Shown: piece after piece, positions 1-64,000 of the stretch
How positions within the stretch are numbered: position 1 is the first letter of the stretch
Layout of the letters: each line of letters begins with the position of its first letter
From: Methanoregula sp. PtaU1.Bin051
Lineage (GTDB): Archaea > Halobacteriota > Methanomicrobia > Methanomicrobiales > Methanospirillaceae
Direction of reading: 5' to 3'
NCBI GenBank assembly: GCA_002067895.1
Contig: MVRE01000014.1
Coordinates: 1-64,000, forward strand
Length of the DNA: 64,000 nt
Position numbers and translations under genes: made by a program
Notes under the pieces: generated by a model
Told to the model about the DNA's origin: nothing
What the model saw: the letters and a program-made list of their open reading frames with translations, nothing else
Databases searched by the model: none

Positions 1-156
1 CTCCGTCGGTTCTCCAGTAGAAGCGGGGGTTTCGTCTTTAGAATTGTAAACTTTTTTAGAACGCGCGTTCGGTACGCTTGTCGTTTTGATAGAACTTTGC
101 AGATCCCCGCGCGATATTTTCTCGCCGCGTTTCAAACAAGAGATCACATAGTTCAA
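1..156 (-). CDS. Partial hypothetical protein running off the left edge
   Basis: This is an open leftward frame that continues beyond base 1. Its upstream limit is a TAA at 181-183. There is no ATG; possible starts are TTG at 156, GTG at 147 and TTG at 135, none with a clear ribosome site. The predicted peptide is Lys/Ser/Thr-rich and hydrophilic (for example NYVISCLKRGEKISRGDL), more protein-like than the Arg/Phe-rich opposite frame. A TATA-like CTATAAG (236-242, minus) and a perfect palindrome (183-206) lie just upstream, as expected of an autoregulated gene. I do not recognise a family. It could also be non-coding. Confidence 0.33.
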   Translation of the reverse strand, partial: MNYVISCLKRGEKISRGDLQSSIKTTSVPNARSKKVYNSKDETPASTGEPTE

Positions 157-182
157 GAGATCGGGGCGGGCGTTATCGTCTT

Positions 183-206
183 AAAAGTTGCATTAATGCA
201 ACTTTT
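183..206. promoter_or_regulatory. Perfect 24-bp palindrome, operator- or terminator-like
   Basis: The half-site AAAAGTTGCATT is followed by its exact reverse complement. It sits between a minus-strand TATA-like element (236-242) and the start of the leftward partial frame. It is also followed on the plus strand by a T-rich stretch (203-215). It could be an operator of a dimeric regulator or, read rightward, a terminator hairpin. Confidence 0.5.
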
Positions 207-488
207 TATTTTGTGTAACCGATCGTGGACATTTTCTTATAGAGAAAGGTGTACTTAGGCTTGTAGATTAAAAAATATCTAATTTGGCCTTAAAATTGAA
301 ATTAGAACACAACCCAGTGTTAATATGCTCCATAGCAGCACTCATTTTCAGCAGCCGGATATCCCTGCTCCTGTTGTAATAGCCACCTCTCTGATCGGTA
401 TCTGGTTGTCTTCATCAAATGGCTCGTACGGGTTACATGCAAAGGATTAATCATACCTGCAATCATTTGACGGTATGTGGGATCGATA
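207..488. other. Gene-free AT-rich intergenic region
   Basis: I see no convincing gene between the palindrome and the first surface protein. The first 120 bases are AT-rich (runs of A/T near 268-305) and the rest approaches the base composition of the following gene. It presumably contains the promoter of the gene at 489. Confidence 0.5.
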
Positions 489-1199
489 ATGACCAAACGA
501 AAGTTCCGGCTTCTCGCCATCAGCTGTATCGCCTGCATTCTGCTTGCTGCATTTCCTGCCCTTGCGGCAGATGATCTCTCAATCGGGCTGGACAGGGGCA
601 CAGTCATCCGCGGCAACCAGTTCGTACTGACAGTCACCGGTAAACCAGGCACCGGTTACTACGTCTGGTTGGCCGGGACATTTTCCATGACGGGTGCAGT
701 CGACGACCAGCCACCAATGATCATCGGCAGCACGGAAAATGTTGCACAGGACCCGGCGGGCGGTCCCTACGTTATCGGTTCTTATGCATACCGGAACGGG
801 AACGGCCGCACGATCGTCCAGGATGTCTGCCCGTCGTCCCCGGCGCAGTACTATGCATTCGTGACGACGGATCAGGCGGGGCGGGGATATGTCCTGTTCG
901 GGACAACTTCCAGCACCGCACCTAAGCAGTTTACCATACGGGCCGAAGGTCTGGGAGACTACGACACGGACAGTATCAGCGTCGTCCGCGGAGGGGTCAG
1001 CATCACTGCTGATTCTGAAAAGACGGCGACGATGGAAACGACTGTCGTAACAACACTCCCGACTACAACTCGTGAAGTGGTCACTTCTCCTCCTGCTACG
1101 CAGGCGCCAACTACGACTACGAAACAGGCACCGGCGGCTGTCGGTTTCTGTCTCCTCGGAGTGGCTCTGGGGCATCTTTGTAACAGGAAAATGCAGTGA
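489..1199 (+). CDS. Secreted, membrane-anchored DUF3821-like surface protein
   Basis: A 236-residue exported protein. Residues 1-26 are a signal peptide (basic start, hydrophobic core, AFPALA cleavage region). A beta-rich domain follows that opens with a DRGTVIRGNQF segment, like the TISQGDPVFIHG start of the DUF3821 protein at 40.8 kb. A Thr/Pro-rich linker (about 180-215) leads to one hydrophobic segment and a short basic tail (RKMQ), so the protein is probably anchored outside the cell by its C-terminus. DUF3821 proteins are known mainly from methanogens; their function is unknown. I chose ATG 489 because the in-frame GTG at 477 lies in the likely ribosome-site region. It is a single gene facing a leftward gene. 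Confidence 0.72.
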   Translation: MTKRKFRLLAISCIACILLAAFPALAADDLSIGLDRGTVIRGNQFVLTVTGKPGTGYYVWLAGTFSMTGAVDDQPPMIIGSTENVAQDPAGGPYVIGSYAYRNGNGRTIVQDVCPSSPAQYYAFVTTDQAGRGYVLFGTTSSTAPKQFTIRAEGLGDYDTDSISVVRGGVSITADSEKTATMETTVVTTLPTTTREVVTSPPATQAPTTTTKQAPAAVGFCLLGVALGHLCNRKMQ

Positions 1200-1278
1200 T
1201 CAGGGCATGGCCTCTCTATATCCCTGTTTCAGGACGGGCCATCATTCCTTTTTATTACCGCAGGGCCGTTACAAAGAA

Positions 1279-2070
1279 TTACCCAAGTGTTTTTAATGCG
1301 ATGAGCCGGTCGATAACCCGGTAATGCTGTCCCGAATACTGGGTAACGAACACCTCTATACGATCGGTCCCTTTTGTACCGGAAAGGGAGACCTCGAAAA
1401 GGGTTTCGCCGGGGCTGATATGGCCGATCTTGACGTGGCCATCGGAACAGGTGAGGCGCACTTCGATATCCTTAACCACGTGTTTACCCTGCCCCCCTGC
1501 AAGGGTGACCGTAACCATGCCGTCAATGGCATTCTTGTCGATCTGGATATTCAGTTCAGTTCCTGCAGGCAGTGTCTGCGTCGGCTCGATCGAGAAGGCG
1601 TCTCCGACATCATCGTCATTGCTTCCGGTAGGTGATCCGATACCCAACGGACTGAATGCGGGTAGAGATCCCGTAAATACCAGAATTGCATGCAGGACAA
1701 GGACAACAAGAACTGCCGCAACTGCGATATAAACCAGTTTAATGGACAGCGATGCTTCCGGCCCATCAGCCAATTGACCCGGCTGTGCTGTTTCAGTTTT
1801 TATCGGGGCGGCAGGTGCTGCCTCCTTATCGGTTCTCTGTGGTATCTTGTATGCGGGCGGCAGTGGAGGCTCCGGAGTAACTGAGGTATGAAGAGGAGAT
1901 CCGCAGGATTCGCAGTAGCGGGAGCCGGGGACGGCCTCCGTTTTGCAGGCCGGGCAGGTGTGTTTTTCGAGTTTCAGACCGCAGGATTCGCAGAAAGTAT
2001 CTGTATATCGCACAGGAATTGCACAGGACGGGCACGGGAATGTCTCGTCCTTCTGTTTTCGATTTGTCAT
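1279..2070 (-). CDS. Double zinc-ribbon, single-TM protein with extracytoplasmic domain
   Basis: A 263-residue protein. Residues 13-60 contain four CxxC knuckles (CPSC, CESC, CPAC, CESC) forming two zinc ribbons. A Pro/Ala-rich linker follows (about 65-105), then one membrane helix (about 110-133) and a C-terminal beta-rich domain of about 100 residues. The ribbons would lie in the cytoplasm and the C-terminal domain outside. The start ATG is preceded by GGAGTGA. The same architecture recurs at 26965-27786. The function is unknown; a sensory or assembly role is only a guess. Confidence 0.72.
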   Translation of the reverse strand: MTNRKQKDETFPCPSCAIPVRYTDTFCESCGLKLEKHTCPACKTEAVPGSRYCESCGSPLHTSVTPEPPLPPAYKIPQRTDKEAAPAAPIKTETAQPGQLADGPEASLSIKLVYIAVAAVLVVLVLHAILVFTGSLPAFSPLGIGSPTGSNDDDVGDAFSIEPTQTLPAGTELNIQIDKNAIDGMVTVTLAGGQGKHVVKDIEVRLTCSDGHVKIGHISPGETLFEVSLSGTKGTDRIEVFVTQYSGQHYRVIDRLIALKTLG

Positions 2071-2154
2071 ACTTCACTCCAGGGAGCTGACCGAATTTCG
2101 TTGTTAAGGTGTTTTTTTATTCACGACGTATATTAATATCGTAAAAAAACGGCA

Positions 2155-2835
2155 ATGGCCCGATTGCAGAAAATATTTTACGCTCGGGATGCATGGTCGG
2201 ACGTGTGGGGCTCCGGTATGAAGGCAAACAGTGCATGGGATCATGCCTATAACTTGCAGGGACGTCTCTGGGGAGGGGCGCCGTTCGTTCCCGGACTGCA
2301 AAAAGGCCTGTTGGTACTCGAACTCGGGTGCGGGAACGGGAAGATGTCGGCAGCACTCGCAGAAAAGGCACAAGATCTTATTGCGCTGGATTTTTCCCTG
2401 CATGCATGCCGGCTGGCCCGGAGGAATATGTCTGAAAAGGATAATGCCGATGTCATCGTTGCCGATGCCGGGGCCCTGCCGCTTGCGGCAGACACTGTTG
2501 GCGCAGTTGTTGCCAATCATGTCATCGGGCACGGGTTGTATACGGAACGGGCACAGATTGTGCGGGAGATCGTCCGCGTGCTCGTACAGGGCGGGTATCT
2601 TTTATTCTGTGATTTTTCTGTTGACGACGTCCGGGCACAGGACGGGACGGAAGTCGAAAAAAACACCCGTCTGCGCGGCAACGGGATCACCACGCACTAC
2701 TTTACCATTGAGGAAGTCCGCATTCTGTCAGACCAGCTCCGAATGGAGGATATCCGGACCAGCAGCCGGATCATGCGGATACGCGGGAAGGACCATCCCC
2801 GCTCCGAGATTATGGCCACGTTGATTAGGATCTGA
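2155..2835 (+). CDS. Class I SAM-dependent methyltransferase
   Basis: A 226-residue cytoplasmic enzyme. Motif I is LELGCGNGK (about residue 60), followed by ALDFS (motif II) and VVANHVIGH (motif IV region), the order of the methyltransferase-11/25 group. The substrate cannot be told from sequence. It is divergent from the zinc-ribbon gene with an 84-base shared promoter region rich in A/T (around 2110-2145). There is no Shine-Dalgarno before the ATG, so the message may be leaderless. Confidence 0.8.
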   Translation: MARLQKIFYARDAWSDVWGSGMKANSAWDHAYNLQGRLWGGAPFVPGLQKGLLVLELGCGNGKMSAALAEKAQDLIALDFSLHACRLARRNMSEKDNADVIVADAGALPLAADTVGAVVANHVIGHGLYTERAQIVREIVRVLVQGGYLLFCDFSVDDVRAQDGTEVEKNTRLRGNGITTHYFTIEEVRILSDQLRMEDIRTSSRIMRIRGKDHPRSEIMATLIRI

Positions 2836-2898
2836 CGTGTATAATCCTGCCCCGGTTAACCTTATTGGGACAGCTGCCGGAGGCAGGAAAAGATAAGG

Positions 2899-3756
2899 TT
2901 ACCTCCGGGTATTCTGGTACGCTAAGGCCGCAGCTATGGAAAGACCGGCAAGGATGGCGGTAAAGCCCGGTACTCCGGGGCCATGACCGGCATCGGCAGG
3001 GACTGCTGATTCATCGTAAGACAGGACGACCGAGACCGTCGTGTTTCTCCCTCCCTCCACTATCACCTTCCTCGAAGTGGAGAGGTAGCCTTCAAGCTCC
3101 AGTGTTACGGTGTGCTCGCCAGGTGCAATCTCGGTGAAATAACCGGGGCTGTTTCCAATATATACCGAGTCGAGCAGGATCCTCGCTTTTGACGGTGAAG
3201 ATGTGACCCTGACAGTTCCCGTTGCTTCTGCAGATCCGGCCTGTTTTGCAGGATCGATAACCGTGTGCCGGATGGAGGGAAGGGTCGGGGAGTCGGCAAA
3301 CTCCCGCTGGTACCCGTCCGGAAAGATGACAGTTGTCGTCTGGGGAGAAAAGTCGGCGGAAATGATATAACTGAGCGCCGATTCCTTGAGTGCTATCTGC
3401 GCACGGGAAAAATCCATGCTTGCTGTCAGGTATTCCGTTCCGGTATCCGTCTCGCTGACTTGCGCGAATTTTTTCATGAGTAGCATTGCACCCGACCTGT
3501 CGAACGTGACCACTTCCGGCGGTTCCGAGCTTGTGGCAAGGCCCTTGACCAGTTCCTCCTGCAGCATCGATTCCGGTATCGCGTTTTCGACAGGGCCTTC
3601 CAGCAAGTACCGGAAAACAGCAGATGCGTCGCCGTCCTTGTCAACGGTGATGGTGAGCGACTGGGCAGTGAAGGCCGCGGCCGGTACTGTCAGGGATATA
3701 AGACAGGCAAAAAAGAAGCCTGTGATCAGCAGGGAGGTATAACTGGTTGTTGACAT
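2899..3756 (-). CDS. Secreted PEGA-domain protein with C-terminal TM
   Basis: A 285-residue protein. Residues 1-28 are a signal peptide ending in VPAAAFT. A novel domain covers about 30-170. A PEGA domain follows (about 180-250, with GTVRVTSSPSKARILLDSVYIG and later GEHTVTLELEGY). The tail has a PGF-like sequence (GPGVPGFTAIL) followed by a hydrophobic helix and RR. The PGF plus helix plus basic end resembles the PGF-CTERM archaeosortase sorting signal of methanogens. It is probably a cell-surface structural or binding protein. The start ATG has GAGGATCC upstream. Confidence 0.75.
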   Translation of the reverse strand: MSTTSYTSLLITGFFFACLISLTVPAAAFTAQSLTITVDKDGDASAVFRYLLEGPVENAIPESMLQEELVKGLATSSEPPEVVTFDRSGAMLLMKKFAQVSETDTGTEYLTASMDFSRAQIALKESALSYIISADFSPQTTTVIFPDGYQREFADSPTLPSIRHTVIDPAKQAGSAEATGTVRVTSSPSKARILLDSVYIGNSPGYFTEIAPGEHTVTLELEGYLSTSRKVIVEGGRNTTVSVVLSYDESAVPADAGHGPGVPGFTAILAGLSIAAALAYQNTRR

Positions 3757-3907
3757 AGGATCCTCTCTTTTTCTTGTTTACAGGATTAATAATTGGTAAA
3801 AGACCCGATATATTTTGAGGTCTGCTTTCCAGCCAGAAGCCTTTTCCGGTACGCAACCTGCCGGTACTCATGTTGATATAGCATACCTGCCAATCTTGAT
3901 TCCGACA

Positions 3908-4567
3908 ATGCTCCCGACCCTGCTTGATATCATCATCCACATCGACGAAAATCTCGCCCCGATTATCCAGCAGTACGGGATCTGGACATACCTAATCCTC
4001 TTTATTATCATATTCTTCGAAACCGGGCTTGTCATCACTCCGTTTTTACCTGGAGACTCCCTGCTCTTTGTCGCAGGGGCCTGTGCAGCAAGCGGTCTTC
4101 TGGAACTCCACTGGCTGTTTGCCGCCTTCATTCTCGGTGCAATCATCGGCGATACGGTTAACTACTGGATCGGCAATTACATCGGGCTCAAGGTTCTCCA
4201 GTGCCGGTTCCCCACGATCCTCAAGAAGGAGTATATTGACGAGACGTACGGCTTTTACGAAAAGTACGGCGGCCTGGCAATATTCGTGGCCCGCTTCGTT
4301 CCGGTCATCCGTACGTTTGCCCCGTTCCTTGCCGGCGTCGGGTCCATGGAATACCGCAGGTTCCTGTTTTACAATATCTTTGGCGGTATCGTCTGGTCGC
4401 TTTCCATCGTGTTTGCCGGTTACTTCTTCGGCACACTTCCGATTGTCCAGGAGAACCTCAACCTCTTAATCTACCTCGTTATCCTCGTCACTCTCGCGAC
4501 GATCGTAGTGATCATCGCAGGGATCGTCTCATCATACAGGAAACGCCCACCGGTCTGCCCTCCATAA
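3908..4567 (+). CDS. DedA family (SNARE-associated/VTT) membrane protein
   Basis: A 219-residue multi-TM protein. It carries the DedA signature: an acidic FFETGLVITPFLPGDS region near residue 40, a GDTVNYWIG motif, and a later FVARFVPVIRTFAPFLAG loop with the conserved arginines. DedA proteins are linked to lipid transport and membrane homeostasis; bacterial UptA relatives recycle undecaprenyl phosphate. I chose ATG 3908 because the 31 codons before it do not look like DedA and lack membrane character. Confidence 0.88.
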   Translation: MLPTLLDIIIHIDENLAPIIQQYGIWTYLILFIIIFFETGLVITPFLPGDSLLFVAGACAASGLLELHWLFAAFILGAIIGDTVNYWIGNYIGLKVLQCRFPTILKKEYIDETYGFYEKYGGLAIFVARFVPVIRTFAPFLAGVGSMEYRRFLFYNIFGGIVWSLSIVFAGYFFGTLPIVQENLNLLIYLVILVTLATIVVIIAGIVSSYRKRPPVCPP

Positions 4568-4645
4568 CCATGGTCGTTTCCGGCATGAGGTAGTTAAAAA
4601 GTATAATAGAAAAATAATCCTTACCGCTCAGACAACTTCCGGAAT

Positions 4646-5728
4646 CTATGTAAATCTCTTCTCAATGGTCAGCCCGGCATTATCCACTTTCGTGCTGATG
4701 GCAATTGTCAGGCCGAGCGGTTTTAACAGGCGCTCCATCTGCGGCCTGTCCTTTTCCGTGACTACGGCAATCGAGGGGCCGACCGAGCTCATCCCCACAA
4801 ACTCCAGCCCCGCCTCGCGTAGCATGCTCATGAAATGGTAAATCCGGTAGGTGTGGTGCTCCACCTCGGCCCGCTTCGAGCCACGGAACTCGATCTCCCA
4901 GATGATGTCGCCGATCCTTTTCATGTCGCCTTTTTCAAGAGCAGGGATGAGGTCCATTAAGAACATGTACGCCTTAAGCTCGCGGTCCCGGTAGTCAAGC
5001 GTCCTTGCCTTGTTCATTAAGAGATCGAACTCCTTTGTGCCGGCAGACGAGATGTCGGTTGGCGGGATTAGGATGTGAACGTTCTTGCCCTCCGCGAACG
5101 GGTGGTGATACACGAGGGCGAGCTCGTCACCCATGACCGCCATGCCGCCATGGGTGCTGACGGCAGGGCCGACGCCGGTCTCGAACCCGAACGCGATCGA
5201 TCCCTCCGCGGTCTCCTCCACGTAGTTATGTCCGATCAGGTGGCGGAGCTGGGTATTGGTGAGTGGCGCCCCGAGAGCAACATTCATCGCTGTCGCGACT
5301 GCGATCATCACCGTGCTCGTCGACCCGAGGCCGACATGCTTGTGCTCGTGATCCCGCGCTTTGATGGTGAAACCACCGGTGTAACCGGTCGCCTTTTTGA
5401 ACACCTCAACAAAATTCCGGATGATTGGTTCGCGGCTGTAATCGATCATAGTCTCCTTCTTCGTGCAGGCAACTTCTGCGCTGCAGTAGCACTGGATGGC
5501 AAACCCGACGCCTCCCCCGCCAGCATGGTTCGGTGCGAAACGGTTCATGTCCAGTACAGTCAAGTGGATTCGGGCTGGCGCTTTCACCGAGACGGAACCG
5601 TTTACAGGCTTGAGCACATGGGTCTTCTTCTCGATTCCGAGGGTCTTAATAACGGTACCCGGCGCAAACGTCCTGAAATCGTACTCGACGAGGTCGAGGT
5701 CCCCGCCCCTTATCTTCATGATTGCCAT
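4646..5728 (-). CDS. GHMP-fold protein, probable beta-ribofuranosylaminobenzene 5'-phosphate synthase
   Basis: A 360-residue GHMP-superfamily protein. After a 50-residue N-terminal segment come PARIHLTVLDMN (51-62), GGGVGFAIQ, the GHMP motif HVGLGSTSTV (about 131-140), and a late GMSSVGPSIAVV segment. This layout matches archaeal beta-RFAP synthase, which condenses 4-hydroxybenzoate with PRPP in methanopterin synthesis. Other archaeal GHMP kinases remain possible. The frame extends 50 codons further upstream into the preceding gene; ATG 5728, 13 bases after that gene's end, is the reasonable start (ATG 5719 is an alternative). It is co-directional with the DUF2148 gene and probably co-transcribed. 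Confidence 0.7.
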   Translation of the reverse strand: MAIMKIRGGDLDLVEYDFRTFAPGTVIKTLGIEKKTHVLKPVNGSVSVKAPARIHLTVLDMNRFAPNHAGGGGVGFAIQCYCSAEVACTKKETMIDYSREPIIRNFVEVFKKATGYTGGFTIKARDHEHKHVGLGSTSTVMIAVATAMNVALGAPLTNTQLRHLIGHNYVEETAEGSIAFGFETGVGPAVSTHGGMAVMGDELALVYHHPFAEGKNVHILIPPTDISSAGTKEFDLLMNKARTLDYRDRELKAYMFLMDLIPALEKGDMKRIGDIIWEIEFRGSKRAEVEHHTYRIYHFMSMLREAGLEFVGMSSVGPSIAVVTEKDRPQMERLLKPLGLTIAISTKVDNAGLTIEKRFT

Positions 5729-5741
5729 TGAAGGTACTCCG

Positions 5742-6296
5742 TTACCTGCTCCGGTCGAAGAAAATATTCTTGCCGGTCGCGGTGAGCGGGATGCCGTACG
5801 CAACCGTGCAATCCTTTCCAAGGATGCCAATGCTGAGTGCGCCGACACCTGCGGAGTACATGACACGGTTGTCGGCATTAAGAACGGATGCTGTTTTTGC
5901 TGCTGACCCTACCGCAATACCGAGATCCGTCATCCGGATCATGCAGTTCGGCCCTGCAAATGCCGTTTTCCTTTTCTTCGCTTTTTTCGCTGCTGCAACC
6001 ATCTCAGAACATCCGGGGTACCCGCACCCCCCGCAGTCGATGCCAGCAGCAAGTATCCCGTTACTGCCGATCAGTACGACTGCTGCACTATCCTCGATAT
6101 TCTTCGCGTCCCGGCTGAAGAACCCGATCCCATGCTCTTCACCGTAGGTTTTCACGGCAGCAGCGAGCTTTTTTCTCTCTTTTCCTTCGACAACCCGGAT
6201 ATGGATGGTGTCAACACCCTTTCCTTTCGGGGCAGTTCGGGCGGCAAGCGCCATTAGGCTGGCTGCGATCTTCACGCCGTTCTGTTCCTGAGTCAT
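5742..6296 (-). CDS. DUF2148 ferredoxin-domain protein
   Basis: A 184-residue protein with a cysteine cluster in the middle (DCGGCGYPGCSEM) and a later NCMIRMTDLGIAVGSAAK segment. This is the DUF2148 pattern, annotated as a ferredoxin-like domain that may bind an iron-sulfur cluster. Its role is unknown. It lies directly upstream of the GHMP gene in a probable two-gene unit, which hints at a link to cofactor synthesis; that is inference from position only. Confidence 0.75.
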   Translation of the reverse strand: MTQEQNGVKIAASLMALAARTAPKGKGVDTIHIRVVEGKERKKLAAAVKTYGEEHGIGFFSRDAKNIEDSAAVVLIGSNGILAAGIDCGGCGYPGCSEMVAAAKKAKKRKTAFAGPNCMIRMTDLGIAVGSAAKTASVLNADNRVMYSAGVGALSIGILGKDCTVAYGIPLTATGKNIFFDRSR

Positions 6297-6395
6297 AGGG
6301 GTATATGCGAGAGAGTGAAGGATAAACCTGATGATACACTTTCTTTAATCCTGAAGTCTAACCGGCTTTTATCCGGATACACCGGGGAGAGAAGC

Positions 6396-7511
6396 ATGGG
6401 AAGGAAAAAGGGCAGGAAAAGGGCGGCGGCAGACTCCCTGCCGCACCCTCCAAAAACCGGTGACTTCCGAATCATCCCGGTGGATATCCTCAAAGGTCTC
6501 GCAGCAATATCGGTAATCCTCATCCATACATTCTCACCGGTCCTGTTATCTGTCACCGGCGCCCCGTACCATATCTGGCAGGCGGTCCCGGTATTCCTGC
6601 TGCTCGCAGCATTCACCGGTGCCTTGTCGTACAGGTGGCTGGACCGGACAACACTATCCGGTCTCTACGACCTTGCGATCCTAATCCGGCGGTATAAACG
6701 GATCCTGGTCCCGTTTGCCGTTGTCTGGGCAGTCGAGGTCATCGTCCTCCTCCTCCTGCCGCAGCAGATGTCCTGGTATGCCGGATATTCCGGGCAGATT
6801 CTGTCAGGTGGCGTCGGGATAGTAGTATCGTTTTTCAGCGGGGGGATCGGGCCAGGCAACTATTTCATCCCCTTAATTATTGTCCAGATCTTCGCCATCC
6901 CCATCCTGTACTGGCTGGCGGTGCGCTTCTCACCCGGAAAGATGGTCGTATCCATATTTATTCTCGATATGGTTTTCCAGTACGTCCTTTACCTTGCTGG
7001 GATCCATACCTTTGTTCCAGGGCTGACGTACGTCAACTACGTAGTCCTGACAGCTCTCGGCATCTGGCTTGCACTCGAGAAACACCCGCAGACGGCTGTT
7101 CTTGCCGCAGCCGGTATACTGAGCGCTGCCTATATCACTGCAGTTTATTACTTCAACTTCCAGTTCTGGTTTATCGCCCCGCTGGCCGGCTTCTTCAGCG
7201 AGTTCTCGTATTTCTGGACCCTCGTACTTGTTGTTACAGGCCTCCGCTTCCTGCCCTCCACATCGCTTTCGAAGGCATGGTCGATCGTTGCGGATCTCGG
7301 AAAGGCATCCTGGCACATCTTCCTTGTCCAGATGGCCTTCCTTGCGTTCTTCAACGATTCGCTGCTGGCATTCATCGACAGCGCCATTCCCGGGCCGGAC
7401 CTCGGGTGGCTCCTCGTTGCACAGGTGGGGTTTACGCTCCTCGTTCTGGCAGTCTGCCTCCCGGCAGGGTATGGATTCTACCGGGCCGGGGAATATCTGG
7501 GGAAACGCTGA
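6396..7511 (+). CDS. Acyltransferase-3 family integral membrane protein
   Basis: A multi-TM protein of 371 residues (398 if GTG 6315 is the start). It opens with the typical VDILKGLAAISVILIHTF segment, whose histidine is the conserved putative catalytic residue of acyltransferase-3 (OafA/WecH type) proteins. About ten hydrophobic segments follow. Such enzymes acetylate or acylate surface sugars. I prefer ATG 6396, preceded by GGGGAGAG, because the extra 27 residues are polar and unremarkable. It is divergent from the DUF2148 gene. Confidence 0.8.
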   Translation: MGRKKGRKRAAADSLPHPPKTGDFRIIPVDILKGLAAISVILIHTFSPVLLSVTGAPYHIWQAVPVFLLLAAFTGALSYRWLDRTTLSGLYDLAILIRRYKRILVPFAVVWAVEVIVLLLLPQQMSWYAGYSGQILSGGVGIVVSFFSGGIGPGNYFIPLIIVQIFAIPILYWLAVRFSPGKMVVSIFILDMVFQYVLYLAGIHTFVPGLTYVNYVVLTALGIWLALEKHPQTAVLAAAGILSAAYITAVYYFNFQFWFIAPLAGFFSEFSYFWTLVLVVTGLRFLPSTSLSKAWSIVADLGKASWHIFLVQMAFLAFFNDSLLAFIDSAIPGPDLGWLLVAQVGFTLLVLAVCLPAGYGFYRAGEYLGKR

Positions 7512-7562
7512 CCTGTAAAAAAAACCTGCCGTTGTTGACAGGGACGCGACGGGCCGGCACGG

Positions 7563-7979
7563 TCAGGGCGAGATCTGGATTGCGGTCCCGTCAAACGTTG
7601 CAACCATCCGCTCTCCGTCGAACACGGTGACGCGGTACGTGGAATACCGCCGGGATCCGCCGACATACTCTGCGACAGCCTCAAGGTCGCCGGATGCAGG
7701 CGCAAGGTACTGGATATGCGCCGAGACCGCAACCCGCTTTGCAGTCCCCGCGTTTGCCGCAATCGCGAATGCCTGGTCAGCAAGAGTGAAGATCGCGCCG
7801 CCATGAATGACATCGTTAGGATTGTTCTTTCCCGCTGACGGCATCAGGACCCGGGCATACCCTTCACGTGCTTCAGCGATTGTGATACCCAGCAGACGGG
7901 CAAATTCGCAGTTGTCGAACGCAGCGATGCGTTGCTGAAGGTGAGCCAATGCCGGATCGCGTGACGGGGTACTGTGCAT
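7563..7979 (-). CDS. PaaI-type hotdog thioesterase
   Basis: A 138-residue single hotdog domain with NDVIHGGAIFTLADQAFAIA (about 70-90), where the HGG(A) and the following Asp form the usual acyl-CoA thioesterase site. The second half has the expected TKRVAVSAHIQYLAPA strand. It hydrolyses acyl- or aryl-CoA esters; the true substrate is unknown. It converges with the acyltransferase gene and lies downstream of the glycosyltransferase. Confidence 0.85.
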   Translation of the reverse strand: MHSTPSRDPALAHLQQRIAAFDNCEFARLLGITIAEAREGYARVLMPSAGKNNPNDVIHGGAIFTLADQAFAIAANAGTAKRVAVSAHIQYLAPASGDLEAVAEYVGGSRRYSTYRVTVFDGERMVATFDGTAIQISP

Positions 7980-8075
7980 GATCTGTCAGCTGGAGATAGC
8001 ATCCTGGACAATAAAAGCCTGATGAGGGAGAATGGACATAAAGATGAAAGAGATCAGGGGCAGGGGGAGACTCTT

Positions 8076-8777
8076 TTACTGCTTGTACTCCTTCTGGGAA
8101 TACTGGTACTTCTCCACATGTCCGCCATGGGCGACGATATACATCCATTCGTACAGGGATTTGAGGGATCCGTACTGTTTGTACCGCCTCATTGAAAACC
8201 CGACTTTCATGGCCGGTATGAACCGTACGCTGCCGATCCTGCTCATCCGGAGAGCGATCTCGACATCGTCACCGGCATCGATGAAACGGTAGAGTCCGGC
8301 TCTTACGACAGCGTCTCTCCTGAATGCTGTGTTGCATCCGAGAGTGTAATAGAAGATTCGGGTATAATACCCAATCCGGGAGAATGTGTTTGCAAAAAAG
8401 AGCGAGAGCGAGTTCCTAAGGCCTGTCTCGATGGGATAGACCGGGCCGTAGACCTGAACTACGTTTTCATCGGCAAAACCATCGCGGATCGTCGCGATCC
8501 ACGTTGGCGGGAGGATGCAGTCCGCGTCCGTAGTGGCGACTATTTCCCCCAACGCGGCCATAATCCCGTCGTTCCGCGCCCCCCCGACCTTCGGGCTTGT
8601 CTGGATGAACACCTTGTCCGCGTACTTCTGCGCGATCTCACGGGTCCGGTCTTTTGACCCCCCGTCTACAACGATGATCTCGTACTCGCTTTTAGGCAAG
8701 TTCTGGTGACGGAGTGAGACCAGGCACTGGGCGATATTCTCTTCCTCGTTGAATGTCGGGATAACGACCGAGATCAT
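8076..8777 (-). CDS. Family 2 glycosyltransferase
   Basis: A 233-residue GT-A enzyme. It starts MISVVIPTFNEEENI and has DGGSKDRT and a TTDADCILPP (DxD-type) metal-binding site near residue 85. It ends without the large TM region of polyprenyl transferases, though a short hydrophobic stretch occurs near 130. The start is ATG 8777 with AGGTG eight bases upstream; the open frame runs further but without family similarity. It follows the FAD gene after 59 bases, so the two probably act together in surface glycan or glycolipid synthesis. Confidence 0.85.
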   Translation of the reverse strand: MISVVIPTFNEEENIAQCLVSLRHQNLPKSEYEIIVVDGGSKDRTREIAQKYADKVFIQTSPKVGGARNDGIMAALGEIVATTDADCILPPTWIATIRDGFADENVVQVYGPVYPIETGLRNSLSLFFANTFSRIGYYTRIFYYTLGCNTAFRRDAVVRAGLYRFIDAGDDVEIALRMSRIGSVRFIPAMKVGFSMRRYKQYGSLKSLYEWMYIVAHGGHVEKYQYSQKEYKQ

Positions 8778-8836
8778 GAAGACACCTGTATGGTTTTGGC
8801 AATAACGGGTATTAAGGGTGATGCCGGTACCAGGGA

Positions 8837-10153
8837 TTACTGTATCGTATGCGTGCGTACAAAGTCTATGGCGCTGCGGATGCAGCCGTCCATGTTCAAG
8901 TATTCGAACTGGGCGAAACGCCCGACGAGTGGGATATCCCGGGATGTACAATATTCCGTAACAACCCTGATATTCTCTTGGTAATCAAGGTCGTAGACGA
9001 CATACGCGAATGGTTGGCGCATTACCCGGGAAAACGCGATCCTGTCCCGGGTAACAATTTTCATTGCTTCGAGGGTTGCGGTGACCTCGCGGACAAGCTC
9101 GTCGTCGCTCATGGCGGAGACCTCATCGCCCGGCTGGTGCGTGATCTCGGCGAGGATTGATGAGAAGCCGGGCGGTGTTGCATACGGACTATATGTCGAC
9201 GGGAATGAGATCCGGTTCGCTTTCCCCAGTCTCGGGTCAGGCACGTAGAGCCACGATATGTCCGGGACTTTTCCGGTTATCCCGAAAGCGACGGTGACAA
9301 GCGAGTTGCAGACCAGCGAATCGCAGGCCCGTCTGACATGTTCCGGGACATCTTCGAGACAGGAGAGGAGGTGCTGGACCGGCATCGTAGAGATGATGCG
9401 GTCAGCCCGGACCTCCATCTTCCCGTCGCTGACAATGAAACCTTTCCCGTCCCGCCGCACCGATTGTACGGTGAACGCGGTCCTTATCTTTCCCTTCACC
9501 GGTTCTGCAATAGCGTGTATGAGGGCTTCGATTCCCCCGTTTAGCGGATATGAAAAGACTGCCTGGTGCGTGTACCCTTCTGTCGGGATGCCGATTGCGG
9601 ACTTTATCACGTCCTCAACCGGTGGGCGGGGAATCCTCCCTTCCACCCAGTGCGCCGACATCCTCTCGAGCGGGTACTTCCATATCTTCTCGTTGTAGGG
9701 AACCATATAGCATTCAGCAATCCCTTTGCCGAACGTGAAATAGATCCAGTCCCTGAAGTTTTCAGGGTGCCTGGCAGACCCGGTCTCAAACGCGATCTGG
9801 GCTTTTATAAACTCGCTGATGCAGAAGAACCTGTCTTCGGGAGGGAGGTCAGAGAGCCCGTTCTCGAACGGGTACTTCACGTATCCCCCCTTGTAGAAGA
9901 TCTTGGTGTTCCGGTTATTCCGCTGCTCGTTGCCTGCAATCATCCTGCGCATGAAGGCGAGCACTTCGGTATCGCGAGAGAAGATAATATGCGAGCCGCC
10001 CATATCAAATGTGTACCCGTCGACGGCGAGAGAGCGGCAGAGCCCGCCACATTTATCGGCCGCCTCCAGTACGATTACATCTTCGCCCTTTTCATGGAGC
10101 AGCCGGGCGAGTGTCAGGCCGGTAAGCCCGCCGCCAAGGATTGCTGTAGTCAC
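8837..10153 (-). CDS. FAD-dependent NAD(P)-binding Rossmann oxidoreductase (amine oxidase / UDP-galactopyranose mutase-like)
   Basis: A 438-residue flavoprotein. The N-terminal dinucleotide fold is AILGGGLTGLTLARLLHEKG followed by VLEAADKCGG and FDMGGSHIIF. The middle contains KYPFENGLSDLP, a substrate-domain sequence seen in amine-oxidase proteins near surface-sugar genes and similar to UDP-galactopyranose mutase. I chose GTG 10153 because it starts exactly at the Rossmann strand. It is the first gene of a two-gene operon with the glycosyltransferase. Confidence 0.78.
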   Translation of the reverse strand: MTTAILGGGLTGLTLARLLHEKGEDVIVLEAADKCGGLCRSLAVDGYTFDMGGSHIIFSRDTEVLAFMRRMIAGNEQRNNRNTKIFYKGGYVKYPFENGLSDLPPEDRFFCISEFIKAQIAFETGSARHPENFRDWIYFTFGKGIAECYMVPYNEKIWKYPLERMSAHWVEGRIPRPPVEDVIKSAIGIPTEGYTHQAVFSYPLNGGIEALIHAIAEPVKGKIRTAFTVQSVRRDGKGFIVSDGKMEVRADRIISTMPVQHLLSCLEDVPEHVRRACDSLVCNSLVTVAFGITGKVPDISWLYVPDPRLGKANRISFPSTYSPYATPPGFSSILAEITHQPGDEVSAMSDDELVREVTATLEAMKIVTRDRIAFSRVMRQPFAYVVYDLDYQENIRVVTEYCTSRDIPLVGRFAQFEYLNMDGCIRSAIDFVRTHTIQ

Positions 10154-10382
10154 ACCACAACAATTGGAAGTATTCAGTATTATGGTTGCCCGTGAATGGC
10201 TGTAATATGAGGGGACGGCCGTGCGTTGTGGCAACAGGAAGCACAGGAACGCAAACGGCCGTTTCGTGATCCGGGATTACTGTATATTAACGGAACCGGA
10301 TCTCTGATGTGTCTGTTTGCCGGTTCTGGAGAAATGCTTTGTAGAATGGGATTGATAAAACAACGGCACGGTGAAATGCAGC

Positions 10383-10521
10383 ATGGCAAAAAAGTTCTCC
10401 GGAAACGGTTAAGGATGATAAGGGGATCGATGCTTTCCGCATTCTCCGGATAGGCGGAGCAGTGATCTGTCTTCTTATCATCATCTGGATTATCCTGCAT
10501 TATCTCCTGCACCTGATGTAA
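10383..10521 (+). pseudogene. Small single-TM protein gene interrupted by a one-base frameshift
   Basis: ATG 10383 has a strong GGTGA site (10370-10374) and begins MAKKFSGNG, then hits TAA. Shifting by one base gives a continuous tail (KDDKGIDAFRILRIGG followed by a roughly 20-residue hydrophobic helix) ending at TAA 10519-10521. The downstream half has no start of its own before an internal GTG at 10462. Together they would make a protein of about 46 residues with a charged cytoplasmic end and one TM helix. It is either an authentic frameshift or a sequencing error. Confidence 0.45.
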
Positions 10522-10674
10522 GGCATACCGGCGTTTTCCTGTTTGATATCTCCGGCCTGTGATAGATGATATGGCGTACCGGTCGCCGGCATTGTCTCAC
10601 GGCCCCATGGCATAAAATTCAGGATCAGGTCTATAACACAAAGGTTTTATCGGATTTTTTAGCATTTTTAATGA

Positions 10675-12492
10675 ATGGGAAATAAGGACAATTCTTTTTC
10701 CAGAATCATCAAGTCTCTTGGAGTTGTCTTCGGCGATATCGGCACCAGCCCCATCTATACGATCGGTGCAATCCTCCTCTTCATCCTGCCGACCGTTGAT
10801 AATATTCTCGGGCTCCTCTCCCTCATTGTCTGGTCCCTGATCATCGTAATCACGTTGCAGTATGCATGGCTCGCCATGTATCTCGGGAGTAAGGGCGAGG
10901 GCGGCACCATCGTGCTCAAGGGCCTTCTCACGTCGCAGCTGAAAAATCCCCACGCTATCTCGTTCGTGTCCGTACTCACCATCATCGGCGTAGCCCTCTT
11001 TATCGGCGATGGCGTAATCACCCCGGCCATCAGTATCCTTTCTGCGGTCGAAGGTATCCGGCTAATCCCGGGATACGGGGAGATCTGGGGCGGCTGGATT
11101 CTTTTCACCGGTATCTGTATCGCGTTTGCCCTCTTCTTCTTCCAGAAACGGGGGACAGAGCGCGTCGCGTGGGCGTTCGGGCCGATTATGCTTATATGGT
11201 TCCTCTCCCTTGCAGTTACCGGGATCGTCTCGATTGCCTCAGCACCGCAGGTGCTCCTTGCCTTAAGCCCGACATATGCGGCCGGTTTTCTTATGGAGAA
11301 TGGGATCGCTTCATTCTTAGTCCTCTCGGCTGTCCTTCTCTGTGTCACCGGGGGCGAGGCACTCTATGCCGATATGGGGCATCTCGGAAGGGACCCTATC
11401 GTCAAAGGATGGTACTGCATCTTCCCGGCACTCGTTCTCAGCTATCTCGGGCAGGGTGCCTATGTCCTCAGCAATCCTGAGATCCATACATCTGTTCTCT
11501 TCAGCATGGTGCATGGGCAGGCTGCACCGCTCTATGTTCCCTTCCTCCTCCTGAGCATTTGTGCGACCGTGATCGCATCGCAGGCCATGATCTCGGGCAT
11601 GTTCTCGATCATGTATCAGGGGATGATGACCCAGATCATCCCCAAGATGAAGATCGACTTCACCTCACCGGAACTCCGTTCCCAAATCTACATCGATGCC
11701 GTGAACTGGATGCTGCTTGTTGCCGTGCTCGTCGTCATGCTCGAATTTAAAACCTCGGAGAACCTTGCGTCCGCGTACGGCCTTGCCGTTGCCGGCACCA
11801 TGACTATCTCGGCAATCATGATGACCATGATCTTCACGCTCCGGCTGGAGATCCTCAAAGCGATAATCTCGTCGGTCCTTATTGTCGTTGACGCGGTCTT
11901 CCTGTTGTCAGCGTTCCTCAAGATCCCGCATGGCGCATACTGGTCATTTTTGATCGCAGCGGTCCCGTTGATCGTCATCGTTACGTTCATCCGGGGGCAG
12001 GACCAGCTCCACCGCATGCTCAGGCCGGAAAGTCTTGAAGAGTTCCTTCCTGATTACCGGCGGAAGTACGAAACACTTCCCCGGATCCATGGCACGGCGC
12101 TCTTTTTTACGTCAGACAAGAACCATATCTCGCCCTATATCCCACGGGTGATGTTTTTAAACGAGATCCTGTACGAGGAGAATATCCTCGTTTCCATCAG
12201 GATCACCGATCACCCGTTCGGCGTCCGGACGCAGTACGACCGGGACCTTGCATCGGGTCTTCACGCGTTCCTGATAACTGCCGGCTACATGGAGATAGTC
12301 GATATCATCGGGCTTTTACACGCGGAAGGCATTAATGAGAAGATTATCTTTTATGGCATGGAAAACGTGGTCAGTGAAAAATTTTTCTGGAAGCTGTACG
12401 GGTTCTTAAAGAAAGTGACCCCGGCGTTTGTCCATTTCTACGAACTGCCTGCAGAGAAGATCCACGGGGTGATTACCCGTGTCGTCATGTAA
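10675..12492 (+). CDS. kup: KUP/HAK/KT potassium uptake transporter
   Basis: A 605-residue membrane protein beginning with the family signature VVFGDIGTSPIYT (about 19-31), then GEGGTIVLKGLL and GDGVITPAISILSAVEG. Twelve hydrophobic segments fill residues 15-435, and a cytoplasmic tail of about 160 residues ends the protein. It imports K+ with H+. The start is ATG 10675 (ATG 10671 overlaps in another frame). The leader is AT-rich with no clear ribosome site, so it may be leaderless. It opens the transporter-rich block. Confidence 0.93.
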   Translation: MGNKDNSFSRIIKSLGVVFGDIGTSPIYTIGAILLFILPTVDNILGLLSLIVWSLIIVITLQYAWLAMYLGSKGEGGTIVLKGLLTSQLKNPHAISFVSVLTIIGVALFIGDGVITPAISILSAVEGIRLIPGYGEIWGGWILFTGICIAFALFFFQKRGTERVAWAFGPIMLIWFLSLAVTGIVSIASAPQVLLALSPTYAAGFLMENGIASFLVLSAVLLCVTGGEALYADMGHLGRDPIVKGWYCIFPALVLSYLGQGAYVLSNPEIHTSVLFSMVHGQAAPLYVPFLLLSICATVIASQAMISGMFSIMYQGMMTQIIPKMKIDFTSPELRSQIYIDAVNWMLLVAVLVVMLEFKTSENLASAYGLAVAGTMTISAIMMTMIFTLRLEILKAIISSVLIVVDAVFLLSAFLKIPHGAYWSFLIAAVPLIVIVTFIRGQDQLHRMLRPESLEEFLPDYRRKYETLPRIHGTALFFTSDKNHISPYIPRVMFLNEILYEENILVSIRITDHPFGVRTQYDRDLASGLHAFLITAGYMEIVDIIGLLHAEGINEKIIFYGMENVVSEKFFWKLYGFLKKVTPAFVHFYELPAEKIHGVITRVVM

Positions 12493-12676
12493 TGAGACCA
12501 AAAAGGCGACCTTTTTTACTTGTTCGCCTGCGTTTTGCAGTCATGACGCTGTATCAGGATGCACTTGTACGGTACGGCACCATTGAAAAGAGATTCGGTC
12601 CTGAGAGATCCCTCTCAAGTTCCCCATCATTAAACACCATGATGCTTACCCTTCCGCAATGCAGGACGTCCTGTAT

Positions 12677-12877
12677 TTAGCGGTTATACATCTCCTGGTC
12701 ATGCCAGAGTGAATTCACGGTAAAATAATCATGGATCGATTCAACGAAGGATATCTGGTGCGTAAGAAACGCATTCTCGTATTCCTTGATTCCTCGGGCA
12801 AGGGAACGGCATTCGTCATCAGGCAGATCCTGATGATACAGTCCGTGCTCGTTCATCCGTAAAAAAAAGTCTGCCAT
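12677..12877 (-). CDS. Hypothetical small protein
   Basis: A 66-residue hydrophilic frame (59 if the second ATG is used), acidic and rich in His, Glu and Asp, with segments such as DDECRSLARGIKEYENAF and DYFTVNSLWHDQEMYNR. The composition is that of a soluble helical protein rather than a shadow frame. No family is recognised. It sits alone between kup and the phosphate transporter gene. Confidence 0.5.
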   Translation of the reverse strand: MADFFLRMNEHGLYHQDLPDDECRSLARGIKEYENAFLTHQISFVESIHDYFTVNSLWHDQEMYNR

Positions 12878-13074
12878 GCCGCATGATCCGCTGCATATGT
12901 ATTACGGCGGAGTATATACGGATAGATACGGCTGACAGAAAATCTCCGGTCATAGATTCTGCACTTATTACCCTCAAGAAACCAGCATGACCCTGCCGGG
13001 TCATCTCTCATTCTGAGGGCATACCCCGAAACATACAGCGTTCCGTTCTGGTCGCAGGCCAGTCTTGTGGCGGG

Positions 13075-14253
13075 TCAGAATCCCGCTGCATTGTAAAGGA
13101 AGAAAAAAAGAAACGCGGTGAGGGCGGTGATCGGGATTGTCAGGATCCACGCGGTGACGATCTGCCGCACGATTCCCCACTGGACAGCCGATGATCCGCG
13201 GGAAGCACCGACACCTGTAATCGCACCGGCAATTGCATGGGTTGTCGATACCGGGACGCCGAACGACGTAACGAATGAGAGTGCGACACCCCCGGACGTT
13301 TCGGCGCAGAACCCCTGGTACGGGCGGAGGTTCGTGATCCTTCGTGCCATGGTCCTGACCACCTGCCATCCCCCGATCAGTGTGCCGAGGGCGATGGCAG
13401 CACAGGACAGGACGATCACCCAGACTGGGACAATAAATTCGGAAAGAACCCCGCCTGCAATCATGAGGGCAGTGATGATGCCCATGGCGTTCTGGGCGTC
13501 GTTGCTTCCATGTCCGAGACTGTAGAACGATGCCGAAACGATCTGCAATTTTTTTGAGAGCTGGTTCATCGTTGTGGGGTTAGAGTTCCGGAAATGGCGG
13601 ATGAAAAGGAGGGAGATGAGGTAGGCAGTGATGAAGCCGAGGAGTGGCGAGACGACGATAAAGACGAGGATTGCAAACAGGCCGGAAACCTTTAAAAGTC
13701 CCGTCATGATCACGAACGGTATGACAAGGACCGCCCCGAATAACGCACCCTGGATGGTGAAAGACAGTATCGCCTCTTCCTTTGCCAGCATTCCGATAAT
13801 AAGAAAAAAAAGCGCCCCTGCACCTGCACCTGCGGCGGCATACAGGATCAGTTCAATGACAGTGGAAACAGGTGGCAGTATGACAACGCCGAACCCGGCA
13901 TAGGCGGCAGCAGAGCCGATAAGCCCTCCGACGATAGCATGGGTCGCCGAGATAGGGATGCCCAGCTGTGACGAGAGGAATACCCAGAGGATCGCGACGA
14001 TCAGGCCGATGACGATTACGGCGGTCGTCAGGAATGCCGGGTCGACAACCCCCTTCCCGATTGTTTTTGCGACGGCAGTCGTGAAGACAAGAGGACCGAT
14101 CATATTGAAGAACGCTGCCATCGCCACCGCTCTGATGGGGCTAAGGACCCTGGTGGCGACTATTGTTGCTATGGAATTTGCCGCATCGTTCATGCCATTG
14201 ACAAAATTGAAGACGAGGGCAAGCAGTATACCGGCAAGAACGAGGAATTCCAT
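13075..14253 (-). CDS. pitA: PiT family inorganic phosphate transporter
   Basis: A 392-residue membrane protein with the internal duplication of the family: FNFVNGMNDAANSIATIVATR near the start and HGSNDAQNAMGIITAL in the second half, plus paired (V/I)STTHAI and SATHAIVGG segments. It has about ten TM helices. It takes up phosphate with Na+ or H+. ATG 14253 starts right at the first helix; the upstream 32 codons look untranslated. No PhoU-like partner is adjacent. Confidence 0.92.
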   Translation of the reverse strand: MEFLVLAGILLALVFNFVNGMNDAANSIATIVATRVLSPIRAVAMAAFFNMIGPLVFTTAVAKTIGKGVVDPAFLTTAVIVIGLIVAILWVFLSSQLGIPISATHAIVGGLIGSAAAYAGFGVVILPPVSTVIELILYAAAGAGAGALFFLIIGMLAKEEAILSFTIQGALFGAVLVIPFVIMTGLLKVSGLFAILVFIVVSPLLGFITAYLISLLFIRHFRNSNPTTMNQLSKKLQIVSASFYSLGHGSNDAQNAMGIITALMIAGGVLSEFIVPVWVIVLSCAAIALGTLIGGWQVVRTMARRITNLRPYQGFCAETSGGVALSFVTSFGVPVSTTHAIAGAITGVGASRGSSAVQWGIVRQIVTAWILTIPITALTAFLFFFLYNAAGF

Positions 14254-14455
14254 CACGATCACGCAGCCAGCATGCAGTCTGCAGGTTTCGATTGTTCTGT
14301 TATTTCCGGCCTCCGCGTCACATTTTAGGTGACGTATATTGCCGGGCACATCAATAATGGTAATTGCATGCGCTAGAGGGTAAATACTTTTCCCGGCCCG
14401 GATGATGGAAAAACTGCGGCGAAGGGTTTTTTATGATATTTTCCCATTACGTATG

Positions 14456-15670
14456 ATGGAATCCCTGTTTGCCCTGCCCGAGTTCCAGATGAGCCTCCTC
14501 TTGTTCGTGGCACTCGGGGGGTATCTTATAGCATCGCGAATCAACCAGTCGGCGGTTATCGGACTTATCCTAGTCGGCCTCCTTGTCGGACCAAGCGTTC
14601 TGGGGCTCGTGACATACACAGATTTCGTAAAAAGCCTTGCCCATCTCGGCGCGGTCATCCTGCTCTTCGTCATAGGCTTCGAGTTCAATATGAAGGATAT
14701 CGTCCAGCCTAGGAATTTTATCATCGCGTTCATCGGGGTCATTGTGCCGTGGATCGGGGGATGGTACCTTGCCGTGCTGTTCGGGTTCGATTCGGCAAGT
14801 TCTATTTTTGTCGGGACTGCCTGCACGGCAACGAGCATCGCGATCACGGCTAATGTCTTGAAGGAGCTGGGCAAGCTCCAGACCGAGGCGGCAAAAGCGA
14901 TCATCGGGGCTGCGGTCATTGACGACGTGCTCGCACTGCTCGCGCTTGCCATCAGCGCCGATGTTGTCGGTGGTTCGTTCTCGTACCTGGGAATCGCAAT
15001 CGTAACGGTAAAGGCTGTAGCGTTCATCGTTATTGCCGCTGCGTTTGGTATGCTTGTCGTCAGCCACTTCCTTGAGAGACTGGACACGACCCCTTTCGTG
15101 CAGAAATACCCCGAGTTCATCTTCATCTTTGCAATGATGCTCGCCTTCCTCTATGCCATGTGCGCAGAAGCAGTCGGGCTCTCTGCAATTGTCGGGGCGT
15201 TCATCGCGGGGGTCTCGTTCCGGGATGTCGAGCTCCGGCAGAGCCACAGCCTCAAGAAAGGGGCGGAGTACCTCCAGATCATCTTTGCCTCGATCTTCTT
15301 TGTTTCGCTCGGGATCATCGCGGATCTTCACCAGGTCACGATGGAGATTCTGCTCTTCCTTGTTGCCCTGACCCTTATTGCCATCATAACGAAAGTGGCC
15401 GGCTGTGGGATCCCGGCTAAACTTGGCGGGCTGTGCACAAAGGACGCGCTGATCGTGGGATTCGGGATGGCGCCGCGCGGCGAGGTTGCGATGATCGTCG
15501 CCTTGATCGGGCTCGAAAAGGGAATCATCGGGCAGGGGATTTACGTGGCAATCGTCATGATGAGCCTGCTGACCACGGTCATCACCCCGCTCGTGTACCG
15601 GAACTGGTTCTACAAAGGCGAGTACTGCCTGTATGATGCTGGCGGGACCTGTATTGACGAAGGAAAATAA
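14456..15670 (+). CDS. CPA2-type cation:proton antiporter
   Basis: A membrane protein of 404 residues (422 from ATG 14402). It has twelve or so helices, with LVGLLVGPSVLGL early, an FVIGFEFNMKDI segment, the CPA2 core AVIDDVLALLAL with two aspartates, and GFGMAPRGEVAMIVAL late. It exchanges Na+ or K+ for H+. The extra 18 residues at the far start are basic and unlike the family, so a start at 14453 or 14456 is preferred. There is no C-terminal TrkA-N domain. It diverges from the phosphate transporter gene. Confidence 0.85.
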   Translation: MESLFALPEFQMSLLLFVALGGYLIASRINQSAVIGLILVGLLVGPSVLGLVTYTDFVKSLAHLGAVILLFVIGFEFNMKDIVQPRNFIIAFIGVIVPWIGGWYLAVLFGFDSASSIFVGTACTATSIAITANVLKELGKLQTEAAKAIIGAAVIDDVLALLALAISADVVGGSFSYLGIAIVTVKAVAFIVIAAAFGMLVVSHFLERLDTTPFVQKYPEFIFIFAMMLAFLYAMCAEAVGLSAIVGAFIAGVSFRDVELRQSHSLKKGAEYLQIIFASIFFVSLGIIADLHQVTMEILLFLVALTLIAIITKVAGCGIPAKLGGLCTKDALIVGFGMAPRGEVAMIVALIGLEKGIIGQGIYVAIVMMSLLTTVITPLVYRNWFYKGEYCLYDAGGTCIDEGK

Positions 15671-15771
15671 CGCATCCTCCTCATTTCAGGAAATGTCACG
15701 GAACCTTTTCTTTTCTCTCCTCCTATTCCGTGCCTGTTTAAATAGTCCCGCACTCATTTCATGGTACTGAA

Positions 15772-16491
15772 ATGGACCTGGATGACGCACAACAACCTAC
15801 AGTCGGATATGTCCCGGTCTCGTCCTGTTGCGACCAGCGGGTACTGAAAGAGACCGCGTAGCACGCCCTTCCCGGGGATCGGATCTATTCCCTGCTGGGA
15901 TCGTCGCACGAGGGATTGACCGAGAGGGAAGTATGGGCACGGGTGCAGAGGTTTGGCAGCAATACGCTTCCCGAAAAGAGACCGGTCGCACTCTCTGATG
16001 TCGTGCTGCGCCAGTTCAAAAACCCGCTCATTTTTATCTTGTTCCTAGCTTCTGTAACCTCGTTCGGGATCGGCAAGAGTACTGACGGTTTTTTCCTTGC
16101 CGTCATCACGGTGAACGCGATCATCGGGACGCTGCAGGAATGGAAATCCGAAAAGAGCGCACAGTCCCTGCAGGCGCTGCTCCGTATCATGGCGCGAGTG
16201 CACCGCCACCGTCATGTTGTGACCACGGATGCCGGCGAGATCGTCCCGGGAGATATTAACTTTCTCGCGGAGAGCGACCGCGTTCCGGCAGACATAGGGG
16301 TACTCCGGCAGTCTTCCTTACGCATCGACGAATCGCTGCTCTCCGGCGAGTCTCTACCGGTGGAAAAGGGCGTTTCCCCCGTAACGTTTGAAGAATGGAT
16401 CGTCTATCTCGGGATAGCTCTCGTCCTTGTCGCCGTGATGGAAGTCTATAAATTTGCCGGGAATGCCAGGAGGAAGGGGACGGGCAGATAA
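15772..16491 (+). pseudogene. Remnant of a P-type cation-transporting ATPase
   Basis: The frame from ATG 15772 reads through one TAG (15859-15861) to TGA at 16491. The TAG sits exactly where the family has Trp (xxHALP in place of WHALS). After it come the N-terminal domain (LTEREVWARVQRFGSNTLPE), two helices and the actuator motif DESLLSGESLPVEKG. The sequence then jumps to the last helix and basic tail of the family (TFEEWIVYLGIA onward). The phosphorylation loop (DKTGT) and nucleotide domain, about 600-700 residues, are missing. Both a nonsense codon and a large in-frame deletion mark it as dead. A TTTAAATA box (15737-15744) survives upstream. Confidence 0.85.
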
Positions 16492-16613
16492 CCTCCACCG
16501 GGACTGTTACGCGAGGCTGTCCCGTTACCGGAGAGACGGATCTGATTCCATATCCTTTTATTTTCGGATCCTCCAATACGTATCCCTGATACAGTTCTTC
16601 GGGAACCGTTTTT

Positions 16614-18029
16614 ATGGATCGCTGGTCATCCCACATCGGTTTTATTCTCGCGGCAGTCGGTGCCGCGGTCGGCCTTGGGAATATCTGGCGTTTTTCCGCA
16701 GTCCTCGGGTTGAACGGTGGCGGGGCATACCTTGTCCCGTATTTCGTTGCGGTCTTCATCTTCGCCTTGCCTCTCATGGTGCTGGAGATCACGGTGGGGC
16801 GCCGGTTCCGCGGTACGGTCGTGAGTGCGTTCGCCTCGGTACGGCCGCAGTTCCGGGCTATTGGATGGCTGCTCTGTGCCGTCTCGTTTCTAATCCTCAG
16901 TTATTATATTGTCATTACCGGCTGGACGATCGCCTACATGTTCTTCTCCGCGACAGGGGAGACGGTCACCTTTGCCGGATTTACCGGATCGTACTGGCCA
17001 GTCACATATACAATCGTTTCCGTCCTTGTCACCGGGCTCATCGTCTCGGCAGGCGTGCGCGAGGGAATAGAACGCCTCTCCGCCTTCCTGGTTCCTGCAT
17101 GTGTCCTCATCCTCGTTATCATGGTGCTGTACAGCACGACGCTTCCAGGATTTTCCGAAGGGATGCGATACTTCCTTACTCCGGACTTCTCAGTCCTGGC
17201 GCAGCCTGGGCTCTGGCTCGCCGCCTTCGGGCAGGCGCTCTTCTCCCTGTCTGTGGGGGAAGGCATCCTGCTGACCTACGGGGCTTATGTGGCGCAGGAC
17301 CAGGACCTCAGGAAGGCAGCACTCATCATCACGATAGCGGACGTATCCGTCGCCCTCCTTGCCGGAATCGTCATCTTCCCGGTCGTATTCTCATACGGGC
17401 TCTCCCCGGCAATCGGCTCCGAGCTTGCGTTCACGACGCTACCCCTCGCTTTTTCCGTCATGCCGGGCGGACGGCTCTTTGCAACCGCGTTCTTTGCCCT
17501 TCTCTTATTTGCTGCAATCACGTCTTCCGTCTCCATGCTGGAAGTCTGCGTTGCAGCAGTCCGCGAGGCTGCCGGGTGGGCCCGGAAAAAGACCGCAGCC
17601 ATCATGACCGGCATACTTCTTTTGACGGCTCTCCTGCCGGCGCTCAGCTACAGCGCCATGCGGCTTTCGCTCTTTGGCGTGCCGCTGCTCGACTTCATGG
17701 ACGAGACCGTGGGAACGCTGGGGCTCCACATCGTGGCAATCCTGCTGGCGGTCGTCTTTACTGCATTCGTTCCCCCGTCGACGTTCTGGTCCGAGCTGGG
17801 AGGGGGGACGCTCCTCAACCGCTGTATCTTTGCCCTCTGCCGTTACCTGATACCGGCAGCACTCCTGCTCACCGTCGCGGCCGAGGTTGCAGCGGGGATG
17901 CATATGCCTGCTCTTTCATTCATCCCCGGCACCCAGTATATCGGAACCGTCCTCCAGGCCGGTGGCGTAGCTTTTTTCGTTTTCCTAATAGTTATCGTCA
18001 TTATCATAGTCAGGAAGTTGCTGAAATGA
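16614..18029 (+). CDS. Sodium:neurotransmitter symporter (NSS/SNF) family transporter
   Basis: A 471-residue membrane protein. It begins WSSHIGFILAAVGAAVGLGN then IWRFSAVLGLNGGGAYLVPY, the TM1/TM2 Na+ and substrate-binding region of the LeuT fold, and has 11-12 helices. Prokaryotic NSS proteins import amino acids with Na+. ATG 16614 is the only suitable start. It stands between the ATPase remnant and the stress protein gene and has no accessory domain. Confidence 0.92.
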   Translation: MDRWSSHIGFILAAVGAAVGLGNIWRFSAVLGLNGGGAYLVPYFVAVFIFALPLMVLEITVGRRFRGTVVSAFASVRPQFRAIGWLLCAVSFLILSYYIVITGWTIAYMFFSATGETVTFAGFTGSYWPVTYTIVSVLVTGLIVSAGVREGIERLSAFLVPACVLILVIMVLYSTTLPGFSEGMRYFLTPDFSVLAQPGLWLAAFGQALFSLSVGEGILLTYGAYVAQDQDLRKAALIITIADVSVALLAGIVIFPVVFSYGLSPAIGSELAFTTLPLAFSVMPGGRLFATAFFALLLFAAITSSVSMLEVCVAAVREAAGWARKKTAAIMTGILLLTALLPALSYSAMRLSLFGVPLLDFMDETVGTLGLHIVAILLAVVFTAFVPPSTFWSELGGGTLLNRCIFALCRYLIPAALLLTVAAEVAAGMHMPALSFIPGTQYIGTVLQAGGVAFFVFLIVIVIIIVRKLLK

Positions 18030-18061
18030 TCACCGGAAATTGACCGTGCCCGGATCCGTTC

Positions 18062-18943
18062 TCATGTCCCCTGCGGCATCCGGATGACCAGGACCGGATT
18101 TTTGGTCCTGCGCACGACCGTGAACGTGGTGCTGCCAAGCAGCATCTCGCGCAGCCAGTCCGTCCCGAAGGCGTTCATCGCTATTAAGGATGCACGGTCC
18201 TCTTCAGCCACGGATACGATCATGTCGGCCGGGTCTCCCACGCGGATACGGGCCGTGATCATTGTAACTTTTCCCTCAAAATCCTTTTTTGTTTTTTCAA
18301 GCTGTGCCTGCGCCTCAGCAACAGCTGCCTCGATCTCCGGCAGAGACTGGACCCGGGTGACGACATGCAGGAGGATAACTTCCTCAATCCCCGGAATTTT
18401 CTTAATAAACGAGAGCGCGTCTTCGGCATGGCTGGAAAAATCCGTGGGTGCCAGCACTCTAAAGAACAGTCTTTGAGAGGACGCTGCGGGTAATGTTTTC
18501 CCGGTCACTGCACCGGCTCCGGAATGCAGGACAAGCACGCTGGTCTTCGCATGTCGCAGTACCGCGGATGATACGCTTCCTAACAGCAGTTCCTTGATCG
18601 GGTTGATCCCCCGTGCGCCCATGACGATGAGCGAGACTTCCTCCCGCTCCGCGGCATCGAGGATTGCCTGTGCAACGTCCCCCTGGGTGATGACGTCCAC
18701 GATCACATCGATAGTTATCTGCACTCACAGCCCGGTTTTCCCAATCGCCTCCTTCTTCTCGTTTAAGAGGATCTTCGCATTCTCGATCTCGGGGTCGTGC
18801 GTCCACCCGTGCCGTGAAGGGTGCGTTGCGTCCACCACGTGCAGGAGGACGACCTCCTTAATGCCAGGGATCTCGCCGAGGCGATCGAGTATCGTTTGCG
18901 AATGCTGTGAAAAGTCCAGGGCGACAAGCACTTTATCAAACAT
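18062..18943 (-). pseudogene. Tandem universal stress protein split by an in-frame TGA
   Basis: The frame from ATG 18943 encodes the first half of a UspA domain (MFDKVLVALDFSQHSQTIL, LLHVVDATHPS). It stops at TGA 18725-18727 and continues in the same frame from GTG 18724. The continuation completes domain one, with the ATP-loop pattern GARGINPIKELLLGS (GxxGx9GS), and adds a second UspA domain (LAPTDFSSHAEDAL to the end), in which the first loop glycine is replaced (NAFG). Without the stop this is one protein of about 293 residues. TGA is directly followed by GTG, so re-initiation could give two chains. It may be a nonsense allele, a split gene or a sequencing error. Confidence 0.75.
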
Positions 18944-19092
18944 ATGTTATCCTCGGTTCCGGTATCCAAGAATGCCCGCCGGGATTTAATAACATGTTGG
19001 TCGGTCCCCCGGGGACTACCCGGCATGGCGGGAAAAACGCAGCATGATCGCGGTGTACGAGGAACGGTCCTGGAAAAAAAGGAGATGTGCCG

Positions 19093-20607
19093 TTAAGGTC
19101 TCCGGATGTAGAACCCCGTGAGCGTCTCATCCAGCAGCTTTTCGTCGTGCGGCGGTGTCATATAGCTGACAACGATCATCACGATAACCGAGATGATGAA
19201 CGCATAGAGCGAGAAGTGTACCGGCATGGGAATGAGCTTAATCTTGAAGTAGGAGAGCCCCCCGAAGAAAAGGGACGCGACAAGCCCGAGTGCCATTGCG
19301 GCGATCGCCCCCTGCCGGGTCGCCCTGCGCCAGTAGAGCCCGGCAAGCAGCGGGACGGCAAAAGTGGCAAACATGATCCCGATCCCTGCCCAGATGAGCC
19401 AGACCAGCATGTCGGGCGGGTTGAGCGCCATTACAAGCGTGAGTACAGCCGCGGCAAAGACCGATACCTTGCTTACAAAGAGCACCTGCTTATCGTTTGC
19501 TTCCGGCTTTAGGATCTTCTTATAAATGTCCCACGAGAAGTACGTGCCGATAGTCAGCATCAGGCGATCCGTTGTGGACATGACGGCGGCCAGCACAATC
19601 ACGGCAAGAATGCCCCACAGAATTACGCTGGGGTTGGCGTATTGGATTGCGTAGATGAAGATGAAGTCCGATGCGTTCTTGACTTCCGGAAGTGCAAATG
19701 CCCCCTCCTTGACAAGCGCGAAACCTGCAAACCCTGCGAATTTTAACAGGAACATGACCACACCGTACACGATGAACGCGATCAGGGGTGCCCACTTGAA
19801 GTACTTCGCGTCCTTTGCGGCAAGGATGTTGTTAATCACGTGCGGGGCGCAGGCAAGCCCGATTGCCAGCAGCAGGAAGAACGAGACGATGTATTCCGGT
19901 GTAAAGACCGCCCCGGCACCGGTCACCCACGGGTCGACGTTGGCCGGGTTTGCCGCCGCCATTACCTCGTTGACAGCGGTAAAGCCCCCGGCTGCCATGA
20001 TCACGAGCGGGGCCATCACGAGCACTCCGACGATCAGCATCACGCCCTGCACGAGCGTTGTCCACGCGACTGCATAGAGCCCGCCAATCACCGTGTAGAT
20101 GGTGACGATAGCAGCGCCAATCAAAAGGGCCAGCCAGTGGGGGAGCCCGAAGAGCCACATGAGCACGATCGAGATTGCGGTGTACTGACCGGCAAGGTAG
20201 ATCATCGAGACGACGATGCCGGAAGCCGCTGAGAGACCGCGGAGGTTCGTCTGGCTCTCGTACCGGTGCGCGAGGTAATCCTGCACGGTCATATGCCCTG
20301 CGTTCTTTGCAACCGCGTGCATCTTGACGCCGAAGAAGATGATACAGAACGCGATCGAGAGCGGGACTGCAAGCTGCTCCCAGATCGTGGGCCACGCGAA
20401 CTTGAAGCCGAGCCCCGAGACGCCCAAAAGCGACATCCCTGAGCAGACGGAGCCTATCATGAGGAGGGTGAAGACCCAGAACCCGAGCGAGCGACCGGCA
20501 ACGACGTAATCCGACATGGTGTGGATCTTCTTCGATGCCCATATTCCTATGCCGATCATGGCGAGGAAATAGATGATCACAAAGGCGATGTCGATTGGGT
20601 CAGTCAT
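19093..20607 (-). CDS. Sodium:solute symporter (SSS) family transporter
   Basis: A 504-residue, roughly 13-helix protein of the PutP/SSS family. It has SDYVVAGRSLGFW near residue 35, LGVSGLGFKFAWPTIWE, and the family motif region GGLYAVAWTTLVQG about residue 180. It imports a solute such as proline, another amino acid or a carboxylate with Na+. ATG 20607 is preceded by GGGAGG and overlaps the stop of the 35-codon gene upstream (ATGA), so the pair is translationally coupled. Confidence 0.9.
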   Translation of the reverse strand: MTDPIDIAFVIIYFLAMIGIGIWASKKIHTMSDYVVAGRSLGFWVFTLLMIGSVCSGMSLLGVSGLGFKFAWPTIWEQLAVPLSIAFCIIFFGVKMHAVAKNAGHMTVQDYLAHRYESQTNLRGLSAASGIVVSMIYLAGQYTAISIVLMWLFGLPHWLALLIGAAIVTIYTVIGGLYAVAWTTLVQGVMLIVGVLVMAPLVIMAAGGFTAVNEVMAAANPANVDPWVTGAGAVFTPEYIVSFFLLLAIGLACAPHVINNILAAKDAKYFKWAPLIAFIVYGVVMFLLKFAGFAGFALVKEGAFALPEVKNASDFIFIYAIQYANPSVILWGILAVIVLAAVMSTTDRLMLTIGTYFSWDIYKKILKPEANDKQVLFVSKVSVFAAAVLTLVMALNPPDMLVWLIWAGIGIMFATFAVPLLAGLYWRRATRQGAIAAMALGLVASLFFGGLSYFKIKLIPMPVHFSLYAFIISVIVMIVVSYMTPPHDEKLLDETLTGFYIRRP

Positions 20608-20711
20608 TTGGGTGCCTCCCTGAAGGTCAGGCCCCACAGAACGAGGGTGATAATGATGACCAGGGTTGCCCCGCCGACGCTGACAATAGTAATCAATGGT
20701 AGTCCGAACAT
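20604..20711 (-). CDS. 35-residue membrane protein, probable symporter small accessory protein
   Basis: A complete 36-codon gene (ATG 20711, TGA overlapping the symporter ATG). The product starts MFGLPLITIV, has one hydrophobic helix (about residues 6-28) and ends LTFREAPK. Short single-helix proteins encoded just before SSS symporters are known in methanogens and are called symporter small accessory proteins; this fits by size, topology and coupling. Its last codons carry the ribosome site (GGGAGG) of the symporter gene. Confidence 0.75.
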   Translation of the reverse strand: MFGLPLITIVSVGGATLVIIITLVLWGLTFREAPK

Positions 20712-21016
20712 TCTATCCTAAAGGCGTGCGGCATGTTAACATTTAACATAATCGAAATGCATCACACCCGGGCATCCGGGCGGCTGTCCCCGCCGGTTCC
20801 AGTTTTTCAGGATAGGTTTCGTTGGCAGCGTTTTCCTGCAGCAGTGACAAACTATATATCATGGATCCGATGAGGCTTCTAAGAAGGCGTCTGGTGTACG
20901 AAGTTCTTCGCATGTAACAGAAGGGCTTGCGGATTCTCTTCTCCACTACCATCCCGGGCCGGTTCCCTCTCTTTCCTGTTCCCTTACCTGACCTTGTCTT
21001 TTGCAGGTGGCGCACC
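20712..21016. promoter_or_regulatory. Divergent intergenic region between SSS operon and APC permease
   Basis: About 305 bases with no gene I can support. Next to the small gene is an AT-rich stretch (20731-20753, GTTAACATTTAACAT), a likely leftward promoter. A CTATATATC element (20851-20859) may serve the rightward permease gene. Confidence 0.45.
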
Positions 21017-23065
21017 TTGACCCGCAGTAACGGCAGTCCGGGCAGCGACCGGAAAAACCATGCGGGCCGGATATGGGATCAGATTATCGGTATCTATGAA
21101 AATCCGTCAGAATTTTTCAGCCGGTTTCACGACCTCCTCATCGGGACAAAGCGGAGTATCGAGGATCCATCCCTCTTCCATAAGATCGCTTTGATTCCCC
21201 TGCTCGCGTGGATCGGGCTCGGGGCCGACGGGCTCTCGTCGTCCTCATACGGTCCCGCCGAGGCGTTCAGCGTTGTTGGCAGCAGCCATGCCTACATCCT
21301 CCTCATCCTTGCCGTTGTCACGGCCTGCACGGTCTTTGTCATCTCGTACACGTACAGCAGGATTATCGAGAATTTCCCGGGCGGAGGCGGGGGGTACATC
21401 GTCGCCACCCATACTCTCGGGAGGGATGCAGGCGTGATCTCCGGCAGTGCTCTCATCGTCGACTACATGCTGACAATAACGGTCTCGATCGCCGCCTGTT
21501 CGGCCGCCCTGTTCAGTTTCATCCCTGTCGGGTTCGACCCGCTCCGGATCTATTTTGCAACCGCGCTCATCGTCATGTTAATCATCCTCAACATGCGGGG
21601 AGTCAAGGAATCGGTGACCTTCCTTGCGCCGGTATTCCTGGTCTTCATCATCACGCACGCCCTCCTGCTTGGCTTTGGGATCCTCTCCCATGCAGGAAAC
21701 ATTGCGCCAGTTACGATGAAACTGAACAGCCAGCTCAGCACGGACCTTGCAACAGTCGGGCTCTTTGGAATCTGCGCAATATTCTTCAAAGCGTATTCCT
21801 ACGGCGCGGGGACGTACACCGGGCTCGAAGCCGTTGCAAACGGCCTCCCCATCATGAAAGAGCCCAAAGTGAAGACCGGTAAAAGGACAATGGCATACAT
21901 GGCGGTATCCCTCGCGTTTGTTGCGGCGGGGCTCCTTATCTGCTACCTCCTCTGGGACGTCCATTTTACTGAAGGCATGACGTTGAATGCCGTCCTTGCA
22001 GGCAGCGTCTTTGCATCATGGCCGTTCGGGAACGTAATCGCTCTTGTTACGATCTTTTCTGAGGCTGCGCTGCTCGTTGTCGCGGCACAGGCCGGCTTTA
22101 TCGACGGCCCCCGGGTCATGGCGACGATGGCCACCGACTCGTGGCTCCCGCGCCGGTTCGCAAGCCTCTCTGAACGTTTTACCATCCACGACGGGATCCT
22201 CCTCATGGGAGGGGCCGCAATCCTGCTTTTGTTCCTAACCCGCGGCTCCATCACCGCGCTTGTGACGTTATACGCAATTAATGTCTTTGTTACGTTTACT
22301 CTCTCCAACACCGGCATGACGAAGTTCTTCTATGAGAACCGCAAAAACGGCGAACCCTGGAAAAGGCGCGTCCTCATCCACTGCACAGGGGCGCTTCTCT
22401 CCGCAACAATCCTTGTAATCATTGTCTACGAGAAGATTTTCGAGGGTGCGTGGCTTACGATTTTCATAACAGGGGCGGTTATTGGGCTATGCTACATGAT
22501 CCGGGGGCATTATGCAAAAGTGAAGCGGGGATTCGAATCGTTCAAAAATCTCGAGGATCTCACGCCGTCGACCGGCTATGCGAACACGGACTTGGTTGAC
22601 AAAAAGAAGAAGACCGCGGTCCAGCTGGTAACCGAGTATAACGGCTTCGGGATCCATACGTTCTATTCCATTGTCAGAAACTTTCCCGGTGTGTACGAGA
22701 ATATTGTATTCGTGTCCGTCGCTGTTATCGACTCCGGCTCGTTCAAAGGGGTCGCCGAGATCGATGCGCTGAAAGCGTCGGTTAGAAAATCACTGCGGCA
22801 GTACGAGGATCTTGCGCGGAGTTTCGGTTTTCCAACGGAGACCTACATGGCTGTCGGGACCGATGTCGTCCAGTCCGCAACAGACCTGTGCCGGCAGATA
22901 GGTCTGGAATACCCCGATGCCACGTTCTTCGCCGGCCAGATCGTCTTCGAGCACGAGCACCCATTCCACAAGATCCTCCACAACGAGACGGCTTTTGCTA
23001 TCCAGCGCAGGCTCCACTACAGCGGGCTGACCACCATTATCCTGCCGGTAAAGGTCAGAACCTGA
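21017..23065 (+). CDS. APC superfamily amino acid permease with C-terminal cytoplasmic domain
   Basis: A 682-residue protein. After about 60 soluble residues come 12 helices beginning ALIPLLAWIGLGADGLSSSS (YGPAEAF follows), with GGGGGYIVATHTLG. From about residue 515 a soluble region of about 165 residues follows. It transports amino acids or related organic cations. I chose TTG 21017: GGTGG at 21006-21010 is ideally spaced. The open frame extends upstream to TTG 20927 without a ribosome site and with low-quality sequence. No ATG exists between the first helix and the upstream limit. Confidence 0.85.
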   Translation: MTRSNGSPGSDRKNHAGRIWDQIIGIYENPSEFFSRFHDLLIGTKRSIEDPSLFHKIALIPLLAWIGLGADGLSSSSYGPAEAFSVVGSSHAYILLILAVVTACTVFVISYTYSRIIENFPGGGGGYIVATHTLGRDAGVISGSALIVDYMLTITVSIAACSAALFSFIPVGFDPLRIYFATALIVMLIILNMRGVKESVTFLAPVFLVFIITHALLLGFGILSHAGNIAPVTMKLNSQLSTDLATVGLFGICAIFFKAYSYGAGTYTGLEAVANGLPIMKEPKVKTGKRTMAYMAVSLAFVAAGLLICYLLWDVHFTEGMTLNAVLAGSVFASWPFGNVIALVTIFSEAALLVVAAQAGFIDGPRVMATMATDSWLPRRFASLSERFTIHDGILLMGGAAILLLFLTRGSITALVTLYAINVFVTFTLSNTGMTKFFYENRKNGEPWKRRVLIHCTGALLSATILVIIVYEKIFEGAWLTIFITGAVIGLCYMIRGHYAKVKRGFESFKNLEDLTPSTGYANTDLVDKKKKTAVQLVTEYNGFGIHTFYSIVRNFPGVYENIVFVSVAVIDSGSFKGVAEIDALKASVRKSLRQYEDLARSFGFPTETYMAVGTDVVQSATDLCRQIGLEYPDATFFAGQIVFEHEHPFHKILHNETAFAIQRRLHYSGLTTIILPVKVRT

Positions 23066-23188
23066 TGAACCGGCCCCGGCTGCCATGCACCGGTTCCGGC
23101 CTGCAGCACATATTAGCTGCAGATACAACCATTTCCTCCGATAAAGGGATGGGCATCCGGCCAGTAACCGGAAAAAAGCTGGAGGGGG

Positions 23189-23692
23189 TTACCTGCCAAC
23201 CCCGACTGTCTTTGTTCCCCTCAGCATCCCGATCCGACCGGTGCGCACGAGCTCCTTGACCCCATACTGCCGGAGCAGTTTCTCGAGCGCATCGATCTTG
23301 TCGGTGTCCCCGACGACCTGCAGGATTACCGACTTCGCCCCGACATCGATTATCTGGGCACGGAAGATTTGGGCGATCTGCATGATCTCGGCACGGGAAG
23401 TTCCCGGCTCTGCCGATACCTTGATCATCGCGAGCTCCCGTTCGACCCGCTCGTTTTCAGTCAGGTCCGTGACCTTGATGATGTCGATTAACTTATTGAG
23501 CTGTTTCATCACCTGCTCGATCTTCTCATCGTCCCCGATCACTACGATCGTGATCCGGCTCATACCCGGCTCCTCGCAGGTGCCCACGGCAAGACTCTCG
23601 ATGTTAAACCCGCGCCGGGAGAAGAGACCGGTTACCCGGGAGAGAACGCCGGCCTTGTTCTCGACAAGCACGGAAAGCGTGTGCGGCTTCAT
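23189..23692 (-). CDS. ilvN: Acetolactate synthase small (regulatory) subunit
   Basis: A 167-residue protein with an N-terminal ACT domain (HTLSVLVENKAGVLSRVTGLF, RRGFNIESLAVG) and the ALS small-subunit C-terminal domain (AEIMQIAQIFRAQIIDVG). It binds the branched-chain end product and stimulates the large subunit. Its ATG overlaps the stop of ilvB by four bases, so the two are coupled. It is the last gene of the operon in view; no ilvC follows. Confidence 0.95.
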   Translation of the reverse strand: MKPHTLSVLVENKAGVLSRVTGLFSRRGFNIESLAVGTCEEPGMSRITIVVIGDDEKIEQVMKQLNKLIDIIKVTDLTENERVERELAMIKVSAEPGTSRAEIMQIAQIFRAQIIDVGAKSVILQVVGDTDKIDALEKLLRQYGVKELVRTGRIGMLRGTKTVGVGR

Positions 23693-25365
23693 GACGGGGT
23701 GTGCCCCCCGATCATCTCGTTGATCGCAGCACCGGCCGGGACCATCGGGAATACGTTCTCCTCCCGCTCGATCCTGAAGTCCATCACAAACGGGCCGTCG
23801 CAGTCGAGCGCCGCTTTAAGTGCAGGTACAACTTCGTCAACGGATTCGACTTTCACGCCTTTGATGCCGTAAGCGTTAGCGATCTTCACAAACTCCACCG
23901 GCGGCAGTTCCGTGTATGAGTACCGCCGGTCGAAGAAGAGTTCCTGCCACTGCCGTACCATGCCGAGGTACATGTTGTTTAGGATAGCGATTTTGACTGG
24001 AATATTGTTGGCGGCTGCAGTGCCCATCTCCTGGATGTTCATCTGGATGCTGCCGTCGCCCGCGATGTCAAAGACAGGCAGGTCCGGCCGTGCGAAGTGC
24101 GCCCCGATCGCGGCAGGGAACCCGTAGCCCATGGTGCCGAGCCCGCCGCTCGTGATCCATGTCCGCGGGTGTTTGAAGCTGAACCACTGGGCCGTCCACA
24201 TCTGGTTCTGCCCGACCTCGGAGACGATAACTGCTTCGCCTTTCACCAACTCGGAGAGCTGCCGGATGATATACTGGGGATGTAGGCTGTCGTCTTTTTT
24301 GTATTTTAACGGGTGGTGCTGCTTCCAGTGCTTGACCCGCTTTAACCACGCCTCTTTTGCGCCGGTCTTTTTTATCAGTGCGAGCATGTCTTTTAAGACC
24401 AGCCTCGTATCGCCGACAATCGGCACGTCGACCCGCTTGTTCTTGCCGATCTCGGCAGGGTCGATGTCGATGTGAATGATTTTCGCGTGGGGGGCGAACT
24501 TTTCGGCTTTCCCGATCACCCTGTCGTCGAACCGGGCGCCGATTGCGATTAAGAGATCGGACTCCGTGATCGCGAAGTTCGCGTACTCCGTGCCGTGCAT
24601 GCCCAGCATGCCGAGGTTGAGCGGGTGGTCGCCCGGGATGCACCCGATCCCCATCAGGGTCGTCGTGACAGGGATAGAGAGCAGGGTCGCAAACTCGACG
24701 AGCTCGGCGGATGCGTTGGAGCAGATGACGCCGCCCCCTGCGTAGATGACCGGCCGCTCGGCTTTTACAATGAGCTCAATCGCCTTGTCGATCTGGCGCC
24801 GGTGCCCCTTGTAGGTCGGGTTGTAGCCCCGGAGGCTGACCTTATCGGGATACTCGAACTTGTCAACGACGCCGGTGCTGACGTCCTTGGGGATATCGAT
24901 CAGCACCGGCCCGGGCCTTCCAGTACCGGCGATAAAGAACGCCTCTTTCACGACCCGTGCAACGTCCCGGCTGTCCTTTAAAAGGTAGTTGTGCTTGGTT
25001 ATCGGTAATGTGATACCGGTGATATCAGACTCCTGGAACGCATCGTTCCCAAGGAGGCTTGTCGGGACCTGCCCGGTGATCGCGACCATCGGGACAGAGT
25101 CCATGTATGCCGTAGCGATGCCGGTAACAAGGTTGCAGGCGCCCGGCCCGCTTGTCGCAAGGCAGGCGCCGACTTTCCCGCTCGCCCTGGCGTAGCCGTC
25201 GGCAGCATGGGCTGCCGCCTGCTCGTGCCGGACGAGGATGTGTTTCAGGCTGGAGTCGTAGAGCTCATCGTATATCGGGAGAACCACGCCGCCAGGGTAG
25301 CCGAATAAGATATCGACACCCTCGCGTTGCAATGATTCAACGAGGATTTTTGCCCCGGTCTTCAT
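23689..25365 (-). CDS. ilvB: Acetolactate synthase large (catalytic) subunit
   Basis: A 558-residue ThDP enzyme. It has FGYPGGVVLPIYDEL with the catalytic Glu in VRHEQAAAHAADGYARASGK, a central FAD/Rossmann-like domain, and the C-terminal ThDP-Mg motif GDGSIQMNIQEMGTAAANN. It condenses pyruvate to acetolactate, or pyruvate plus 2-oxobutyrate, for valine, leucine and isoleucine. It overlaps the upstream synthase gene by 29 bases and ilvN by four. Confidence 0.95.
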   Translation of the reverse strand: MKTGAKILVESLQREGVDILFGYPGGVVLPIYDELYDSSLKHILVRHEQAAAHAADGYARASGKVGACLATSGPGACNLVTGIATAYMDSVPMVAITGQVPTSLLGNDAFQESDITGITLPITKHNYLLKDSRDVARVVKEAFFIAGTGRPGPVLIDIPKDVSTGVVDKFEYPDKVSLRGYNPTYKGHRRQIDKAIELIVKAERPVIYAGGGVICSNASAELVEFATLLSIPVTTTLMGIGCIPGDHPLNLGMLGMHGTEYANFAITESDLLIAIGARFDDRVIGKAEKFAPHAKIIHIDIDPAEIGKNKRVDVPIVGDTRLVLKDMLALIKKTGAKEAWLKRVKHWKQHHPLKYKKDDSLHPQYIIRQLSELVKGEAVIVSEVGQNQMWTAQWFSFKHPRTWITSGGLGTMGYGFPAAIGAHFARPDLPVFDIAGDGSIQMNIQEMGTAAANNIPVKIAILNNMYLGMVRQWQELFFDRRYSYTELPPVEFVKIANAYGIKGVKVESVDEVVPALKAALDCDGPFVMDFRIEREENVFPMVPAGAAINEMIGGHTPS

Positions 25366-26851
25366 GTGTTTCCCTCAGTAGTCTGTTCATGCCGGCAATC
25401 ATCGCCTCGACGGATGCCATGATGATGTCGGTGCGTGCGCCGCGTGAAGTAATTATCTTCCCGTCTTTACTTAATCTTACTGTAACTTCCACAAGCGCGT
25501 CCGTCCCGCCGCTTATCGCGTCCACATGGTACTCCTCGAGCCGGATATCGGCTACATCGCCAACAGATTTCCTGAGCACCTGCATCGCGGCGTCGACCGG
25601 CCCGTCACCGGTGGCCGCACCGGTAATCTCCTGTCCGTTGACAACCAGCGTCGCTGATGCCGTGGGGATCATATTGCTCCCCGAGACCGTTGTGAACTGG
25701 CGCATCCGGATTACCGGCTTGCACTCGATGGCAAGAACGGCATCTGCAATCGCCATCAGGTCGGCATCGGAGACCCGCTTCCCTTCGTCCCCCATCTGCT
25801 TGATCCTTTTGACGATCTCCTTGAGCTGTGCTTCGTCGGTTGAGTAATTCATTTCGTGAAGTGCAGCCTCGACCGACGCGGAGCCGGAGTGCTTGCCGAG
25901 CACGATACGGCGCTTGCGCCCGATCATCTCCGGTTTGATCGATTCGTAGGTCGCCGGCTCCCGCATCACCCCGTGGGCATGGATGCCGCTCTCGTGCGTG
26001 AACGCCATCTCGCCGACGACGGCTTTGTTGACGGGAAGCGGCACCCCGGTCAGTCGGGAAACGAGGCTTGCGAGGTGGTAGATCTCCTCCTTCTTTATGC
26101 CGGTCTGGTAGCCGTACAGCACCTCGAGCGCCATCACGAGTTCCTCGAACGCGGTGTTACCGGCCCGTTCCCCAAGTCCGTTCACCGTCACATGGGCACA
26201 CGTCGCTCCGCATTTCAGGGCTGCAAGCGTGTTGGCAAGCGCCATCCCGAGGTCGTCATGGCAGTGGATTGAGAGCGGGGCGATCTTTGCAAGAGGCGGG
26301 ATCATGAGAGCGGTCTTCTCAGGTGTCAGAAGCCCGACCGTGTCGCAGAAGCAGAGCCGGTCGGCTCCTCTCTGCACTCCCTTGGAGAAGAGCTCGTTGA
26401 GGAACTGCTGGTCTGCACGGGAGGCGTCCTCCCCGGAGAGCTCGACGATTAAACCCCTCTCCTTCGCAAGCTTAATCGCGGCATACGCCATCTCCGCTAC
26501 CTGCTCCCGGGTCTTGCGCATCTTCTTTGCGATGTGCAGGTCGGAGACCGGTACGACAAGGTGGACGGAGTCCGCACCGTACTCGGCAGCAAGGTCGATA
26601 TCGCCAGGCAGCGCCCGGACGTACGTGCAGATCTCAGACGGGAGCCCGGCTTCGGATATGAGGCGGATCGCGGACTGCTCTCCCTCCGAGGCGGCAGCGG
26701 AACCGGCCTCGATCACATCGATGCCTATGGCTGCAAGTTTTGTGGCGATCTCAAGTTTCTGTTCTGGTTTCAACGAGACACCGGGAGTCTGTTCCCCGTC
26801 CCGTAACGTGGTATCAAAAAAGCGAATCCTATCGGCGAATAAAACACTCAC
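25337..26851 (-). CDS. (R)-citramalate synthase or 2-isopropylmalate synthase
   Basis: A 504-residue Claisen condensation enzyme. It has FFDTTLRDGEQTPGVSL, HCHDDLGMALAN, VNGLGERAGNTAFEE, GIHAHGVMREPATYE, and a C-terminal LeuA dimerisation/allosteric domain (about 380-495). Length and position before ilvBN favour CimA (acetyl-CoA plus pyruvate, the threonine-independent isoleucine route of methanogens), but LeuA cannot be excluded. The start is GTG 26851. The nearby ATG 26855 is out of frame and closes after eight codons. Confidence 0.8.
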   Translation of the reverse strand: MSVLFADRIRFFDTTLRDGEQTPGVSLKPEQKLEIATKLAAIGIDVIEAGSAAASEGEQSAIRLISEAGLPSEICTYVRALPGDIDLAAEYGADSVHLVVPVSDLHIAKKMRKTREQVAEMAYAAIKLAKERGLIVELSGEDASRADQQFLNELFSKGVQRGADRLCFCDTVGLLTPEKTALMIPPLAKIAPLSIHCHDDLGMALANTLAALKCGATCAHVTVNGLGERAGNTAFEELVMALEVLYGYQTGIKKEEIYHLASLVSRLTGVPLPVNKAVVGEMAFTHESGIHAHGVMREPATYESIKPEMIGRKRRIVLGKHSGSASVEAALHEMNYSTDEAQLKEIVKRIKQMGDEGKRVSDADLMAIADAVLAIECKPVIRMRQFTTVSGSNMIPTASATLVVNGQEITGAATGDGPVDAAMQVLRKSVGDVADIRLEEYHVDAISGGTDALVEVTVRLSKDGKIITSRGARTDIIMASVEAMIAGMNRLLRETHEDRGKNPR

Positions 26852-26890
26852 TCATGGCAAACACCATGCAACAATGTTGAGGGAGCCAGT

Positions 26891-26898
26891 TATTTATA
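26891..26898 (-). promoter_or_regulatory. TATA box of the cimA/leuA-ilvBN operon
   Basis: Reading leftward the sequence is CTATAAATAACTGG, preceded by a purine/T-rich stretch that would serve as BRE. It ends 40 bases before GTG 26851, so transcription would start roughly 15 bases before the coding region. Confidence 0.6.
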
Positions 26899-26964
26899 GA
26901 TTCGTAAAAAAATGAGAGCGCCGGACCTTCCCCGACCGTATAATCATCGCAGGCGAAAATGATC

Positions 26965-27786
26965 TTATGAGGTCCCGATAAGGATAATGACTTCTACCGT
27001 CACGTCGCTTCCGGACATCTCGATGATGTAATCGCCGGCCGTCCTGACCATGAACTCCTGCCGGGTGATAGCGTTATATCCTTTGTTCGTACCGAACCCG
27101 TGCCGCTCGACTTCGTTTCTGGACGGTGCGCTCAGCACCCGTACCTGGAAGTACGCGTTTGTGCTGGGATAGACTGCATACACTTCGTGCTCCGTAGACA
27201 AACCTGCATCGGCGATCTTTGTCCGGTTGACCATCACCGGCGTGACATTGAACTTGACGTAGAGGGGAGGCCGGGTGAGCAGATAGGGGAATTCGATCTT
27301 CTCGCCATAGATAAACGTCCTGTTCACGGAATGGACCTGTTCGTAGTTCTCCTCGTACCGGGCCCCCTGCGTGACAAGAGGTGCTGTTGTGACCGGTAGT
27401 GTCGTTGTCGCAGGCAGCGTAGTCTGCGTTGGCAGGAGAGTCGTACCGGAGGTCGTTTCCGCATGTCCGAATAACCCGCTCCCGCTGCTACTTCCGCTGA
27501 TAACGGGGATCAACCCGGCGAAGTATGCTGCTGCAATGAGGACAATTACGATGCAGAAAACAGCGAGTACGGCAGGGCCCGGAAGCGCCGGTACCCTTGT
27601 GACAGGAGACCGGATCGTTGGTCTGCCGCTCTGGGAAAGCGAAACCTTTTCGAGCGGCGGAGGGGACGGCGGCGGAGCATCGCCGGGGGAAAACGACAGG
27701 GGGGGCGTTCTTAGCGGCTCGCCGCACCGGGCGCAGAACCGGTCGCCCGGCTCATACTCCTCCCCGCATTCGCCGCAGAATGGCAT
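26965..27786 (-). CDS. Zinc-ribbon, single-TM protein with extracytoplasmic beta domain
   Basis: A 273-residue protein. The N-terminal zinc ribbon is CGECGEEYEPGDRFCARCGEP (CxxC twice). A Pro/Ser-rich linker follows, then a TM helix (about 72-95), a Thr-rich stretch, and an outer domain of about 130 residues with N-glycosylation-type sequons (NRT). It has the architecture of the protein at 1279-2070 but one ribbon instead of two and an unrelated-looking outer domain. The start ATG has GGGAG upstream. Function unknown. Confidence 0.75.
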   Translation of the reverse strand: MPFCGECGEEYEPGDRFCARCGEPLRTPPLSFSPGDAPPPSPPPLEKVSLSQSGRPTIRSPVTRVPALPGPAVLAVFCIVIVLIAAAYFAGLIPVISGSSSGSGLFGHAETTSGTTLLPTQTTLPATTTLPVTTAPLVTQGARYEENYEQVHSVNRTFIYGEKIEFPYLLTRPPLYVKFNVTPVMVNRTKIADAGLSTEHEVYAVYPSTNAYFQVRVLSAPSRNEVERHGFGTNKGYNAITRQEFMVRTAGDYIIEMSGSDVTVEVIILIGTS

Positions 27787-27897
27787 GTATTGTTAATCTC
27801 CCTGAATGAGAGATAAGCGTTATGAAAAGACAGGGGTGGACAAGGGCTGAAAAAAGAAGGGGGCCTGTCGCCAGGAACTGTCCGTTATATGACCGGC

Positions 27898-29283
27898 TTA
27901 GAGCTTCTTCAAGGCCTGCACGAGCTTTGCGACAGTCTCCTGCGCATCGCCATACAGCATCCGCGTGTTGTCCCGGTAGAAGAGGTCATTCTCGATCCCG
28001 GCAAAGCCCTTACCGGACCCGCGTTTTAAGACAACTACGTTCTTAGCCTGCTCGACATCGAGGATCGGCATGCCGTAGAGCGGGCTTCCCTGCCGGTAAG
28101 CTGCGGGGTTCACGGTGTCGTTGGCACCGATCACGAGCACGACATCGGTTGACGGGAACTCCGGGTTGATCTCGTCCCTGTCGAAGAGGTGCTCGTATGC
28201 GACACCGGCCTCTGCCAGCAGGACGTTCATGTGGCCGGGCATGCGGCCGGCGACCGGGTGTATCGCGAACTTGACCGTCACTCCCTTACTCATGAGGAGG
28301 TCGGTTAGTTCCTTGACCTTCTGCTGGGCCTGTGCGACCGCCATGCCGTAGCCAGGAGCGACGATGACCCGGTCCGCGTAGGCGAGCATTACGGCAACGT
28401 CGTCGGCCTCGATAGGTTTCATGCTGCCCGCGACCTGCGCCCCCGTCTCTTCCGTTGCGCCGAATGCACCGAAGAAGACGTTTGAAAGGGACCGGTTCAT
28501 GGCCTTTGCCATGTTCAGCGTGAGCAGCGAACCTGCAGCGCCGACGATGATGCCCGCGATGATCATCGCGTAGTTGGGGGTTGCGAACGAGAACCCGTCA
28601 AGAGCGACGGCAAGGCCGGTGAACGCGTTGTACATCGAGATGACGACGGGCATGTCCGCCCCGCCGATGGGAAGCGTCATCAACAGCCCGAACGCGAGCG
28701 AAAGGACGAAGAATAGCGGAAGGTATACCGCGACGGAGAGCGGGACCCATGCCGGTTGCATGACGGCGAGGATACCGGAAATTATCGCAAGGATGAAAAC
28801 GGCCATATTGAATGCCTGCTGGCCGGTAAACGTCATCGGCCGCGACGGCATCCAGCCCTGGAGCTTTGCAAACGCGATGATGCTTCCCGAGAAGGAGACG
28901 GCCCCGATCACCCCCCCGGCGACAGCGAGGGATGCGGTCACGGGGGATGCAATGGCAAGGAGCGCGACAGCCGAGATGCAGGCCGCCGCCCCTCCGCCCA
29001 TGCCGTTGTAGAGCGCTATCATCTGGGGCATGTCGGTCATCGCGACCCGCTTGGCCGCGATATAGCCGAAGCCCCCGCCGATTACGATCGCGATTGCGAT
29101 TAGAGCAAGGTTGGTAAGCCCGGGGGTGAAGAAGGTGACAAGCGTTGCGATCAGCATCGCGGCGCCGGCCCAGACGATCCCGCTCCGGGCCGTCTTCGGG
29201 TGGCTCATCCGATGGAGGCCGATGATAAAGAAGAAGATCGTCGCGATGTAGACCGGCTCGATGAGGATGGAGAAGTCAGCCAT
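27898..29283 (-). CDS. pntB: NAD(P) transhydrogenase beta subunit
   Basis: A 461-residue protein: about nine TM helices (1-260) with the proton channel, then the NADP(H)-binding domain III, including VIVAPGYGMAVAQAQQKV and a C-terminal KRGSGKGFAGIEN segment. It pairs with the two alpha subunits to drive hydride transfer between NADH and NADP+ using the ion gradient. ATG 29283 lies seven bases after GGAGG; GTG 29289 is an alternative overlapping the upstream stop. Confidence 0.94.
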   Translation of the reverse strand: MADFSILIEPVYIATIFFFIIGLHRMSHPKTARSGIVWAGAAMLIATLVTFFTPGLTNLALIAIAIVIGGGFGYIAAKRVAMTDMPQMIALYNGMGGGAAACISAVALLAIASPVTASLAVAGGVIGAVSFSGSIIAFAKLQGWMPSRPMTFTGQQAFNMAVFILAIISGILAVMQPAWVPLSVAVYLPLFFVLSLAFGLLMTLPIGGADMPVVISMYNAFTGLAVALDGFSFATPNYAMIIAGIIVGAAGSLLTLNMAKAMNRSLSNVFFGAFGATEETGAQVAGSMKPIEADDVAVMLAYADRVIVAPGYGMAVAQAQQKVKELTDLLMSKGVTVKFAIHPVAGRMPGHMNVLLAEAGVAYEHLFDRDEINPEFPSTDVVLVIGANDTVNPAAYRQGSPLYGMPILDVEQAKNVVVLKRGSGKGFAGIENDLFYRDNTRMLYGDAQETVAKLVQALKKL

Positions 29284-29285
29284 CT

Positions 29286-29594
29286 TCACGCCTCCTTTTT
29301 GGGCTTTTTACTCCGGTCGAACATTACGAGGATCCGTTCCGTGACCACGTACCCGCCGGTCACGTTTGCCGCGCCCAGGACGACCGCGACAAAGCCGATG
29401 ACCTGTTCGAGAGGTGTTGCCGCAAGGCCGAGGGCTGCCATAGCGCCGACGAGGACGACCCCGTGGATGAAGTTCGATCCGCTCATCAACGGCGTATGCA
29501 AGATGACGGGCACCCTGCTGATAACGACGTAGCCGGTGAATGCCGCCAGCATCGCGATGTAGATCGCGATCCAGAATACCGGGATATCGTTCAT
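29286..29594 (-). CDS. pntAB: NAD(P) transhydrogenase alpha subunit, membrane part
   Basis: A 102-residue protein with three or four TM helices (YIAMLAAFTGYVVISRVP, LGLAATPLEQVIGFVAVVL) and a polar KPKKEA tail. It corresponds to the C-terminal TM domain of the E. coli alpha subunit, encoded separately here as in Rhodospirillum. ATG overlaps the stop of the preceding gene and the end abuts pntB, so the three genes are coupled. Confidence 0.92.
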   Translation of the reverse strand: MNDIPVFWIAIYIAMLAAFTGYVVISRVPVILHTPLMSGSNFIHGVVLVGAMAALGLAATPLEQVIGFVAVVLGAANVTGGYVVTERILVMFDRSKKPKKEA

Positions 29595-30763
29595 GCTTTC
29601 CCTCCGCTCAGGAGGTCACGCGTCGGCTGATAAAGCACCTCTCCACCGTGCACAAGGAGGCTTGCGGCAAGGATCTCGTCGTTGAAGTCGGTGACAAGCG
29701 CCCCGTCTTTCCCGATAAGCAGCGAGATGAACGACTGGAGGTTCTTTGCGTACATCTGGCTTGAATGGAATGCGATGCGGGCCGGGAGGTTCTGCGGGCC
29801 GATAATGGTGACGCCGTGCTCGTGCACGGTCTTTCCGGCCTGCGTAAGTTCGCAGTTACCGCCCGTCTCGGCGGCGAGATCGACAATCACGGCACCGGGC
29901 CGCATGGTCGCAACGGTCTCCTTCGTGATAAGCACCGGCGCCCTGCGCCCGGGGATCGCAGCGGTCGTAATCACTATATCGGCCCGGGCTACCGCGGCCG
30001 AGACCATCTGTTGCTCCTGCGCTTTCTCCTCCGGAGTAAGCTCCCGTGCATAGCCGCCGGATCCTTCGGCATTGATCTCGAGCTCGAGGAACTTCGCGCC
30101 CAGGCTCCGCACCTGCTCTCCGGCAGCACGCCGGACGTCGTACGCCGTAACAACGGCACCGAGCCGCTTTGCAGTTGCGATCGCCATCAGGCCGGCGACC
30201 CCCGCCCCGAGAACAAGCACCGTTGCCGGCCGGATTGTGCCGGCAGCGGTCGTCAGCATCGGGAGGAACTTCGGGCAGTTTGCGGCGCCGAGGACTGCGG
30301 CAACGTACCCGCCGGCGGTTGCCTGCGAACTTAACGCGTCCATGCCCTGGGCGCGGGTGATACGCGGAACCAGCTCGAGGGCGAACGCGGTGACCTTGCG
30401 CTCCCGCATCCGGGCGATGGCTTCAAGGCTGCCTGCAGGGTTCATGAACCCGATAACGATCGTCCCTTCGTCCAGCTGGTTAATCTCGGCAACGGACAGA
30501 GGCTGGACATGGAGGACGATCCGGGCGCCGGAAAAGAGATCTGCTCCGCCCTGCACGACCTTCGCCCCGGCAGTAGTGAAGAGGTCGTCGGGGAGGAACG
30601 CCGCCGCCCCGGCACCCTTTTCGATACGGACCTCGTGCCCGGCTTTTACCAGTTTGTCAACGACCTCGGGCACAATCGCCACGCGTTTCTCACCGGGCGC
30701 CGCCTCTTTGGGTACGGCAATCACAATCCCTTTACCTGCCTGTGCGGTGCCGGGGGTGGTCAC
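29591..30763 (-). CDS. pntAA: NAD(P) transhydrogenase alpha subunit, NAD-binding part
   Basis: A 390-residue soluble domain I. It has GEKRVAIVPEVVDKL near the start, RAQGMDALSSQATAGGYVAA, the Rossmann motif VLVLGAGVAGLMAIATAKRLGA, and GAVIVDLAAETGGN. It binds NAD(H). It resembles alanine dehydrogenase, but the following pntAB/pntB genes settle the call. The start is GTG 30763 with GGTG upstream. Confidence 0.94.
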   Translation of the reverse strand: MTTPGTAQAGKGIVIAVPKEAAPGEKRVAIVPEVVDKLVKAGHEVRIEKGAGAAAFLPDDLFTTAGAKVVQGGADLFSGARIVLHVQPLSVAEINQLDEGTIVIGFMNPAGSLEAIARMRERKVTAFALELVPRITRAQGMDALSSQATAGGYVAAVLGAANCPKFLPMLTTAAGTIRPATVLVLGAGVAGLMAIATAKRLGAVVTAYDVRRAAGEQVRSLGAKFLELEINAEGSGGYARELTPEEKAQEQQMVSAAVARADIVITTAAIPGRRAPVLITKETVATMRPGAVIVDLAAETGGNCELTQAGKTVHEHGVTIIGPQNLPARIAFHSSQMYAKNLQSFISLLIGKDGALVTDFNDEILAASLLVHGGEVLYQPTRDLLSGGKA

Positions 30764-30850
30764 GGTTCACACCCGGCCTGAATGGTCTGTATGGTACAAA
30801 ACAACCTTTTCACTCCATAGAGGGTCTGCAATGTATCCTACTGGTTGAAC

Positions 30851-32476
30851 CTATACCTTTTTTACCTTACGCACCCTGACTGCGACGCCGCGATTTGAGC
30901 GCTCCATCTCATCGCCGGACATTGCCGCCCTCCCCGTTGCGACAGCGCGGGGGCCGGTAACGAGGACCTCGTCCCCCTCGCGGATGGCCGGGTCAGTCCG
31001 CACGATGCCGGGGACGAGGATATCCCCCTCCGGCACGAAATCATCGATCTCCACGCGGTAGCCATCGGGGATGAGCGACCAGCCGTCAAAGGTCGGACGG
31101 ATTATCCCGCCGGTCGTATCGAGGGAGAAGTACGGCACCCTGTCCCTGCTCCAGAAGAGTTCCGGGAACGTGCCGCGGACCGAAAGGCCCCGCGTATCTA
31201 TATCCACCCCGAACTGGAAGGACAGGATCCCGTGCAGCCTGTCATCGCGGACTTTGCGTTCGCCGGCAAGGGCGTTGTCGAGTTTGTTCAACGCGTCGCT
31301 CCCGGTCGGGTTCTCCCGGCACGAGTACTCAAGCGTTGTTCCGGCGATATCGGCTGCCGCCTCCGCCACCTCCAGCGCACCGCCTTCGAGATGGGCGATT
31401 ACGTGACGGTAATGGTGCTTCCGCAGGTACGTCGCGATCACCGACGAGATAACGGAGCACTCCTCGGCGTCCCAGTACCCGGTGACCGGGACATCGTAGT
31501 GCATCGCGGGGTAGACTGTCTCGAGCTCGCGGGGAACGAGACCTAACGGGGAGGTAACAATCAACTCATGGGCCCGGCCGCCGATCGCCTGCCGAAACCT
31601 GCGGTGGCTCTGCGAGAGCGAGTACGGCTTTCTTGCCGAGCAGGGCAAAAGCACGGCGACATCGGCCTTCGGGGGGATGTATCTTACGGCCACCCGTTCC
31701 ATGAAACGGCGTATCTCCGGCCTTGTCATGGATTCCGCGGAGTTTGCACGGAGGATGCCGCCCCGCACGACCGGTGCTGTGCGTTCGGCAAACGCGTAAC
31801 GGCTGTCGAGATCCCGCAGGATTGCGACGTGGGGGGCGGAAAGCCTGCACCGTGACTCGACGAGCTCGCGGAGCTGGCCTTTCGCGATGAACGTGCGGAT
31901 CGTTGCGAGCTCGCGGTCGAGTGCAAGCCGGTTGTGGAGTTTCAGGTCGCCGGTCCTGCACCCCTCACACCCGCATGCCATCTCATCTATCGCTGTTGTC
32001 GGGAACTCTCCTTCCGTCGTGCAGAACTTCCGCTGTGCGGTCTTCAGGTCGATCCAGGTATAATCGAAGAGGTCGAAGCCGGAATAGCAGAGGATATGCA
32101 CATTGCCGGGGAGGGCCGATGCCGGGGCGTACCAGAGCGTGTCGGGCGGGGTCTTCTCTTTTAACCCAACGAGGTATTCCACGTACTGCCGTGGATTCTC
32201 CATGACGGTGTGCCAGTTTGCCGCCATGACGCAGTCGCCGCTCTTTGCGGAGTTTCCAAGGGCGGGGTGGATGATGACGGGACTTTTCGGCTGTTCCAGA
32301 TACCGGGAGACGAAGTCCGGAGGTGCAGCAAGCGGGACATTCATATATTTCTGTATTGCCAGAGCGGGGAAGACCCGATCCGTGTCAATGGCGGCAGGGA
32401 ACGGGATCATATTATCGCCGATCGTAAATGTGCCGGACCGGGCAAGGCCGTCCCTTTTCCTGATATCAGTCTTCAT
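30851..32476 (-). CDS. arcS: Archaeosine synthase ArcS (tRNA 15)
   Basis: A 541-residue TGT-like protein that converts preQ0 at tRNA position 15 to archaeosine. It carries the ArcS core motif [20 protein letters not shown] (about 315-335) and a C-terminal PUA domain (about 465-541, [17 protein letters not shown]). The N-terminal TGT-like half keeps a CGCEGC zinc-site remnant. ATG 32476 overlaps tgtA by 11 bases, so the genes are coupled; the open frame upstream lies over tgtA and is not used. Confidence 0.92.
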
Positions 32477-33920
32477 CGGCAAGCACCTCAATCCCCGGAA
32501 GTTCGTCCCGTACAAACGCCGCCCAGTGCCGGAAGCAGGCAACCGTGACCCGGCTTTCCTTATGGCTCTCCGCAAGCATCCGGATCCCCCGGCAGCCCTG
32601 CCGCACCATCGACTCGTCCCATGGCGGGATCTCGCTCTGACCGATAGGAAATGTCTCGGCAAGCTCCTGCGGGTACGGGCCGAACGGCGGTTTAAAGCGG
32701 AGCACCGTGTCATACCCATCTGCTCTCTCGCCGCCCATGACAACAATGACGTTCTTGCCGAGCCTTAAACGGGAGAGTTTCTCCTGGTAACAGAGTACCT
32801 CCGTTCTCCGGCAGCTCTCGTCACCCCGGTAGAAGAAGCGGCGCTTGGTCGCCCGGTCGTGCTGTTCGAGGGTTTCTGTGTGATTGAGCATCTCGCGGTA
32901 CGCTGCGAGGAGCTGCGGGTGGGAGCGGCAGCGCTCGTCCACGAGCTCCCAGAGCGTGCCGTCTGTTACCGCCAGCCGGATCCGGGAGATCTCAGCGAGC
33001 GTAGCGTGCAGGTTGTGCAGCGCGAGCAGCCGCTCCTTGTCGTCCGACGATTTGATCTCGTCGGCCGTGTGGCTCCTGCAGACGCTGCAGGCGCAGGGGA
33101 GGTCAGAGAGCTCCGAGAGCCGGTAGCTGCCGTGCGCCGTGAGGTAGCGGCCCTCCTTCGCGTAGAGTGCGTAGGCCGCCGAGTCGAAGATGTCGCAGCC
33201 GAGAGCGACAGCAAACGCGAACATGGCGGGATGTCCCGCGCCGAAAAGGTGGACGCAGGATGCGGGAGAGAGGGTCTTCTTGGATGCCATGACGACCCGG
33301 AGCAAATCACGGTACCGGTACGACTCCATCAGCGGGACGACGGCTCCTACCGGGCAGAAGGAAAATCCCATTTCGGCAATTTCCTTTCCGGCCTGCTCGC
33401 GGAGGTCGGTAAAGATTCCCCCCTGCACCGGTGCTGCTATCGGGGCATCGTCGCCAAAGACCTCCCTGGCCTCGCGCAGGCGTTCCATTGTGACCTCAAG
33501 CTCCCGCTCAGCGGTCGCCCGGTCTGCTGCAGGAGATGTCGGGATGTCGAGCGGCACCCATATGTCGCTTCCGATGTCGCGCTGGTACGAGAGCGTCTCC
33601 GTGTTTGTGATGGCCACATCGCCGTACACCGAGAGCTGGAATGAACCCGAGTCGGTCATGATCGCCCCATCAAAGTCCAGAAGGTCGTGGAGTCCCTTCT
33701 CCTTTACGATATCGCGGTACTGATCGCTCTGGTAGAAGATGTAGGCGTTTGTTATCAGGGCCTCGACACCCATATTCCTCATCTCGGCCGGTGTGATAAT
33801 CTGGAGGTGGGGGTTGATGACCGGGAGGAGGGCCGGGGTCTTTATGATCTTTTTGTTAACCGTGAGCCTGCCAAGCCGGCCCATGATGTCGGATTCAAGG
33901 CTCTCGAAACGGATTGCCGT
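32466..33920 (-). CDS. tgtA: Archaeal tRNA-guanine(15) transglycosylase, apparent ACG start
   Basis: A 484-residue enzyme that inserts preQ0 at G15 of tRNA. It has [13 protein letters not shown] (catalytic Asp region), [12 protein letters not shown] and the zinc site [10 protein letters not shown] with a downstream His. The first ATG (33884) is too late: the family N-terminus, here [18 protein letters not shown], lies upstream in frame. The only codon with a good ribosome site (AGGAGG 33929-33934, spacer 8) is ACG 33918-33920. The protein lacks the C-terminal PUA domain, which ArcS has. If ACG is not used, translation would start at 33884, 12 codons shorter. Confidence 0.9.
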
Positions 33921-33928
33921 ATTTCCCG

Positions 33929-33953
33929 CCTCCTGTATGTTCCCTTTATATGT
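33929..33953 (-). promoter_or_regulatory. Promoter and Shine-Dalgarno of tgtA-arcS
   Basis: Leftward TATA-like ACATATAAA (33945-33953) is followed by AGGAGG (33929-33934) and, eight bases later, the in-frame ACG that appears to be the tgtA start. The TATA-to-AGGAGG distance leaves a very short 5' leader. Confidence 0.55.
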
Positions 33954-34053
33954 GGGCCGGAAATGTTAAACTGTTGTCGTACAACTGCGATAAACAGGGA
34001 ATTTGTCGTATGGAAAAGATGCATGGAAAACCGATAATAACCGTACCGGAATT

Positions 34054-34620
34054 CTAAATCCGGTCAAGGTGGAAGATCTGCCCCTCGAAGGTTAACACCT
34101 CGACATCCTTCCTCTTCCAGCAGTCGGACGGGAGGCCGGCCTTCTGGCAGGTGTGGTCGAGGAAGGTCTTTGCGTCCCAGCCCCATTCGGTCGCGACCTG
34201 CGGGAGGAGGAGCCCGCCCGATCCCATGCCCTTGACGATCAGCCCATGCTTTCCCACGACAATCGCGGCAGGCCGTTCTGCCTGCGGAACGGTGAGCGGC
34301 TGCGGGACGGTGAGCACGGTTACCTCGAGCTCCATGGTGTCGAGTTCATGGGCCTGCACCTGCGGGAACCGGGGGTCTTCGAGCGCTGCCGCGACTGCGG
34401 CCTGCCGGATGGCGTCAGCGAGCGGGAGGTGCGGGTAGGGAAACCCTATGCAGCCCCGCAGGTTCTTTCTCTTCGTGAGGGTGACAAAGACTCCCCTTTT
34501 CTCGGAAAAGACCGGCGGCAGTTCGTGGTCCGCAGGTTTCTTCCCGGCAACGGCGTGCACGAGCGATTCACGGGCAAGCGTGGTTGCAAGCCTGCCCTCC
34601 TCTTCGGTTAAAAGTTCCAT
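34054..34620 (-). CDS. AMMECR1 domain protein
   Basis: A 188-residue single-domain protein of the archaeal AMMECR1/TIGR00296 group. It has LTEEEGRLATTLARESLVHA at the start, the hallmark RGCIGFPYPHLPLADAIRQAA and later GLIVKGMGSGGLLLPQVATE. The function is unknown; in some genomes such domains occur with Memo and radical-SAM proteins, none of which is adjacent here. ATG 34620 has GGGGGACC upstream. Confidence 0.92.
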   Translation of the reverse strand: MELLTEEEGRLATTLARESLVHAVAGKKPADHELPPVFSEKRGVFVTLTKRKNLRGCIGFPYPHLPLADAIRQAAVAAALEDPRFPQVQAHELDTMELEVTVLTVPQPLTVPQAERPAAIVVGKHGLIVKGMGSGGLLLPQVATEWGWDAKTFLDHTCQKAGLPSDCWKRKDVEVLTFEGQIFHLDRI

Positions 34621-34744
34621 CCTGTCCGGTCCCCCTCTTCTCATTCCATTGCCGGAGTGTACTGGCGCCGGCGGATAATTAGCTGTCGGATGGGGCCTGC
34701 ACCCTAACGCTTACCTTATCTCGTCAGCCGGCGAATACTAGAAA

Positions 34745-35096
34745 CGAGAGGGAGAGTGCGGCTGACGGTGGCCGAAAGGCTGCTGAGGAAAGTCCTCCCA
34801 CGCGCCGGGTCCGCAGCCGTGTGCAAGCACGGGTGGCGAGAGTCACGGCAATGGCACAGAAACGACACGGCCTTTCCCGAGCAATGAGGCGGTATCAGCC
34901 GGGCAACCGGCGAGGAAGCACCGGGTAACCGCGTGCGAGCAACCCGCCGAGCGCTGACGGAAAGGATACGATGAAACGGCGAACCCCTGCGGGTGCAAGC
35001 CAGAACAGGGTGGTCGATTACCCGGCATCCGCCCGGGTTTGGCGCTCAGCTGAATGCCGCAACGAACAGAAGGAGGCTTACTCCTCCCACTCACTT
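34745..35096 (+). ncRNA. rnpB: RNase P RNA, archaeal type A
   Basis: The conserved GAGGAAAGTCC (34785-34795, 5' strand of P4 region) and the 3' partner region AACAGAAGGAGGCTTAC (35066-35082) are present. ACAGAAAC and a GAGCAACCCG segment lie between them. P1 pairs 34746-34754 with 35084-35092, with one mismatch. Ends are approximate. It cuts the 5' leader from tRNA precursors together with Pop5, Rpp29, Rpp30 and Rpp21. Confidence 0.93.
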
Positions 35097-35200
35097 CTAT
35101 CAGGGCTGTTTTGGATCTCTACTCCCATTGCCTGCGAATACCCATACGATTATTGAAAGTTGTCCAGATCATGGGCTGGCCGGCTGCAGGAAAAAAAATA

Positions 35201-36694
35201 TCACATCAGACACGCCGACGCCTCGCTCTCCGCGGGCTTGTCCCTGTAATCCGGGTGGACCTCCTGCCGGATGAACAGCGTGAGAATAATGATGACGATG
35301 CCGAGGATGAACGAGTAGAAGAACGCGTGGTCGAAGCCGGTCGAGAGGACAGGCATTACAATCTCTTTCGGGGACTCCTTCGTGATACCGACCCCCGCGG
35401 CAAGCGTGAGCACGCCCTGGATGAAGATTAAGTTGAACGTCGCGATCCCGAGGCTTAGGGGCGCGAAGCGCTCGAGGCTGATGAGACTCGATACCATCCC
35501 CTGCTTTGTGCGGGCGACCGAGTTCATAATCAGGTTGGAGACCGGCGTTATCATCAGTCCGAGCCCGAAGCCGATAATGGCGAGGCTCACAACCACATAG
35601 CCCGCGTGCGTGTACTCGTGCAGTCGGGTCATCAGGTAATACCCCGCGGTCAGGATGATTCCTGCTGCGATTGCGAGTTTCTTTGGCCCGGTACTGTTGT
35701 AGAGCGATCCGGCAATGAGGCCGGCGACCATCATCGCCACGGAGAGCGAGGTTATGATGAGCCCTGCAGACGAGACCGCAAACCCGCGGACGTACTGGAG
35801 GTAGAACGGAAGAAGGTAGTTGATCCCGGCAAAACTGAAGAAGATTAGGAAGATGATGAGGTTGATGACGATGAAATTGGCATTTTTGAAGAGCCGGATG
35901 TCGAGGATAGGGTCCTTTGCCGAGAGTTCATGCCGGACGAACCACGCAAGGGTCACGATTGTGACAGCCGCAAGCGCGAGGATGCCTGGCGATGTCCAGC
36001 CGAGGTTCTGCCCTTCCGAGACCACGAAGAGGAGGGATGCAAGGCCGGTGAACACGAGCGCGGCGCCAATCCTGTCAAAGGATGCGAGATTCCCTCTCGG
36101 GACTGCTTTCGGGATGACCTTTGCGCCGAGCAGGATTGCGATGATCCCGACCGGCACGTTGATGTAGAAGATCCAGTGCCACGACAGGTACTGGGTCAGA
36201 ATGCCGCCGAGTGTCGGGCCGAGTGCGGTTCCGAGCGCCGCAAAGGTCATGACGATGCCCATCGCCTTCCCCTTCTTCTCCATCGGGATGTAGGCCGTGA
36301 CCATGGCAGGGCCGATGGCCGTGATCATCGCGCCGCCAAGCGCCTGGAACATCCGGGAGCCGACCAGCCAGTAGAGCGAGTTGAAGAGGTCCGGGAGTAG
36401 CCCGCAGGCGAACGATCCGGTGGTGAAGACGGCAAAGCCGAGAAGGAAGATCTTCTTGAACCCTATAATGTCTGAAATTTTTCCGAAGACCAGCACACAG
36501 CCGGCCATCACCAGCATGTAGGCCGTCGCGACCCAGCTGACAGTGCTCGTCGAGACATTAAACGCCTCGGAGATGGTCGGGAGCGCGATGTTGACGATCG
36601 TGCCGTCAAGGCAGGCCATGAACGTGGCGAGCGATATGGAGAGAATCAGGAGGGCGTAGCCATCCTTCCTGCTCACGGTACCGGTAGTATCCAT
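35201..36694 (-). CDS. DHA2-type MFS drug/solute exporter
   Basis: A 497-residue, 14-helix protein. It has the DHA2 signature FMACLDGTIVNIALPTISEA in TM1 and VSWVATAYMLVMAGCVLVFG in TM2, then a GKISDIIGFKKIF loop (motif A) and GPTLGGILTQYLSWHWIFY (antiporter motif C region). It exports drugs or metabolites in exchange for protons; the substrate is unknown. It ends 104 bases from RNase P RNA and faces it. Confidence 0.9.
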   Translation of the reverse strand: MDTTGTVSRKDGYALLILSISLATFMACLDGTIVNIALPTISEAFNVSTSTVSWVATAYMLVMAGCVLVFGKISDIIGFKKIFLLGFAVFTTGSFACGLLPDLFNSLYWLVGSRMFQALGGAMITAIGPAMVTAYIPMEKKGKAMGIVMTFAALGTALGPTLGGILTQYLSWHWIFYINVPVGIIAILLGAKVIPKAVPRGNLASFDRIGAALVFTGLASLLFVVSEGQNLGWTSPGILALAAVTIVTLAWFVRHELSAKDPILDIRLFKNANFIVINLIIFLIFFSFAGINYLLPFYLQYVRGFAVSSAGLIITSLSVAMMVAGLIAGSLYNSTGPKKLAIAAGIILTAGYYLMTRLHEYTHAGYVVVSLAIIGFGLGLMITPVSNLIMNSVARTKQGMVSSLISLERFAPLSLGIATFNLIFIQGVLTLAAGVGITKESPKEIVMPVLSTGFDHAFFYSFILGIVIIILTLFIRQEVHPDYRDKPAESEASACLM

Positions 36695-36921
36695 CCAAGG
36701 ATATTGTTCAACGATTGCAGATGAGGGTTGCGGAATCGCAGTATGCTACGGGAATTAAGTGCCGAAACGGAATACCGGGGAGGGGCATGTCCGTGTTTGC
36801 CCTTTTCCGGTAAAGCAGAGGTATCATGGTACCGGGCGGGCTGCCGGGTCCGCTTCATTATCCGCATGGCAAACCGGTAATGTTTATACACGTTCTGACG
36901 TAACGTATAGGTTACATTATC

Positions 36922-38781
36922 ATGCAGGACATGACGTCAGTCTCGGTTCTCTGTGTTGACGACGAGGAGATGCTCCTGGACCTTGCCGGGAAATTCCTCG
37001 AGCGGATGGATACGTTCACGGTCAGGAAAGCATCGTCGGCATTCGAAGCCCTTTCGCTCCTTGCATCGTTCCCGTATGATGTCATTGTGTCCGACTACCA
37101 GATGCCCGACATGAACGGGATTGATTTTTTAAAAGAGGTAAAAAGGCTTTACCCTGACATCCCGTTCATCCTTTTTACCGGCAAGGGAAGGGAGGAGGTC
37201 GTTATCGAGGCAATCAACAACGGCGCGTCGTTCTACCTCCAGAAGGGCGGCGACCCGAAAACGCAGTTCGCCGAGCTGGCGCACAAGATCCGGCGCGCCG
37301 TGTCCCAGGCCCGGGCGGAGAAGGTGCTCCTTAAGAACATCACGATCCTTAAGCAGCAGGAGGAGGTTATCCGCGAACGGGAGAACTTCTACCGTGCTGT
37401 CTTTGAGACGACCGGCACTGCGATGATGGTCATTGAGGAGGATATGATAATCTCCCTTGCGAACGCGGAGTGCGAGCGAATGAGCGGGTATCCCCGCTCC
37501 GAGATCGAGGGGAAGAAGCGCTGGACGGAGTTCGTTTCTAATGAGGACCTTCCGCAGATGCTGGAACGCCATCGCGTCCGGCGGGACAGGGCGGGTAGTG
37601 CACCCCTTCATTACGAGTTCACCTTAATCGACCGGGCCGGGGAGCAGCGGAGAATCTTCTTAACCATCGATCTGATACCGGGCACGAAAAGGAGTGTTGC
37701 ATCGTTAATTGACATTACCGGCCGGATCCGGGCGGAAAAGGCGCTAAGGCAGTCAGAGGCCCTCCACCGTACGATCTTCGAGATCTCCCCTGACCCGATC
37801 GCGATGACCGATGAGAGGGGGATGCTTATCCGTGTATCGCCGTCCGCCCTGCAACTCTTCGGCCTCAGTTCAGCGGACGAGGCGATCGGGAAACCGCTTT
37901 TCGACTGGATCGAACCGGGGTTCCGGGCCGAAGCGCGGGAGCGCGTGCTCGGGTTTATCAGCAGTTCGTCACCGACGTCGATTGCAAGCATGTACCCCCT
38001 CATCCGGAAAGACGGAACCCGTTTTTTCGCGGAGATCAGCTCGTCCGTATTGCGGGACGGGAACGCCACGCCAATCGGGATGCTCTCGATCCTCCGCGAC
38101 GTAACGGATCGGGTCAACACGGAGAACGCGCTGAAACGGGCGAACGTAAAGCTCGGGCTGCTTGCGACAACGACCCGGCACGACATCGTCAACAAGTTAA
38201 CAGTGCTGCTAGGCTACATCGAGCTTGCGCAGGAGAAGTGCAGCCCCGACGTCCTCCGTGAGTACCTTGCAAAGATACGGACGGCCGCCGACACGGTTGA
38301 GGCGCAGGTGCAGGTGGCGGACTACGAGAACCTCGGCACGGAGACGCCGCGCTGGCAGAACGTCGGCACCATTGCCGGAACGGCATTCTCCGGCCTTGGC
38401 ACCGACCATATCTCGTTCGAGAACGGGTGCGAATCGCTCGAGGTCTTCACCGACCCGCTCTTTGGAAACGCGATCTACAACTTAATAGACAACGCGCTGC
38501 GCCACGGGAAGAACCTGTCCCGTATCGCGGTCCGGTACGAGAAGAACGGCCCTGATATCCTCCTTGTCGTCGAGGACGACGGAATCGGGATTCCGGTCGG
38601 GGAGAAGGAGAAGATCTTCACCCGCGGGTACGGGAAGAACACGGGCCTCGGTCTCTTTGTCGTCCGCGAGATCCTCGGGATTACCGGCATGTCGATCACC
38701 GAGACCGGCACGTCCGGAGAAGGGGCCCGGTTTACGATTCGGATCCCGGCCGGGCACTTCCGGTTTGTGGACGCGGCGTAA
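36922..38781 (+). CDS. Receiver-PAS-PAS sensor histidine kinase
   Basis: A 619-residue soluble protein. The receiver domain (about 5-122) has VLCVDDEEMLLDL, phosphoacceptor Asp in VSDYQMPDMNGIDFL and FTGKGREE. A short coil leads to PAS 1 (about 152-267) and PAS 2 (about 280-395). The kinase core has the archaeal H-box TTRHDIVNKLTVLLGYIELA (His about 417), the N-box YNLIDNALRHG, and ATP loops DDGIGIP and GLGLFVVREILG. There is no TM segment. The N-terminal receiver suggests it is a relay driven by another kinase. No separate regulator is adjacent. Confidence 0.9.
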   Translation: MQDMTSVSVLCVDDEEMLLDLAGKFLERMDTFTVRKASSAFEALSLLASFPYDVIVSDYQMPDMNGIDFLKEVKRLYPDIPFILFTGKGREEVVIEAINNGASFYLQKGGDPKTQFAELAHKIRRAVSQARAEKVLLKNITILKQQEEVIRERENFYRAVFETTGTAMMVIEEDMIISLANAECERMSGYPRSEIEGKKRWTEFVSNEDLPQMLERHRVRRDRAGSAPLHYEFTLIDRAGEQRRIFLTIDLIPGTKRSVASLIDITGRIRAEKALRQSEALHRTIFEISPDPIAMTDERGMLIRVSPSALQLFGLSSADEAIGKPLFDWIEPGFRAEARERVLGFISSSSPTSIASMYPLIRKDGTRFFAEISSSVLRDGNATPIGMLSILRDVTDRVNTENALKRANVKLGLLATTTRHDIVNKLTVLLGYIELAQEKCSPDVLREYLAKIRTAADTVEAQVQVADYENLGTETPRWQNVGTIAGTAFSGLGTDHISFENGCESLEVFTDPLFGNAIYNLIDNALRHGKNLSRIAVRYEKNGPDILLVVEDDGIGIPVGEKEKIFTRGYGKNTGLGLFVVREILGITGMSITETGTSGEGARFTIRIPAGHFRFVDAA

Positions 38782-38862
38782 AGACCGGATAACCATAAGC
38801 GGCCCGATCTTATTTTACGCAGGAATTTTTTTGTATGAAAATTTTTGGCCGCATGAATTTCT

Positions 38863-38883
38863 GAGCCGGAATTTTTCCGGCTT
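38863..38883 (+). terminator. Hairpin downstream of the histidine kinase
   Basis: An 8-bp stem GAGCCGGA / TCCGGCTT (the last pair G-T) encloses a T-rich loop of five bases and lies 82 bases after the kinase stop. It is followed by an A-run, so it could act in either direction. Confidence 0.4.
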
Positions 38884-39238
38884 CAGAAAAAAATTGCCTG
38901 GAATTTTTCCCCGGAAATTTCCGCGCTTGAAATTTACCGGAACGAAAAATTCTTGGCATCAGGTTTAATGCGGGCCGGAATTGACCCCCATTAACAGGTT
39001 GTTACGGGTCTGATGTGGTGCAACCTGACAAGGCAACAGCCAGGATCGACCCCTCCGTAAGACCCATAACCCTCCAAGGAAAATAAGCCCGTATCAGGCC
39101 CGGATGTACCTCTTTTCCCTCTGTACCCTCTGTTAAAGGGGTAATAATTCGGAAAAACGCGGAACCCGGGCCGGAACAACCAGACATTTTCCGGCGGGAA
39201 TTGGAGAGGTCATATTTGGCAACGTTTGGGCGGGACGA

Positions 39239-39289
39239 AACTACCCGCAGGGTAGTTGAGACCGTGAGAAGAACTTAAAAACGTTCTTC
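39239..39289. repeat. Two adjacent perfect inverted repeats
   Basis: AACTACCC-gca-GGGTAGTT (39239-39257, 8-bp stem) is followed ten bases later by GAAGAAC-8 nt-GTTCTTC (39268-39289, 7-bp stem). No gene is adjacent. The first hairpin with its GAAA... and ...TTGAGAC flanks has the general shape of a CRISPR repeat, but only one copy is present. Confidence 0.45.
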
Positions 39290-39643
39290 GAGGGCAATCG
39301 GGAGGGGGATCGGACTACCACCTGCTTATACGGCATAAAGGGGGGTTCAGTCCAGGCAGGATCCAGATGGATCTACTCTCATGTCTTACAGAATCCGCGG
39401 TGACCTGCTCAGATAGCATCTCCGACGGTAGATTGGTTTGGTACATCTCCCTGAACCCCCGTCTATACGTCATTTCCGGGGATAATTCCCGAAAAACCGG
39501 GGATAATCACCATTTCCAGCTAGTTCTCAGACGTAATTTACAGGAAACAAATATCAACAAAGTGGCGGGTTATCGGGAGTTTGGATGAACTGCATTATGC
39601 CGGAAATGGTTGCTACCCCACTTTTTTTGGGCCCGAGTCGTTA

Positions 39644-39832
39644 ACCCCTCAGTCCTTTGCGCGGGCTCTTATGACGGGCATATCGCGAGCTCCTTGATTC
39701 GATGCCGCGGTACTTCCTGCTTATCTCACTAATCGCGTTCGGGCTGTACCCGCAGTCTGGCGTGCGGCTTGCGACACTCTTTGGCTTGAATTCAGGGCTG
39801 AATGAGGCGATGATACTGCCGGCCGGAGCCAT
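39644..39832 (-). pseudogene. Possible scrap of an IS3-like OrfA
   Basis: A leftward frame of about 60 codons contains FSPEFKPKSVAS and GYSPNAISEISRKY. The former resembles the FSPEFKxxVV start of IS3-family OrfA helix-turn-helix proteins. The rest does not match and no terminal repeats or OrfB are visible. This is very weak support. Confidence 0.2.
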
Positions 39833-39894
39833 GAAAAGCGGGCCGGACTGAAAAAAACACCGGTTTATAATCTCCTGCGGGAATATTTGCGCTG

Positions 39895-40683
39895 ATGAAG
39901 GCGCGATCGGTTCTTCCTGCCCTCGTACTCCTCACCGCCGTGATGATCTCCGCTGCGTGCACGCAGTCCGGTCCGAAGGCAGGCCCGGTCCCGCCTGCAA
40001 CTGTGACCGTGACTCCTGCCCCGGTAGCGGTCATAACAACCGTGGCCGCAGGCCTTCCGGCAGCAGAGCCGGCCGGTACGATAACGCTGTCGCCGCCGCC
40101 CCTGCCGGTGACACCGGTGCAGGTGCTGACCGGCTACCGGTCGTTCCGGGATCCTCTCTTCTCTTTCGAGTACCCGGCCTCATGGCAGTCCAACAGGACC
40201 ACGCGGCTTCTGCCGGAATATGTCCACGACATGAGCGGGTGCAGGGTGACAACCTACTACGAGACCTACGAGGACCAACGGTTCTTCGTATCCCCTGACA
40301 GGAATGCGATCATCTTCACCTCCGTTGTCAGAACGCGGACCAACATCTGGCCCCGCGATCTAGACGGGGAGATCAATTACGCGGATGTCGTCAACAGGGT
40401 CATCGGGGATCAGGCACACTGTGCCAATACCCCGGCAGGCACCATCAGGATATCGGGAGTTGCACCGGCTGCCATGGCAGGGGTCTCCTACCGTGCAACG
40501 CGGGTCGATTTCGGGAAGAACAACAGCACCGGGTTTGTGGACGGTTCCGGCACCATGTTTATGGTTACCGGCAGGAACAACCACGGGATCTTCGGGTATT
40601 ACGAGACAACCGGCAGCAGCGGGACATGGGGAAAGACTGGTGAAAAGCTGTCAGGCACGCTCACGCTCGATCCGGACTTCTGA
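39895..40683 (+). CDS. Predicted lipoprotein, PsbP/DUF-like beta domain
   Basis: A 262-residue exported protein. The signal peptide ends in a lipobox-like ISAAC (Cys about 22). A Pro/Thr/Val-rich linker follows (about 25-75), then a globular domain opening with RDPLFSFEYPASWQ, a start typical of PsbP-like or lipocalin-type domains. Several cysteines in the mature part (DMSGCRV, QAHCAN) could form a disulfide. Function unknown. It is the first of three exported proteins on this strand. Confidence 0.68.
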   Translation: MKARSVLPALVLLTAVMISAACTQSGPKAGPVPPATVTVTPAPVAVITTVAAGLPAAEPAGTITLSPPPLPVTPVQVLTGYRSFRDPLFSFEYPASWQSNRTTRLLPEYVHDMSGCRVTTYYETYEDQRFFVSPDRNAIIFTSVVRTRTNIWPRDLDGEINYADVVNRVIGDQAHCANTPAGTIRISGVAPAAMAGVSYRATRVDFGKNNSTGFVDGSGTMFMVTGRNNHGIFGYYETTGSSGTWGKTGEKLSGTLTLDPDF

Positions 40684-40818
40684 ATTTTTTTCCCGGAACT
40701 GTTCCGGTCAGCCCTCCCGCGTGCGGTATCCGCCAGCGGCAGGGTACCGCATCCCTTACTCAATCACACACCTTTTTCAATAACCTCCACCATGTTACAC
40801 TCAGTAAAGGTGATCCGC

Positions 40819-41862
40819 ATGCTTCCCGCAACCAGATCCCGGAACAGGATCGTACTCCCGCTCCTTCTCGCATTGATAGCAGCCCTCCTCCTCGCCCCGG
40901 CTTCTGCCCTCGACATCTCAACCGACAGCCCGCCATTGTCGACGCCCACGATCTCGCAAGGCGATCCCGTCTTCATCCACGGGACAGCGACCGGCCACCC
41001 GCAGCAGGGGCTGCAGATCTGGCTGGTCGGGAACAACTTCGTCCGTATAACAAACGTCGCGGTCAACAACGACAACACGTTTGAGTACGAGCTCCGGAAG
41101 GCCGATACGCAGACCATGTCGTCTGGCCAGTACTTCGTGCTGATTCAGCACCCGATGATGAATGGGCAGTTCGATATCGTGTACAATGCCGCGACCGGCT
41201 ATGTCCGGAACGTGCAGTATGGTGCCGTTGGCGGCACCGGGCAGGACATTTTCCAGCTGACCGGCGCAGGAGGCCTGCAGAGCCCGGCCGCGGCATCGGC
41301 GCTGATGAGCGCGGTTGCGAGCCAGAACGTAGACGACATGTTCACTACAGTCTCGTTCAACATCCAGCCGGGCAGCACCCTGATCGACCCGATCCCCGAC
41401 CACGCGGTCGGCGACCTCTTCGAGATCACCGGCTCGACCAACCTCGCGCCGGGCGACAACCTGATGGTCGAGATCACGTCCAACGCGTTCAGGCCCACAA
41501 AGAAGAGCGAACCGTCCGGATCGTACGGTGCGGCCGGCATGGTGCAGGTGCAGAAAGGCAGCGGCAGCCTGAACTATTGGTCCTTTCCGGTAGATGCATC
41601 GACGTTCACTCCGGGTGAGTACACCGTCACGGTCAGCGCGGTCCTGCAGAACGTGCGGGGAACCGCGAACTTCCGGATCGTGGAGCGCCTGCCCGCTACA
41701 ACGGTGACGACACCGCCACCTCAGGCAACAACAATCCTGACCCTGCCGACAATGACGGAAACGCCCTCGCAGACGATAACACGCGCACCGCTCCCCGTCC
41801 TGCTCATCATTGCCGCTCCCGTCCTCGCGTTCATCTGCCGGCACTGCCGGGGCAAGGTATAA
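40819..41862 (+). CDS. DUF3821 surface protein
   Basis: A 347-residue exported protein. A signal peptide (about 1-30, ending APASA) precedes a DUF3821 domain (LSTPTISQGDPVFIHGTATG, then GQYFVLIQHPMMNGQFDIVY). A second beta-rich part follows (HAVGDLFEITGSTNLAPGDN). A Thr-rich stretch leads to a C-terminal helix and a basic tail. The start is ATG 40819, six bases after GGTGAT; an earlier ATG (40792) has no ribosome site and would extend into it. The protein is probably anchored in the membrane or S-layer. Domain function is unknown. Confidence 0.82.
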   Translation: MLPATRSRNRIVLPLLLALIAALLLAPASALDISTDSPPLSTPTISQGDPVFIHGTATGHPQQGLQIWLVGNNFVRITNVAVNNDNTFEYELRKADTQTMSSGQYFVLIQHPMMNGQFDIVYNAATGYVRNVQYGAVGGTGQDIFQLTGAGGLQSPAAASALMSAVASQNVDDMFTTVSFNIQPGSTLIDPIPDHAVGDLFEITGSTNLAPGDNLMVEITSNAFRPTKKSEPSGSYGAAGMVQVQKGSGSLNYWSFPVDASTFTPGEYTVTVSAVLQNVRGTANFRIVERLPATTVTTPPPQATTILTLPTMTETPSQTITRAPLPVLLIIAAPVLAFICRHCRGKV

Positions 41863-41903
41863 GAACCGTTGACCCGCACTACTCCGTACCGTGCTGGTGT
41901 GTA

Positions 41904-42413
41904 ATGGAACCGGAAGAAAAAGAGGGTAAACAGGACAAGGAGCAGGAGAAACCGTCAGGCCCGTCCACCCCCGTCCCGCTCGTCCGGCCGCCCCAGCCGA
42001 TCAGCCATGAACCGGTGAAGCCGGCAGGCGAGAACCTCATCGAAGTAACAGACCTTACCTGGGAGAAGACGGTCGAGAAGGCAACGGACCCCGTCACTGT
42101 CATGTTCTACTCTCCGACTTGTACGTTCTGCCACCAGATGGAGCCGTACTTCCGGGCGTTTGCCAAGGAGTTTTCCGGTACCATAATCTTCGCACGGATC
42201 AACATAATAGCGAACCACTGGACGGCCGAACGCTATGGCGTTCGGAGCACGCCCACATTCAAGCTCTTCTGCAACGGCAAACCGGTAACGGAGATGATCG
42301 GGGCCGTGTACCCGGCAATCCTGAAAAAGACGGTGGAGGAAGTGCTCGTCCGCGGCAAGGAGTGCGGGAAAAAAGTGACGGAGATCGATTACGAGATCAC
42401 GGGATACGGGTAA
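41904..42413 (+). CDS. Thioredoxin-fold protein
   Basis: A 169-residue protein with a charged, Pro-rich leader (1-45) and one thioredoxin domain. The active site is CTFC in MFYSPTCTFCHQMEPYF and the cis-Pro is in RSTPTFKLFCNG. A second conserved-looking Cys follows (ECGKK). There is no signal peptide, so it is cytoplasmic. It probably reduces disulfides or acts as a protein partner. GGTG lies before ATG 41904. Confidence 0.88.
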   Translation: MEPEEKEGKQDKEQEKPSGPSTPVPLVRPPQPISHEPVKPAGENLIEVTDLTWEKTVEKATDPVTVMFYSPTCTFCHQMEPYFRAFAKEFSGTIIFARINIIANHWTAERYGVRSTPTFKLFCNGKPVTEMIGAVYPAILKKTVEEVLVRGKECGKKVTEIDYEITGYG

Positions 42414-42500
42414 AAGATCTACGCTATCCTGATTTTAAAAAAAAATCATTTCAGGCAGGTTATAAGAACGGACAGCGATCAGTGATTGGGAGAATGTTCC

Positions 42501-43358
42501 ATGAGAATAATCTGCAGCCCGATCATTTCACTCATGCTCGTCATCTGCTTCCTTGCAACCGCAGGATGCACGGGCACTTTTAGTCCTGCCTGCCAGCCGC
42601 AACAGGGTCCGGCTGTCAAATACACGGCGGTATCGTTCAATGCAACCCCGGTCCGTTACGCACCGGTCAACGGGGTCACGCTCGGGTACCGCGAGTTCGG
42701 GTCCGGCGAACCGGTCCTGATGGTGCAGGGGTTCGGTGCCACCATGGACAACTGGAACGAGACGTTCGTCTCGATCCTTGCCTCGAAATACCACGTCTAC
42801 ACCTACGACCACCGGGGAATGGGGTACAGCAGCGACAATAATGCTACGCCGACTATTGCGGGATATGCCGATGATGCTGCCGGGCTGATGGCCGCACTCG
42901 GTTATGAGAGCATGCACGTGTACGGGGTCTCCATGGGATCCTCGATCTCCCAGCAGCTTGCCATCGATCATCCCGGACGCGTACGGAAACTGATCCTCGA
43001 CTCGAGCGCGTACAGCATCCGGCTTCCCGAGACAACAAAGCTGTTCAGTGAGATTGAAGCGGCAGTTGCCGGCCCGGCCACGCCGGAAGGCATCCGGAAG
43101 GAGGCGCAGGCAAATCTCGTATGGAACGGGTCGTGGGACGGCCTGTCCGGTATTAAAAAAGACGTCATGCTCGTTGTCGGAACGAGTGACGACCTGACCC
43201 CGGACCCGGTCTCGGTGAGGATGGCCGGACAGATTAACGGGTCATGGCTTGTCCGGTTTAAGGGGCTCCCGCACGTCGGGTCGCACTATGCACCGGTGGA
43301 ATACGGGGAGAATGCCCTCTGCTTCCTTGGAATGGACGAGTCCCCGCTGACAAAATAA
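42501..43358 (+). CDS. Alpha/beta hydrolase, exported lipoprotein
   Basis: A 285-residue protein. The signal peptide has lipobox LATAGC (Cys about 22). The hydrolase domain has VLMVQGFGATMDNW (oxyanion HG-like), YDHRGMGYS, nucleophile elbow GVSMGSS (Ser about 142), Asp in VGTSDDLTP and His in LPHVGSHY. It is somewhat shorter than usual because the cap is small. It should act outside the membrane on an ester, amide or similar bond. The start is ATG 42501 after GGGAGA; five extra codons upstream are not needed. Confidence 0.85.
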   Translation: MRIICSPIISLMLVICFLATAGCTGTFSPACQPQQGPAVKYTAVSFNATPVRYAPVNGVTLGYREFGSGEPVLMVQGFGATMDNWNETFVSILASKYHVYTYDHRGMGYSSDNNATPTIAGYADDAAGLMAALGYESMHVYGVSMGSSISQQLAIDHPGRVRKLILDSSAYSIRLPETTKLFSEIEAAVAGPATPEGIRKEAQANLVWNGSWDGLSGIKKDVMLVVGTSDDLTPDPVSVRMAGQINGSWLVRFKGLPHVGSHYAPVEYGENALCFLGMDESPLTK

Positions 43359-43385
43359 TTATCCAAAAAATTTTCCGGATCATTC

Positions 43386-44597
43386 TCACACTTCGCGCCC
43401 GCACCCGGACCGCACAGCCGCATCCTTCACTGCGGCAGCAACGCGCCTTGTCACCTCTTTGTCGAGGATGTTGGGCATGATGTGGTCCTTTTTCGGCTCC
43501 GGTACCGCGGCCGCGATTGCGTGCGCTGCTGCGATCTTCATCTCGTCATTGATCCGTGATGCACAGGCGTCCAGCGCCCCGCGGAAGATCCCCGGGAACG
43601 CGAGCACGTTGTTGATCTGGTTGGGGTAATCGCTCCTCCCCGTCCCGACAACCGCGGCCCCGGCATGCCACGCCTGCTCCGGCATGATTTCCGGTACCGG
43701 GTTCGCCATCGCAAAGATGATCGGGTCCTTATCCATCCGGCGGATCATCTCTTCGGTAAGGACGCCTGGCCCCGAAACCCCGATGAAGACATCGGCGCCC
43801 TCAAGGGCATCGACAAGCGTGCCGGCCCTGCCCGTACGGTTGGTCTCATCGGCAAGGATGAACTTATACTTGTTCCGGTACAGCCCCTCGCGCCCGCGGT
43901 GGATGATCCCTTTCGTGTCGCAGACCGTGATCTCGCTCACCATGGTGCAGACGTTCGGGTCGTACCCGATGCATTTCAACAGCCTGCTGATAGCAAAACC
44001 GGCCGCCCCTGCGCCGCAGATGACGATGCGCAGGTCCTCGAACATGCGGCCGGTGACCTCGCAGGCGTTGATGAGTGCTGCCAGCACCACGACGGCCGTG
44101 CCGTGCTGGTCGTCGTGCATTACCGGGATCCCGATGTCCTGCAGGGCGTCCTCCACTTCGAAACACTTGGGTGCGGCGATGTCTTCGAGGTTGATCCCAC
44201 CGAAGACCGGCGCGATGTTTTTCACCTGGTCAACAAAATCGGTCTCGTAGCTCTCGAAGCAGATGGGGAAGGCGTCGATGCCGGCGAATTCCTTGAACAG
44301 GATCGCTTTGCCCTCCATTACCGGGATTGCGGCATAGCCCCCGATGTTCCCGAGCCCGAGCACGGCCGAGCCGTCCGTCACGATCGCGATCGTGTTCGCC
44401 TTCAGCGTGTACTTATATGCAAGGTTCCGGTCCTTTGCGATTGCCCGGCAGACCTCGGCAACGCCCGGGGTGTAAGCCCGGGAGAGGTCGAGCTTCGTCT
44501 TCAGGGGCACCTTTGGCCGGATCTCCAGCTTGCCCTTGTGCTTGCGGTGAAGGGCGAGAACCTCCTCGTCCAGTTCCTTTCCGGAGACGGGGATCAT
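43386..44597 (-). CDS. NAD(P)-dependent malic enzyme
   Basis: A 403-residue enzyme that oxidatively decarboxylates malate to pyruvate. It has the malic N-terminal domain SRAYTPGVAEVCRAIAKD, VTDGSAVLGLGNIGG and the metal-site region HDDQHGTAVVVLAAL, then the NAD-binding fold IVICGAGAAGFAIS. It is of the short prokaryotic type without a phosphotransacetylase extension. ATG 44597 is used; the open frame upstream is not malic-enzyme-like. It is divergent from the ECF operon. Confidence 0.94.
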   Translation of the reverse strand: MIPVSGKELDEEVLALHRKHKGKLEIRPKVPLKTKLDLSRAYTPGVAEVCRAIAKDRNLAYKYTLKANTIAIVTDGSAVLGLGNIGGYAAIPVMEGKAILFKEFAGIDAFPICFESYETDFVDQVKNIAPVFGGINLEDIAAPKCFEVEDALQDIGIPVMHDDQHGTAVVVLAALINACEVTGRMFEDLRIVICGAGAAGFAISRLLKCIGYDPNVCTMVSEITVCDTKGIIHRGREGLYRNKYKFILADETNRTGRAGTLVDALEGADVFIGVSGPGVLTEEMIRRMDKDPIIFAMANPVPEIMPEQAWHAGAAVVGTGRSDYPNQINNVLAFPGIFRGALDACASRINDEMKIAAAHAIAAAVPEPKKDHIMPNILDKEVTRRVAAAVKDAAVRSGCGREV

Positions 44598-44765
44598 AGT
44601 ACCCTTACCAGAATGAAGGGAGGATGCGGCAATGAACGTTCCTGTCCGGGAAAAGGGGGGGAAGTGACAGCATTGTTCCGGCCCGCAAGTGGACATGGCC
44701 ACCTGTGGACTGGAATATAAAACTGGTTGCTATTTATACATGAATGAACAAATACATACATCAAG

Positions 44766-44778
44766 GTACTAGTTAGTC
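44766..44778. promoter_or_regulatory. ACTAGT-centred element, possible TRP-box
   Basis: GTACTAGTTAGTC contains a perfect 6-bp palindrome and lies 79-91 bases before the TrpP-like start, close to a TATA-like CTATTTATA (44730-44738). Sites of the ACTAGT type have been proposed for tryptophan-gene regulation in methanogens. The link is suggestive only. Confidence 0.3.
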
Positions 44779-44856
44779 AATCCAATCCGGTTGGCCAGAC
44801 CAGACCCCCGAAATATACGCACTTCAAAAACGTTCGTCTGAAAAGTAGTGATCACC

Positions 44857-45384
44857 ATGAAGTCAAAAGATATTGCCATTGTCGGTATTCTCCTTGCCAT
44901 CGGCGCAATTTTGCGCTACTTCCTCGCCATGCTTCACACGCCTTTGACGCCGAACATGATTATCGCGTTCTACTGTCTCGCGATCATCCTGATACGGCCC
45001 AAGGTCTACGAGGCTCTTGGCATCGGTATCGTCTCCGGTATCCTCTCGATGCTGATCTCAAGCTCGATGTTCCCGCCAGCAAATCTTATCTCAGAGCCGA
45101 TAGGTGCACTCGTCTGCTTCGGGCTGTATGCAGTCCTGCGCGAGCGGACAAAGTTTGCACCTACCGCAACCACGTTTATCGCAACGCTCGCGAGCGGTTT
45201 CACGTTTGCAGCGGTAGCGATTATCGCGATCGGTGCGACGTATCTCGCGAAGTACAACGGCGACATCATGGCGTTCGTTGCGGTCTTCGTCCCGATTGTT
45301 GTCATAACGGCAGTTTTTAATGCAATCATAGTCCAGCTCCTCTACATCCCTTCCAGCAGGGTGCTTCTTAGAGGACAGGAATGA
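44857..45384 (+). CDS. ECF-type substrate component, TrpP-like (tryptophan)
   Basis: A 175-residue protein with five or six TM helices, beginning IVGILLAIGAILRYFLA. The central pattern LGIGIVSGILSMLISSSMFP with NLISEPIGALVC resembles Bacillus TrpP, a tryptophan transporter, and its size is that of an ECF S-component. ATG 44857 follows GTGATC; GTG 44848 is an alternative. Its stop overlaps the ATPase ATG (ATGA). Tryptophan is the best guess for substrate. Confidence 0.75.
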   Translation: MKSKDIAIVGILLAIGAILRYFLAMLHTPLTPNMIIAFYCLAIILIRPKVYEALGIGIVSGILSMLISSSMFPPANLISEPIGALVCFGLYAVLRERTKFAPTATTFIATLASGFTFAAVAIIAIGATYLAKYNGDIMAFVAVFVPIVVITAVFNAIIVQLLYIPSSRVLLRGQE

Positions 45385-46808
45385 TCGAGCTAAAAAACGT
45401 CAGTTACACGTACCCGCACACGGTGCAGCCGGCCCTGCACCGGATCTCCCTTTCTCTAGAAAAAGGCCGGTGCATCATGATTACCGGTCCTTCGGGGGCC
45501 GGAAAAACATCGCTCTGCCTTGCAGCTTCCGGCATCCTGCACCACGAATACGGCGGCAAGATGGAGGGCGAGGTGATCGTAGACAATAAAAACGTCTCGG
45601 TGTACAAAACGCTTTCCGACCTCGCAAGGAATGTCGGCGTCGTCTTCGACGACGCGGAAGCCCAGATGATCTTCACCACAGTCGAGGAGGAGATCCTCTC
45701 GGCGCTCGAGCACCGTGGACTTTCCGCGGAGGAGATAGAAAAGCGCCTTGCTGAGATCATGAAGATTACTTACCTTAACGAGCTGAAGGACAGGTCACCG
45801 CATAACCTCTCGGGAGGCCAGAAGCAACGCGTGGCCCTTGCTGCAACGCTTGCGCTCGGAAACGACATCCTGCTCCTCGATGAACCAACCTCCGAGCTTG
45901 ACGAGCACGCGACGGTACGGATCGCCGGGATCCTAGCAGGGCTCAAAGCACAGGGAAAGACCCTGCTTTTAATCGAGCACAAGTACAGCCAGTTCCGGGA
46001 GATGGTCGATACTCTTGTTGTCATGGAGAACGGGACCGTCACCGCGAAGGGAAAACCGGAAGACCTCCTCAGGGATGAACGGATCCGGGGGATGGTGCTC
46101 CCGGATTTTTCCACATTCAGGAAGGCAGCACCGGCACCGGTTACGGCTGAGCCGGTCATCACGGTAAACAACCTGTCCCATTCGTACGGCACCATAGAAG
46201 CGCTTCATGACGTGAACCTCATGATCCGGAAAGGAGAGTTCGTTGCGATAGTCGGGGAGAACGGCTCGGGAAAGACGACTCTCGTCAAGCATTTCAACCG
46301 CCTCCTCTCACCGTCAGGCGGTGACGTGATCGTGAACGGGAGGAACGTAAAGGAGTGCAGCATCGCCGACCTTGCGCGGGACGTAGGGCTTGTCTTCCAG
46401 AACCCGGACCACATGTTCTTTGCCGATACGGTCCGGGACGAGATCGCGTACGGGGTGAAGAACCTTGCCATACAGGACGCCGGTGCAGTCATCGACGCGG
46501 CACTGAAGGACGCCGGCCTTACGGAATCGGCGGGCCTGTACCCCCGCTGGCTCTCGCGCGGGGAGCGTCAGCGCCTCGCCATCGCCTGCGTCGTCGCCAT
46601 GCAGCCCGGCATCATCGTACTCGACGAGCCGACGACCGGGCTCGACGGGTACGAGGCGCGGGACGTCATCATGATGCTTCGGAATCTCCAGGAGAAAGGG
46701 CATACCATCATCATCATCACCCATAACCGGGATATCGCCCGGCACTGCGCCGACCGGGTCATCACCATGGAGAACGGGCGGATCATCAGCGATACGGGAG
46801 GCGCGTGA
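45381..46808 (+). CDS. ECF transporter ATPase, fused double ABC domain
   Basis: A 475-residue protein with two ATP-binding cassettes. Domain 1 has GPSGAGKTS, signature LSGGQKQR and LLLDEPTSELD. Domain 2 (from about 255) has GENGSGKTT, signature LSRGERQR and IVLDEPTTGLD. The two halves correspond to EcfA1 and EcfA2 and power the S-component next door. The second signature deviates from LSGGQ. It is coupled to trpP-like on one side and to ecfT on the other. Confidence 0.93.
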   Translation: MIELKNVSYTYPHTVQPALHRISLSLEKGRCIMITGPSGAGKTSLCLAASGILHHEYGGKMEGEVIVDNKNVSVYKTLSDLARNVGVVFDDAEAQMIFTTVEEEILSALEHRGLSAEEIEKRLAEIMKITYLNELKDRSPHNLSGGQKQRVALAATLALGNDILLLDEPTSELDEHATVRIAGILAGLKAQGKTLLLIEHKYSQFREMVDTLVVMENGTVTAKGKPEDLLRDERIRGMVLPDFSTFRKAAPAPVTAEPVITVNNLSHSYGTIEALHDVNLMIRKGEFVAIVGENGSGKTTLVKHFNRLLSPSGGDVIVNGRNVKECSIADLARDVGLVFQNPDHMFFADTVRDEIAYGVKNLAIQDAGAVIDAALKDAGLTESAGLYPRWLSRGERQRLAIACVVAMQPGIIVLDEPTTGLDGYEARDVIMMLRNLQEKGHTIIIITHNRDIARHCADRVITMENGRIISDTGGA

Positions 46809-46810
46809 AT

Positions 46811-47608
46811 ATGGCCGAGATCCTCCAGTACGTGCACAAGGACACGTTTTTGCACCAGCTCCACCCGTATACCAAGATCGCGTTCATCATCATCGTCTCC
46901 GTCATGTGTATCATCGCAACCGACCCCGCTTTCCTTGCCCTGATGGGTGTCACCATGCTCGCGATTGCGGCGTCCGGAAAGCTTCTTGCAGAGTCCCTCC
47001 ACCAGCTCAAGCTGATCATCGTGATGAGCGTTGTTTTCATCGCGATCACGGTGATTACAATGCCCAATGGCGAGACGCTGGGGCACGTCGTCCCGCAGGC
47101 CGTCCCGTTCATCGGCGGGCTCATCCCGATAACGACCGGCGGGCTGATGATCGGCATCGTGCTGACGCTCCGGTTCATTGTGCTCATCTTCGCCTTCCAG
47201 CTCTTCCTCATCTCCACGCAGCCGCGGGACCTCGTCCACGCGATGGAGAAGGCGGGCTTCCCCATCGACTACGTCCTGATGTTCATCATCGCGCTGCGGT
47301 TCATCCCGACCCTCCAGATAGAGGGGCAGCGTATCCACGAAGCCCAGCTCGCACGGGGCTACAACCCAGGTACCGGCTTTGTAGGTAAGATCAGGAGCGT
47401 GGCCCCTATCGTCATCCCGCTCGTGTCCAACGCGCTGCTGCGATCCAACGTGCTGGGCCTTACCATCGATATGCGGGGGTACCGGACGGGGAAGAGAACG
47501 CATGTCCGGGAGCGGGTTTTTATGAAGCGCGACTATGCCGTGTTTGCTGTGCTGGCCGTTGCCGGCTGCGGGTTCGTTGCGCTCGTCCTGAAAGGGATAC
47601 TTGTCTGA
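46811..47608 (+). CDS. ecfT: ECF transporter transmembrane coupling protein EcfT
   Basis: A 265-residue protein. It opens FLHQLHPYTKIAFIII, the CbiQ/EcfT N-terminus, has five to six TM segments and the two Ala-Arg-Gly-type coupling helices (AQLARGYN, and DMRGYRTGKR) that press on the ATPases. ATG 46811 lies nine bases after GGAGG; GTG 46805 is too close. It is the last gene of the operon and is followed by T-runs. Confidence 0.92.
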   Translation: MAEILQYVHKDTFLHQLHPYTKIAFIIIVSVMCIIATDPAFLALMGVTMLAIAASGKLLAESLHQLKLIIVMSVVFIAITVITMPNGETLGHVVPQAVPFIGGLIPITTGGLMIGIVLTLRFIVLIFAFQLFLISTQPRDLVHAMEKAGFPIDYVLMFIIALRFIPTLQIEGQRIHEAQLARGYNPGTGFVGKIRSVAPIVIPLVSNALLRSNVLGLTIDMRGYRTGKRTHVRERVFMKRDYAVFAVLAVAGCGFVALVLKGILV

Positions 47609-47617
47609 AATAATCAA

Positions 47618-47656
47618 AAGACCTTTTTTTGACAAAAGACCCATCTGGGTTTTTTA
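47618..47656. terminator. T-rich terminator region between ecfT and tRNA-Arg
   Basis: A run of seven T (47624-47630) follows ecfT. A short hairpin (ACCC-atct-GGGT) leading into six T lies at 47639-47656, as in archaeal termination. The A-rich complement would also stop the leftward tRNA transcript. Confidence 0.5.
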
Positions 47657-47663
47657 AGAAAAA

Positions 47664-47735
47664 CGCCCCGGCCGGGATTCGAACCCGGGTCAAAAGCTCC
47701 GGAGGCTTCTAGGATATCCACTACCCTACCGGGGC
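47664..47735 (-). tRNA. tRNA-Arg (anticodon CCG)
   Basis: The reverse strand folds as a cloverleaf: acceptor GCCCCGG/CCGGGGC, anticodon arm GAAGC-CTCCGGA-GCTTT and T arm CGGGTTCGAATCCCG. The anticodon CCG reads CGG. There is no intron and no encoded CCA. The gene is 72 bases including the discriminator G. Confidence 0.95.
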
Positions 47736-47864
47736 GCGAAGATTGCACATAAATGACGCTATGCAGATTTTTAAATCTTTGGAGGAATTGGGTCATAACA
47801 GATCCAATTCCGGAAAATGAGATAGGATTAAAGGATCTTGGATTCGGAATTACAATAGGCAACC

Positions 47865-48731
47865 ATGGAGCAGATCCTCTCGCGGGAGATTAAGGCCGGC
47901 ACCCGATTCTTTACCCTGACGGTCGACAAGGAAGACCTCTCGGAGATCTACCCGGGCTTTTTCCGGTACACGCTGGCCGTCCGTTCCGGCGATGCAGCGA
48001 TCGCGCTCTTCCGGACAAATACCTACGAGTATGCGCCCGGCGTCCCGCTCCGTGCTGAAGAAGTCACTCTTGAAAAGGCGGATCGCTGGGAAAAAGACCT
48101 TCAGGCCAACGCCGATGAATTCCTTTCCGGGCTGAAATCTGAGCTGAAAACGCCTGTACAAATCCCGCACGTCGACGTCGTTATCGTGCAGGCAAGTCCT
48201 CGGGCAGACGGGAACTCGAGCACCCTTGCGCAATGGGCAGAGGTGGCGGCGCGGGAAGCCGGCATGGAAGTCGACGTGATCTACCCGCACGATATGGATA
48301 TCCATGAATGCATCGGCTGCTACCAGTGTTTCAACGCCGGCACCTGTATCTATGACGACGACATGATAGGCATCATCGCACAGGTCAATAGCTGCCGGCT
48401 CCTCATCATCTGCACGCCGGTCTATACCAACACGGTGCCGGGCAACCTCAAGCTGATGATCGACCGGTTCCAGGAGTACTTTGCGGCGCAGTCGCTTGAT
48501 TTGGCACAAACGGGAAAGACAAAGGGGATTATCCTCTCCGTTGCCGGCCGGCCAGGGCAGGAGAACTTCACCTGCATTAAAAAAGTCTTAACATCGTTCA
48601 TGAATATCGCGGGCATCAGGCCGGCCGGGGACGTTTTCATCGATGGCGTGGACCGGGTCCATGACATCCGGGAGATCGAGGGCTTACGCGAACGTGTTCA
48701 GGCGCTCGTTGAAAATTGTCTGAAATCATAA
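47865..48731 (+). CDS. Flavodoxin-like NAD(P)H oxidoreductase / iron-sulfur flavoprotein
   Basis: A 288-residue protein. Residues 1-100 form an unassigned domain. An FMN-reductase fold follows (VIVQASPRADGNSSTLA) with the cysteine cluster CIGCYQCFNAGTC (CX2CX2CX5C) and TPVYTNTVPGNLKLMIDRF. The compact cysteine pattern matches archaeal iron-sulfur flavoproteins (Isf), which carry FMN and a 4Fe-4S cluster and reduce O2/H2O2 or other acceptors. The extra N-terminal domain is unusual for Isf. Confidence 0.85.
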   Translation: MEQILSREIKAGTRFFTLTVDKEDLSEIYPGFFRYTLAVRSGDAAIALFRTNTYEYAPGVPLRAEEVTLEKADRWEKDLQANADEFLSGLKSELKTPVQIPHVDVVIVQASPRADGNSSTLAQWAEVAAREAGMEVDVIYPHDMDIHECIGCYQCFNAGTCIYDDDMIGIIAQVNSCRLLIICTPVYTNTVPGNLKLMIDRFQEYFAAQSLDLAQTGKTKGIILSVAGRPGQENFTCIKKVLTSFMNIAGIRPAGDVFIDGVDRVHDIREIEGLRERVQALVENCLKS

Positions 48732-48777
48732 ATTGAAAAATCAATGATAAGAAAAAAACTGGAATTAAAACAATTTG

Positions 48778-48907
48778 TTACGCTCCTGGGATTTTGGCCT
48801 TCTGTTTGAAGAACTCTGATGAATTCTTCCCATCCTCGTGACTCTGATGAATCACTCGGACTTCATCCCCGCCACATGGGCACTTAAAAAAATGATCTGG
48901 TAATCAT
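48778..48907 (-). pseudogene. Relic of a TFS-like zinc-ribbon gene, frameshifted in a T-run
   Basis: A leftward frame without its own start reads FFKCPCGGDEVRVIHQSHED and then GKNSSEFFKQKAKIPGA to TAA (48778-48780). ATG 48907 lies in the neighbouring frame and joins it if one T is removed from the seven-T run (48886-48892). The HQ...SSEFFK layout resembles the end of TFS/RpoM zinc ribbons (…TRFFKCTKC), but the second CxxC is lost and the first is CPC. Confidence 0.4.
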
Positions 48908-49020
48908 TTTTACGAGTCTGCCATCCAGGTGGATATCAGACATCCCCCGCGAGGCGGTATTAATCGGACACGTAATAGAGAACAAATCCGAAAAAGAGCG
49001 GTTTTTCATCCAGCGAGAAA

Positions 49021-50049
49021 TCATGTTTTCCTGACATTGTACATGTGCCAGATCTTGCAGGCCCCTTCGTGGCTCACCATGCAGGGCCCGACCGGTGTCC
49101 GTGGAGTACAGGCTTTTGCAAACATCTTGCAGTCCGACGGTTGGGCGATTCCGCGGAGGACCTTGTCGCAGATGCAGGCCGGGTGCTTGGCGACATGTTT
49201 GTACATGATGCCGTACTTCTTCCACGCATCGTACTGCGAGAATTCCTCTTTCAGCCGAAGACCGGAGCCGCGGATGACGGGAAACCCGCGCCATTCCACA
49301 TCGGACGGTTCGAAGACCTCGTACATGATCCTCTTTGCCTTCACGTTCCCTTCGCGGCTGACCGCACGGGGGTAAGCGTTCTCGACCCGGTGCGTGCCCT
49401 CCTTCACCTGTTTCACCAGCATCAGGAGGCCCAGCAGGATATCGTCAGGCTCGAAGCCCGCGACCACCTGCGGCACCGGGAACTGCTCGTACTCGGCAAA
49501 CCCCATCACCGTGCAGACATGGCCAGGCAGCATGAATCCGTTCAGCTTCGCCTCACCCTGCTCCAGCAGCCATTTCATGGCCGGTGGCACGATCCGGTGG
49601 CAAGAGAGAATCGAAAAATTCTCCGGTGGTTTGGTCAGCATCATCGCAGCAACGGTCGGCGCGGTCGTCTCGAACCCGACCGAGATGAAGACAACGTCCG
49701 AATCCGTCTTCTGCGCGATCCCGACCGCCTTATGGATGCCCTGCACGACCCGCACGTCCCCGCCGCACGACTCGAGCGAGCCCTTTGTGCCGGGGACGCG
49801 GAGGAGGTCGCCATAGGTCGCAACGATGCAGCCCCTCCCGGCAAGTTCGAGCGCCGCATCGATCTCCCCCTGCGGCGTGATGCAGACCGGGCAGCCCGGC
49901 CCCATTACGATCTTCAGGTGCTCGGGAAGCAGGCTCCGGAGCCCCGCCCGTGCAATCGCCGCCTCATGGGTCCCGCAGATGTGCATGAATGCCATGTCGC
50001 GGTCAACGGCTTCTTTTAGGCTCTTTGCAATGTCAGTCCCTGCCGGCAT
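49021..50049 (-). CDS. hypD: Hydrogenase maturation protein HypD
   Basis: A 342-residue protein with the HypD motifs: CGTHEAAIAR (about 28-37, Fe-binding Cys), MGPGCPVCI, ISVGFETTAPTVA, and a cysteine-rich C-terminal part binding 4Fe-4S (HPACICDKVL, TPVGPCMVSHEGACKIWH). With HypC it carries the Fe(CN)2CO unit into [NiFe]-hydrogenases, here presumably the methanogen's F420-reducing, Mvh and Ech types. No other hyp gene is adjacent. It is divergent from the MscS gene. Confidence 0.95.
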   Translation of the reverse strand: MPAGTDIAKSLKEAVDRDMAFMHICGTHEAAIARAGLRSLLPEHLKIVMGPGCPVCITPQGEIDAALELAGRGCIVATYGDLLRVPGTKGSLESCGGDVRVVQGIHKAVGIAQKTDSDVVFISVGFETTAPTVAAMMLTKPPENFSILSCHRIVPPAMKWLLEQGEAKLNGFMLPGHVCTVMGFAEYEQFPVPQVVAGFEPDDILLGLLMLVKQVKEGTHRVENAYPRAVSREGNVKAKRIMYEVFEPSDVEWRGFPVIRGSGLRLKEEFSQYDAWKKYGIMYKHVAKHPACICDKVLRGIAQPSDCKMFAKACTPRTPVGPCMVSHEGACKIWHMYNVRKT

Positions 50050-50095
50050 GGAATCTCACTAGTATTTACCCCACAATAACATAAGCAGTACGTAT

Positions 50096-51127
50096 ATGGA
50101 GAACAGCATTCTCTATGCGGTGGCAGTGATCGCCGGCGGGATTATTGCTGCTGCGATCGCCAACATTATTGTGCGCTGGCTCAGGAGCCACGCGGACAAG
50201 AGCGAGACCAAGGTCGATGACATCGTCATTGCAGCTATAGGGATCCCCCTGCAGGTCACGGTTATCGCCGTGTCGGTCTACATCGCACTCAAGTACTCAG
50301 GGATAGTGCCTGAAGAGTATACGTGGATCATCTCGGACCAGGTCATTAACACGTTCTATATCGTAATCGGTGCGTGGGTCATCTCGGCCTTCGTCCATAA
50401 CTTCGTCGTGATCTACGGCGAGTGGCTCACCTCCCGGACCAAGAGCGATCTCGACGACCGGCTCATCGGGTTCATCGAGCTTGCCGCACGGTATATCATC
50501 TGGTTTGCAGCCGGCATGCTCATCCTGTCCAACCTGAAGATCGATATCACTCCCTTCCTGGCCGGTGCCGGTATTGCCGGGCTGGCCCTTGCGCTTGCCG
50601 CACAGGACATCATCTCCAACTTCTTCGGGGGGGCGATTATAACGGTTGACAAGCCGTTCAAGGTCGGGGACCGGATCAAGGTCGACCAGTTCTACGGGGA
50701 CGTCATCAGCGTCGGGCCGCGGAGCACCCGGCTTCAGACACTGGAATACCAGATCGTCACAATACCAAATAACAAAATAACCAGCAACGTGATTATCAAC
50801 TATTCCCAGCCGGATCCCAAACTGAAGATGTCGATCCCCGTTTCGGTTGCCTACGGCACTGACGTCGACCGTGTGACAAAGATCCTCTACGAGGTCGTCG
50901 ATGCGGCAATCAGGGAGACGGGATACCTGCACGATGAGCCGAAACCCCAGGTCTTCTTCACGGAGTTCGGGGCATCGGAACTCAAGTTCATCATCCGTGT
51001 CTGGTCGAAAGCATACAACACCCCTGACGAGGTCAAAGACTGCCTCAACCGCAGGATCAACGCACGGTTTGAAAAGGAAGGCATCGAGATCCCGTTCCAG
51101 CAGATCGATATCCATATGCGGAGCTGA
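50096..51127 (+). CDS. MscS-type mechanosensitive channel
   Basis: A 343-residue protein: four TM helices (about 5-25, 48-70, 88-110, 132-155). The pore-lining helix has FLAGAGIAGLALALAAQDII, then the beta domain (FKVGDRIKVDQFYGDVISVGPRST) and an alpha/beta C-terminal cage. It opens on osmotic downshock or, in some members, conducts small ions. Little or no leader precedes the ATG. It neighbours hypD without evident connection. Confidence 0.92.
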   Translation: MENSILYAVAVIAGGIIAAAIANIIVRWLRSHADKSETKVDDIVIAAIGIPLQVTVIAVSVYIALKYSGIVPEEYTWIISDQVINTFYIVIGAWVISAFVHNFVVIYGEWLTSRTKSDLDDRLIGFIELAARYIIWFAAGMLILSNLKIDITPFLAGAGIAGLALALAAQDIISNFFGGAIITVDKPFKVGDRIKVDQFYGDVISVGPRSTRLQTLEYQIVTIPNNKITSNVIINYSQPDPKLKMSIPVSVAYGTDVDRVTKILYEVVDAAIRETGYLHDEPKPQVFFTEFGASELKFIIRVWSKAYNTPDEVKDCLNRRINARFEKEGIEIPFQQIDIHMRS

Positions 51128-51192
51128 TCGTCCTATATTTCTCCCTGCAGGTACGGGGAAGGTTTATCAAAACACCCTTCCGACATTCCTGT

Positions 51193-51903
51193 ATGTTCGG
51201 GATATCCACGTTCTGCCTGCATAGAGAGCCACTGGACACTGCGCTGGATACCCTTGCAGCCGTGACGGATTACGTCGAGGTGATGGACGAAGGGTTGCAC
51301 TTCCTCCATAATCCCGACGTTCTTGAAAATTATTCAATTAAATATTCTGTCCATGCCCCGAGCCGGGGGACGAACCTTGCAAGCCTTTTAGAGCCGATCC
51401 GGCGGGCGAGCGTCGAGGTGATAAGCCAGTGTTTTGCCGTTGCTGCCGAGGTGAACGCGGATGTCATCGTCCATCCAGGTTATTTCGCATGGGAGGAGGA
51501 GCGGAAGGAAGCGGAAGACCAGTTCCGGCGATCGCGGGAAGATCTCCTTGATATCGCTGACGAGTTCTCCGTTGCTTTCTCGTTCGAGAACATGGGGAAC
51601 TGGCCGTATTTCCTGTTAAAGACGCCTGATGAACTTTCCCTGCTTGGAAAATGTGGGTTCGCACTCGATGTCGGGCATGCGCACCAGAACCACTGCCTTG
51701 ACGGTTTTTTACCGGTGAAGGCCGACCATTACCATCTTCACGACAACAATGCCGTCGAAGACACCCATGATCCGGTCGGTGCAGGGACGATCGATTTTGC
51801 ACTGGTCATGGATGCCGTAAAAAAGAGCGGGATTAATCCGGTCATCGAGGTTGCATCGTTCAAAGGCACGCTCCAGAGCATTACGGCCCTGAAAAAGATC
51901 TGA
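51193..51903 (+). CDS. TIM-barrel sugar phosphate isomerase/epimerase-like protein
   Basis: A 236-residue AP-endonuclease-2-like barrel. It begins FGISTFCLHREPLDTALDTL and has SVHAPSRGTNLAS, VIVHPGYFAW, FSFENMG, ALDVGHAHQN and HLHDNN, which supply the metal-binding His, Glu and Asp residues. Substrate unknown. It is on the same strand as MscS after 65 bases. An AGGTTTATCA stretch upstream may hold its own promoter. Confidence 0.85.
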   Translation: MFGISTFCLHREPLDTALDTLAAVTDYVEVMDEGLHFLHNPDVLENYSIKYSVHAPSRGTNLASLLEPIRRASVEVISQCFAVAAEVNADVIVHPGYFAWEEERKEAEDQFRRSREDLLDIADEFSVAFSFENMGNWPYFLLKTPDELSLLGKCGFALDVGHAHQNHCLDGFLPVKADHYHLHDNNAVEDTHDPVGAGTIDFALVMDAVKKSGINPVIEVASFKGTLQSITALKKI

Positions 51904-52083
51904 CCCGGCATTACGGCACGACCGCGGATCTTACAAAAACAGACGCCGGCGTACCTTCTCATTTCCGCAATGTTTTATAGTCAATACTACTAACGTAACT
52001 AGGCAACCTGCTCCGGTGGCCGGCCGACAGATCATGTCCCGCGAACGGACAATCGCATGGCGGCCGTATCCGGTCAGCGCAGG

Positions 52084-52155
52084 GCCTGTGTGGCTCAGCC
52101 GGTAGAGCACTTCCTTGGTAAGGAAGGCATGAAACCGACCACTTCCTCACATGCC
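52084..52155 (+). pseudogene. Degenerate tRNA-Thr (GGT) pseudogene
   Basis: The 5' half is intact: acceptor GCCTGTG, D arm GCTCAGCCGGTAGAGC, anticodon arm CTTCC-TTGGTAA-GGAAG. The 3' acceptor CACATGC pairs with six of seven bases (52148-52154). The intervening 21 bases lack a T arm and the GGTTCRA motif. An intact tRNA-Thr with the same anticodon follows 21 bases later. It is probably dead; a T-armless functional RNA is unlikely. Confidence 0.65.
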
Positions 52156-52176
52156 GGCAGGTTGTAAGAAAAGAGA

Positions 52177-52248
52177 GCCTTTGTGGCATAGTGGCATTGC
52201 GCCGCCTTGGTAAGGCGGAGGTCGCGGGTTCAATCCCCGCCAAAGGCT
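52177..52248 (+). tRNA. tRNA-Thr (anticodon GGT)
   Basis: Cloverleaf: acceptor GCCTTTG/CAAAGGC, anticodon arm CCGCC-TTGGTAA-GGCGG, T arm GCGGGTTCAATCCCCGC. The anticodon GGT reads ACC/ACU. There is no intron and no encoded CCA; the discriminator is T. A T-rich stretch (52249-52268) follows as terminator. Confidence 0.95.
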
Positions 52249-52356
52249 TATTATTTTTATATTTATTTATCATACATCTCATTCCGCATGCCGGAGTTCT
52301 TAATGTATGGAACAATCCATGCCCGGACGCGTAGGTAAGATAAAGGGTACTGGTCT

Positions 52357-52521
52357 ATGATTGGAATTGAATCCGGTCGGGACATCATCATCATCTGGAT
52401 GTCGGTCTGTACCGGCGCCATTGCCATGCATTTCATCGGCAACCTGGCGCTAATCATCATCGTAACTTCTATCTATTGCGCAGTCACCGGCATCTACGTT
52501 TACCGAAAGATGGGGAAGTAA
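52357..52521 (+). CDS. 54-residue two-helix membrane protein
   Basis: A complete short frame that starts MIGIESGRDIIIIWMSVC and ends IYVYRKMGK. Two hydrophobic segments (about 9-27 and 30-48) are separated by HFIGN, and the tail is basic, so both ends would face the cytoplasm. The codon choice resembles that of neighbouring genes. The family is not recognised. It stands between tRNA-Thr and the aminotransferase. Confidence 0.65.
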   Translation: MIGIESGRDIIIIWMSVCTGAIAMHFIGNLALIIIVTSIYCAVTGIYVYRKMGK

Positions 52522-52603
52522 GGCGCTAGGCCGGAACTAGCGTCCATGCTCATCGCTTTTTTGCCCTGCCGCCCCTATATTGATCCCGGAGATAAAGGCA
52601 ATC

Positions 52604-53836
52604 TTGAAACAGATAACGGTACAGAATAGCAGCACGCCGGCGGAAAAGGCGAAAGATTACCGGTTTACTAAGCGCATGAAAAGCACGCCCCGCTCCTTCA
52701 TCCGCGAGATTCTCAAAGTAACGCAGAGCCCCGATGTCATATCATTTGCCGGTGGGCTCCCGAACCCGGCACTGATCGATACGGCCGGCATCGCAAAGGC
52801 CGCACGGGCAGTACTTGCGCGGGACGGCAGCAAAGCCCTGCAGTACGCAACGACTGAAGGTGATCCATCCCTGCGGGAATTCATCTCAGAGCGGTACAAA
52901 AAGAGGCTTGGGCTCGACATACCGGCAGACGAAATCCTGATCACAAATGGTTCACAGCAGTGCCTCGATCTCATCGGGAAGGTGTTCATCGACCCGAAGG
53001 ATGACATAGCAATCGAACGCCCCGGTTACCTCGGGGCGATCCAGGCATTCTCGCTTTACGAGCCGCGGTTCCATGCAATCCCGCTCGGAGATAACGGGCC
53101 GGATCCATCAGTTCTGGAACGTACAGTTAAGAGACACCGAATCCGGCTGATGTACGGGATCCCCAATTCCCAGAATCCCTCCGGGATAACGTACTCGGCG
53201 CAACGAAGGGAGGAGACCGCGCAGATCCTAGCCGGAACCAGTGCGATCTTTGTCGAGGACGATGCCTATGGCGAACTGACGTTCTCAGGAAGAACTCTCC
53301 CCTCCATGCGCAGCAGCCTTCCGGACCAGACGATACTTACCGGCTCGTTCTCCAAGATTCTTGCACCGGGCATGCGTCTCGGGTGGATCAGTGCACCGCC
53401 GCCAGTTATGGAAAAGATCATCGTCGCAAAACAGGCAACGGACCTCCATTCCAACTACCTGTCCCAGCGGATCGCCTCGCAGTACCTATCGGAGAACAAC
53501 ATTGACGCTCACATCACGAATATCCGGAACGCATACCATGCGCAGTGCACCTGCATGCTTGACAGGATCAGGGCAGAATTCCCGGACGGGGTCCGGTACA
53601 CGAAACCAGCGGGGGGCATGTTTATCTGGATCACGCTTCCTGCAGGCTGTTGCTCGATGGAGGTTTTTGAATCGGCGTTAAAGGAGCACATCGCGGTGCT
53701 CCCGGGAATCCCGTTCTATGTTGACGGAGGCGGGACTGACACGCTCCGGCTGAACTTCTCAAACTCGGACGAAATGAAGATCCGGGCCGGTATACAAAAG
53801 CTCGGTTCTGTTATTGCAGCACTCTCCGGCGCATGA
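52604..53836 (+). CDS. PLP-dependent class I aminotransferase (2-aminoadipate/aromatic type)
   Basis: About 410 residues. SFIREILKVTQSPDVISFAGGLPNP (residues about 30-55) and later GIPNSQNPSGITYS, EDDAYGELTF and the PLP-lysine TGSFSKILAPGMRLGWI place it with MocR-like/LysN-type fold-I aminotransferases. It transfers amino groups between 2-oxoglutarate and aromatic, branched or aminoadipate substrates. TTG 52604 is preferred (GGAG upstream, spacing 11); TTG 52580 or ATG 52676 are alternatives, the last cutting into the conserved start. It stands alone. Confidence 0.88.
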   Translation: MKQITVQNSSTPAEKAKDYRFTKRMKSTPRSFIREILKVTQSPDVISFAGGLPNPALIDTAGIAKAARAVLARDGSKALQYATTEGDPSLREFISERYKKRLGLDIPADEILITNGSQQCLDLIGKVFIDPKDDIAIERPGYLGAIQAFSLYEPRFHAIPLGDNGPDPSVLERTVKRHRIRLMYGIPNSQNPSGITYSAQRREETAQILAGTSAIFVEDDAYGELTFSGRTLPSMRSSLPDQTILTGSFSKILAPGMRLGWISAPPPVMEKIIVAKQATDLHSNYLSQRIASQYLSENNIDAHITNIRNAYHAQCTCMLDRIRAEFPDGVRYTKPAGGMFIWITLPAGCCSMEVFESALKEHIAVLPGIPFYVDGGGTDTLRLNFSNSDEMKIRAGIQKLGSVIAALSGA

Positions 53837-53976
53837 AGTCCGGGTCCGTCAAGACGAAATGCGGGCCGGTATAAAAATATTATTCTTTAATGCCATAAGT
53901 ATTGTACAGTACCAGAAAGAGTATAACTAATTTTGGAGAACCAGTACTATTGACTAGCCAGAATACGATACAGCGC

Positions 53977-53991
53977 GCACCGGTACGGTGC
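53977..53991. promoter_or_regulatory. Inverted repeat upstream of the giant TPR gene
   Basis: GCACCG-gta-CGGTGC, a perfect 6+3+6 repeat, lies 55 bases before the ATG. Two copies of CAGTAC (53915-53920 and 53942-53947) lie further upstream with a TATA-like AGTATAACTAA. It may be an operator. Confidence 0.35.
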
Positions 53992-54045
53992 AGTCAGGAA
54001 CATGGACGTACGTAACAATAACCCGGGTAAAGGAGTAACCGGCTC

Positions 54046-57000
54046 ATGAGCAGGACAGACGCAGAGAAGCTGTTGCATCAGGGGATCGGGCTCTATGATC
54101 TTGGCAGGTATGCCGAAGCCATCATCATGTTCGACAAGGCGCTTGCTGCGTTCCCGAACCTTGCCAAGGCATATTACTTCAAGGGCATTGCATTATACGA
54201 CCAGGGCAGGTATGCAGAAGCGGTTGCAGCATACGACCAGGCGATCCAGATCGAACCTTCCGACATAAATGCCTGGTACAATAAGGCGGCTACACTCACC
54301 CAGATCGGCAGAATCGAGGAGGCGCTCGCGGCATGCGACCGGCTTCTTGCTATCAAGTTTGACAATGCAGAAGGCTGGATCTTAAAAGGCATCGCACTAT
54401 ACGAGCTTGGAAAGTTCAAGGAAGCCATCACGGCATACGACCATGCCCTCACCGTTGACCCCCGCCATGCCAAGGTACATTACAACAGGGGCGTTGCGCT
54501 CGCAGATCTCGGCCGGCATGTCGAAGCCATCGCCTCGTATGAGAAAGCGATCGAAATCGTGCCGACCTACGCAAGGGCATATTACAACAAGGGGATATCC
54601 CTTTTCGAGATTGGGCGGTATGACGAAGCGCTCACGGCGCTGGACCAAGCATTCGCCCTCGACCCGACCGACATCTGGGTCTGGTACTTCAAGAGTTTCA
54701 TCTATGCAAAACAGGAGAAATACGAGGATGCGGCACTCGCTGCTGACCGCTTCCTTGCCCATGAGCCAAAACAGGCCGATCTCCTGCTGATCAAGGGGAT
54801 AGCGGATTACAAGAGGGGCCAGCTCGCCGATGCCGTAGCGACGCTAAATCTTGCGCTCGAGGTCAACCCGAAACTTACCGATGCATGGCTGTACAAGGGT
54901 CTGTGCGAAAGCCAGAGCGGCCGGTTCGACGATGCCGTTTTTGCCTTTAACAAGGCAGCGGAGATCAACCCGGAAAACGCTCAGGTTCTGTTCCAGCGTG
55001 GTATCGCCCGTGCCGCTCAGAAGAAATACCGGGAATCCGTTGCCGATTTCGATGCCGCCCTGGCAATCGAGCCGGACAACCCGGTCATCCTCCTGAAAAA
55101 AGGGATGGCGTGCGTACGAATCCACCGGTACGAGGACGCCCTTGACGCCCTGAACCGTTCCCTGCAGCTGAAGCCTGACGATGCACATTCGTTTTATTTA
55201 AAGGGCATCGCCCTCACCCGGCTCGGGCGCCATGCTGAGGCAATTGAGTCCTTCGAACAGGCGCTTGAAACGGATCCCGACTGTGCCATGGCCGCATACC
55301 AGCAGGGGGTCTGCTATACAAGCCTCAGGAAATTCGGCGATGCCATCAAGGCCTTCGATCGTGCCGCTGCGATCCGCCCCACGTTCTCCCTCGCTGTATA
55401 CCATAAGGGGTTTGCCCTTTCACGAATCGGCAGGAACGATGAGGCCATCACAGAATTCGATCGCACGATCGCACTAGACCCTGAATACGCGCCTGCGTAC
55501 CACCAGAAGGGCGTAATCCTTTCAAAACTGAAACGCTACCCGGAAGCCATCAACGCTTTCGAGCGGAGTATCGCGATCAAACCAGCTTATGCACAGGCAT
55601 ACTACGACAAGGCTCTGGCGCTGGTCGCGCTCGAAAAATACGGCGAGGCCGTCGAAGTCTTCGATCAGGCTCTCCTGATCAACAGGAATTACGTAAATGC
55701 CCACCTGAATAGGGGGCTTGCATTGCTGGCTCTCCACCGGATCGATGAAGCAATCGTTTCGCTCGATCACGTGCTCGAAATCGAGCCCGAGCACGAACAG
55801 GCCCTAACAAGCAAGGCAAAGGCGCTCGTAGCGCTCGAGCGTTATGACGACGCTGTGAAGGTCTACGAGGCGCTGCTCAGGATATCGCCATCGGCAGTAA
55901 ATATCCTCTATGAGAGGGGTAAAGCCTTAATCCGGCTCCACCGTTTTACGGAAGCCGTCGAAGCGCTCAACAGCGCTCTTGAACAGAACCCCGCCCTGAC
56001 AGATGGCTGGCTGTACAAAGGGATCGCCCTTGCAGGTGAGGGGTTCCACAAGGAAGCCCTCGATGCCTATGACAAGGCCATCCGGATCAACCCTTCCCTT
56101 TCCGAGGCTATTGCAAGGAAAGGGATCTCATTCATCCGGATGGATGAATACGACGAAGCTGTCGCGGCAATCAACCATGCACTCGAACTCAACCCCAATG
56201 ACGACCGTGCATGGTGCTACAAGGGGTTTGCGCTCATCCGGCTGGAACGGTTCGATGAAGCGGTCCGGGCCTTCGACAAAGCGATCGAGATCAACCGCAG
56301 GTGCGTCCATGCCTATTTCGAGAAAGGCAACGCTCTCACCCGGCTCGGGCGCCAGCTCGAGGCCGTCGTCTCCTATGACAAAGCGCTTGAGATCGACCCG
56401 GAGAACGCAAAAGTATATTTCCAGAAAGGCGTTGCCCTCGCACAGAAAGAGCGGTACGACGAAGCGATCTCGGCATTCGAGGCTGCCCTCGAACGGGATC
56501 CCCGTAATGCACAGGGACTGTACTACCTTGGTATCGCGCTCGCCGGACGGGAGCGTTATGCGGAGGCCATCGAGGTCTTCAAGAAATCCTTATCGCTGGT
56601 CCCAGATGACGCCCAGGCATTCTATTACGAGGGCATTGCCCACATCCAGTGCGGCCAGTTCAACGAGGCTGTAAAAGCGTTCGATGCTGCAATCCTGCTC
56701 GAACCATCCCATGCGATGGCGTACTATTACAAGGGGATAGCACTGATCCAGGCGTTGGAATATACGTATGCTATTGAATCGCTTGCGAAGGCTGTAGAGA
56801 TCGACCCGACGGTCACCGATTCATGGATGTACCGCGGCATCGCATTGTTCCAGCTCGAAAAATACGGGGAGGCGATCGAGGCGTTCGACCGCCACCTTGC
56901 TGCAAACCCTTCATCGGCTGATTCGCTGATGTACCGGGGCAATGCCCTGATGAAGACATCCCGGTTTACCGAGGCTGCCGATACATTCGACCGCGTGCTC

Positions 57001-60000
57001 ACGCTCAATCCTGCAAACGTCGATGCATGGCTGGAAAAGGGCAACGCTCTCTACAATGCAGGCATAAAACAGGATGCGCTGGTGGCGTATACCAAGTCCC
57101 TGGAAGTGGATCCCAATCGTGCCGAGGCGTGGACACTGAAAGGCAATACCCTGTATGAAATCGGCAGGCTCCAGGATGCAGTCGGGGCCTACAATAAAGC
57201 CCTTGATCTCAACCCGTCTCTCGAGGAGGTCTGGATGCGGAGGGGGGATGCCCTCAACGAACTTGGAAAGACGGCGGAAGCGGTCAGTTCATACCAGAAA
57301 TCGTTAAATATCGACCCGGACCAGGTGCCTGTCTGGGTCAGGAAAGGCCGCGCCCTCTTTGTTCTCGGGAGGTACCAGGACGCCATCGATGCGCTGGATA
57401 ACGCGATTGCGCTCGACCAGCGGAATATCGACGCATTTTATTTCAAGGCGCTCGCTCTCGAAAAGATAAACCGTAACGATGATGCGATCCGCGTCTTCGA
57501 GCTCCTGCTGGAATTCGATCCCGCTTTTGCGAAAGCCCATTACCACCGTGGAACGCTGCTCATGTACGCAGGAAGGCAGCGGGATGCCATCGCCGCATTC
57601 GATTCCGCAATCGCGATCGAGCCAGACTGTGCCCCTGCATGGTACTTCAGAGGCAGGGCTCTTTCAGATACCGGCAGGTTTCAGGATGCCCTCGATGCCT
57701 TCAACCGGGCCATTGAAACCGACCCCAATTACACCGACGCATATTACCATAAAGGGTTCGCGCTCGTCAAGCTGGGAAAGTATACCGAGGCGATCGAATC
57801 GTTTGATACCAACCTGACGCGGGACCCGGGCAACGCCATGGGTCATTTCTACAAGGGATTCGTGCTTGCAAAACTCCAGCAGTACGATGATGCGCTTGCA
57901 GCTTTCGACCGTGCGCTTACCTATAGTCCGGACAACCCGCTGACTCAGTACCATCGCGGCAGAACGCTTTCGGATCTCGGGAGGCACAGCGAGGCTGTTA
58001 CCGCTTTCGAGAAGACTCTTGCACAGAAGCCCGGTTACACGGATGCACGGATGCGCATGGGGATCTCGCTGTACCAGCTTGGCCGATACCAGGAGTCGAT
58101 AGCTGCATTTGATGCAGTGCTCGATACGAACGTGAATAATTTCCATGCCTATTACCAGAAAGGGCTTGCCCTTTACTGCCTCGGGCAGTATGCCGAAGCG
58201 CTCGATGCTTTCGACAGGGCGCTGGAGATCGACTCCGGTTATACAGATGCATATTTCCAGAAGGGGCTCACGCTTATCGCACTCGAGCAGTATCCCGAAG
58301 CGATCTCGCCGCTCACACACACGATCGGGCTTGACCCGGGCCGCGCCATGGCGCATTACTATCTCGGCATTGCGTATGAAAGGAAAGGAGAGTTTGAATC
58401 AGCGGTCAGCGCCTTGAACCGTGCTGTCGCACTCATGCCGAAATACGCACCGGCACGGTACGAGAAAGGACGCTGTCTGATAACGCTCGGACTGACGACG
58501 GACGCCATCGAAGCCTTTGAAAACACCCTTGAACTGGACCCGGCACATGCCGATGCAGCGCTCCAGAAAGGACTTGCCCTGTACGGTCTCGGGCGGTACG
58601 AGGAAGCGCTCGTGGCATACGATCATGCGATCGATATTAACAGAACTTCAGCACCTGCATGGTACCACAAGGGTGTTGCCCTGTGTGCAGTCGAACAGTA
58701 TGAAAAGGCTGTCGATGCTTTTGATACCTCGCTGCAATATGATGAGGCAAACCCCGAGGCATATTTCGAAAAGGGCATCGCCCAGATCCACCTGAACCGG
58801 CACCGGGAAGCAATAGAGTCGTTCGACAGGGTGCTTGCGATAGTCCCCCACTATGCGAAGGCGTTCTTCCATAAAGGTATAGCACTCTATTCGTGCGGGA
58901 TGTTCAACGAGGCAGTCCTTGCGTTTAATATAGCATTGGAGATCGATCCGTCCGATGCAAAAGCTGCCTTCTACAAAGGGCTCTCCTTTGCCAGTCTCGA
59001 AGACCATCCCTCTGCCATCTTGGCTTTTGGCGAATCCCTGTCCCTTGACCCTGATAAGGCGGAGACCCGGTTCAACAAAGGATTATCGCTTGCTGCGCTC
59101 GCTCGGCATAACGAGGCGATTGCAGAGTTCGATGCGGCGATCTCAATTGACCCGGGTTACACCGATGCCATCTACAACCGCGCGCTTTCGCTCGCCGAAA
59201 TCGGGTCCTTTGCCGATGCCATCGAGGCATTAAACAAAGTCCTTGAAAAGAACCCGAAACTCGCCAATGGCTGGGTGATCCGCGGGATCTGCCTTGCATC
59301 TCTCGAGAGGCACCAGGATGCACTCCTCTCGTACGGGAATGCACTGGAGATTGATGCCGGGAATCCGCATACATGGTATTACACCGGAAAAGCCCACCTT
59401 GCGCTGAATAATCCGGAAGATGCAATAAAAGCATTTGACCGTGCCATCGCGCTTGACCCGGAATTTGGCGAGGCGCATTTCCGGAGAGGCATGGCCCTTT
59501 TCATCATGAAGGAGTACGAGAAGGCAGCCGATGCATATGCTGAAGCCCAGATCCGCATGCCCGAAGACCCTGATGTCAGCATCCAGCGGGGGCGGGCTCT
59601 CCTCCATCTTGGCAAAACCGATGTGGCGTTGCAGGCATTCGATGCAGTAATTGCTCGGGACACGTCAAACGTGCAGGCGCTGTACTGGCGGGCACGGGCG
59701 TTCGACAGAATGGGGGACGGTAAGAAAGCTGTCGCGGCATACACAAGGGTACTGAAAACGAGTCCGGACTGCAGCCGCGCGTACTATTACAAGGGACGTG
59801 CCCTTGCCGGTATGGGACAGCATGCCCCGGCTATCGACGCCTACCGGCATGCACTGGAAATCGAGCCGTCTTCTGCGAGAGGCTGGATCGCTCAGGGTGT
59901 ATCCCTCTTTGCCCTGTCCCGGTTTGAGGATGCGGTACGTTCGTTCGAGTCGGCCCTCTCTATTGACCCGCATGATGTTCAGGCAGCACTCCTCAGGGGA

Positions 60001-63000
60001 CGGTGTCTCAACCGCCTCGAACGGTATGAGGAAGCGATACCTGCATTCGACACGGCGATCGCCAATGATTCCGGTAACGGCGATGCGTTTTATGGCAAAG
60101 GTCTTGCTCTATTCCACCTCGGGAAGTACCGGGATGCGATCATGGCATTTGACAGGGCTCTTGGCGTTGTACCCGAATGTGCCCAGGCCCACTACCACCG
60201 CGGACTGGCACTGTCGGAAATCGGCGAATATGTTAAGGCGTGCGAGGCATTCGGGCAGTCCCTGAAGTACGGGCCTGATAATCCCCGTGCATACTATGCC
60301 CAGGGAATGGTCCTTGCCCATCTCGGACAGCATGCGGAAGCCATCGCTGCATTTGACAAGGCCCTCTTGAAGAATCCCCATATGGCCCATGCATGGTACG
60401 ACCGGGGAACCGTGCTTGCCGAAACTGGTAAAGATGACGAAGCTCTGCAGTCGTTCGACCGGGCGATCGCCCTGAACCCTAACTATACGACAGCATACCA
60501 TGACAAGGGGCTTGCACTCATGCGCCTCTCACGGCCGATGGATGCGGTCCGTGCATTTGATTCTGCACTGGCCGTGGATCCACAGTTTACGGAGGTGGCA
60601 TACGATAAGGGGCTCGCCTTGTTAAAGGCCGGCAACTATGCTGCTGCAAACGATGCATTCGGATACGTCCTGGAAATGACACCGAACGATAACCGGGCAC
60701 ACTTCCAGAAAGGACGTGCGCTCGCTTTCGCGGGAAAACACGGGGATGCCATTGAATCGTTCAACCGGGCACTTGAGAACGGGCCAGCCGATCCGGCAGT
60801 CCTATTCGAGAAAGGTCGCAGTGAATCGGCACTGGGCCGGTACGAGGACGCACTCTCATCGTTCGAACGGACGCTCGCACAGGACTCCCGGAACAGTGCA
60901 GCCTTCCATGAAAAGGGAAGGGCGCTCTCCGCCCTTGGCCGCAAGGAAGATTCTGTTGAGGCTTACAATGAGGCAATCAGGCTGGACCCGGCCGATTTCA
61001 GGCATCACCTGTCCAAGGGACAGGTGTTGTATGATCTCTCCCGTTTTGATGACACAATTGCGGCCTGCGACAGCGCGCTTTCCACGGCGCCGGAAAATGC
61101 CGATGTGCACGAACTTAAGGGAAAGGCACTCTACCGCTTGAACAGATTCGAAGATGCCGTCATCTCGTTCGAGCATGCCATTGACAATGAGAGCACCCGT
61201 ACATCCCTGTGGGTATGCAAAGGACTTTCCCTCTACCGCCTTGGCAGGTTCAAGGAATCGATCGAGTCATTCTCAAAAGCGCTGAAACGGGAGCCGTCCA
61301 ACGAACGCTCGCTCATCTATCGCGGCAAAGCGTATTTCAGGCTCGGCAGGTTCAACGAGGCGCTCGGCATGTTCGAACGACTGCTCGCCCATGACGAACA
61401 GCATGCCGGTGGCTGGTACTACAAGGGATTGTCATATGAGGCACTCAACCGCCATGCCGACGCACTTGCCGCCTACAACAGTGCTCTTGGGAGCGACTCA
61501 TCCTGCGCCCCTGCATGGTTCCATAAAGGATTGATGTTACATGCCCTCGGCCAGTATGAGGAGGCCATCCTTGCGTTCGATTTCGCACTCGAGATCATGA
61601 AGGGGCATTATCCAATCCTCTTTGCCAAGGCAAAATCCCTTGCTCAGCTCTCCAGGTTCGATGATGCCCTGTCGGTTCTCGATGCTGCACTCGCTGTCGA
61701 AAACACGGATCCCCGCATCTGGATCCTGCACGGCAGTGTGCAGTACGAGGCGGGAAGGCCTGAAAATGCGATTGAGTCTTTTAACCGTGCTATTGGCCTT
61801 AAGCCAGATAGTACCACGGCCATTTACCTCAAGGGAAAGGTCCTGTCGGATATCGGGCGGACGGAGGAGGCCATTGCCTGTTACGAGCGCGTCCTAAGGA
61901 TAGATCAGTCCTGTGCCATGGCATGGTTCAGGAAAGGCGCGGCATTTGTCAGCTTGAAACAGTACGAGAATGCCGTCGGGATGTTCCGTACCGGCCTAAA
62001 CCTCAAGCCCCAGTATGCCAATGGCTGGTATGACCTCGCACTCGTGCTGTCAGAACTGAAAGACTACGACAATGCGATTGCTGCTTTCGACCATGCACTC
62101 GCCATCAACCCGAGATACACGAACGCGTATTACGACAAGGGTCTGGCACTGGCGCAGTTGAAACGACACAAGGAAGCAGTCAGTGCATTCGATGATGCAA
62201 TAGCCATCGACCGGAACTTTGCCGATGCCCATTTCAACAGGGGGCTCTCCCTTGTCCGGCTGGATCGCAGAACGGAAGCCGTCGCTGCTTTCGATACGGT
62301 GCTCTCAATCGACCCGCAGTATGCCCCGGCGGCATTCCAAAAAGGGTGCGCCCTCTACGATCTCCGGGACTATGAGCGTGCAATTGAAGCGTTCTACGAC
62401 GCAATTGCATACGATCCGTCACTTACCGATGCATACCTGCAACGCGGTCTTTCGTTCATGGCCCTCGACAAATTCAGGGATGCCATCGAATCATTTGATG
62501 TTGTCATTGATCGCGTTCCTACGTCCTACCTCGCCCACCAGCAGAAAGGGATTGCACTGCTCCGGCTCGGTATGTATGCCGATGCGGTGACTTATCTTTC
62601 AAAAGCGATCGGCATAGATGACCTGCATAGCAACGACCATTACGAGCTGGGTATCGCCCTCGGTGCCCTCGGGCGCGACGAAGATGCTGTTGTTGCATTT
62701 GACCGTGCAATAGGGCTTGATACCGTATTTGCCGATGCCCATATCAACAAGGCGTATGCACTCGAACGTCTGGGCCGGGATGCCGAGGCAATCTCATCGT
62801 TCGATGAATTCATCGCAATCAACCCGTCATTTGCCGATGCGTGGTATGACAAGGGAATGGCACTTGTCAGAATCGGAAAAGACGGAGATGCAGTTGCAGC
62901 ATTTGAACGTGCCCACCAGCTGGATCCTGCGAACGCAAAGATACTCTTCCATGCCGGGCAGGCACTCGTCCGTCTGGAGCGTGACGCCGAAGCAGTCAGC

Positions 63001-64000
63001 TTCTTTAATAAGGCCGTAACAATAGAGCCGGAGTTCCGCGAAGCTGTCCTTGACAAGGCACAAGCGCTGATGCGTCTTAACAGGTACGAAGAAGCGATCT
63101 TGGCATTCGGCCGGGTTTCTGAACTGGCCCCGGATCTTCCTGAACCATATTTCCAGCAGGGTCGTTGTTTCAACGTCCTTGAAAAGTATGCAGACGCTGT
63201 ACCCGCCTTTGATAAGTGCTTGGAGAGAGATCCTGCATTTGCCCCCGCATCGTATGAAAAAGGGATTGCTCTCTCACGTCTTGGACGTTATGAAGATGCC
63301 ATCGCTGCATTCGATGCAGCGATTGCAGCCAGGGGGGACTACGGTGAAGCATATCTTGACAAAGGGAGAGCATTATCTGCACTCGGCTGGAATGACAAGG
63401 CAACGGATGCGTTTGCGCACGCTGCTGAATATCTCGCTGGAAGTACAACGGCATTCCTTGAGAAAGGGGAATCGCTTCTCTTTAACGGCCGGTACGATGA
63501 AGCGGTCAAGGCATTCCAGGAGGTTCTCGAACTGGAACCTGATCATACCGAAGCCCTCTATCTCCTCGGGACGACATCCGTTGTCCTCCGGAAATACCAG
63601 GACGCCATCAGGACATTCGACCGGCTTCTCGCTGTCAACCCCGATAATCCCGATGCATGGTATGAGAAAGGGATCGCGCTTACCCGTCTGAAACGCCACG
63701 GGGACGCTGTTACAGCGTTCGAACAGGCAGCTGCGATCCGCCCGTCCCATTTTGATGCGCTGTACCACCGCGCAAACGCCCTCACCTCGCTGGAACGAGA
63801 TGAGGAGGCCGTTCAGGCATACGATGCTGCACTGGCAATCGACCCGTCCCATGCCCCATCGCTCCACCGGAAAGGTGCGGCGCTCCTGCGCCTGAAACGT
63901 TACCAGGATGCTGTGCGATCACTTGACAAGGCCCTTGATGCGGATCCCGAGTTCGCTGACGCCTTGTTTGACAAAGGCAGGGCGCTGTCGGCGCTCGGTA
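54046..64000 (+). CDS. Giant TPR-repeat protein, continues beyond the window
   Basis: One frame from ATG 54046 (GGAG at 54031-54034) to the window edge, 3,318 codons, with no stop found on reading the frame. After five residues it is entirely TPR. Units begin at 54061 and follow every 102 bases, giving 97 complete 34-residue repeats and part of a 98th. A typical unit is AYYFKGIALYDQGRYAEAVA, with Y4, G8, L/I11, A20, Y/F24, A27 and P32 all in place. Checks at 54175, 57643, 58663, 60397 and 63661 show whole multiples of 102 bases, so no net indel. There is no signal peptide, TM helix or other domain. Repeats are diverged, not copies. It should form a very long right-handed superhelix binding proteins or peptides in the cytoplasm. 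A catalytic or anchoring domain may lie beyond the edge. Confidence 0.95.
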   Translation, partial: MSRTDAEKLLHQGIGLYDLGRYAEAIIMFDKALAAFPNLAKAYYFKGIALYDQGRYAEAVAAYDQAIQIEPSDINAWYNKAATLTQIGRIEEALAACDRLLAIKFDNAEGWILKGIALYELGKFKEAITAYDHALTVDPRHAKVHYNRGVALADLGRHVEAIASYEKAIEIVPTYARAYYNKGISLFEIGRYDEALTALDQAFALDPTDIWVWYFKSFIYAKQEKYEDAALAADRFLAHEPKQADLLLIKGIADYKRGQLADAVATLNLALEVNPKLTDAWLYKGLCESQSGRFDDAVFAFNKAAEINPENAQVLFQRGIARAAQKKYRESVADFDAALAIEPDNPVILLKKGMACVRIHRYEDALDALNRSLQLKPDDAHSFYLKGIALTRLGRHAEAIESFEQALETDPDCAMAAYQQGVCYTSLRKFGDAIKAFDRAAAIRPTFSLAVYHKGFALSRIGRNDEAITEFDRTIALDPEYAPAYHQKGVILSKLKRYPEAINAFERSIAIKPAYAQAYYDKALALVALEKYGEAVEVFDQALLINRNYVNAHLNRGLALLALHRIDEAIVSLDHVLEIEPEHEQALTSKAKALVALERYDDAVKVYEALLRISPSAVNILYERGKALIRLHRFTEAVEALNSALEQNPALTDGWLYKGIALAGEGFHKEALDAYDKAIRINPSLSEAIARKGISFIRMDEYDEAVAAINHALELNPNDDRAWCYKGFALIRLERFDEAVRAFDKAIEINRRCVHAYFEKGNALTRLGRQLEAVVSYDKALEIDPENAKVYFQKGVALAQKERYDEAISAFEAALERDPRNAQGLYYLGIALAGRERYAEAIEVFKKSLSLVPDDAQAFYYEGIAHIQCGQFNEAVKAFDAAILLEPSHAMAYYYKGIALIQALEYTYAIESLAKAVEIDPTVTDSWMYRGIALFQLEKYGEAIEAFDRHLAANPSSADSLMYRGNALMKTSRFTEAADTFDRVLTLNPANVDAWLEKGNALYNAGIKQDALVAYTKSLEVDPNRAEAWTLKGNTLYEIGRLQDAVGAYNKALDLNPSLEEVWMRRGDALNELGKTAEAVSSYQKSLNIDPDQVPVWVRKGRALFVLGRYQDAIDALDNAIALDQRNIDAFYFKALALEKINRNDDAIRVFELLLEFDPAFAKAHYHRGTLLMYAGRQRDAIAAFDSAIAIEPDCAPAWYFRGRALSDTGRFQDALDAFNRAIETDPNYTDAYYHKGFALVKLGKYTEAIESFDTNLTRDPGNAMGHFYKGFVLAKLQQYDDALAAFDRALTYSPDNPLTQYHRGRTLSDLGRHSEAVTAFEKTLAQKPGYTDARMRMGISLYQLGRYQESIAAFDAVLDTNVNNFHAYYQKGLALYCLGQYAEALDAFDRALEIDSGYTDAYFQKGLTLIALEQYPEAISPLTHTIGLDPGRAMAHYYLGIAYERKGEFESAVSALNRAVALMPKYAPARYEKGRCLITLGLTTDAIEAFENTLELDPAHADAALQKGLALYGLGRYEEALVAYDHAIDINRTSAPAWYHKGVALCAVEQYEKAVDAFDTSLQYDEANPEAYFEKGIAQIHLNRHREAIESFDRVLAIVPHYAKAFFHKGIALYSCGMFNEAVLAFNIALEIDPSDAKAAFYKGLSFASLEDHPSAILAFGESLSLDPDKAETRFNKGLSLAALARHNEAIAEFDAAISIDPGYTDAIYNRALSLAEIGSFADAIEALNKVLEKNPKLANGWVIRGICLASLERHQDALLSYGNALEIDAGNPHTWYYTGKAHLALNNPEDAIKAFDRAIALDPEFGEAHFRRGMALFIMKEYEKAADAYAEAQIRMPEDPDVSIQRGRALLHLGKTDVALQAFDAVIARDTSNVQALYWRARAFDRMGDGKKAVAAYTRVLKTSPDCSRAYYYKGRALAGMGQHAPAIDAYRHALEIEPSSARGWIAQGVSLFALSRFEDAVRSFESALSIDPHDVQAALLRGRCLNRLERYEEAIPAFDTAIANDSGNGDAFYGKGLALFHLGKYRDAIMAFDRALGVVPECAQAHYHRGLALSEIGEYVKACEAFGQSLKYGPDNPRAYYAQGMVLAHLGQHAEAIAAFDKALLKNPHMAHAWYDRGTVLAETGKDDEALQSFDRAIALNPNYTTAYHDKGLALMRLSRPMDAVRAFDSALAVDPQFTEVAYDKGLALLKAGNYAAANDAFGYVLEMTPNDNRAHFQKGRALAFAGKHGDAIESFNRALENGPADPAVLFEKGRSESALGRYEDALSSFERTLAQDSRNSAAFHEKGRALSALGRKEDSVEAYNEAIRLDPADFRHHLSKGQVLYDLSRFDDTIAACDSALSTAPENADVHELKGKALYRLNRFEDAVISFEHAIDNESTRTSLWVCKGLSLYRLGRFKESIESFSKALKREPSNERSLIYRGKAYFRLGRFNEALGMFERLLAHDEQHAGGWYYKGLSYEALNRHADALAAYNSALGSDSSCAPAWFHKGLMLHALGQYEEAILAFDFALEIMKGHYPILFAKAKSLAQLSRFDDALSVLDAALAVENTDPRIWILHGSVQYEAGRPENAIESFNRAIGLKPDSTTAIYLKGKVLSDIGRTEEAIACYERVLRIDQSCAMAWFRKGAAFVSLKQYENAVGMFRTGLNLKPQYANGWYDLALVLSELKDYDNAIAAFDHALAINPRYTNAYYDKGLALAQLKRHKEAVSAFDDAIAIDRNFADAHFNRGLSLVRLDRRTEAVAAFDTVLSIDPQYAPAAFQKGCALYDLRDYERAIEAFYDAIAYDPSLTDAYLQRGLSFMALDKFRDAIESFDVVIDRVPTSYLAHQQKGIALLRLGMYADAVTYLSKAIGIDDLHSNDHYELGIALGALGRDEDAVVAFDRAIGLDTVFADAHINKAYALERLGRDAEAISSFDEFIAINPSFADAWYDKGMALVRIGKDGDAVAAFERAHQLDPANAKILFHAGQALVRLERDAEAVSFFNKAVTIEPEFREAVLDKAQALMRLNRYEEAILAFGRVSELAPDLPEPYFQQGRCFNVLEKYADAVPAFDKCLERDPAFAPASYEKGIALSRLGRYEDAIAAFDAAIAARGDYGEAYLDKGRALSALGWNDKATDAFAHAAEYLAGSTTAFLEKGESLLFNGRYDEAVKAFQEVLELEPDHTEALYLLGTTSVVLRKYQDAIRTFDRLLAVNPDNPDAWYEKGIALTRLKRHGDAVTAFEQAAAIRPSHFDALYHRANALTSLERDEEAVQAYDAALAIDPSHAPSLHRKGAALLRLKRYQDAVRSLDKALDADPEFADALFDKGRALSALG

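Follow-up and report, generated by a model that had tools for sequence, protein, structure and literature searches.

The window analysed here, a stretch of 64,000 nucleotides, is positions 1–64000 of a 108,141-bp contig and ends inside a giant gene composed entirely of TPR units (Table 1). On the forward strand, the frame 54046–63999 was open across 3,318 codons, equal to 97 complete 34-residue units, which agrees with the preliminary description of the window (at least 97 consecutive repeats in a frame of more than 3,300 codons). That description had placed the C-terminus beyond the window. Extending the frame along the contig reached a TAA stop at contig position 66390, 2,390 bases beyond the window edge, giving a full protein of 4,114 aa (~457 kDa, pI 5.4) with 121 TPRs. 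The ATG start was kept across orthologues when their upstream sequences were compared. In most loci the gene order was aminotransferase, giant gene, convergent membrane TPR gene, methyltransferase, dnaJ and dnaK.

Table 1. Positions of the giant TPR gene, parts of its array and other genes discussed in the text
Feature	Position	Strand	Remarks
Giant TPR-only gene, in-window part	54046..64000	+	97 complete TPRs; ORF, translation, Pfam, unit segmentation
Shine-Dalgarno-like GGAG	54032..54035	+	10 nt 5' of the giant-gene ATG
TPR units 1–7	54046..54759	+	Among the best-conserved stretches; mean column entropy 0.44–0.92 bits vs ~1.3 overall
TPR units 1–32	54046..57309	+	AlphaFold2 model; contains 8-repeat stretch matching designed CTPR superhelix
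TPR units 61–92	60166..63429	+	AlphaFold2 model; central region, holds most length-change sites among orthologues
Upstream neighbour, class I/II aminotransferase	52580..53836	+	Next to the giant gene at most loci with an orthologue
Membrane-anchored TPR gene	contig 66508–67185 (L004:12508–13185)	-	TPRs between a signal-like N-terminus and a transmembrane segment at the C-terminus; converges on the giant gene; methyltransferase, dnaJ, dnaK and grpE genes come next
Second giant TPR gene	L019:5095–12666, genome contig C6	-	2,523 aa, ~73 repeats and a short tail

A segmentation script tiled the protein, from residue 1 to the last, with 121 TPR units of 34 residues; the irregularities were one inserted residue (R3639) and a final unit one residue short. 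The TPR signature, scored as G/A at frame position 13 (canonical TPR position 8), A/S at position 25 (canonical 20) and a large hydrophobic residue or C at position 29 (canonical 24), was kept in 118–119 of the 121 units. The protein is thus built of 34-residue helix-turn-helix units carrying the signature positions by which a TPR solenoid is recognised. The TPR profile search that the preliminary description had proposed gave TPR and TPR-like repeat families as the top models (TPR_1, 2,096 bits); among the best 25 of 49 Pfam hits there was no non-TPR domain, glycosyltransferase included, and the repeats reach the last residue. No transmembrane segment or signal was apparent in a hydropathy scan, in which the highest 19-residue mean was 1.32. 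The absence of signal, membrane and catalytic domains, also proposed earlier, holds for the full protein within these searches. Usual TPR arrays have 3–16 repeats (D'Andrea and Regan, as cited in PMC4304861). The earlier claim of a TPR-only solenoid far above that number is borne out by the 121 TPRs, the Pfam models and the modelled helices described below; the range is one observed in known members and not a requirement.

The units share ~31% identity on average, at every distance along the array, so the array is old. TRF detected no tandem array of a 102-bp unit in the DNA of the gene. We rejected chance or an assembly artefact as the source of the array on the basis of this unit identity, the missing TRF array and the presence of orthologues in 35 other genomes.

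Orthologues, selection and other giant TPR genes

Homologues in the Methanomicrobiales had been anticipated, and an orthologue was found in 36 of 232 genomes of this order, all in only two genera, Methanoregula and its sister genus; the closest named records came from Methanoregulaceae and Methanoregula MAGs. Within Methanoregula, 22 of the 23 genomes with a completeness of 90% or more carry the gene, which is single-copy and mostly syntenic. Some of the orthologues lie in single-contig genomes, and their colinearity with the window protein answers the concern, raised in the preliminary description, that the frame might reflect misassembly or frame errors. Identity across matched N-terminal stretches was 57–67%. 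Purifying selection acts on the gene from end to end: pairwise dN/dS was 0.07–0.15, all three thirds of the gene had low ratios, and pN/pS of the middle third was 0.13–0.35. By column entropy among orthologues, conservation was highest in units 1–7, and units at the C-terminus were conserved too. In one single-contig genome (G202, L072) the frame is broken into 3,236 + 1,966 aa, the whole span amounting to ~159 repeats; this may be a sequencing error or a decaying gene.

In river-sediment proteomics, a Methanomicrobiales archaeon was reported to have a 516.17-kDa TPR protein, A0A2I0PCX3, as its best-represented protein and the one of highest abundance (PMC10384328); that paper did not study the protein's function. 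The orthologues with 136 repeats have masses of 514–517 kDa, matching this value. From mass and taxon only, we infer that A0A2I0PCX3, a MAG protein, is an orthologue of the giant TPR protein. The open-access literature searched contained no description of the giant TPR protein or of repeat growth quantised by turns.

A second giant TPR gene in the same genome (Table 1) occurs only in the genus of the window and is located immediately downstream of a DnaJ-TPR gene (L019:12831–13799). Its one large indel is exactly 7 repeats missing in one orthologue, small changes occur near its units 9–11, and the charge period described below is absent in its protein. Another family of the same order includes a still longer TPR-only ORF of ~6,710 aa and 197 repeats, which has very few relatives, in genome G038 (L045 from 12802 into L046). 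The 197- and 115-repeat ORFs of this family lack a lag-8 signal. Antisense ORFs of up to 1,355 codons run opposite the TPR arrays of L045–L046 (G038) and L047 (G053), and are probably by-products of GC-rich repeat composition, not genes.

Predicted fold of the array

AlphaFold modelling on segments, suggested in the preliminary description, was carried out with AlphaFold2 on two 32-repeat pieces, and both were predicted with confidence to contain exactly 64 helices (mean pLDDT 92.9 for units 1–32 and 89.3 for units 61–92). In Foldseek comparisons, the model of units 1–32 superposed on the 16-repeat crystal structure of a designed CTPR, 9qhb, over 269 columns at an rmsd of 1.7 Å (TM 0.93 on the target), and matched the OGT superhelix with a TM of 0.79. 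The best PDB sequence match was also 9qhb (E 9e-110). CTPRs take eight repeats per superhelical turn (PMC7885266). Two observations on the natural protein relate to this turn, namely the fit of an 8-repeat stretch of the model to 9qhb at 1.7 Å and a charge period of 8.25 repeats across orthologues (see below), the number of repeats per turn itself being borrowed from the CTPR match.

Designed CTPRs rise by ~9 Å per repeat. If this rise applies, the predicted rod would have ~15 turns (14–20 across orthologues) and a length of roughly 110 nm. The CTPR8/16/20 proteins (PDB 8chy, 9qhb) share with the giant protein a 34-residue unit and gap-free stacking, but they are designed proteins with identical repeats, whereas the natural proteins consist of 112–159 non-identical repeats under individual selection. 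The closest natural superhelical TPR structures, those of OGT and SPINDLY (1w3b, 7y4i), have about a dozen repeats and a glycosyltransferase domain, while the giant protein is without a catalytic domain. The top Foldseek matches to the model also included the long TPR scaffold arrays of the eukaryotic proteins SKI3/TTC37, IFT-A TTC21 and Ctr9; these reach at most ~1,500 aa, their repeats are irregular and they include other segments, whereas the archaeal protein is three times longer and regular.

Length changes in blocks of eight repeats and the charge period

The 26 complete orthologues contained 112, 120, 121, 128, 134, 136, 144, 151 or 159 repeats, and in 21 of them the alignment-free count was a multiple of 8. 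Since repeats were counted protein by protein, independently of the unit alignment, a bias of the alignment towards 8 was rejected. In unit-level alignments, the indels comprised 8, 16 or 24 repeats at a time, apart from two of 7 repeats and one of a single repeat. Between individual genomes, for example, the array changed by –8 (G032 to G193), +8 (G179 to G188, G201 to G204, G174 to G175) or +16 (G205 to G208). The window protein is itself an exception, its 121 repeats corresponding to 120 + 8 – 7 relative to the 120-repeat form.

Parsimony gave 17 length events, counted by hand on a gene tree in which some nodes are weak, of which 14 were of 8 or 16 repeats and the remainder 7, 7 and 1. On the assumption that events are independent, 14 multiples of eight in 17 have P ~1e-10 against a chance of 1/8. 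Some of the changes by 8 units may stem from recombination at older duplications of the same size, in which case they would not be independent events. When only founding duplications with recognisable copies were counted, six were of 8 repeats and one of 7 (P ~2e-5). Indels were confined to roughly units 16–91 of the 120-unit frame, in which the tandem 8-blocks of different lineages begin at units 16, 36/40, 68, 74, 75 and 83. The blocks at the last four sites (68, 74, 75 and 83) showed background identity among the four lineages compared. These different start units and the non-homologous blocks at the last four sites indicate that the 8-blocks arose in separate founding events. Given the eight-repeat turn of CTPRs and the match of model and sequence to the 16-repeat CTPR, one evolutionary length step would correspond, to a good approximation, to one turn of the predicted rod.

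The eight-repeat step could alternatively be a mutational bias, in which an ancestral 8-repeat duplication seeded recombination and later changes reused the 816-bp homology, with no selection for turns. Recent copies are indeed near-identical: duplicated copies inside one lineage were 53–97% identical, and those in G174 were up to 97% identical across six units. Stacks of 8, 16 and 24 also occur at one site, as unequal crossing-over would give. The founding duplications, however, lie at several non-homologous sites. In lineages without duplications, moreover, an excess of lag-8 similarity was absent from both protein and DNA. These flat lag profiles argue against pre-existing homology as the cause of the step of eight, and there was no obvious substrate favouring 816 bp over 714 or 918 bp. 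We likewise rejected the idea that the entire array was built from an ancient 8-repeat super-repeat, since lag-8 identity was at background in the proteins examined for it (G000, G003, G004 and G032) and the DNA lag profiles were flat. A mutational origin also leaves aside the charge period of ~8 repeats, which persists outside the duplicated regions. We consider this explanation unlikely, though slightly less so than the two rivals taken up in the next section.

When net charge per repeat was averaged across orthologues in the 120-repeat frame, its strongest period was 8.25 repeats, which an array of 120 repeats cannot separate from 8.0. Against AR(1) noise, and with orthologues that are related and hence non-independent replicates, the period had P = 0.0005 in the preset band of 7.4–8.6 and P = 0.0065 over all periods. 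In the window protein alone it was not significant (P = 0.37). Its phase was equal in four clades. Helix-B positions 27 and 31 contributed most of the period, and about 3 of every 8 repeats carried a charge near –0.1 to –0.5, compared to –1.5 to –2.2 in the remaining repeats. We rejected the idea that the period is a by-product of 8-block duplications, because the signal became stronger once duplicated regions were removed (period 8.30, R2 0.29, P = 0.001). Conservation was only weakly periodic once autocorrelation had been taken into account (P = 0.04 in the preset band and 0.4 across all periods), and we gave this signal no weight.

Candidate roles of the array

We propose, with moderate confidence, that the protein is a cytoplasmic superhelical scaffold rod that presents a functional face once per turn, so that only length changes by whole turns survive. 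In this mechanism, a core protein at the level of the genus would fold into one continuous right-handed TPR superhelix that acts as a rod- or spring-like multivalent scaffold. A less acidic face, recurring every ~8 repeats, would contact a linear or periodic partner, which might be a nucleic acid, a filament, arrayed clients or an adjacent copy of the rod. Because such a rod would have to keep its rotational phase, insertions and deletions would survive only as whole turns of 8 repeats, occasionally 7. The preliminary description had left the role among scaffold, filament and capture of many partners; the scaffold or filament part is retained here, and the eight-repeat length blocks together with the ~8.25-repeat charge period narrow it to a phase-constrained superhelical rod.

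A related possibility is that the array is a mechanical spring or spacer, which sets the distance and rotation between conserved ends while its interior binds nothing in particular. The confinement of indels to the interior and the conservation of the units at both ends would fit such a role, whole-turn steps would hold the two ends in rotational register, and CTPRs behave as nanosprings (PMC8944806). Yet the middle-third pN/pS shows the interior to be under constraint as strong as that at the ends, and the charge stripe extends along the array, so we regard a pure spacer as improbable. We give a similarly low probability to a chaperone-linked scaffold, whose array would dock many Hsp70/Hsp40 clients or chaperones and whose eight-repeat step would reflect solenoid packing only: the dnaJ–dnaK genes near most loci (with grpE next where the flank reaches) and the DnaJ-TPR gene beside the second giant gene are in its favour, but the giant gene is convergent and not co-transcribed with the chaperone operon, and genome G011 keeps it without the chaperone neighbourhood. 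Hsp70/Hsp90 TPR-clamp co-chaperones are recognised by carboxylate-clamp residues within a three-TPR domain; the comparison made here was one of gene neighbourhoods.

The phase-constrained rod can be carried further by analogy with nebulin, in which a super-repeat of seven 35-residue repeats matches the thin-filament period and whole super-repeats occur in variable numbers (PMC7109182). Both are giant repeat proteins with a higher-order period, represented in the giant TPR protein by the eight-repeat quantum and the ~8.25-repeat charge period, its partner being hypothetical. The two differ in that their folds are unrelated and without homology, and the eight-repeat step of the TPR array is mostly invisible as ancestral sequence similarity. 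On this tentative and rather doubtful reading, the protein would be an archaeal "nebulin", a turn-quantised rod whose stripe lies in register with a periodic or linear partner, and thus a previously unrecognised structural or cytoskeletal element of Methanoregula, possibly among its most abundant proteins.

If the proposed rod is real, the evolution of a natural protein would directly display that protein's own three-dimensional helical period. Its natural length variants, already available, would make it a test object for what very long solenoids do and for binding by one face, and with 14–20 turns it would offer a natural counterpart to designers of TPR nanosprings. For the organisms themselves, it would mean that widespread wetland methanogens contain a possibly abundant, hitherto unstudied structural protein of 110–145 nm.
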